Shown here: positions 1-32,287 of the stretch, in pieces
How the letters are laid out: every line of letters starts with the position of its first letter
Numbering within the stretch: the first letter of the stretch is position 1
Assembly: GCA_021836725.1 (NCBI GenBank)
Contig: JAKBHL010000006.1
Span: forward strand, 85,136 to 117,422
Direction: 5' to 3'
Length of the DNA stretch: 32,287 nucleotides
Source: a bacterium
GTDB lineage: Bacteria > Patescibacteriota > Minisyncoccia > Phycocordibacterales > Phycocordibacteraceae
The notes under the pieces: generated by a model
What the model saw: only the letters and a program-made list of their open reading frames with translations
What the model was told of the DNA's origin: nothing
Databases searched by the model: none
Program-made: the position numbers and the translations under genes

Positions 1-620
1 CCGGCCGCTACCGCGACGCGCGCGCCCGCCTCGAGACGGGCATGGGAGAGACCGCCGAGCTTCCCGTAACCGGGGAATTTCTGCACATCGAAATAGAGAC
101 CGTCAGGCAGGCGGTAGGCAAAGCCCTTCTCTTCGATCGTCTTCGCCAGCGCTATCTGTTCTTTGATGTAACCGGTTGCCCGCGGGAAGAGGATATCGTC
201 GGTGGCGATATTGAGTTCGGCGAGATCATCCATGAAGAGCTTCATATAGCGTTCCGCAAGCGCCGCGGGCGTCGTGTGTTCGCGCTGCGCGCCCACCGTC
301 ATCTTGTCCTCGCCTCCGTCGGCGTCGTTTACGAGATGGCCGACGTCGGTGATGTTGATGACGCGCCGTACGCGATAGCCGGCGGCTTCAAGTACGCGCG
401 CAATCGTGTCGGAGAAGACGTAAGCGCGCAGATTTCCGATATGGGCGCGGTTGTAGACTGTCGGGCCGCAGGAGTAGATCAGCGCGATGCCGGGTTTGAG
501 CGGTACGAAGAGCTCTTTCGAGCCCGAAAGAGTGTTCGTGAAAAACACGCGCGCCAACGAATGGCCGCCTGAAGCGGAGGCATGTATCTGCTTTTTAAAA
601 ATACGCCGAAACCATCCCAT
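1..620 (-). CDS. cysS: Cysteinyl-tRNA synthetase, N-terminal part (truncated by window start)
   Basis: Reverse-strand translation reads MGWFRRIFKKQIHASASGGHSLARVFFTNTLSGSKELFVPLKPGIALIYSCGPTVYNRAHIGNLRAYVFSDTIARVLEAAGYRVRRVINITDVGHLVNDADGGEDKM, with CysRS CGPTVYxxxHIGN and NITDVGH motifs. Not in the ORF track because it runs off the edge. Start could instead be the GTG near 548. Confidence 0.93.
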   Translation of the reverse strand, partial: MGWFRRIFKKQIHASASGGHSLARVFFTNTLSGSKELFVPLKPGIALIYSCGPTVYNRAHIGNLRAYVFSDTIARVLEAAGYRVRRVINITDVGHLVNDADGGEDKMTVGAQREHTTPAALAERYMKLFMDDLAELNIATDDILFPRATGYIKEQIALAKTIEEKGFAYRLPDGLYFDVQKFPGYGKLGGLSHARLEAGARVAVAA

Positions 621-623
621 ACG

Positions 624-1544
624 CTAGAAAATCCAACGCTTCCGGGCAAAGAAAAGCGTCATAATGCCCACGATAGCGAGCATGAGCGCGATAATGATCC
701 CGAACGCGTCCGGATTCTGCTCAAGCGGCGTCCCGGGCATGTGCATGCCGAAAACGAGCGCGATGAGCTCGAGAGGAAGAACACTGAACGTTATCACCGT
801 GAGCGTTTTCATTATTTCGTTCTGCCGCGCTTCAAGCAGTGTGCTGTTGGTCTCGCGTAGCTCGGTCGCAACTGCGCGGTTTGTATCGACAAGGCGTGCG
901 ACTTGCGTGCGTTCAGCCGTGATGCGCGCCACGCGCTCGGCGAAAGAACTGCCGAAAAAGTTGCGCCCCACGAGCGTCTGCAGGAAGCGCTCAAGCGGCT
1001 CTTCCTGATTTGCAAGCGCCGCTTCCAGGTGCAGGAATTCCCGGCTGATGTTTGAAATCAGGCGCACGGTCGTGCGCTCATGGCCGTCGAACATATCCTG
1101 CTCCACGCGGGCGAGACGGCCCGCAGCGTGGTTGGCGTGGTCGCGCACCGATGCGTAGAGATGCGCGAAGAGGATCTCAAGCAGGACATCGGTGGTGATG
1201 GCGGCGTGCCCGTTGACGAGCTTCTGCGCTTCAAGGATTTTTTTCAGATGATACAGGGGCGCGACAACTTCATAGCGTACGGTCAGGATGAATCGATCGC
1301 CGACGACAAAATCGATTTCCTGGCTTTTCGTCTCGCCTTCCGTCGCGCCTTGAGCGGGGAAGTGGAGCACCAGGAAAGTGGCGCCGGCATCGCTTGCGAC
1401 GAGGGCCGCGGGAGTGGGGGAGAGCAGCTCCGTCTCGATGCGTTCGCTGATTGAAAATTCACGCGTCATGTCCCGTATCTCACTTTCGCTCGGTTGTTCA
1501 AGGTCGACCCAGACGCCGCCTCGGTATTCATGCCGGGATATCAT
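624..1544 (-). CDS. corA: CorA-like divalent metal ion transporter
   Basis: 306 aa, long helical N-terminal domain, two C-terminal TM helices, GMH in place of the GMN signature. Confidence 0.85.
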   Translation of the reverse strand: MISRHEYRGGVWVDLEQPSESEIRDMTREFSISERIETELLSPTPAALVASDAGATFLVLHFPAQGATEGETKSQEIDFVVGDRFILTVRYEVVAPLYHLKKILEAQKLVNGHAAITTDVLLEILFAHLYASVRDHANHAAGRLARVEQDMFDGHERTTVRLISNISREFLHLEAALANQEEPLERFLQTLVGRNFFGSSFAERVARITAERTQVARLVDTNRAVATELRETNSTLLEARQNEIMKTLTVITFSVLPLELIALVFGMHMPGTPLEQNPDAFGIIIALMLAIVGIMTLFFARKRWIF

Positions 1545-1550
1545 GCGCTT

Positions 1551-1559
1551 AGGATACCA
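1551..1559 (-). promoter_or_regulatory. Extended -10 of corA-like gene (leaderless)
   Basis: TGG-TATCCT-AAGCGC-ATG. Confidence 0.55.
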
Positions 1560-1606
1560 TGCGTGCTGTACACCGCTCCACCCGCGGTGTTACACTACGC
1601 GCTACG

Positions 1607-2863
1607 ATGGAATCTCCAACGAAAACCCATAACCGCGGACGCAGTATCGCAGTGCGCGGCGTTTCCTTCGCGCTTGTCGCCGCCGTCGCTTTCGGCACAG
1701 GGCTTTTCATGGGCGCGGGCGGTTCCGCGGCGTCCGTCGTCACGCATATCCCGCTTCTGGGCAATGGGCTTGATCCGACACCGGCTCCGGGCGTCGATCT
1801 CACTGACTTTTGGGAGGCATGGAACGCGCTGCAGGAGAACTATGTCATTACTCACGCGTCTTCGACGCTTCCTTCGGTCCAAGACCGTATCTTCGGCGCG
1901 ATCCAAGGCCTCGCCGCTTCCTATGGCGACCCATACACGGTCTTCTTCCCGCCCGCACAAGCGAAAGCGTTCGCCGAGAATATTTCGGGAAGTTTTGCCG
2001 GCGTCGGCATGGAAATTGATGTGAAAAATAATGTTCTGACCGTTATCGCGCCTCTGAAAGGCACGCCCGCCGAAAAAGCCGGCATCAAGGCGGGGGACGT
2101 CATTGCCGCCATCGACGGCGCATCAACCAACGGCCTTTCAATCGACGCGGCGGTAAACGAGATCCGCGGCCCTGTCGGGACGACGGTCGATTTCACCATC
2201 ATCCGCGGCGGCAAAACGCTCGATATCAAAGTGGTCCGCGCCATCATTCAGGTGCCCGAGATCGAGGACGGTTACGATGCGAAGACCGGCGTCTACCATA
2301 TCGCGCTCTATGAATTCACCGCTAACTCCGCAAGCCTCTTCGATCAGGCTTTTGCGCGCTTCAAGGCCTCGGGCTCAAGGAAGCTCATCATCGACTTGCG
2401 GGGCAATCCGGGCGGCTATCTGGATGCCGCAGTCGACATAGCGAGCCATTTTCTCCCCAAGGGCGCGACGGTCGTGACCGAAGACTTCGGCGGCAAAGAA
2501 CCGAACCGAGTGCATACCAGTCTCGGCTATAACGACTTGCCCGCGGGCACGAAAGTCGTGGTGCTCATCGACGGCGGTTCCGCTTCCGCCTCCGAGATAC
2601 TCGCGGGCGCCCTCCAGGATACGCACAAGGCGACGCTGATCGGTACGCGTTCTTTCGGCAAGGGTTCCGTGCAGACGCTGATGAATCTCGACGGAGGTTC
2701 GCTCAAGATAACGGTCGCGCGCTGGATTACCCCCGCCGGGCATTGGATCATGGGCAACGGCATCACGCCGGACATCGTCGTGCCGATCACAAAAGCGGAT
2801 ATCGCCGCAAAGAAGGATCCGCAAATGGCGCGCGCGATCCAGTTTTTGACTACAGGTTCCTGA
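1607..2863 (+). CDS. S41 family C-terminal processing peptidase (PDZ + S41)
   Basis: N-terminal TM, PDZ (GVGMEIDVKNNVLTVIAPLKGTPAEKAGIKAGDVIAAIDG), catalytic GGSASASEILAGALQD and GTRSFGKGSVQ. ORF track start is 1559; ATG at 1607 preferred. Confidence 0.93.
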   Translation: MESPTKTHNRGRSIAVRGVSFALVAAVAFGTGLFMGAGGSAASVVTHIPLLGNGLDPTPAPGVDLTDFWEAWNALQENYVITHASSTLPSVQDRIFGAIQGLAASYGDPYTVFFPPAQAKAFAENISGSFAGVGMEIDVKNNVLTVIAPLKGTPAEKAGIKAGDVIAAIDGASTNGLSIDAAVNEIRGPVGTTVDFTIIRGGKTLDIKVVRAIIQVPEIEDGYDAKTGVYHIALYEFTANSASLFDQAFARFKASGSRKLIIDLRGNPGGYLDAAVDIASHFLPKGATVVTEDFGGKEPNRVHTSLGYNDLPAGTKVVVLIDGGSASASEILAGALQDTHKATLIGTRSFGKGSVQTLMNLDGGSLKITVARWITPAGHWIMGNGITPDIVVPITKADIAAKKDPQMARAIQFLTTGS

Positions 2864-2882
2864 TGGCGTAGGATAGTCCTCT

Positions 2883-3329
2883 ATGAAGGTCATCCTGACG
2901 AAAGATGTAAAGGGCATCGGGCGCGCCCATGAAACGGTCGAAGCTTTGGGCGGATACGCGCTCAACTACCTCATCCCGAAAAAACTCGCGGTTCCCGCGA
3001 CTGGAAGCGCCCTAAAAGAAGCGCACGAAAGAGAGAAGCAATCACTGGCCCGCAAAGAGCTCACCGCGAAGCTCGTTGAACAGAATCTTGCGACGCTGGC
3101 CGCGGCGCATATCGTCATCAAAGCGAAGGCGAACGAGAAAGGCCACCTCTATGATGCGGTGGGGGAGCCCGAAATCACCCGGGCGGTAAAAGAGCAGGCG
3201 CGCGTAGAGCTTCCCGAACATGCCCTCAGGCTCGAGAAGCCGCTCAAAGAGCTCGGCACGTTCACTATCCCCGTTGCCGCCGGGGATTCATTCGGCGCAT
3301 TTTCCATTCTCATCGAAGCCGATGCATAG
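2883..3329 (+). CDS. rplI: 50S ribosomal protein L9
   Basis: MKVILTKDVKGIGRAHETVEALGGYALNYLIPKKLA signature, 148 aa. Confidence 0.95.
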   Translation: MKVILTKDVKGIGRAHETVEALGGYALNYLIPKKLAVPATGSALKEAHEREKQSLARKELTAKLVEQNLATLAAAHIVIKAKANEKGHLYDAVGEPEITRAVKEQARVELPEHALRLEKPLKELGTFTIPVAAGDSFGAFSILIEADA

Positions 3330-3368
3330 CGTATGAGCGCCGTGCTCCGGTACCGCACGCACTGAACC

Positions 3369-3923
3369 ATGAGTCTTGACGAGGCGCTCGCCGGAAAAGA
3401 AGTCCCGGACGAGATCAAGAGAACGCTCGCGCTTGTAAACGTCCTCTATCTCTCTTTCAAAAAGGAAATCTGCGAGGGGCAGTTGGTCGTGCATGCAAAA
3501 GTCGCCGCGGAGGTGCAACAGCTCTTCAAAGCATTGCTCGAGATGCGTTTTCAAATCGCACAAGTTGTTCCTATTGTCGCCTACGGATGGGACGATGCGG
3601 TTTCCATGGCCGCGAACAACACGTCGGCATTCAACTACCGGGTCATCCACGGAACAGACCGTCTTTCGAACCACTCATATGGACTGGCGCTGGATATCAA
3701 TCCCGCTCTCAATCCCTATACCCAATACGATGGGGAAGTCGTTCCTCCTGGCGCCCGCTATGATGCCCAAAAACCCGGAACGATAACCGAAGAAATCGCT
3801 TCACTTTTTAAGTCGCACGATTGGGAGTGGGGCGGCGACTGGCCCCGTAAAGACTGGCAGCACTTTCAGAAATCAATAAGCCTCTTTCTGCCGCACACAC
3901 CTCGCGGGGAGATGAGGTTTTGA
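3369..3923 (+). CDS. M15-family (VanY-like) D-Ala-D-Ala carboxypeptidase
   Basis: DRLSNHSYGLALDINPALNPY and HDWEWGGDWPRKDWQHFQ metal-site motifs; last ~14 aa encoded by a half-copy of an intergenic repeat. Confidence 0.82.
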   Translation: MSLDEALAGKEVPDEIKRTLALVNVLYLSFKKEICEGQLVVHAKVAAEVQQLFKALLEMRFQIAQVVPIVAYGWDDAVSMAANNTSAFNYRVIHGTDRLSNHSYGLALDINPALNPYTQYDGEVVPPGARYDAQKPGTITEEIASLFKSHDWEWGGDWPRKDWQHFQKSISLFLPHTPRGEMRF

Positions 3924-3937
3924 AATGAGTTCTAATA
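3876..3937. repeat. Half copy (one arm) of palindromic 3'-end element (copy 1)
   Basis: TAAGCCTCTTTCTGCCGCACACACCTCGCG...GTTTTGAAATGAGTTCTAAT resembles the right arms of the copies at 6813-6970 and 26647-26795. Confidence 0.7.
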
Positions 3938-4213
3938 CTACGAGACGACATCAGCTACTTTTTTGCTGATGAGACGGCCATCAAAGCACCTTTTGCGGCG
4001 CGTACGGAAAGCGACGGTGCCGGCGGAAAGCGCGAAGAGGGTATGATCGCGGCCGACTTTCACGTTTTTCCCCGCCTCGATCTTTGTGCCGCGCTGGCGG
4101 ACGATGACCATGCCGGGCCGGGTCGCGGCGCCGTCAGCAAGCTTCACTCCGAGATATTTCGGGTTGGAATCGTTGAGGTTTTTTGCTGATCCGCCGGCTT
4201 TGGTTGATGCCAT
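3938..4213 (-). CDS. rpmA: 50S ribosomal protein L27
   Basis: MASTKAGGSAKNLNDSNPKYLGVKLADGAATRPGMVIVRQRGTKIEAGKNVKVGRDHTLFAL. Confidence 0.95.
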   Translation of the reverse strand: MASTKAGGSAKNLNDSNPKYLGVKLADGAATRPGMVIVRQRGTKIEAGKNVKVGRDHTLFALSAGTVAFRTRRKRCFDGRLISKKVADVVS

Positions 4214-4233
4214 GATGGTATAGTTAAGACCCG

Positions 4234-4587
4234 ATGACTATAGCAGAAACGCGCGAGATATGCAAAGGTCTCCTCGCTCGGGTACCGCGGGATGCGCTCG
4301 TCGTCGTTATCCTCGTACTTGCTTCGCTCTTGAGTTTCGGTCTCGGGTACCTGACCGGCACGGATGCGTCCTCGCAAAGAAGTGGCAGCGCGCTTGGGGC
4401 GCCTTCGCCCGCCGCTTCAACCACGTCCGGGCAGCTTGTGGTCGCTTCGAAGAACGGGACAAAATATTATTTCCCCTGGTGCGCGGGCGCGGAGCGCATC
4501 TCGGAAGCGCACAAGGTCTGGTTCACCTCCGCCGCATACGCGCGCGCGGCGGGATATGCGCCTTCGGCCAATTGCGCCGGTCTATAG
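4234..4587 (+). CDS. Single-TM protein with short extracytoplasmic Cys-containing domain (Ada-metal-binding-like pattern)
   Basis: One N-terminal TM, low-complexity linker, then KYYFPWCAGAERISEAHKVWFTSAAYARAAGYAPSANCAGL. Confidence 0.7.
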   Translation: MTIAETREICKGLLARVPRDALVVVILVLASLLSFGLGYLTGTDASSQRSGSALGAPSPAASTTSGQLVVASKNGTKYYFPWCAGAERISEAHKVWFTSAAYARAAGYAPSANCAGL

Positions 4588-4589
4588 TT

Positions 4590-4598
4590 TGTTACAAT
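4590..4598 (+). promoter_or_regulatory. Extended -10 of LOG-family gene (leaderless)
   Basis: TGT-TACAAT-AGAGCAT-ATG. Confidence 0.6.
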
Positions 4599-4605
4599 AG
4601 AGCAT

Positions 4606-5373
4606 ATGAACGAGGATCTCACGCGCGACACGCCCATCGTGCATGCTTCCGGACAGCAGCAGCGGGAGACGGCAGAACGGCTTGCGAAAGCAATACACGA
4701 AGGACAGCGTACGATGCCCGAAGACCGTCCGCTTCTTGTCTGCAAGCCGAATAAGATAGAGTCGTGGCGCGTCTTTAAAATAATGTCCGAGTTCGTCGAA
4801 GGATTCGACGTTATCAGCCGTTGCGGGCTCGCTGCGTCTTTTTTCGGCAGCGCGCGCGCTTCCTTTGAAGACGAGGTCTACAAGCATGCGACCGAACTGG
4901 CCGGCCGCCTTGCGAAAAAAGGCTTCGCGGTCGTCACCGGCGGGAGCGCCGGCGTCATGCAGGCCGCAAACAAGGGGGCCTTTGAAGCGGGAGGAGCTTC
5001 AGTCGGGCTTAATATCAATCTGCCGGACGCACAGACCTACAATCCGTATCTCACCACCAAATTCAGCTTTGACCATTTTTTCGTGCGTAAAGTCATGCTC
5101 GCGTACGCTTCCGAGGTCTATGTCTATTTCCCGGGAGGGTTCGGCACCCTTGATGAATTCTTTGAGATCGTAACGCTCGTACAAACCAAGAAGATCCGCA
5201 AAGTGCCCATCATACTTTTCGGGAAGCATTACTGGGAACCGCTTCTTGCATTCATCGAAGAGACGCTTTATCGCGAGCATAAAGCTATCAATAAAGAAGA
5301 CATGGAACTGTATCGGCTCGTCGATTCGGTTGATGAGGCGTACGATTATATCGTCGCGAACGTTTCCTGCTAA
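4606..5373 (+). CDS. LOG-family / TIGR00730-like Rossmann-fold protein
   Basis: FFGSARA, VTGGSAGVMQAANKGAFEAGG, PGGFGTLDEFFEIVTLVQ motifs. Confidence 0.9.
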   Translation: MNEDLTRDTPIVHASGQQQRETAERLAKAIHEGQRTMPEDRPLLVCKPNKIESWRVFKIMSEFVEGFDVISRCGLAASFFGSARASFEDEVYKHATELAGRLAKKGFAVVTGGSAGVMQAANKGAFEAGGASVGLNINLPDAQTYNPYLTTKFSFDHFFVRKVMLAYASEVYVYFPGGFGTLDEFFEIVTLVQTKKIRKVPIILFGKHYWEPLLAFIEETLYREHKAINKEDMELYRLVDSVDEAYDYIVANVSC

Positions 5374-5377
5374 AGGC

Positions 5378-5539
5378 ATGTCCGGTCTCGATTACAGCCA
5401 AAAACGCCTTCTCGGAAAGGCGCTGAAAAGCAAGAGGCACGACGCGCGTACCCGGCGGCTCCAGATCTACGCGGTTTTGACCGGCTTCCTTTCCATGCTC
5501 ATCTCATTTGCGACGCTCGTTGTCTGGATAATGAAATAA
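5378..5539 (+). CDS. Small single-TM protein (53 aa), microprotein A
   Basis: ATG 4 nt after the LOG stop; MSGLDYSQKRLLGKALKSKRHDARTRRLQIYAVLTGFLSMLISFATLVVWIMK. Confidence 0.7.
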   Translation: MSGLDYSQKRLLGKALKSKRHDARTRRLQIYAVLTGFLSMLISFATLVVWIMK

Positions 5540-5596
5540 TGAAGAGGGAAGCGGGAAGAGAAAATGGGCAGAACTTCCTCGCAGGCCGATTTCTCG

Positions 5597-5605
5597 TGGT
5601 ACCCT
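5597..5605 (+). promoter_or_regulatory. Extended -10-like box of microprotein B
   Basis: TGG-TACCCT-TTCCCT-ATG. Confidence 0.4.
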
Positions 5606-5611
5606 TTCCCT

Positions 5612-5725
5612 ATGAAAAGGAACAAACATTTTGTCGAACGTCTTGAAATTTACGCATTCTGGACCGGATTTATGAGCACGGTCATAAGCCTTCTCCAGGT
5701 CATCATCATCGCGCTCAAGAAGTAA
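5612..5725 (+). CDS. Small single-TM protein (37 aa), microprotein B, paralog of A
   Basis: MKRNKHFVERLEIYAFWTGFMSTVISLLQVIIIALKK, translated manually (absent from ORF track); similar to the C-terminus of A; preceded by TGG-TACCCT-N6-ATG. Confidence 0.65.
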   Translation: MKRNKHFVERLEIYAFWTGFMSTVISLLQVIIIALKK

Positions 5726-5728
5726 AAC

Positions 5729-5886
5729 AAGCCGCCCGTCCCATCCCCGAAGCTTTGCTGACGGGGTATTGGGCGGGCGGCTGCCGGGGTGTTTTGCTGG
5801 ACAAAGTGCGGCCTCCGCCGCACATATTCTATTTCGGCCATTCATCCCCGCTGCAAAGCAGTCGGGGCATTCTGGCCGATTCCAGT
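5729..5886 (+). repeat. Triple-hairpin dispersed repeat, copy A
   Basis: 5754-5880 is 127/127 identical to the reverse complement of 32161-32287. Hairpins: AGCCGCCCG/CGGGCGGCT (5730-5782), GTGCGGC/GCCGCAC (5806-5823), CGGCCA...TGGCCG (5835-5878). Confidence 0.92.
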
Positions 5887-5942
5887 AGAGGGAAGCGCTC
5901 TTGTTGAACATATAAGCGCGTCGCACAATGTATCTTTTGCGA

Positions 5943-6134
5943 CTATATACTGCGTACCGAAGAGGCAAAGCGTTGGAGATACGTGACAAGCCAGTGCCAG
6001 AGTTGGGCGAGTAGCTGCACAATATAGGCAAGATTCGCTTGTCCGGCGGGCGAATCAATTATCTTCTGGATGGAGATGCCGAAGAACGACAGGGCGAGGA
6101 ACAACACGAACGTCCAAAAAATGAGTTTGAACAT
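5943..6134 (-). CDS. Small membrane protein (63 aa)
   Basis: MFKLIFWTFVLFLALSFFGISIQKIIDSPAGQANLAYIVQLLAQLWHWLVTYLQRFASSVRSI; TATAAT 10 nt upstream of this ATG, so the longer ORF-track start is unlikely. Confidence 0.7.
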   Translation of the reverse strand: MFKLIFWTFVLFLALSFFGISIQKIIDSPAGQANLAYIVQLLAQLWHWLVTYLQRFASSVRSI

Positions 6135-6167
6135 GGGTGATCTCATTATACCGCGGGCCGGACTCGG

Positions 6168-6176
6168 TGCTAGTAT
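6168..6176 (+). promoter_or_regulatory. Extended -10 of glycosylase gene (leaderless)
   Basis: TGC-TAGTAT-CTCGGC-ATG. Confidence 0.6.
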
Positions 6177-6182
6177 CTCGGC

Positions 6183-6806
6183 ATGACGAGAAAAGCCGCC
6201 GCGCTGCGGCATTTGAGGCAAGCCGATCCCCATTTCTATGCGGTGACGAAGCCCCACCACCGCTCTCTTCCGGCGTATCTTCCCGAAAAACGCACTCGCG
6301 CCGCGCTGTTTGCGGCGCTTGCTTCGATCGTCATCGCACAGCAGTTGGGAACCGCCGCCGCCGACACTATCCTCAGACGCGTACAGACAGCATGCCGAGG
6401 TCGTCTGACTTCCCTTTCGATCCTGAAAATGAAGCCCGCAACATTTCGCCGCGCCGGACTTTCCGGTGCGAAGACGAAGACGCTCAAAACGATTGCCGGC
6501 GCAATCGAGGATGGTTCGCTCGATTTACTCGCATTGAAGACGATTCCCGAAACGGAAGCGGCACAAGCTCTTCTGAGGGTATGGGGCCTCGGCCCGTGGT
6601 CGGTTGCTATGTTCATGATGTTTGCGCTCGGCCGCGAGGATGTCTTTTCATCGGGCGATCTCGGCCTCGTCCGCGCGATGGAGGCGATTTATCGCCTGCC
6701 GAAAGATTCTCCGCGCGATACGCTCCTTCCAATCGCGCAGAAATGGTCTCCGCACCGGACTTACGCGTGCCTCCTCCTTTGGAAAACTCGGGATACGAAG
6801 TTTTGA
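6183..6806 (+). CDS. DNA-3-methyladenine glycosylase II-like (AlkA/HhH-GPD)
   Basis: SIVIAQQLGTAAADTI and HhH-GPD LLRVWGLGPWSVAMFMMFALGREDVFSSGDLGL. Confidence 0.88.
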   Translation: MTRKAAALRHLRQADPHFYAVTKPHHRSLPAYLPEKRTRAALFAALASIVIAQQLGTAAADTILRRVQTACRGRLTSLSILKMKPATFRRAGLSGAKTKTLKTIAGAIEDGSLDLLALKTIPETEAAQALLRVWGLGPWSVAMFMMFALGREDVFSSGDLGLVRAMEAIYRLPKDSPRDTLLPIAQKWSPHRTYACLLLWKTRDTKF

Positions 6807-6812
6807 TATGAA

Positions 6813-6970
6813 TTAGAATTCGTTTCAACGCTCCGCTCGGGTATGTGGCAGAAAGGAGTACGCTGTCTTTTTCTGCTCTAAAAGCGGCTCGTACTCGCGC
6901 CGTCGCGCTCCGTAAGTCTCTTTCTGCCGCATACCTCTCGCGTCGCTCCGGCGTTTTGAAATTGGTTCTA
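6813..6970. repeat. Palindromic 3'-end element, full copy 2
   Basis: TTAGAA...TTCTAG termini; 16-bp stem 6840-6855/6920-6935; 37-nt core (6880-6916) identical to 26704-26740. Confidence 0.85.
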
Positions 6971-8200
6971 GCGAATAATCACTTTTTCGACCGCATAAAT
7001 GTTTCTGACGGCATAATGGCTTGAAAAGCTGATGTCATTGCCGTTTGCGACATACGGATCGCGCATGATGTAATTACCTCTCCTACCGCTGACTAAGACC
7101 ACGAAATGCGTGCCGCCGTACGCGCGGAGTCCGACGATGACCGGATTGCCGGTTGAAAGCGTCGCGTCGATCGTGGAAGCTATGCGAGTTGCGGAAATGC
7201 CGTCCACATACGTCGTGAAAAGGAGGAGTGCCGGATAATAAGCCGCAAAATTGTTGGGATTTGAATTTATCGTAAGAGGCGTCACATCGCGATACCCATA
7301 GTGCGTCAGGACCATCGCCATGGCGGTCACGAGACATCCATCGCTCGCGAACCGGTATTTCGTACCGTTAATAGGGGTATTGCCCCAGAGCGCGTCGCGC
7401 TGGTTGTAGTAGCATCCCCACGCATCGCAAACGGTTTGATTCGTGAGAAGTTTCGAGCCGCCGGCGGCTGTGACGAAAGTCGAAAAGCTTTCCAGTTCCG
7501 CTTGCGCCGCCGCAAGAAGTCTTTGGTAATTTGATTCGCTGTTTTTTGTCTGCGCAAGCAATTGCTGCTGTGCGATTTTCTTCGCGGTAAGCGATCTGTT
7601 TTGAGCGGTCAATTGCGATTGTAAGGATAAGAGATTCGTTTTCATCACGGTTATTTGGCTGCGATTAGCCGCGAGCGTCGTGCGTACGGCGCGCAAGGCG
7701 CTGATATTGTTTGCGAGCGCTCTATTGAACTGCACGGCGTCATCAACGGTCTGCCACGCATCGCGCAAGGAATTCGAAGAAATGATCATAGCGATGAAAG
7801 AAGACTGATCGTTCTCCGCAACGTTCTGGAGTGCTTTCCCGATCGCGATCTGATCGGCGGCGATGGCCGTTTCCTTGTCGCCCATAGAAAGCGTGAGTTC
7901 CCGTATCCGTAAATTAGCGGAATCGATCTCGTTCTGGGTCATCCTGATTTTAACGGCGAGTTGTTTTTGAGAGAGCGTCATCGAGCTGATAGTCGATTGC
8001 AATGTATTTTTCTTCGTAGCGAGTATATTGATCTGTCTCTGATAGGCGGCGATATCCGCTTCAAGTGATTTCATTTGCTGAGCCTGAGCGTCAATCTGAG
8101 TTTGAAGATTCGTAACCGACTGCGCATGGGCCGCAGATGCGAACGCGACGGCTGAAAATCCAAAAAAAATCAAGAAGCCGGCTCTGCGCGCTCGTCTCAT
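6968..8200 (-). CDS. Secreted coiled-coil protein with C-terminal C39-like cysteine peptidase domain
   Basis: Signal peptide MRRARRAGFLIFFGFSAVAFASAAHAQ, long coiled coil, then YYNQRDALWGN...DGCLVTAMAMVLTHYGY...GGTHFVVLVSGRRGNYIMRDPYV. ORF track start at 8323 lies within gltX; ATG at 8200 overlaps the gltX stop. Confidence 0.85.
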   Translation of the reverse strand: MRRARRAGFLIFFGFSAVAFASAAHAQSVTNLQTQIDAQAQQMKSLEADIAAYQRQINILATKKNTLQSTISSMTLSQKQLAVKIRMTQNEIDSANLRIRELTLSMGDKETAIAADQIAIGKALQNVAENDQSSFIAMIISSNSLRDAWQTVDDAVQFNRALANNISALRAVRTTLAANRSQITVMKTNLLSLQSQLTAQNRSLTAKKIAQQQLLAQTKNSESNYQRLLAAAQAELESFSTFVTAAGGSKLLTNQTVCDAWGCYYNQRDALWGNTPINGTKYRFASDGCLVTAMAMVLTHYGYRDVTPLTINSNPNNFAAYYPALLLFTTYVDGISATRIASTIDATLSTGNPVIVGLRAYGGTHFVVLVSGRRGNYIMRDPYVANGNDISFSSHYAVRNIYAVEKVIIR

Positions 8201-9642
8201 CCTTCGAGTATAGCAATAGCGGCGCGTATGCGCGAAACCGTTTCCGCGGCGCCAAGGAGCGCGACAAGCGTAAACGGATCCGGCGAACGTTCCTGTCCGG
8301 AAAGCGCGTAGCGCAAGGGCCACAAGACGGCGCCTCGGCCTCCCTTCCCTTTTTTCTCCTCGGCATCGGCGAGCGGCATAAGCGTCTCTTTGACCGTTCC
8401 TGTGGAAACATCGCTTGGAAGGGCCTGTACAAGCCCGAGAAGCCCTTCCAGGGCCGATTTCGTCATACCGGGGCGGTCCGCCGGTTCTTTTGCGACGAGT
8501 TTCCCTCGGTTAAGGGCCGGCTTCTCGAAAAGACAAGCGAGTTCCCCCGCGAGCATATCCCGCGCCTCCCGAAATGTCCGCGCACGCTCCTTCAAGAGCG
8601 GGACGGCGGCACGGAGTTTCTCCCTATCGGCGTCGTGGAAATCTCCGCGCGCGATGAACTCCTCATCGGAGAGCGTCCGCATCCAGTGTTGATTGATCGT
8701 GAGGAGTTTTACCTCATCGAAATGCGCGCCCGATACTTGTACGCGGCTGAGATCAAACGCCGCGATCAGTTCGTCTTTTGAGAAGAATTCCTGATCGGTA
8801 CCCGGGTTCCATCCGACAAGCGCAAGAACATTCATCATCGCTTCGGGTACGTACCCTTCGGCACGATAGTCCAGGAGATCTTTTGCCCCGTCGCGTTTGC
8901 TCAATTTCTTTTTCCCATCGGGACCGAGGATGACCGGCATCGTCGCAAACGCAGGCGCCGTCGCACCGAGCGCCTCATAGAGGGAAAGGAATTTCGGCGT
9001 CGAGGAAATGAATTCTTCGCCGCGCATCACGTGCGTCACGCCCATTTCGATATCATCGACGATATGCGCAAGGTTATAGGTGGGGTATCCGTCGCTTTTT
9101 ATGAGAATAAAATCATCGATCGCCTCCTCTCCCGCCGAAAGCCGGCCTCGCACGAGATCATTCCACTCGTACCGCGCGATCCTCGGTGCGCGGAAACGCA
9201 ACGGTTGCCTGCCGTCCCACGGGCTAAGCTTTGCCGGACGATGATCGCGGAAAAGAAACGGCTGTTTCTTCCCAACAGCTTCATTGCGCAACGCCTCGAG
9301 TTCGCTCTCCGAATACGGATCGGGGTAAGCATGGCCTGCGGCGATAAGTTTTTCGGCATAAGCGCGGTAGAGATCGAGCCGTTTGGATTGCAGATAGGGC
9401 GCATGAGGACCGCCGCGGTCGATCCCTTCGTCCCACTCGATGCCGAACCAGGTCAGCGACTCGATGATATGCGGAATTGAATTGGCAACCTCGCGTTCCT
9501 TATCGGTGTCTTCGATGCGTAAAATGAATCGCCCGCCGTGTTTGCGCGCGAAAAGCCATGCGTACAGAGCCGTTCGCACGCCGCCGATGTGCATGAAGCC
9601 GGTGGGCGACGGCGCAAAGCGGGTAACAACTTTACTGTTCAT
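8197..9642 (-). CDS. gltX: Glutamyl-tRNA synthetase
   Basis: TRFAPSPTGFMHIGGVRTALYAWLFAR and KKLSKRDGAKDLLDY; start refined to MNSKVV. Confidence 0.95.
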   Translation of the reverse strand: MNSKVVTRFAPSPTGFMHIGGVRTALYAWLFARKHGGRFILRIEDTDKEREVANSIPHIIESLTWFGIEWDEGIDRGGPHAPYLQSKRLDLYRAYAEKLIAAGHAYPDPYSESELEALRNEAVGKKQPFLFRDHRPAKLSPWDGRQPLRFRAPRIARYEWNDLVRGRLSAGEEAIDDFILIKSDGYPTYNLAHIVDDIEMGVTHVMRGEEFISSTPKFLSLYEALGATAPAFATMPVILGPDGKKKLSKRDGAKDLLDYRAEGYVPEAMMNVLALVGWNPGTDQEFFSKDELIAAFDLSRVQVSGAHFDEVKLLTINQHWMRTLSDEEFIARGDFHDADREKLRAAVPLLKERARTFREARDMLAGELACLFEKPALNRGKLVAKEPADRPGMTKSALEGLLGLVQALPSDVSTGTVKETLMPLADAEEKKGKGGRGAVLWPLRYALSGQERSPDPFTLVALLGAAETVSRIRAAIAILEG

Positions 9643-10771
9643 GGGAAAGCGCGATGGAAAGCACTGCGTTGGCGAGGATGCGCGCCGCATCCGAATCGGT
9701 AAAACCGGCGGCGCCCGCGACCATGCGTTTTGCAAGTTCAGGATCATTGCTGATGCGCCGTACCTCAGAGGCAAGGATATGCGGAGTGAGGTTTTCTTCC
9801 TCGAGTACTATTGCCGCGCCCGTTCGCGCATACGCGTAGGCGTTGCTTCGCTGATCGTGGCTTACGGACTCCGGGATTGGGATGAGGATAGCCGGTTTCT
9901 TCCAAAGCCCGATTTCGGCGATCGTACCCGAGCCCGCGCGCGAGACGATGACATCCGCAATGCCGGCTGCCCTCTGCAACGATATCTCGGAGAGATAATT
10001 GAAAGGATGGTAGCGGCTTGCGTGCGGGTCCTTTGCGAGTACGACGCGCGCGATCGCTTCGACATTTTTAAAATGCGCCTGACCCGTTTGATGGATGACA
10101 TTGGCGAAAGAAACGAGACCCGGTAACGAGGACAGCACGGATTCGTTTATTTTCATCGAACCCTGCGAGCCGCCGAGGATGAGAACGGTCGGCACGTTCG
10201 TCTCGAGAGCGAGGTACTGGCGGGCGCCCTCGCTTTCCACGCGCGTGAGAGCTTTCCGTATCGGTATGCCGGTGCGGGCGATCTTATTCTGCACGCCCGC
10301 AGGGAAATAGGCGGCCGCGCTTTCAAAGGAAATGGCGATGTTCGTCGCGAATTTCGCAGCGAACAGATTGGCGCGGCCTGGTTTCGCATCCGACTCGTGT
10401 ATGACGACCGGTATGCGCAGCCAGCGCGCGGCGATCACCGTGGGCATGCTCCCGTAACCGCCCTTGCTTACGACGACGTCCGGATAGAGGCGGAACAGGA
10501 CCATGAGGGCGGAACCGACGCCGACGCAGGTCTTGAATACGCCCGTGAGATTCTGCACTGAAGCATACCTTCGGATTTTCCCAGCCGGGATCTTGATGTA
10601 GGTGATGCCGTTTTCAAAAAGAGCTTTCTGATCAAGCGGTTCCGGCGCCAGAAAATAGAGTTTCGGCGCCACAAGCCGCCGTTCTCGGACGATGTCGTTG
10701 ATTGCTTCGGTGATGGCGATGATCGGATAGAAATGCCCGCCCGTTCCCCCGCCGGTAAACGCTATGGTCAT
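9632..10771 (-). CDS. murG: UDP-GlcNAc:undecaprenyl-PP-MurNAc-pentapeptide GlcNAc transferase
   Basis: MTIAFTGGGTGGHFYPIIAI, GGSQGSMKINE, SRAGSGTIAEIGLWKKPAILIPIPES. Confidence 0.95.
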   Translation of the reverse strand: MTIAFTGGGTGGHFYPIIAITEAINDIVRERRLVAPKLYFLAPEPLDQKALFENGITYIKIPAGKIRRYASVQNLTGVFKTCVGVGSALMVLFRLYPDVVVSKGGYGSMPTVIAARWLRIPVVIHESDAKPGRANLFAAKFATNIAISFESAAAYFPAGVQNKIARTGIPIRKALTRVESEGARQYLALETNVPTVLILGGSQGSMKINESVLSSLPGLVSFANVIHQTGQAHFKNVEAIARVVLAKDPHASRYHPFNYLSEISLQRAAGIADVIVSRAGSGTIAEIGLWKKPAILIPIPESVSHDQRSNAYAYARTGAAIVLEEENLTPHILASEVRRISNDPELAKRMVAGAAGFTDSDAARILANAVLSIALSHEQ

Positions 10772-10777
10772 GAGCGG

Positions 10778-10786
10778 ATTATATCA
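10778..10786 (-). promoter_or_regulatory. Extended -10 of murG (leaderless)
   Basis: TGA-TATAAT-CCGCTC-ATG. Confidence 0.65.
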
Positions 10787-10790
10787 GTTT

Positions 10791-11888
10791 TCATGCCGTA
10801 CGCCTGGCACCGACGTTTAAGATGAAGCCGCTCATGATAAAGATGGCCACGAGCGCGGTTCCGCCATGGGAAACGAACGGTAGCGGCAGACCGGTGAGCG
10901 GAATGATGCCGAGCATCGCGCAGATGTTTATAAAAGCTTGCAGGATGATGAGGAAGGAAAATCCGAGAGCGATGAGCCCTCCGAAAAGATCGGGCGAGTT
11001 CCCCGCTATCACGATGCCGCGCGCCGCAAGGGCGACGAAGAGCGAAAGCAGGATTAGCGTTCCGATAAATCCGGTTTCTTCGGCGAAAACGGCAAAGACG
11101 GAATCGCCGTCGGGCTCCGGAAGATAGTTGAATTTTTCCACGCTTTGCCCGAATCCCCGGCCAAGCAGGCCGCCGGAACCGATAGCGATTAGCGATTGCT
11201 GGATCTGATACCCGCTGCTCAGGGAATGGGCCGAAGGGTCAATGAATGTCTTTATGCGCTCCAGCACGTACGGACGCGCCAAAACGACGACCCCGAGACC
11301 GAGTATGATACAGGCCGCAAGTATGCCGAAATCGCGCCACGGGGCTCCCGCGGCAAAATACATCACCGCGCCCGTAGCGAGCAGGAGCAGCGTCGTCGAC
11401 GTATTCGGCTGAGCAAGCAGGAGGATAGTCGGTATGGCGAGAATCGCCGTGAAAGGAAGCAGCCCTTTTTTCGGATTCTCGAGCTCACGCGCGCGCGGCG
11501 CGAGCCACCATGCGAGCATGAACACGAGGCCGATTTTCAGGAATTCGGCCGGCTGCACGGTCGTAAAGCGAAGATTGATCCAGCGCGTCGCGCCGCCCGC
11601 GTGGAACCCGATTCCCGGCACGAAAACGAGTGCGGTGAAGAAAACTGTCGCTCCGTATAAGTATGGCGTGAAGCGCTTTATCTGACCGAGCGGAACGATG
11701 CGCGCCGCTAAAAATGCTATGAATCCGAGGCCGAGGCCGAGGCCCGCCTGTAGCAGGATGTCATGAGAAACCGAGCCGGTATTGCGCGCGAGAAGGCCGA
11801 GGGTAGCCGAAGAAAAGATCGCGAAACCGGCGAGCGCGAGCGCGAGCATGACGGTGAAGAAAATACGGTCGCCGGAAACGAATTTCAT
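10791..11888 (-). CDS. ftsW: FtsW/RodA/SpoVE family glycosyltransferase
   Basis: Polytopic; GIGFHAGGATRWINL, QPAEFLKIGLV, NICAMLGIIPLTGLPLPFVSHGGTALV. Confidence 0.93.
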   Translation of the reverse strand: MKFVSGDRIFFTVMLALALAGFAIFSSATLGLLARNTGSVSHDILLQAGLGLGLGFIAFLAARIVPLGQIKRFTPYLYGATVFFTALVFVPGIGFHAGGATRWINLRFTTVQPAEFLKIGLVFMLAWWLAPRARELENPKKGLLPFTAILAIPTILLLAQPNTSTTLLLLATGAVMYFAAGAPWRDFGILAACIILGLGVVVLARPYVLERIKTFIDPSAHSLSSGYQIQQSLIAIGSGGLLGRGFGQSVEKFNYLPEPDGDSVFAVFAEETGFIGTLILLSLFVALAARGIVIAGNSPDLFGGLIALGFSFLIILQAFINICAMLGIIPLTGLPLPFVSHGGTALVAIFIMSGFILNVGARRTA

Positions 11889-12952
11889 GGCATACGCGCG
11901 AGAAGAGCGATGGAAAGACCGAGTACGCCCGCGATGATGGTGATGATCCAGTAGCGCATGGTGACTTTTGCGGCCGGCCAGCCGAGCGCTTCGAAGTGGT
12001 GATGGACAGGCGCCACGCGGAACAATTTCTTATGAAAAACTTTTTTCCAAAAGACCTGCAACAGCGTTGTGAGGACCGTCGCGGTCAACGGGAACGCGAC
12101 AAGCGGGAGCACGAACACGCCGACGCCGCCGCCGAGCGTGTCAGAAGCGAATGCCGTCATCGAGAGCGCAAGGGTGAGCGCCATGCTGCCGGTTTCCGAC
12201 ATGTAGAAACGCGCCGGCGGAACATTAAACCAGAGAAAAGCGAGCGTCGCTCCGGCGACCGAGGCGGCGAACGCCGCAAGCGATGTCTGTCCTTCGCCAA
12301 ATGCGATACCCGCATACGCCATGAACATGATCGCGAAAACGCCGCCTGCAAGCCCGTCAAGCCCGTCGATGGTGCCGCCCGCATAGATCGCGAGTGTCAC
12401 GAGCGCGAAAAACGGTACGACGAGCCACCCGAGCGTAAACGGCGCGGAAAAAGGAATGCCGATCGCGGTCACTCCGAGCTTCGCATAGAACCACCAACCG
12501 GCGGCGAGGCCTATGCTGCCGACTATCGAAATCCTTCGGGCGAGCGAGAGGCCGCCCTTCCCTTCTGTTATTTCAAGAAAATCATCGACGAGTCCCGCAA
12601 AGGCTCCCGCGGCGAGCGCAAAGAGAGGAAGCCACGTCTCTCGGCGATTCACGAAATCAAGTGCGGACCAGAATGTATCGAGCGAATGCGCGAGGATCCA
12701 GAAAAACAACGCCGTCATCAGCACCGAAGCCCAGATGAGGATACCGCCCATGCGCGGCGTCGAGACTTCCCGCTCTTTGTGGAGCTCGTCGAAGATAGGC
12801 GTACCGCCGCCGCCGATGCCGTTTCCTTTGCCCGCGCTTTTTTTCCATGCTTTCGCGCGATAGAGGATTCCCGCAAGGAGGGGCGCGAAAGCGATGCCAA
12901 GAGCAAAAGAAGTCGCTGAGGGAATAAGGACTCGTGCGGCGGTGCTTATCAT
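11885..12952 (-). CDS. mraY: Phospho-N-acetylmuramoyl-pentapeptide-transferase
   Basis: TPRMGGILIW, GLVDDFLEI, AGGTIDGLDGLAGGVF, HHHFEALGW. Confidence 0.95.
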   Translation of the reverse strand: MISTAARVLIPSATSFALGIAFAPLLAGILYRAKAWKKSAGKGNGIGGGGTPIFDELHKEREVSTPRMGGILIWASVLMTALFFWILAHSLDTFWSALDFVNRRETWLPLFALAAGAFAGLVDDFLEITEGKGGLSLARRISIVGSIGLAAGWWFYAKLGVTAIGIPFSAPFTLGWLVVPFFALVTLAIYAGGTIDGLDGLAGGVFAIMFMAYAGIAFGEGQTSLAAFAASVAGATLAFLWFNVPPARFYMSETGSMALTLALSMTAFASDTLGGGVGVFVLPLVAFPLTATVLTTLLQVFWKKVFHKKLFRVAPVHHHFEALGWPAAKVTMRYWIITIIAGVLGLSIALLARMP

Positions 12953-13902
12953 AGGGAGGCGACGCCCGCGAAATGCGCAAGCGTCGCGTCCACGAGCGCG
13001 ACGCCGTCGGTAAAGCGGGATTTCAAAGTGGATCCGAGGACGATAACGGCGATCGGATGCCCGATACCGACATCAAAAACGAGCGCGAGGTTCCCGCCCG
13101 CAAGATCGGTATAACCGGTCTTCGAAAGCAGGAGATGAGGGATGATCGAGACCATCGGGTCGGTATTCCTTACCGAGAAGAACGTCCCCCCCTCCGAGAC
13201 CGCTTGCGCGGAACTATGAGTCGTCGCCGACGTTATCGTCGGTGATTTCGCGACGAGCGCGCCGGCCAGGCGGGCGAGATCGTATGCGGAACCGTATCCT
13301 CCGGAAATCGCGGTGCTCACGTCGAGGCCGTTGCCGTTCACGGCATACGTTTGCGCTAGATTGAGCGCCGCAGCCGCTCCCGCAAGCATGGAGCTCTCCG
13401 AATCGTTCTCGCGCGCGGCCGTCGCGAGCGCTATGGCAGCCGCGCCGTCGTTGAGCGAAGCGGTAAGCGTGAGGCGCGCGAGATCCGAGAGCGTAAATAC
13501 CTGGCCCGCGGAAAATGCATGAGGCTCGGAAAGATGCGTAACGGAGGCAGGAATGGTGATCGGCGTATTCGGCGAGAGCTCGCTCAGCGCCGCATACATG
13601 GTCAGGAGTTTCGTAAGCGATGCGAGCGGGAGCTGCGCATCGGCGTTTTTCGCATAGAGTATTTTCTTGCGCGCGAGATCGTACACGATCGCCGCTTTTG
13701 CTTCGAGGTGAACATGCGCGAATGCGCTCGACGGCGTCGAGGTCGCGACGACAATCGCTGCCGACGATGGCGGAGCGCTCTGCTGCCGCAAAGGTACAAA
13801 AAGAAAGAGCGCCAAAAGACCCGATGCGAAAAGCAGCGTAACGCCCGTCTCCCGCAGGGCGCGCGTACGGCGGGCTAGCATCTCGAGATCATGAGTATTC
13901 AT
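12949..13902 (-). CDS. S11 D-alanyl-D-alanine carboxypeptidase-like (PBP5/DacA-like)
   Basis: N-terminal TM, SxxK (ASLTKLLT), SLNDGAAAIA (SxN), KTGYTDLAGGNLAL (KTG). Confidence 0.88.
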   Translation of the reverse strand: MNTHDLEMLARRTRALRETGVTLLFASGLLALFLFVPLRQQSAPPSSAAIVVATSTPSSAFAHVHLEAKAAIVYDLARKKILYAKNADAQLPLASLTKLLTMYAALSELSPNTPITIPASVTHLSEPHAFSAGQVFTLSDLARLTLTASLNDGAAAIALATAARENDSESSMLAGAAAALNLAQTYAVNGNGLDVSTAISGGYGSAYDLARLAGALVAKSPTITSATTHSSAQAVSEGGTFFSVRNTDPMVSIIPHLLLSKTGYTDLAGGNLALVFDVGIGHPIAVIVLGSTLKSRFTDGVALVDATLAHFAGVASL

Positions 13903-13913
13903 ATTTATTCAAA

Positions 13914-14483
13914 TCAGACGGCATGCGCTGAAGGATCTGCTGCCGGTGCTTTTTCGGCCTCTTCCAGGATTGCTTTCGCTCCCCGGGCGAGTTCCGCGTG
14001 ACGCGGAAGATCGGCCGCACGGGCAATGCCAAGGTAGGCAAGAGCTTCGGTAGTGAGGCCGTAGCGCACGCGTCGTTTGTCGTGCTCGTCTTCTCGCCCC
14101 TCTATGAGCCCGCGCATAAGCAGCGTGCGCAGCGAGGCCGACGAGTTGACGCCGCGGACCCAATCGATCTCGCCGCGCGTTGCGCCATCGTCGTAGGCGA
14201 TGATGGCGAGCGTTTCGAGGCTCGCTTTGCCAAGATCGCGCGCGAGCTCGCTCTCGCGGAGCTTTTTTACGAGAGCGGCCGCCTCGGGGGCGGTCCGCAA
14301 TTCCGCTTCGATCGCGGTCTTAACGAGCGTTAGACCGCTCCCCTTGAGAGAATCGGCAAGCGCCGTCAGGGTAACCATAAGCTCCTTCTCTTGCAAACCG
14401 AGAAGCGCAGCGAGACGCTTTTTTTCCAGAGGAGCGCCGGAGGCAAAAAGGAGCGCAAAAGCGGCGGCGGGAGGGGTAAGCAT
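13914..14483 (-). CDS. scpB: Segregation and condensation protein B
   Basis: ETLAIIAYDDGATRGEIDWVRGVNSSASLRTLLMRGLIEG. Confidence 0.9.
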   Translation of the reverse strand: MLTPPAAAFALLFASGAPLEKKRLAALLGLQEKELMVTLTALADSLKGSGLTLVKTAIEAELRTAPEAAALVKKLRESELARDLGKASLETLAIIAYDDGATRGEIDWVRGVNSSASLRTLLMRGLIEGREDEHDKRRVRYGLTTEALAYLGIARAADLPRHAELARGAKAILEEAEKAPAADPSAHAV

Positions 14484-14489
14484 CCGTCT

Positions 14490-14495
14490 ATCATA
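14490..14495 (-). promoter_or_regulatory. -10-like box of scpB (leaderless, no TGn)
   Basis: TATGAT-AGACGG-ATG. Confidence 0.45.
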
Positions 14496-14536
14496 ACGCA
14501 GGTAGCAAAAACAAGGAAGATTCTTTTCCGACAGGT

Positions 14537-15283
14537 TCAGGCTCCGTAGCGCGGGGTCGCGCTCACGGCGGTGTGATTGATACGGATATCCCCGTACAGG
14601 TCATGCTGTTCGGCTGCAACGGCCCCTCGCTTCACGAGCTCAAGGAGCGCGAGGAAAGAGACGATGATCTCCACTTTCTCCTTTACGTTTTTGGAAAATT
14701 CATTGAAAGAAAGCGTCATCGCGCGCTCCGCACGCTTCGCGAGCCGGTCCATCATCTCTTCGATGGTCACGAGCGGCTTCACGCGCGCCTCCGGCAGCTC
14801 TTCGACCGCCTCGCGCGCCGCGAGGACCCGCGCGAGCGCTGCCTCAAGCGCTCCTTTCGAGAGATCGCGCGCAGGCGCAAACGAGGGTTCCGGAAGGCGT
14901 TCTCCCGCCGAGAGCAGTACCGTTTTCCCAAAAATGCGCGCAAGCTCGCGCGCGGCGTCGCGTACTTTCTCATAGGCTTCAAGCCGGCGTTTCAAGTCGT
15001 CGACATCCGCGCTTTCCTCCTGGGTCAGGGTGAGGTCGGGGATGAGCGATTTTGACTTGATGAGGAGCAGGGTTGCGGCAATCTGGATGAAATTCGCGGT
15101 CTCTTCGACCGGAAACGTCGTTTGCGCGCGCAAGTGTGTTATGAAGTCCTCGGTGATGTGCGCGAGCGCGAGGTCGTTCACTAAAAGCTTGCGCGCTTCA
15201 ATGAGCTCGAGCACGAGCTCGAACGGCCCCTGATAGGCTTCCGTTTCTATGATGAAGTTAGTCTTTGGGAGCGTCGAGTCCAT
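14537..15283 (-). CDS. scpA: Segregation and condensation protein A
   Basis: YQGPFELVLELIEARKLLVNDLALAHITEDF and FLALLELVKRGAVAAEQ; start refined from 15337 to 15283, overlapping the aspS end. Confidence 0.9.
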   Translation of the reverse strand: MDSTLPKTNFIIETEAYQGPFELVLELIEARKLLVNDLALAHITEDFITHLRAQTTFPVEETANFIQIAATLLLIKSKSLIPDLTLTQEESADVDDLKRRLEAYEKVRDAARELARIFGKTVLLSAGERLPEPSFAPARDLSKGALEAALARVLAAREAVEELPEARVKPLVTIEEMMDRLAKRAERAMTLSFNEFSKNVKEKVEIIVSFLALLELVKRGAVAAEQHDLYGDIRINHTAVSATPRYGA

Positions 15284-16661
15284 TGATGGAAAGATGGAGT
15301 TCTTCAAGCTGTTTCTCTTCAAGCGGTTTCGGCGCATTCATGACGGCCGTTTTGCCGCCGCGCGTCATCGGGAATGCCTGCACCTCGCGGAGCATCGTTT
15401 CGCCCGTGAGATTCATGACGTTGCGCTCGATGCCAAGAGCGATGCCGCCGTGCGGAGGCGTGCCGTAACGAAAAGCTCGCAACATGTGCCCGATGCGCTC
15501 GGTAAGCTCTTCCTGCGTGAAGCCCATGACCTTGTATACCGCCTCAAGGATTTCCGGCTTATGGGCGCGGATAGAACCGCCTCCTGACTCGAAGCCGTTG
15601 CAAATGAGATCGTATTGCGTAGTAAGGATCTCGCCGATATGCTCCCCTTTTGTGAGCCAATCGAGATGCTCGGGAATGGGCATCGAAAAGGGGTTGTGCG
15701 TAAAGGTCCATGTTCCCTCTTTCGTCTTCTCAAAAAACGGGAAATTCACGACCCACGCATAGGCAAGAATTCCTTTTTCTTTTTCTTCTTCGGTGCGCAA
15801 GTCGAACTTGTCAGCACCATATTTCTCCAATGCATCCTTGTATGAGATGCGCGGGAACGGCTTTTCCTTGACGGAGTAACCCATCGCCTCGACGACAGTT
15901 ATCACCATGTGCTCGATCGTCGCCATCACGTCCTCCATGGTTACAAATGACATTTCTACATCGAGCTGGGTATGCTCAAATCCGCGATCGGCACGGAGAT
16001 CCTCATCGCGTATGCAGCGGGCGATCTGGAAATAGCGCTCAAAACCGGCGGTCATAAGGAGCTGCTTGTATTGTTGGGGCGATTGCGGAAGCGCATAAAA
16101 CTTTCCCGGCTGGAGGCGCGAGGGAACGACGAAATCGCGCGAACCCTCGGGAGTCGATTCGGTGAGAAGCGGGGTCTCGATTTCCGTAAAATCCTTCGAG
16201 AAGAGATATTCGCGGCACCTACGGATGAATTCGCTTCGCACGCGCATATTTTTCTGCATCCGTTTCGAACGGAGATCGAGGTACCGGTATTGCGCGCGGA
16301 CAGTTTCATCGATGCCGCTCGTGTCTTCCGAAATATCAAACGGCATCGGTTCCGACGCATTGAGGATCTCCAGTGCGGTCACTTCGAGCTCGATGCCGCC
16401 GTTTTGTCTGTCGGCCTGCACATTCTTCTCTGGACGTTTATTCACGATGCCTTCGACACGGACGACGTATTCGTTTCGGATATCTTTCGCCGCTTCGGTC
16501 GCGGAGCTCCCCGGGAGCACGACGCCCTGCACGCGGCCGCTGCGGTCGCGGAAATCAAAAAAGACCATCTTTCCCTGGTCGCGGCGGACATCCACCCAGC
16601 CTGAAATCGAGACCGGTTTCCCGGTATGGTTTCCCAGATCTCCGATGAGCGTCCGCTCCAT
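15258..16661 (-). CDS. aspS: Aspartyl-tRNA synthetase, bacterial type lacking the GAD insertion
   Basis: MERTLIGDLGNHTGKPVSISGWVDVRRDQGKMVFFDFRDRSG, QSPQQYKQLLMTAGFERYFQIARCIRDEDLRADR, FRYGTPPHGGIALGIER. Confidence 0.93.
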   Translation of the reverse strand: MERTLIGDLGNHTGKPVSISGWVDVRRDQGKMVFFDFRDRSGRVQGVVLPGSSATEAAKDIRNEYVVRVEGIVNKRPEKNVQADRQNGGIELEVTALEILNASEPMPFDISEDTSGIDETVRAQYRYLDLRSKRMQKNMRVRSEFIRRCREYLFSKDFTEIETPLLTESTPEGSRDFVVPSRLQPGKFYALPQSPQQYKQLLMTAGFERYFQIARCIRDEDLRADRGFEHTQLDVEMSFVTMEDVMATIEHMVITVVEAMGYSVKEKPFPRISYKDALEKYGADKFDLRTEEEKEKGILAYAWVVNFPFFEKTKEGTWTFTHNPFSMPIPEHLDWLTKGEHIGEILTTQYDLICNGFESGGGSIRAHKPEILEAVYKVMGFTQEELTERIGHMLRAFRYGTPPHGGIALGIERNVMNLTGETMLREVQAFPMTRGGKTAVMNAPKPLEEKQLEELHLSINGLDAPKD

Positions 16662-16668
16662 ACGCCTC

Positions 16669-16677
16669 ACGATAGCA
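16669..16677 (-). promoter_or_regulatory. Extended -10 of aspS (leaderless)
   Basis: TGC-TATCGT-GAGGCGT-ATG. Confidence 0.55.
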
Positions 16678-16712
16678 TAAAAATGACCGGAATCCCGCAC
16701 CGGGTTCCGGTC
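16678..16712 (-). terminator. Intrinsic terminator of trpS
   Basis: GACCGGAACCC-GGTGC-GGGATTCCGGTC stem (8-bp perfect outer stem) followed on the minus strand by ATTTTTA. Confidence 0.6.
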
Positions 16713-16729
16713 GGCGCCCGTGAATGGGA

Positions 16730-17692
16730 TTATCCTGCGACACCGATGGCGCGGCGCACCTGCTCCATTTTCGCCTCGCTCACGGCGCGCGCCTCGCTCT
16801 TCCCTCCGGCAAGGACTTCCTCGACGATATGCGGGTCGTTTTGCAACTCCTCGTATTTTGCACGGAGCGGGGCGAGAGAACGATCGAGATCTTCGATAAG
16901 CAGTTCCTTGAGCATCTTGTAATTGCCGCGGTGTTCTTCGTACATCTTCTCAAGTTCGCTTTCGCTCCTTACAAGCTTGTGGATGGCGTACACATTTTCT
17001 GGTCGTTCGCCCGAGGAATCGGTAACGATGCTCATGACGCATTTCACCAGCTCGTCGCGCAGCGCGAAAAGCGGAATGACGTTGCCGTAACTCTTGCTCA
17101 TTTTCCGGCCGTCGATGCCGGGAACGATGGCGACCTCCGGCATGATGTACGGCTCGGGGAGTTTTAAAATATCGGTCTTAAATACACGGTTGAATTTCTC
17201 CGCAGTGTCGCGCGCGTATTCGACATGCTGTTTCTGGTCCTGGCCCACCGGTACGACCGCAGCATCGTAGAGGAGGATGTCGGCGGCCATGAGCATCGGG
17301 TAATTAAAAGTGCCGACGACGATTTCCTTATTTTTCGCCGCCGCATCCTTGTACGCGTGCGCGCGCATGAGGTACGGCATCGTGGTGATGCTATCGAAAA
17401 TCCAACAGAGTTCCGTATGCGCGGGCACGTCCGATTGCTTAAAAAGCACCACCTCCTTCGGATCGAGGCCGACGGCGAGATACGCCATCACGACCTCGCG
17501 AGTGCGTCGACGCATTTCTTCCGCGTCTTGCATTGAGTTTAGTGCGTGATAGTCGGCGACGAAAATGAACGGGCGATACTTCCCTTCTTTGGTTAAAGCG
17601 ACCTGTTGGCGCATCGCGCCGAAATAGTTCCCGATATGCAAATCTCCGGTCGGCTTTATGGCAGAGACGAGTATTGGTTTCGCGTTGCTCAT
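16730..17692 (-). CDS. trpS: Tryptophanyl-tRNA synthetase
   Basis: SAIKPTGDLHIGNYFGAM, VPVGQDQKQHVEYARDTAEKFN, RKMSKSYGN; start refined from GTG 17719 to ATG 17692. Confidence 0.95.
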   Translation of the reverse strand: MSNAKPILVSAIKPTGDLHIGNYFGAMRQQVALTKEGKYRPFIFVADYHALNSMQDAEEMRRRTREVVMAYLAVGLDPKEVVLFKQSDVPAHTELCWIFDSITTMPYLMRAHAYKDAAAKNKEIVVGTFNYPMLMAADILLYDAAVVPVGQDQKQHVEYARDTAEKFNRVFKTDILKLPEPYIMPEVAIVPGIDGRKMSKSYGNVIPLFALRDELVKCVMSIVTDSSGERPENVYAIHKLVRSESELEKMYEEHRGNYKMLKELLIEDLDRSLAPLRAKYEELQNDPHIVEEVLAGGKSEARAVSEAKMEQVRRAIGVAG

Positions 17693-17698
17693 AGCACT

Positions 17699-17707
17699 AC
17701 GATACCA
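17699..17707 (-). promoter_or_regulatory. Extended -10 of trpS (leaderless)
   Basis: TGG-TATCGT-AGTGCT-ATG. Confidence 0.55.
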
Positions 17708-17744
17708 TAGCACAGGCACCGAGAATGAATCGTTTTGAGGGAGC

Positions 17745-18779
17745 TTATGCTTTCCGTACGATCAGAAACGGCGTCATTTCATCCGACTGCCCGGCGGGAT
17801 TGTCCCGGAATAATTTTCCTATGAAAGATTCGGAAATAGCGCGGGTGGATTTGCCGAGCGAAAAAGCCCCGCGATAATTCGCATCGATTATGACGACTTC
17901 GTGGCCGCCGACTTTTTCTTTGATCCGCCGCGCGGCGTCGCTCGGATCGTTTGGCGCGAGCTTCACGGCGTGCGCGTATTCAAGGATGAGGAAGGACATC
18001 GGGCAGTCGATGGATTTTGCGCGCGTTCCGCAAATCCTGTAAAACAGGCCGCGAATGCCAAGCGGGCGTGTGATGGCCGCGACGGCGGCGGCAAAGAGCA
18101 CGCGCGGGTATCCCGCCTCTTCTAGAAAAAGCTGCATGGCGAGGCTGGTGCCATGCCCGAAGCCGTGGAAATCGTCCGAACCGTAAGAATTGCCGACTTT
18201 GCGGGCGAGGAATCGCGCGAGGCCCGTCGGCTTGATTTCACTCATATCGACAACCCTGCCCTGGGTGATCGTGAGGGCTTTTTCGCTTATGAAAATGGCA
18301 TCTCCCGGCTTCAGGTATGGGCTGACATACTCTTCGATAAGCGGCAGGAGATCGGTGTCTTTCATCGTGATGAGACGGGTTCTCACCGGCAAACGCAGAT
18401 ACGATACGCCATCGACATCGATAGCGAGCTGTTTGCCCGGGTTTGCGATGAACTCTCCTGAGGCGGCGCGCGGCGCGGCTATGACGGATGCGTCGGCGAA
18501 AGAAACCTGCTCGCCGCGAAAAGCGGCAAACAATTTGCTGACCGTCTCGCGGATCGCGGAGGGATCCTCGGCGAGCTTTGCGCGCGAGCGCAAGAGTTCG
18601 GTCGCCTCCATGTAGAGGATACGGGCTTCGTCGGCGGAGGTCTGCGCAAAAACGGCTTCAATGGCGGCCGCGTCGTCGGATACCGCTTCTACCGCTATTG
18701 TGCCGTCTGCGCGCGGCGAGTAGAGGATCGTGAGGCCGGTCGATTCTTTCATCTGCGCATATGCCTGCGATTTTTCCAT
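17745..18779 (-). CDS. CofE-like (coenzyme F420-0:L-glutamate ligase family) protein with extra N-terminal region
   Basis: RTRLITMKDTDLLPLIEEYVSPYLKPGDAIFISEKALTITQGR and GIRGLFYRICGTRAKSIDCP...VVIIDANYRGAFSLG resemble F420_ligase-family proteins. Confidence 0.65.
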   Translation of the reverse strand: MEKSQAYAQMKESTGLTILYSPRADGTIAVEAVSDDAAAIEAVFAQTSADEARILYMEATELLRSRAKLAEDPSAIRETVSKLFAAFRGEQVSFADASVIAAPRAASGEFIANPGKQLAIDVDGVSYLRLPVRTRLITMKDTDLLPLIEEYVSPYLKPGDAIFISEKALTITQGRVVDMSEIKPTGLARFLARKVGNSYGSDDFHGFGHGTSLAMQLFLEEAGYPRVLFAAAVAAITRPLGIRGLFYRICGTRAKSIDCPMSFLILEYAHAVKLAPNDPSDAARRIKEKVGGHEVVIIDANYRGAFSLGKSTRAISESFIGKLFRDNPAGQSDEMTPFLIVRKA

Positions 18780-18871
18780 AAACGTGCGTGTATGGTTTAT
18801 ATTAGATTTACAATTTTTTTACTATAACACTTAAAACGGTAAAAGACCCCGCAGTGAAATTACTTTAATAG

Positions 18872-18909
18872 AAAACCCCTCTACGAAACATGTTTCGTAG
18901 AGGGGTTTT
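18872..18909 (-). terminator. 38-bp perfect palindrome, terminator-like
   Basis: AAAACCCCTCTACGAAACATGTTTCGTAGAGGGGTTTT is self-complementary, starting 5 nt after the stop of the 18914 gene. Confidence 0.9.
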
Positions 18910-18913
18910 TTAC

Positions 18914-19147
18914 CTACTCGTCGCAATTGAACGACTCTGGCTCCGGGAACGAGGGTTTCTTGAACAAAATCCCCGCCAGGAAGTTGAAACCCCAGGCCTG
19001 CCAGAAAGTAATTACTTTGATCCCGAAGATTCCCGGCATCAGCCAATTCCACAGGAAATAGGTTGGGATGGCAGTGGAAAATGCGTAAAGGCCAATTGCG
19101 AGAATGCTGATACCGATTCCCGTCGCCAGCTTTTCAAGCAAGTTCAT
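18914..19147 (-). CDS. Small membrane protein (77 aa)
   Basis: MNLLEKLATGIGISILAIGLYAFSTAIPTYFLWNWLMPGIFGIKVITFWQAWGFNFLAGILFKKPSFPEPESFNCDE; SD (TTAGGAGACACGAGATG), sigma70 promoter upstream, terminator downstream. Confidence 0.85.
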   Translation of the reverse strand: MNLLEKLATGIGISILAIGLYAFSTAIPTYFLWNWLMPGIFGIKVITFWQAWGFNFLAGILFKKPSFPEPESFNCDE

Positions 19148-19170
19148 CTCGTGTCTCCTAAGGTGCTATT

Positions 19171-19193
19171 TTCTACGGCACGTTACCGTAGAA
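19171..19193 (-). promoter_or_regulatory. 5'UTR hairpin of the 18914 gene
   Basis: TTCTACGG-TAACGTG-CCGTAGAA 8-bp perfect stem between promoter and SD. Confidence 0.6.
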
Positions 19194-19226
19194 GCCATGG
19201 AATTTTTGAATTTCGGTGGCGTTATT

Positions 19227-19255
19227 AATATAGCATATAAACACTTGAAAGTCAA
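19227..19255 (-). promoter_or_regulatory. sigma70-type promoter of the 18914 gene
   Basis: TTGACT-17 nt-TATATT on the minus strand. Confidence 0.75.
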
Positions 19256-19278
19256 GCAAAACAAAAAATCAGCTTTTG

Positions 19279-19362
19279 TGCGCCGGGAAGGATTCGAACC
19301 TTCGTAGGGCTATGCCCGACAGATTTACAGTCTGTTGCGATTGACCACTCCGCCACCGACGC
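19279..19362 (-). tRNA. tRNA-Tyr(GTA), type II with long variable arm, no encoded CCA
   Basis: GCGTCGG/CCGGCGC acceptor stem, ACAGA-CTGTAAA-TCTGT anticodon arm, GGGC-ATA-GCCC variable arm, GAAGGTTCGAATCCTTC T-arm. Confidence 0.95.
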
Positions 19363-19373
19363 AAGTCCCACTC

Positions 19374-19401
19374 ACTATAGCGGGTTTCGGATTTATTTCA
19401 A
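19374..19401 (-). promoter_or_regulatory. Possible tRNA-Tyr promoter
   Basis: TTGAAA-16 nt-TATAGT overlapping the end of tyrS. Confidence 0.4.
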
Positions 19402-20646
19402 AACGAGAATAAGAACGCCTTGCTTTCCTTTGCGTACGAAAGCGTAGCCTCCGGGGAGATCGCCGGGATAGAGTTTCTGGTCGGGATTTTCCACGAGGAA
19501 GCCCGAAAGAGTGATGCCCTTCCCTTCGATAAGACGCCGCGCTTCGCTTTTGGAAGAAGCGAGGCCGCCCTTCACAAGGGCTTCGGCGAGCGAAAAGCCG
19601 TTGCTGAGCTCTTTTTTTGAAAACGTTACCGAAGGCGCTTCCGCGATGGCGACCAGCATCTCTTCCCGGGAGAGAGAGTCAAATGCCCTGTTTCCAAATA
19701 AGGCGTCAGTTGCCGCTACCGCTTGGGCGGTTGCCGCCGGGCCGTGTACGATCTCGGTGACGAGGCGGGCGAGCGTTTCCTGAGCTTGGCGCTCCGCGGG
19801 ATTCCGGCGATGCAGTTCCATAAGCAGGCCGATTTCTTGCAACGGCAGGAAAGTATAGATTTTGAGATAGGATTCGATATTTGCATCCGGAAGGTTCATC
19901 CAGAACTGATAGAAACGGAATGGAGTGGTCTTCTTCGGGTCGAGCCAGATGGCATTGCCTTCCGATTTCCCGAATTTCTTTCCCGCAGAATCCGTAACAA
20001 GCGGCATGCCGAGCGCGTACGCCTGTTCCCCCAGCCGTTTCCGGACAAGGTCAACGCCCGAAAGAATGTTCGTCCATTGGTCCGAACCCCCCACCTGGAG
20101 ATCGACCCCGTATTTTTTATGTAGCGTCAGATAATCAAATCCTTGCAGGAGCGCGTAGGTGAATTCGGTGTATGAAATGCTCTCATCAGGCGTATCGAGC
20201 CGTTTTTTTATGATGTCGCGCTTGATGAGGTCATTGACGGTAAAATGCTTGCCGACATCGCGCAGGAAAGGAATCAGCTTCGCGCGCGAGAGCCAGTCGG
20301 CATTATCAACCATGCGGAAAGGAGTGCCGCCGAGGATCCTCCTCAATTGCGTCTTGAGCGCGCGGGTATTGGCGGCAACGGTTTTTTCATCAAGCATCGG
20401 GCGTTCGCCCGTTTCTTTCGGATCGCCGATCATGCCGGTGCCGCCGCCCACGAGGAATACGAGCTTGTTGCCGGCGTTCGCAAGCCGCTTCATGAGGAGA
20501 ACGACAGCGAGATTTCCGACCTGAATCGAGTCGGAGGTCGGATCAATGCCGAGATACGCGACCCGCGGCTTCTCAAGAATCTTCTCGACCGGAGCGGAGG
20601 AATGCTCAATGAGTCCGCGCGCTTTCAAGTCTTCAGCGAGAGTCAT
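19393..20646 (-). CDS. tyrS: Tyrosyl-tRNA synthetase (with S4 domain)
   Basis: YLGIDPTSDSIQVGNLAVVL, DLQVGGSDQWTNILSGVDL, KFGKSEGNAIWLD, C-terminal S4-like domain. Confidence 0.95.
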   Translation of the reverse strand: MTLAEDLKARGLIEHSSAPVEKILEKPRVAYLGIDPTSDSIQVGNLAVVLLMKRLANAGNKLVFLVGGGTGMIGDPKETGERPMLDEKTVAANTRALKTQLRRILGGTPFRMVDNADWLSRAKLIPFLRDVGKHFTVNDLIKRDIIKKRLDTPDESISYTEFTYALLQGFDYLTLHKKYGVDLQVGGSDQWTNILSGVDLVRKRLGEQAYALGMPLVTDSAGKKFGKSEGNAIWLDPKKTTPFRFYQFWMNLPDANIESYLKIYTFLPLQEIGLLMELHRRNPAERQAQETLARLVTEIVHGPAATAQAVAATDALFGNRAFDSLSREEMLVAIAEAPSVTFSKKELSNGFSLAEALVKGGLASSKSEARRLIEGKGITLSGFLVENPDQKLYPGDLPGGYAFVRKGKQGVLILVLK

Positions 20647-20652
20647 GGAAAA

Positions 20653-20661
20653 ACTATATCA
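20653..20661 (-). promoter_or_regulatory. Extended -10 of tyrS (leaderless)
   Basis: TGA-TATAGT-TTTTCC-ATG. Confidence 0.65.
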
Positions 20662-20692
20662 TGCACTTTCAAGATATTCGATGCTTCGACTT

Positions 20693-22492
20693 TCATTCGT
20701 GCAGGCCAATGTGCAGCTCGTAGAGGTGGCGGTACACGCCGCCGTCAATAGTCATGAGCGCCTCATGACTTCCCTGTTCAACGACGGTGCCGTTCTTGAT
20801 GACGAGAATCGTATCGGCCGCGCGCACGGTCGAAAGCCGGTGCGCGATGATGAAAGTCGTCCGGCCGCGCATAAGATTTTCGAGTGAGGCGGTGATGGCG
20901 GCTTCCGTCTCCGAGTCGAGCGCAGAAGTCGGCTCATCAAGGATGAGGATCTCCGGGTTGCGCAGGATTGCGCGAGCGATTGCGATACGCTGTTTCTGTC
21001 CCACCGAGAGCTTGATGCCGCGCTCTCCGACGATCGTGCCATAACCTTTCGATTGCTTTTCGATAAAATCATGGATATGCGCTTGGCGCGCGGCCTGCTC
21101 GACCGCTTCGTCACTCGCATCAAATGCGCCGTAACGGATGTTCGCGCGGATAGTGTCGTTAAAGAGCGCAACCTCTTGGGGCACGACCGCGATGCGTTCT
21201 CGGAGCGCGGTCAAATCCCATTGCTGCGTATCGATACCGTCGACCCGCACATTGCCCGCGCTCGGAAAATAATAACCAGAAATGAGCGAGATCGCGGTAC
21301 TCTTTCCGCTCCCCGACTCGCCTACAAGCGCGATCGTTTGGCCGGGGTTCGCGGTAAAAGAGAGATTGGAGAGTACTTCACTTCCCCCGTTGCCATAGTC
21401 GAATGACACCTTGTCGAAAACAATTTTTCCCGAGCGTTCCGTTGCGGCAACGGCATCGGCAGGATGATAGTCCTCTTCTTTCTTGAGGAACAAACGTTCG
21501 AGTTGTCCGGCAGACGTGATGCCGTTTTGTATGACTTGCCAACTGTAGCCGAGTTGGACGAATGGGCCGAAGAAAAGCAATGCGTAGCCGTTGAGCGCGA
21601 CGAGGTCGCCGATGGTCATTGAGCCCTTCGCGACGAAAGTGACCGACGCTACGAAGACTGAGAGTTGGGTAAGGAATACGATGAGGCGTTGGAAAGATCC
21701 TACGTTGCTCCATATCTTCTCGAGCGAATACCATTTGTCCGCGACTTTGCCGGCAAGGTTTTCTCGTGTTTTCCCGATTTCATAACTTTCCGCGACCGCC
21801 TGTTTAACGGCGGTTGCTTGCTGCACAACGGCCGCTGCATTGTCCCAGTGCTCATTCCACATCTTATGCGCTTCATGATCGATAGCGGCTATCGGGCGCA
21901 GCATGAAAGCAAGCGAGAGAACATAGATCAGGACACCAGTTGCTAGGATACCTGCCATAAACACGTTGATACTTGCCGCGAGCACGATACCGATTACAAC
22001 CGAAAGCAACTGAGGAGCGATTTGAGTCAGGTTCCGTACTATAGCCGAGATACGCCATCCGGCTATACTGATTTTCTGCAGGACGGCATTCATGTGCTCG
22101 TTCGTGTGGAACGAGAGCGGGAGTTTGAGGAGATGGACCATGCCCTCGGCCTGAATGCTAAGATGCATGTAACAATCAATTTTCCGTCGCGTGCGGTCGA
22201 TCACCCAATCGCTTATGTTGGCGACGAATTGGATGACCGCCCACGCAATGAGCATCATCGCCCAGAACGGTAAGGCGCTATCTGTCATTGTCTTGCCCTG
22301 CGAAAGACTTATGAGTGCGTCGAAGAAACGGCCGGTGACGTATGGCACGGCACCATTGGCCGCGGCTGAGACAAGACCGAGCGCTATGAGAAGCGACAAT
22401 TGTTTGCGATACGGGTGTGCGTGTCGCCAGATCCCACGTATACCCTCGGAGAGCGATACGGGGTCATCGTACTCCTCGATAATTTCTGTCAT
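20693..22492 (-). CDS. ABC exporter half-transporter (TMD-NBD fusion)
   Basis: Walker A GESGSGKST, signature LSVGQKQRIAIARAIL, Walker B ILILDEPTSALD. Confidence 0.93.
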   Translation of the reverse strand: MTEIIEEYDDPVSLSEGIRGIWRHAHPYRKQLSLLIALGLVSAAANGAVPYVTGRFFDALISLSQGKTMTDSALPFWAMMLIAWAVIQFVANISDWVIDRTRRKIDCYMHLSIQAEGMVHLLKLPLSFHTNEHMNAVLQKISIAGWRISAIVRNLTQIAPQLLSVVIGIVLAASINVFMAGILATGVLIYVLSLAFMLRPIAAIDHEAHKMWNEHWDNAAAVVQQATAVKQAVAESYEIGKTRENLAGKVADKWYSLEKIWSNVGSFQRLIVFLTQLSVFVASVTFVAKGSMTIGDLVALNGYALLFFGPFVQLGYSWQVIQNGITSAGQLERLFLKKEEDYHPADAVAATERSGKIVFDKVSFDYGNGGSEVLSNLSFTANPGQTIALVGESGSGKSTAISLISGYYFPSAGNVRVDGIDTQQWDLTALRERIAVVPQEVALFNDTIRANIRYGAFDASDEAVEQAARQAHIHDFIEKQSKGYGTIVGERGIKLSVGQKQRIAIARAILRNPEILILDEPTSALDSETEAAITASLENLMRGRTTFIIAHRLSTVRAADTILVIKNGTVVEQGSHEALMTIDGGVYRHLYELHIGLHE

Positions 22493-22495
22493 GGT

Positions 22496-23017
22496 TTAGC
22501 GCGCGAGGAAGAAAAGGCCGATTGCGGGAGCGATAAACCACCAGAAGAAATACTTGTCCGGCGCGAAAAGGATGTCGATCGCGGGAGTGAAGTGATAGAT
22601 CGACGCGACCGGAAAAATATGATACGCGAGCGCAAGAAGGAAAGCGGCGCCTAAAAATGAAAGCGCGATAAGTCCGAATATGCCGATATACAGAAAATCA
22701 GAGACGACGACGCGGCGCAGGATGATGTAAAACGCAAATACCAGGCCTGCATAGAGGCCGATATGCGCGAAAAGAGCCGTGAGAGGCGGCGCCGTGGGCA
22801 GGAGCGAAGTGTAAGGAAACGCGCCATAGAGCGCATAGGCCGCATAAAACGCGAGCAGGAGCGCGACGAAAGGGCCGCGGCCGACATACCAGGCGAAAAG
22901 GAACAGCACACCAAGCAGAACGAGCACGATGAAGAAGGCGCTCGCCGCCGACCACGCCGTGAGCGCGGTGTGCGTCGCCAGGATGTTCACTTGCGCGATG
23001 CCATTGGTTGCGGTCAT
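22496..23017 (-). CDS. Polytopic membrane protein of unknown function
   Basis: 173 aa, ~5 hydrophobic helices, stop 4 nt before the ABC transporter start. Confidence 0.75.
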   Translation of the reverse strand: MTATNGIAQVNILATHTALTAWSAASAFFIVLVLLGVLFLFAWYVGRGPFVALLLAFYAAYALYGAFPYTSLLPTAPPLTALFAHIGLYAGLVFAFYIILRRVVVSDFLYIGIFGLIALSFLGAAFLLALAYHIFPVASIYHFTPAIDILFAPDKYFFWWFIAPAIGLFFLAR

Positions 23018-23036
23018 GGCATATAGTGTAGCGTAT

Positions 23037-24125
23037 TTATAGGCCCTCGTTTTTCAAATCCTCAATAGCCTTTTTTGCCTTACCAGAGAATTTCTGCGGA
23101 AGTATCGTTTCCAAACGAATGATGAGATCGCCGCGGCTAACGCCTTCGGGGATGCCCTTGCCGCGCACGCGCAGCAATTCCTCGGCGCGTTTCATCGGAG
23201 GGATTTTAACTTCAAGCATCTTCCCTTCCAGAGTTTCGATGGAAGCAGTGGTGCCAAGGAGAGCATCGGTAAGCTTCACGCGCAAATCCATATTCAAGTT
23301 CCTTCCTTCACGCCGGAAGACCGGATGCGGTTTTACGTGTATTTTCACGTACAGATCGCCCGCAACGCCCGCCTTCACGGCTTCCCCTTGCTGGGGCAAG
23401 CGTATCATCTCGCCGTTATCGATACCGGAAGGAATAGCAACCTTGATTTCTTCTTCTTTGCGATGAACGCCCTGCCCCTTGCATTGCGGGCATTTTTCTT
23501 TCGGTATTTTCCCACTGCCAAGACAGACAGTGCATATGCGAACGCTGCTGAATTGTCCGAGGATTGAGTTGCGCGTCTCATGGATGCGCCCGCGGCCTGC
23601 GCACGCGGCGCAGGTTTCGAGCTCCGTGCCGGGTTTCGCGCCGGTACCGCTACAAAGATCGCACCTCGAGACTTTCGCTATGAGGACGCTGCGCTTGGTG
23701 CCGAACACGGCATCTTTGAACGGGATCTCGAGATCGATTGAAATATCGCGGCCGCGAGGGCTTTGAGTGCGCGCACTCCGTGCCCCGCCGAACATGTCTC
23801 CGAAGATATCGCCGAAATCGAATTCCATGCCTTCCTGCCCGAAACCCTGTTGAAATTGGCTGAAATCAAATCCGCCGAATCCCTGGCCGCCCTGAGGCGC
23901 TCCGGCTGAACCGCCGGCGAATGCTTGGCCGTACGTGTCATATTCGCGGCGTTTCTTGTCGTCTCCGAGTACGGCGTACGCTTCGGTGATCTCCTTAAAC
24001 CGCGCTTCGTCGGTGCCGCCCTTGTCAGGGTGATATTTATGCGCGAGCTTTCGGAACGCCTTCTTGATATCGTCCTGGGTCGCTTTCCGATCGACACCGA
24101 GCACGCTGTAGTAGTCTTTCGTCAT
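23037..24125 (-). CDS. dnaJ: Chaperone DnaJ
   Basis: J domain [32 protein letters not shown]; four CxxCxGxG repeats. Confidence 0.96.
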
Positions 24126-24131
24126 TTCCTT

Positions 24132-26027
24132 TTATTGCTCCTTGAACTCGGCATCGGTCGGGCCGCCGGAAGATTCGGGAGGAGTCTGGCCATCGGCGCC
24201 CGGTGTGGGCGGAGTCTGCGCCTGCTGTTGCTTTAGCAGCGCCTCGCCTATCTTCGAGAGCGTCGTCGAAAGCGCCTCGGTTGCGTTCTTGATGGTGGCC
24301 GGGTCTTCGCTTGCGCGCGCGGTTTTCAAGGTATCGATCGCATCTTGGACTTCTTTCACTACCTCCGCCCCGGCTTTCTCGCCGTTCTCCTTGATCGCTT
24401 TCTCGGCGGCATAAACGGCCTGGTCGGCGTTGTTGCGCGCTTCGGCGAGTTCTTTTCGCTTTTCATCGTCCGCCGCGTGAGTCTCGGCGTCGGTTTTCAT
24501 TTTCTCGATATCCTCCTTGGAGAGGCCGGTCGAGCCTTCGATGCGGATGCTCTGCTCTTTACCGGTCGTTTTTTCTTTCGCTTTTACGGTGAGAATGCCG
24601 GATGCGTCCACGTCGAAAGTGACTTCGATTTGCGGGAGGCCGCGCGGAGCGGGCGGGATCCCGTCAAGCATGAACTTCCCCAGCGATTTATTGTCCGCGC
24701 TCATCGCGCGCTCGCCTTGCGTGATGTGAATCTCGACTGAGGGCTGATTGTCCGCGGCGGTGGAGAATGTCTGGGAACGGCTGGTCGGGATCGCCGTATT
24801 GCGCTCCACAATCTTAGTCGCGACGCCGCCCATCGTCTCGATGGCGAGCGAGAGCGGGATGACGTCGACAAGCAGAATATCCTTCACGTCGCCCTGCAGG
24901 ATGCCCGCCTGAATCGCGGCTCCGATCGCGACGACTTCGTCCGGGTTGACGCTCATGTTCGGCTTCTTGCCGAAGAACTTCTCGACAGCCGTTTGGATGG
25001 CCGGCATGCGCGTCTGGCCGCCCACAAGGATGACTTCCTGGATATCGCCGACCTTAAAGGGCGACGCTTCCATCGCGCGTTTGCTGATAGCCATCGCGCG
25101 CTCGATGAATTCGCTTGAAAGTTCTTCGAGTTTCGCGCGGGTCATCTTGATGAGCAGATGGCGCGGGCCCGAAGCATCGGAAGTGAGGAATGGGATGTTG
25201 ATCTCGGTCTCCATCGCGCTCGAGAGTTCTATTTTCGCTTTTTCGGCCGCTTCATCGAGGCGCTGACGGGCGAGCGCATCTGAGCGTACGTCGATGCCGC
25301 TTTCTTTCTTGAATTCATCCGCGAGCCAATTGATGACCTTCTGGTCGATATCCTTGCCGCCCAGATGCGCGTCGCCATCGGTGCTCTTCACTTCGATGAC
25401 GTCATCGCCTACCTCAAGCACCGAGATGTCGAATGTGCCGCCGCCGAAGTCGAAGACGGCTATTTTCTCGTCCTTCTTTTTGTTGAATCCGTATGCGAGC
25501 GCGGCGGCGGTCGGCTCGTTGATGATGCGCTTCACCTCGAGACCGGCGATTTGTCCGGCCGCTTTGGTAGCGCTCCTCTGGTCGTCGTTGAAATAGGCGG
25601 GGACGGTGATAACCGCCTCGGTGATCTTTTCGCCGAGTTTCGCTTCGGCGTCGGCCTTGAGCTTCCCCAGGATCATCGCGGATATCTCTTCCGGCCGGTA
25701 CCATTTTTCGGTCATTTTGACCTCGATGCCGCCGTTATCGGCTTTGCGCATCTCGAAAGGAACGGCCGCTTTATCTTTTTGCACTTCCGGTTCGTCAAAG
25801 GAATGCCCGATAAAACGCTTTATCTGATAGATCGTATTCAGAGGATTCGTCACTGATTGGCGCTTGGCGAGCGTACCGACGATGCGTTCGCCGTTTTTCC
25901 CTACAGCAACGATGGAAGGAGTCGTGCGCGCGCCCTCGGCGTTCTCGAGAACGCGCGGTTCACCGCCCTCAACGATCGCCATCGCGGAGTTTGTGGTCCC
26001 CAAATCGATTCCAAGAATTTTTGCCAT
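24132..26027 (-). CDS. dnaK: Chaperone DnaK (Hsp70)
   Basis: [56 protein letters not shown]. Confidence 0.97.
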
Positions 26028-26065
26028 GGATGTTTAAAGTTAGAGAGTCTATTTTATACTTCCTG

Positions 26066-26602
26066 TTATTCGCTTGCAAAGTGCGCGACGCGAACTTTCG
26101 CCGGACGCACCACCGACTCGCCGATCCTCCAGCCTTTCTCGAGGACCGCGGTGATCGTGTCGTCCGCCTCCGCGGAATCCACCGTATCTTTACCGAGCGC
26201 CTCATGAAGCGCCGGATCAAACCGCTCGCCGACTTCTCCGAGGGCGGTGAGCCCGAGCGAAGCGAAAGCGCTCTCAAGCTGGCGCGCGATGGCGAGGAAT
26301 CCCTCCGGTATCTCGCCATGCTCCTTTGAGCGTTCGAGGGCGTCGAAAGCCGGCAGGAGCGTTTCGACCGCTTTCACCACTCCCGAAGACTTTGCTGTTT
26401 TTGCCTCCGTCTCGAATCGTTTGAGCAGGTTGACATAATCGGCTTTCGCGCGTTGCCACCCGTCCATGTACTCCTGTTTCTCTTTGCGGCACTCGGCGAG
26501 TTCCGCCCGCATTTTCGCAATCTTTCGTTCCGGTTGCTCCTCTTCCGCATTCCCTTCACTGCCCTCCTCCTCGATAACAACGTCGTCGTGTTCATCTATC
26601 AT
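26066..26602 (-). CDS. grpE: Nucleotide exchange factor GrpE
   Basis: GWQRAKADYVNLLKRFETE and FDPALHEALGKD...VLEKGWRIGESVVRPAKVRVA. Confidence 0.93.
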   Translation of the reverse strand: MIDEHDDVVIEEEGSEGNAEEEQPERKIAKMRAELAECRKEKQEYMDGWQRAKADYVNLLKRFETEAKTAKSSGVVKAVETLLPAFDALERSKEHGEIPEGFLAIARQLESAFASLGLTALGEVGERFDPALHEALGKDTVDSAEADDTITAVLEKGWRIGESVVRPAKVRVAHFASE

Positions 26603-26608
26603 GATTCC

Positions 26609-26637
26609 ATTGTGCCAAATATCTTCTCACGAGTCAA
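26609..26637 (-). promoter_or_regulatory. Promoter of grpE-dnaK-dnaJ (leaderless)
   Basis: TTGACT-17 nt-CACAAT, TGG before the -10, 6 nt from -10 to ATG. Confidence 0.65.
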
Positions 26638-26646
26638 AAGACCGTC

Positions 26647-26795
26647 TCGACTCCCCTACTCGGGATGTGTGACGGAAAGGAGTACGCCGTCTTTTTGTGC
26701 TCAAAAAGCGGCTCGTACTCGCGCCGTCGCGCTCCGTAAGCCTCTTTCCGCCACACACCCCTCGCAGGGAAAGTTCGAGTTTAAAGGGAATTCTA
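26647..26795. repeat. Palindromic 3'-end element, full copy 3
   Basis: 37-nt core identical to copy 2; stem TGTGTGACGGAAAG/CTTTCCGCCACACA; terminus GAATTCTAG provides the rpsI TAG stop. Confidence 0.85.
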
Positions 26796-27188
26796 GCGTT
26801 TGCTCCACTGCTTTGCTTTGCGGGCTTTGACGAGGCCGGGTTTCTTGCGCTCTTTGGCGCGCGGGTCGCGCGTCAAGAACTGCGCGGTCTTGAGCGCTGC
26901 GCGCGTATGCGGTTCCGCTTTGGTGAGGGCACGGCTGATAGCATGGCGAATTGCGTCCGCCTGCGCCGCGATGCCACCGCCTTTCACGTGCGCGCTGACC
27001 GCGTAATTCTCGGCGCTCCCGGCCTTGCCGAGCGCCTCCTCGGCAATGAGCGCGCGCAGATCGGTCTTGAAATAGTCTTTCGGGCTTTTGCCGTTGATCG
27101 TGAGCGATGACTTTGCGGCTTTAACCATCCGCACGCTCGCGATGGCGGTCTTGCGGCGCCCGACTGCAGTGATGAGATCAGTTGTCAT
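26793..27188 (-). CDS. rpsI: 30S ribosomal protein S9
   Basis: AVGRRKTAIASVRM and C-terminal RDPRAKERKKPGLVKARKAKQWSKR. Confidence 0.96.
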   Translation of the reverse strand: MTTDLITAVGRRKTAIASVRMVKAAKSSLTINGKSPKDYFKTDLRALIAEEALGKAGSAENYAVSAHVKGGGIAAQADAIRHAISRALTKAEPHTRAALKTAQFLTRDPRAKERKKPGLVKARKAKQWSKR

Positions 27189-27194
27189 ATGCCG

Positions 27195-27563
27195 TTATGC
27201 GGTAACGATCAAATTCTTCATGCGCGGCGTGCGAAGCTTGTTGCGCGGGATCATGCCGTCGACCGTTTTCCTGACAACGTCCTCGATGCCCTTTTTGGCG
27301 ATCATCTCGTCCATGCGTACTTCGCGCAATCCTCCGGGATAGCCGGTGTAATGCGTGTAGACTTTGCCTTTGACGCGGCGTTCCGGAAGGTGAAGCTTGC
27401 TCGCATTCTCGATGACAACCCGGACAGGGAGCGCCTGATTTTTGGCGAAATGCACCGAACGCTTCCCGAGAAGCGCATGGGCGGCTTCGCTCGCCACGCG
27501 CCCGATGGTGCGGTTGGTCGCGTCGATGGTATAGGTTGCGGATTTCTGTTTTGCGGAAGTCAT
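27195..27563 (-). CDS. rplM: 50S ribosomal protein L13
   Basis: TYTIDATNRTIGRVASEAAHALLGK, YTHYTGYPGGLREV, MIPRNKLRTPRMKNL. Confidence 0.95.
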   Translation of the reverse strand: MTSAKQKSATYTIDATNRTIGRVASEAAHALLGKRSVHFAKNQALPVRVVIENASKLHLPERRVKGKVYTHYTGYPGGLREVRMDEMIAKKGIEDVVRKTVDGMIPRNKLRTPRMKNLIVTA

Positions 27564-27576
27564 AGGAATTATCAGC

Positions 27577-27933
27577 TTACTGGACAAAAGCGATATAGGC
27601 GAGTTTTCGGGCGTCGCTTGTGCCGCGGCGCGTGCGTTTGATCACGCGCGTGTAGCCGCCGGCGCGTTCGCTGTACCGAGGCGCGATCGAATCGAAGAGT
27701 TTCTTCACGGCGGCATCATCGTCAAGACGCGCCTTAGCGAGGCGGCGGCTCGCGAGAGTGTTTCTCTTCGCATAGGTCACGAGGCGCTCGATGAAAGGGC
27801 GCAATTCCTTCGCTTTCGCCTCAGTGGTTGAAACGCGCTCGTGCAGGACCAGCGAGCGCGCAAGCGAGCGCAGGAGCGCTCTGCGCTGGTTGGACGGCCT
27901 GTTGAACGAACGAGGTTTGCTTCTTTGTCCCAT
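27577..27933 (-). CDS. rplQ: 50S ribosomal protein L17
   Basis: FNRPSNQRRALLRSLARSLVLHERVSTTEAKAKELRPFIERLVTYAK. Confidence 0.95.
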   Translation of the reverse strand: MGQRSKPRSFNRPSNQRRALLRSLARSLVLHERVSTTEAKAKELRPFIERLVTYAKRNTLASRRLAKARLDDDAAVKKLFDSIAPRYSERAGGYTRVIKRTRRGTSDARKLAYIAFVQ

Positions 27934-27938
27934 AGGCG

Positions 27939-28877
27939 TTATTCGCTCTTGAGCGTGAGGCCGAAACCGGCAAGCGTCTCCGAAATTTCCTCGATCGCCT
28001 TCTCACCGATGCCGTCGAGCTCTTTCAACGCTCCGGCGGTTTTCCGCGCGAGACCGGCTGCGCTCTTAATGCCCGCATCTTCAAGAGCAGCGGCGACGCG
28101 CGCGCTCAAACCGAGATCGGCGACCTTGATTTTTGCGGGATCAATCGCGCTTTCGGAAGACTCTTCTCCTCCGGCTTCTTTTTGCGCGTTCTCCTGGAAA
28201 CCGATGACCGCCTTAAGCTGGTGAATCATGATCTCGATTGATCGTTCCAGCGCTTCGCGGGGTGCGATAGTGCCGTTTGTCTCGATGAGGATGCGCAATC
28301 GGTTGAAATCGGTGCGATCGCCTACCCGCATGTTCTCCACTTCGTAATTTACGCGCCGGATCGGCGTAAAAGTCGCGTCAAGCGCGATGGTGCCGATGTC
28401 GGCTTTCTCTTTCGTGAGTATTTCGCGCGCGACGTATCCGAGACCGCGCTCAATGGTCGCCTCGAGCTCCAAAGAAGCTTTCCCCGAAAGGTCGGCGATG
28501 TGCTGTTCGGGATTCATTATCTCCACCTGGCTCGGAAGATTGAAATCCTTCGCCGTGACTTCCGTCGTTCCTTTCGCCTTCAGCGATATGACTTGCGGCT
28601 CGTCGCCATGCAGGACGAAATGGACGCGTTTGAGATTCAAAAGCATCTCCATGACGGTCTCGCGCACGCCTTCGATGGTGGCAAATTCATGAGGAACGCC
28701 CTCGATCTTCACCTGAGTGACAGCCGCGCCGGGAAGCGAGGAGAGGATGATGCGGCGGAGGCTGTTGCCGAGCGTGTGGCCGTACCCCGGGTACAGCGAA
28801 TCGATCTCATATATCCCTTGCATGCTCTCTTCGGAAACGATACGAGGTTTGCTCGGAAGTGTGATGTGGTATTCCAT
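27939..28877 (-). CDS. rpoA: RNA polymerase subunit alpha
   Basis: YPGYGHTLGNSLRRIILSSLPGAAVTQVKIEGVPHEF, HhH C-terminal domain. Confidence 0.96.
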   Translation of the reverse strand: MEYHITLPSKPRIVSEESMQGIYEIDSLYPGYGHTLGNSLRRIILSSLPGAAVTQVKIEGVPHEFATIEGVRETVMEMLLNLKRVHFVLHGDEPQVISLKAKGTTEVTAKDFNLPSQVEIMNPEQHIADLSGKASLELEATIERGLGYVAREILTKEKADIGTIALDATFTPIRRVNYEVENMRVGDRTDFNRLRILIETNGTIAPREALERSIEIMIHQLKAVIGFQENAQKEAGGEESSESAIDPAKIKVADLGLSARVAAALEDAGIKSAAGLARKTAGALKELDGIGEKAIEEISETLAGFGLTLKSE

Positions 28878-28919
28878 AACGCAATCGTAATTACCAATTA
28901 AGCGGCCCGATGAATAAAA

Positions 28920-29531
28920 TTATCTCGTGTAGAACGAGAGCACCGCGCCGAGATCGCCTGCCGGATCGGCAGACGCCGCCGTCGGGCGCTCGACAATGTC
29001 GCCCTCCATCGTCTTGGGGTTCCAGGAGAGCCAGCGCGCGAGCGGCCGCTCGAGGAAGCGCTCATTGAAACCGGCCAAGACGCCGTGCTCTTTCGAGCCT
29101 TCGCGTATCGCGATACGATCGCCGACGCTCAGGGTATGCGACGGGGTGCGGACTTTCTTTCCGTCAACGAGTACGTGGCCGTGTGCGACCATTTGGCGGG
29201 CCGCACGCCGCGTCGGCGCGAGGCCGAGCCGCCACACGACGTTATCGAGTCTGAGCTCGAGAAGTTCGTGGAGGCGTTCGGTCGGCTGCGCGCCATGCGC
29301 CGCGAGCGCTTTATGCACGTAGCTGCGGAACTGCCGCTCCGGCAGGCCGTAGGTGACGCGCACCTTCTGCTTTTCAAGCATCTGTTTGCTGTATTCGCTT
29401 GCGCGGCCGCGGCCGCGGCGCTTGTTTTTTGCGCTGCGATCGGCGGAAAGCGCGAATTTTTGCGTCTGTGCCTTTTCAAAAACTGACGCGCCGAGGCGTT
29501 TCGCTATTTTGTATCGTGGGCCGGTAATCAT
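28920..29531 (-). CDS. rpsD: 30S ribosomal protein S4
   Basis: YGLPERQFRSYV, RLDNVVWRLGLAPTRRAARQMVAHGHVLVDGKKV. Confidence 0.95.
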   Translation of the reverse strand: MITGPRYKIAKRLGASVFEKAQTQKFALSADRSAKNKRRGRGRASEYSKQMLEKQKVRVTYGLPERQFRSYVHKALAAHGAQPTERLHELLELRLDNVVWRLGLAPTRRAARQMVAHGHVLVDGKKVRTPSHTLSVGDRIAIREGSKEHGVLAGFNERFLERPLARWLSWNPKTMEGDIVERPTAASADPAGDLGAVLSFYTR

Positions 29532-29551
29532 AAGCAGATAAGGATAGAAAA

Positions 29552-29986
29552 TTATACGCGGCGCGGTTTCGGCGGCCGAGGGCCGTTATGCGGCACGGGA
29601 GTCGCATCCTTGATAGAGCGGATCTGAATGCCTTTGCCTGAAAAAGCGCGCAGTACCGACTCGCGGCCGGCACCGACCCCACAAATGACGACCGAGGCTT
29701 CCTTAAGGCCGATCATCATGCCTTTTTCGCCGAGGAATTCGCCGACTTTCGCCGCCGCATACGGCGTTGATTTCCTCGCGCCGGAGAAACCGAGCGCACC
29801 GGCCGACGAGCTGACGATAGCATTCCCCTTCTCGTCGGTAAGGATGGCTTTGGTGTTATTGAACGTCGCTTCGATGTGCAAGACGCCCTTTTCGAGATGG
29901 CGTTTCGTCGCTTTCCCGAGCGCGCGTTCTTTGCGCCCCTGATCAAGGCCTTTGCCGCTCTTCTTGATGATGCGTTTTTTTCCCAT
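29552..29986 (-). CDS. rpsK: 30S ribosomal protein S11
   Basis: GVLHIEATFNNTKAILTDEKGNAIVSSSAGALGFSGARKSTPYAA; RSIKDATPVPHNGPRPPKPRRV. Confidence 0.95.
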   Translation of the reverse strand: MGKKRIIKKSGKGLDQGRKERALGKATKRHLEKGVLHIEATFNNTKAILTDEKGNAIVSSSAGALGFSGARKSTPYAAAKVGEFLGEKGMMIGLKEASVVICGVGAGRESVLRAFSGKGIQIRSIKDATPVPHNGPRPPKPRRV

Positions 29987-29992
29987 AGGTGA

Positions 29993-30373
29993 TTATGTTT
30001 TTTCGAGCGTACGGCGGCCGGAAGTCATCGTCTTCCGAACATTGCCGCGGCGTGTGCGCGAATTGGTCTTAGTGCGTTGGCCGCGCACCGGCAGTCCGCG
30101 CGCATGGCGTTCGCCGCGCGCCGAACGGATGTCTTTCAGCCTCTTGATGTTCTGCCCGATCTCCCGACGCAGTTCGCCTTCAATGACGAAAGACTCCGCA
30201 AGCGCGCGAATGCGCTGCTCCTCTTCGTCCGTGAGCTCGCTGCCCTTTTTAGTTTCTGCGAGCTTTGCTTTCTTCAAGATCTCGCGCGCACGAGTCGGTC
30301 CGATGCCGTAAATAAGCGGCAAAGCGTATGCGAGCTGCTTGTCGTTTGGAATGGTAACGCCGGCGATGCGCAT
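29993..30373 (-). CDS. rpsM: 30S ribosomal protein S13
   Basis: MRIAGVTIPNDKQLAYALPLIYGIG; ARGERHARGLPVRGQRTKTNSRTRRG. Confidence 0.95.
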   Translation of the reverse strand: MRIAGVTIPNDKQLAYALPLIYGIGPTRAREILKKAKLAETKKGSELTDEEEQRIRALAESFVIEGELRREIGQNIKRLKDIRSARGERHARGLPVRGQRTKTNSRTRRGNVRKTMTSGRRTLEKT

Positions 30374-30401
30374 ATAGAAAAAGAAGCGGAAAAATATCTG
30401 A

Positions 30402-30518
30402 CTAACCCTGGCGCGCTTTGCGGCGCGGGTTCTTTTTATTAATACGATACAGACGCCCGCCGCGGCGGACGAGCTGATCTCCTGGCTGCTGTATTTTTAT
30501 CGAAGCACGGACTTTCAT
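30402..30518 (-). CDS. rpmJ: 50S ribosomal protein L36, Cys-less form
   Basis: Manual translation [38 protein letters not shown] (absent from ORF track), between rpsM and infA. Confidence 0.92.
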
Positions 30519-30538
30519 CGTAAAAAGCTCGGATTACA

Positions 30539-30820
30539 TTAGGTTAATCGACGCACTATGCGCGCCCGGCCTCCGTAGGGGTCAAGCACCATATCGACCT
30601 GATCCCCTACAAGGACGCGAATGCGGTGCAAACGCATCTTCCCGGCAAGATAAGCGAGCACGAGCGCCCCCTCTGCCGGTTCCTCGGCAGCATCTCCTTC
30701 GTGAGAAATCTCCGGAGAGGTGTTTGCCGGTACCGACAGTCGAACACGAAAAAGCGAATTAGGCAACACCTCCTCGACGGTACCGACCGCCGTTGTTTTA
30801 GTGTCTTCGCCGTCGTTCAT
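30539..30820 (-). CDS. infA: Translation initiation factor IF-1 with internal insertion
   Basis: [16 protein letters not shown]...[41 protein letters not shown]. Confidence 0.92.
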
Positions 30821-30877
30821 CTCTTATTCGTTACGCATGCAGGTACTTCACCAATCTAGCAGTTCCCTGAAAAATCG

Positions 30878-32101
30878 TCAATGCGCAACGACTACGACCG
30901 AAATGCTCGCGGGATCCTGGGGGAATGTCTGTCGCCAGAACGGCCTGAGGGTAATGATCGCGCGCTTGATTTCTGGGTAATTCGTAAGAGCGACCTCGGC
31001 GGCCGAACGGGTCTTCCCGCTTACCGCGGCGGCAATACGTGCCGGGTCGATGGTATAGACAAGCGAAGCGGTTCCGGAAAGAGTAAAGGCAAAAGGTGAT
31101 GCATTCGAGCCGGGTATGCCGGATTGCGGCGTAAGCTCGAGATTGCTCGAGGTTGCAAGCGTCAGCGGTTCGCCCTGGTAACCGAGGCCGGAAAGCGAAG
31201 CGGCAACGGTCTTCGCAAGCGCGGCATTCGGGAAAATGACCGCTGTGATGGTGCCTTGCTCCCTTACATCGGCCATACCGGTTGCGCTTCCCGCTGCGCT
31301 CGTGAGCTCCTGATAGGTCGTTGTCGCTGCACCGTTTAGAAGGATAAACCCCGCGGGCACTTGCGCTTGTATGCTCGCCGCGAGATCCGGAGCAAGCGCT
31401 GCGATGAGCGCGCTACGCGCCTGTGCATCGGTTGTCGCATTTACAACTGGTACATTCCCGGTTGCCCCGCCCGTAAAGGCGCTCGAAGAGCGCGCATAGA
31501 CCATAGTTGCTTGCGGGGTTCCGGCAAGTCCCGGGACGGTGAAAGAACTCGGACCGACGTTGTAGGACGCGCCCGCCTGATCGGCATACACGGTCACCGT
31601 CAGGCTGCCCGGCTTCGCCTGGCTGCCTCCCGGGACCGTTATCGCGGAGTGGATACGGAAGATGAGTCCGGAAGCCGTTGCGAAGCGCGTATTCGTTATG
31701 AGCCGTTGCGCTTTCGTTTGAGTGTTGTAGACGGTAATGGGTCCGGAAGCGAAAGAATGGACGTTCTTTGTGCCGCTGCTTGCGACGCTTTGCATCGCTA
31801 TTTTTTGGGCGGTAATGACCTCAAACGGCAGCGCACCGGAATTTTGGCTTGCGGTAAATGAACCTTGAACTGCCGCTGAAACGGCGTTCGGCGTCACTTG
31901 CACCTGGGCGCCGGAAAAATAGAAGAGCGCGCCGACGGATACGGCGATGACGACTAAAACGACAAAAAGCGTCACGTAAGGGAATCGCGGCGATTTCCCG
32001 GAGAGGCGCAACGGTTCCCGGCTGTCGGGAGCCATGCTTTGATTTGCGGACATTTCTTCTTTGCGGCGCGACGGGGGTATGATGTCATCGAATTTATACA
32101 T
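30878..32101 (-). CDS. Single-TM protein with baseplate-J-like extracytoplasmic domain
   Basis: TM YVTLFVVLVVIAVSVGALFYF; AQRLITNTRFATASGLIFRIHSAITVPGG...TVTVYADQAGASYNVGPSSFTVPGLAGTPQATMVYARSSSAFTGG. Start refined from 32272 to MYKFDDIIPPSRRKEE. Confidence 0.75.
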   Translation of the reverse strand: MYKFDDIIPPSRRKEEMSANQSMAPDSREPLRLSGKSPRFPYVTLFVVLVVIAVSVGALFYFSGAQVQVTPNAVSAAVQGSFTASQNSGALPFEVITAQKIAMQSVASSGTKNVHSFASGPITVYNTQTKAQRLITNTRFATASGLIFRIHSAITVPGGSQAKPGSLTVTVYADQAGASYNVGPSSFTVPGLAGTPQATMVYARSSSAFTGGATGNVPVVNATTDAQARSALIAALAPDLAASIQAQVPAGFILLNGAATTTYQELTSAAGSATGMADVREQGTITAVIFPNAALAKTVAASLSGLGYQGEPLTLATSSNLELTPQSGIPGSNASPFAFTLSGTASLVYTIDPARIAAAVSGKTRSAAEVALTNYPEIKRAIITLRPFWRQTFPQDPASISVVVVAH

Positions 32102-32107
32102 AGGCGA

Positions 32108-32116
32108 AGTATAGCA
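32108..32116 (-). promoter_or_regulatory. Extended -10 of baseplate-J-like gene (leaderless)
   Basis: TGC-TATACT-TCGCCT-ATG. Confidence 0.65.
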
Positions 32117-32154
32117 GTTTAAAAACAAGTTTCGATCGCGGATGTGCATTACTG

Positions 32155-32287
32155 ACTGGGATCGGCCAGAATGCCCCGACTGCTTTGCAGCGGGGATGAA
32201 TGGCCGAAATAGAATATGTGCGGCGGAGGCCGCACTTTGTCCAGCAAAACACCCCGGCAGCCGCCCGCCCAATACCCCGTCAGCAAA
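32155..32287 (-). repeat. Triple-hairpin dispersed repeat, copy B (truncated by window end)
   Basis: Reverse complement identical to 5754-5880 over 127 nt. Confidence 0.95.

What the first reader, a model, noticed from the sequence alone, without database searches (positions are those of the whole stretch)
18872..19255. Moron-like cassette: small membrane gene with canonical promoter, SD, 5'UTR hairpin and perfect palindromic terminator
A 77-aa membrane protein (LWNWLMPGIFGIKVITFWQAWGFNFLAGILF) is bracketed by TTGACT-17-TATATT, an SD (AGGAG), a TTCTACGG/CCGTAGAA leader hairpin and a 38-bp perfect palindrome. This classical design contrasts with the leaderless, SD-less neighbours, and the flanks are AT-rich. 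It sits next to a tRNA gene, a common integration site. Together this suggests an acquired, autonomously expressed gene.
Basis: partly seen in the sequence, partly recalled or inferred. Interest (0 to 1): 0.66.

Follow-up and report, generated by a model that had tools for sequence, protein, structure and literature searches.

The report
Swappable small-gene cassette beside tRNA
A tiny, self-contained gene unit has landed beside a tRNA gene in a minimal-genome bacterium, and its on-switch and RNA leader turn up in related bacteria, usually beside tRNA genes, driving different small proteins, which suggests an undescribed family of exchangeable gene cassettes.

Summary
The design is foreign to the host: 0 of 140 genes sampled in the same genome have such a promoter, and SD motifs are at shuffle level. 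The protein is absent from 58 same-genus genomes, but 60-66% identical copies occur in other Patescibacteria lineages, where the whole cassette lies beside other tRNAs (Lys, Arg). The promoter plus leader is a conserved module with compensatory base changes. A covariance model built only on cassettes carrying this gene finds the same module in front of unrelated small ORFs, mostly membrane proteins; a congener has it at the same slot behind tRNA-Tyr with a different gene. Of 14 leader cassettes, 11 lie 0-1.2 kb behind a tRNA on the same strand. Several sit inside ~0.8-1 kb units with a conserved end repeat; the window copy lacks these ends. No phage context was found, so 'moron' fits only by analogy. 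What moves the cassettes and what the proteins do is unknown. I rate it a new variant of mobile gene cassette, with a leader RNA not in Rfam.

The parts
19278..19362 (-). tRNA-Tyr (GTA) whose 3' flank holds the cassette
   Evidence: ARAGORN and Rfam
19256..19277 (-). 22-nt junction between the tRNA end and the -35 box; with the promoter it aligns at 80% over 55 nt to L004, where the full version is a hairpin ahead of the promoter
   Evidence: blastn, sequence
19227..19255 (-). promoter TTGACT-17-TATATT with extended -10 (TGC); conserved in L004, L006, L007, G025, G490 and others
19194..19220 (-). leader hairpin P1 (GCCA...UGGC) at the predicted 5' end of the mRNA; conserved loop GGAAUUCCAAAAA
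   Evidence: covariation, 3 of 4 pairs changed on both sides
19171..19193 (-). leader hairpin P2 (UUCUACGG-UAACGUG-CCGUAGAA); conserved loop UAA..GU
19155..19165 (-). conserved ACCUU followed by Shine-Dalgarno AGGAG
   Evidence: alignment A4
18914..19147 (-). 77-aa small membrane protein of the YFLWNWLMP family (helices 3-40 and 48-61 predicted)
   Evidence: dN/dS 0.09-0.19 in window pairs
18872..18909 (.). 38-bp perfect palindrome with T/A runs: intrinsic terminator, usable on both strands

Best explanation
This is a horizontally acquired single-gene expression cassette. SHOWN: a promoter, a two-hairpin 5' leader and a Shine-Dalgarno sequence form one conserved module; the module precedes the 77-aa gene in four Patescibacteria lineages and different small genes in others; such cassettes lie preferentially just behind tRNA genes on the same strand; the gene is under purifying selection. 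INFERRED: the module makes the cargo transcribe and translate by itself wherever it lands, the SD supplying ribosome recruitment in a genome whose own genes do not use SD, the 5' hairpins stabilising the message or binding a regulator, and the palindrome insulating both sides. INFERRED: cassettes are exchanged between species into tRNA 3' flanks, in several relatives as ~0.8-1 kb units with a conserved end repeat that carry no recombinase gene and so must be moved in trans or by homologous recombination. The window copy has lost, or never had, those ends. The product is probably a two-helix inner-membrane protein with an accessory role (a protective or cell-surface trait of the kind phages also carry), not a housekeeping gene; this last step is a guess.
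For: Absent from 58 same-genus and 40 same-order genomes; relatives at 60-66% identity in Jorgensenbacteria, Azambacteria and other Patescibacteria. Promoter, leader and gene conserved together. Leader covariation: 95.8% of cells paired, 5 of 12 pairs changed on both sides, 0 of 500 shuffles reach the score, slid controls at most 52% paired; in the extended set 10 of 12 pairs (fitted alignment, so biased). Model R1, trained on four cassettes of this gene, finds the module before unrelated ORFs in G100 (62 bits), G281, G450 and G475:C17 (39 bits) and G025 (82 bits); R2 adds G490, G011, G057, G485, G008. G025 carries it directly behind tRNA-Tyr with another cargo. 11 of 14 leader cassettes lie 0-1188 nt behind a same-strand tRNA; binomial P about 1e-13 with an assumed 4% background; five low-score leader hits have no tRNA within 1.5 kb. 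End repeat in 11 of 380 genomes, 1-2 copies each. No SD or promoter design elsewhere in the host sample. dN/dS 0.09-0.19.
Against: The window copy itself lacks the end repeats, and a 9-bp direct repeat (TGTAAATCT in the tRNA and in the distal flank) is too short to mean much, so an insertion event here is inferred from comparison, not from scars. No recombinase or helper was identified. The leader models rest on few sequences, and hits below 45 bits are individually weak. Expression, leader function and protein function are untested; the 16S 3'-end anti-SD was not located in this MAG, so SD use by this host is unproven.
Confidence: 0.84

Rival explanations
1. A true phage moron: the gene arrived as an accessory gene of a prophage integrated at tRNA-Tyr, and the rest of the prophage has since decayed, leaving promoter, gene and terminator.
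For: PHROG families of unknown or 'moron' class match (phrog_705 4e-11, phrog_2169 9e-8); cyanophage and other viral homologues; a tRNA is a classical phage attachment site.
Against: No phage genes nearby; promoter motif and end repeat have no match in 2.9 million viral contigs; in cyanophage Syn19 the homologue sits in an ordinary run of genes beside td; the same module drives unrelated cargo at many tRNAs.
Confidence: 0.07
2. An ancestral, vertically inherited gene of this lineage that most congeners lost.
For: Parcubacteria lose genes readily; tRNA-Tyr lies behind TyrRS in many congeners, so the locus itself is old.
Against: Absent from all 58 same-genus genomes searched; nearest relatives sit at unrelated loci in other lineages; the same slot holds other genes in congeners, once with the same leader.
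Confidence: 0.06
3. The leader is primarily a toxin-control device: cargo genes are small hydrophobic type I-like toxins or immunity proteins, and the ACCUU-SD stretch plus hairpins keep translation off until a signal. (A reading of function; not exclusive of the best explanation.)
For: Most cargo are 49-119-aa membrane proteins; ACCUU can pair with the SD in several members.
Against: No toxin or defence family match; cargo of G281, G450 and G008 is soluble; SD pairing is not predicted in the window copy; no antisense RNA shown.
Confidence: 0.12
4. A small non-autonomous transposon (MITE-like) that happens to carry a gene, with mobility by a transposase acting on terminal inverted repeats. (A reading of the carrier; not exclusive of the best explanation.)
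For: In G341 and G292 the end repeat occurs in inverted pairs about 0.8-0.9 kb apart around one ORF.
Against: Other units end in the repeat on one side only and begin with a different left end directly behind a tRNA; no transposase found; the window, G025, G485 and G008 copies lack the ends.
Confidence: 0.15

Closest known systems
Phage morons (accessory prophage genes with own promoter and terminator; described e.g. in PMC7067206)
   Same: Single gene with its own promoter and terminator, absent from close relatives, probably a trait gene; cargo family has phage members.
   Different: Not in a phage or prophage; neighbours are tRNA synthetases; shared leader with swapped cargo; SD leader in a genome without SD use.
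Integron gene cassettes
   Same: Single-gene mobile units; in relatives they stand in short arrays behind one anchor (tRNA) and carry a common end sequence.
   Different: Each cassette has its own promoter, leader and terminator; anchored at tRNA genes rather than attI; no integron integrase or attC was identified (not searched by model).
tRNA-targeting integrative elements such as tycheposons or genomic islands
   Same: Location behind tRNA 3' ends.
   Different: About 0.4-1 kb with one gene, no integrase gene seen; tycheposons are much larger and carry recombinases (own knowledge).
Archaeal virus early genes sharing one regulatory sequence before dissimilar anti-defence genes (PMC11065993)
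   Same: A highly conserved regulatory sequence before unrelated small single genes.
   Different: There in virus genomes with a TATA/BRE promoter; here in bacterial chromosomes, with a structured 5' leader and SD.
phrog_705 and phrog_2169 membrane proteins
   Same: Sequence match of residues 22-63, including LWNWLMP.
   Different: Function unknown; in the phage checked there is no cassette architecture.

Membership tests
Phage moron | lies inside a phage or prophage genome | tested here: not met
   Flanking genes are F420-ligase-like, TyrRS, TrpRS and an ABC transporter
Phage moron | own promoter and terminator | tested here: met
   (sequence only, no RNA)
Phage moron | absent from close relatives | tested here: met
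   0 of 58 same-genus genomes
phrog_705 / LWNWLMP membrane protein family | profile match over the conserved core | tested here: met
   E 4e-11; YFLWNWLMP invariant in nine sequences
Promoter-leader cassette family defined here | match to the promoter-leader covariance model with both hairpins | tested here: met
   122 bits, but the window is a training sequence; independent members by R1
Promoter-leader cassette family defined here | within about 1.2 kb behind a same-strand tRNA | tested here: met
   tRNA-Tyr, 19 nt before the leader model
Units with end repeat TTCGGACTANNNNNNGWATWYTGCA | carries the end repeat | tested here: not met
   0 copies in the window genome
Integron cassette | attC site and integrase in the genome | not tested
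   No attC or IntI model was run; the end sequence is not obviously attC-like by eye
Known structured leader RNA (Rfam) | match above gathering score | tested here: not met
   Only tRNAs found in the window and nine related loci

The most novel reading that the evidence does not exclude
Patescibacteria possess an undescribed cassette-exchange system: stand-alone expression modules (promoter, two-hairpin leader, SD) with interchangeable small, mostly membrane-protein cargo are inserted behind tRNA genes across orders of the phylum, moved in trans by an unknown enzyme (LAGLIDADG homing endonucleases that sit directly behind tRNA-Leu genes are one candidate), an integron-like function without an integron.
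Probability: 0.35. Interest if true: 0.9.

Novelty: new variant of a known kind. Interest (0 to 1): 0.72.

Why it matters
Patescibacteria live on other cells and are short of known mobile elements and regulatory RNAs. A shared leader that marks exchangeable small-protein genes gives a sequence handle to find a whole class of overlooked accessory genes, as a shared promoter did for archaeal anti-defence genes (PMC11065993). It also offers a testable case of SD-dependent expression in genomes whose own genes hardly use SD, and a portable promoter-leader for genetic tools in these organisms.

Tried and rejected
Pfam, NCBIfam, PADLOC: no match to the 77-aa protein. Rfam at gathering and relaxed thresholds: no leader family, only chance hits to the palindrome. 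A tRNA-derived direct repeat at the distal end of the window cassette: only 9 bp; not used. Cassette or end repeat in viral contigs: none. Weak profile hits L038-L040 look like chance and were dropped; L036 and L037 are more distant relatives of the protein (one behind a tRNA-Arg). Leader hits under 35 bits (L055-L059) were used only as negatives. Whole-genome download was not available, so SD and promoter background rests on stretches from ten contigs plus the window. Automatic longest-ORF choice of cargo was wrong for L093 (G475:C28), L096 (G478), L097 (G100) and L134 (G025); their cargo was read by eye. The AlphaFold model is of moderate confidence (pLDDT 76); no fold search made. Literature searches found no description of these cassettes; the held library is partial.

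Full report
WHAT IS THERE. On the minus strand, 22 nt behind tRNA-Tyr (19278-19362), come TTGACT-17-TATATT with an extended -10 (TGC), a leader of about 75 nt, AGGAG 7 nt before ATG, a 77-aa ORF (19147-18914) and a 38-bp perfect palindrome (18909-18872) with A/T tails. The palindrome folds at -30 kcal/mol, z = -6.5.

IS THE DESIGN FOREIGN? In 140 ORFs of at least 150 aa from the window and stretches of ten contigs of the same 616-kb, 98.85%-complete genome, none has TTGA..-16/18-TA.. within 150 nt upstream; SD-like 4-mers occur in 15, with 13.2 expected from shuffles. Start choice was mechanical, so this is a coarse test, but SD use is at background. The flank is 31% GC against 57% for the window; GC3 of the gene (0.69) is like its neighbours, so the coding part is not an outlier.

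DISTRIBUTION. The protein is found in none of 58 same-genus and 40 same-order genomes. A profile search of 380 genomes of the phylum adds two convincing distant relatives (E near 3e-7; L036 and L037). Sequence search of genome contigs finds it in Jorgensenbacteria, Azambacteria, Falkowbacteria and other Patescibacteria, and weaker relatives elsewhere. PHROG families 705 (unknown) and 2169 (membrane protein, moron class) match, as do cyanophages. YFLWNWLMP is invariant in nine aligned proteins. Window pairs have dN/dS 0.09-0.19 over a 42-codon core, so it is a selected protein. A model predicts two helices, 3-40 and 48-61 (pLDDT 76). The copy in L007 is frameshifted near codon 16.

THE WHOLE CASSETTE IS SHARED, AT OTHER tRNAs. 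In L004 it follows tRNA-Lys and in L006 tRNA-Arg. Promoter, leader, gene and (among L004, L006, L007) terminator align. In a structure-free MAFFT alignment of four leaders, two hairpins pair in 95.8% of cells with 5 of 12 pairs changed on both sides; no shuffle reaches the score and slid controls pair at 33-52%.

SAME MODULE, OTHER GENES. A covariance model from those four leaders (R1) was run on 380 genomes and on the genomes of the relatives. Beyond its training set it finds G100 (62 bits), G281 (two tandem copies), G450 and a second place in the Jorgensenbacteria genome, G475:C17 (39 bits each), each directly before a start codon with SD, each before a different ORF. Reading what follows tRNA-Tyr in relatives showed the module in a congener, G025, at the very same place but before another membrane protein; R1 gives it 82 bits. 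A second model (R2) on 93 same-genus genomes adds G490, G011, G057, G485 and G008 (106 to 42 bits), again with different cargo. All-against-all BLASTP finds no meaningful similarity between cargo outside the 77-aa family (for four loci the automatic ORF choice was wrong and cargo was read by eye). Most cargo are small membrane proteins; those of G281, G450 and G008 are not. One is DUF2784 and one DUF7736; the rest match nothing.

tRNA ASSOCIATION. Of 14 leader cassettes, 11 lie 0-1188 nt behind a same-strand tRNA: Tyr (window, G025, G057), Lys, Arg (G477, G475:C17, G100, G281), Ile, Leu, Ser. Of the other three, two (G478, G011) are within 1.0 and 1.8 kb of a contig end and one (G450) has no tRNA in 2.8 kb. 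With an assumed 4% chance per cassette the binomial P is about 1e-13 (the 4% is my estimate from about 45 tRNAs per 0.7 Mb). Five sub-threshold leader hits have no tRNA within 1.5 kb. Behind tRNA-Tyr, congeners hold other short ORFs with their own SD or terminator.

CARRIER UNITS. L004, G475:C17, G450, G281, G011 and G057 have, downstream of the cassette, a conserved sequence ending TTCGGACTANNNNNNGWATWYTGCA, often followed by CCA; in L007 it is upstream. The repeat occurs in 11 of 380 genomes, once or twice each. In five of the new places a same-strand tRNA lies 0.7-1.0 kb upstream. The units begin directly behind the tRNA, carry one ORF, and in one place stand in tandem. Two units have the repeat inverted at both ends. 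The window copy has none of this. No recombinase was recognised. One unit carries a LAGLIDADG ORF (PF14528, 2e-8); five of six members of its family start directly behind a tRNA-Leu gene. This makes a homing endonuclease a candidate mover, no more.

HOW IT PROBABLY WORKS. The module would give any cargo its own transcription and SD-based initiation, and the terminator would isolate it. Loops (GGAAUUCCAAAAA and UAA..GU) and the ACCUU before the SD are conserved at least as well as the stems, which hints at a bound factor or at control of SD access; pairing of ACCUU with the SD is predicted in L004 but not in the window copy. The cargo function is unknown; a protective or surface role is a guess from the phage relatives.

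COMPARISON. It works like a moron or an integron cassette (one gene, own signals, swapped between genomes) but fails the defining feature of a moron (phage location), and integron features were not shown. The nearest conceptual precedent I found is the conserved regulatory sequence before dissimilar early genes of archaeal viruses (PMC11065993). 16S introns with LAGLIDADG genes are known in these bacteria (PMC8172020), but I found no paper on tRNA-flank cassettes; the library is partial.

VERDICT. Observation confirmed; acquisition well supported; autonomous expression inferred; carrier and function open.

Noticed in passing
L041 10084-11004 (-) (G000:C1), behind tRNA-Leu: A second gene in the same genome has TTGACT starting at the end of a tRNA, then a hairpin and GAGGAG, before a 306-aa ORF with an N-terminal membrane segment (looks SPFH/stomatin-like by eye; not searched).
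   Followed up: partly
L156-L159, L161 (G151, G298, G467, G399, G208): A LAGLIDADG ORF family starts within about 20 nt of the 3' end of tRNA-Leu genes in five of six Patescibacteria genomes that have it; in G151 it is followed by the cassette end repeat.
   Followed up: partly
L154 (G000:C4:7487-9209): The 16S rRNA gene of this genome is interrupted near its 3' end by an insertion with a LAGLIDADG-like ORF, and no CCTCC tail was seen in the next 1.5 kb; whether this genome has a normal anti-SD is open.
   Followed up: partly
window 17745-18779: The F420-ligase-like protein has about 100 extra N-terminal residues compared with most congeners (matches start near residue 108), and only residues 132-196 match the Pfam model well.
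   Followed up: no
L083, L085, L091: Other units with the same end repeat carry ORFs beginning MNQKGFANI... (pilin-like N-termini by eye), with a different left end and no leader module.
   Followed up: no
L007 1122-1359: The copy of the 77-aa gene in this Parcubacteria contig is frameshifted near codon 16, so broken or misread.
   Followed up: no
L006 4873-4960 and L004 4963-4995: The SD-start region is duplicated at the 5' end of the gene in both copies, giving longer N-termini.
   Followed up: no
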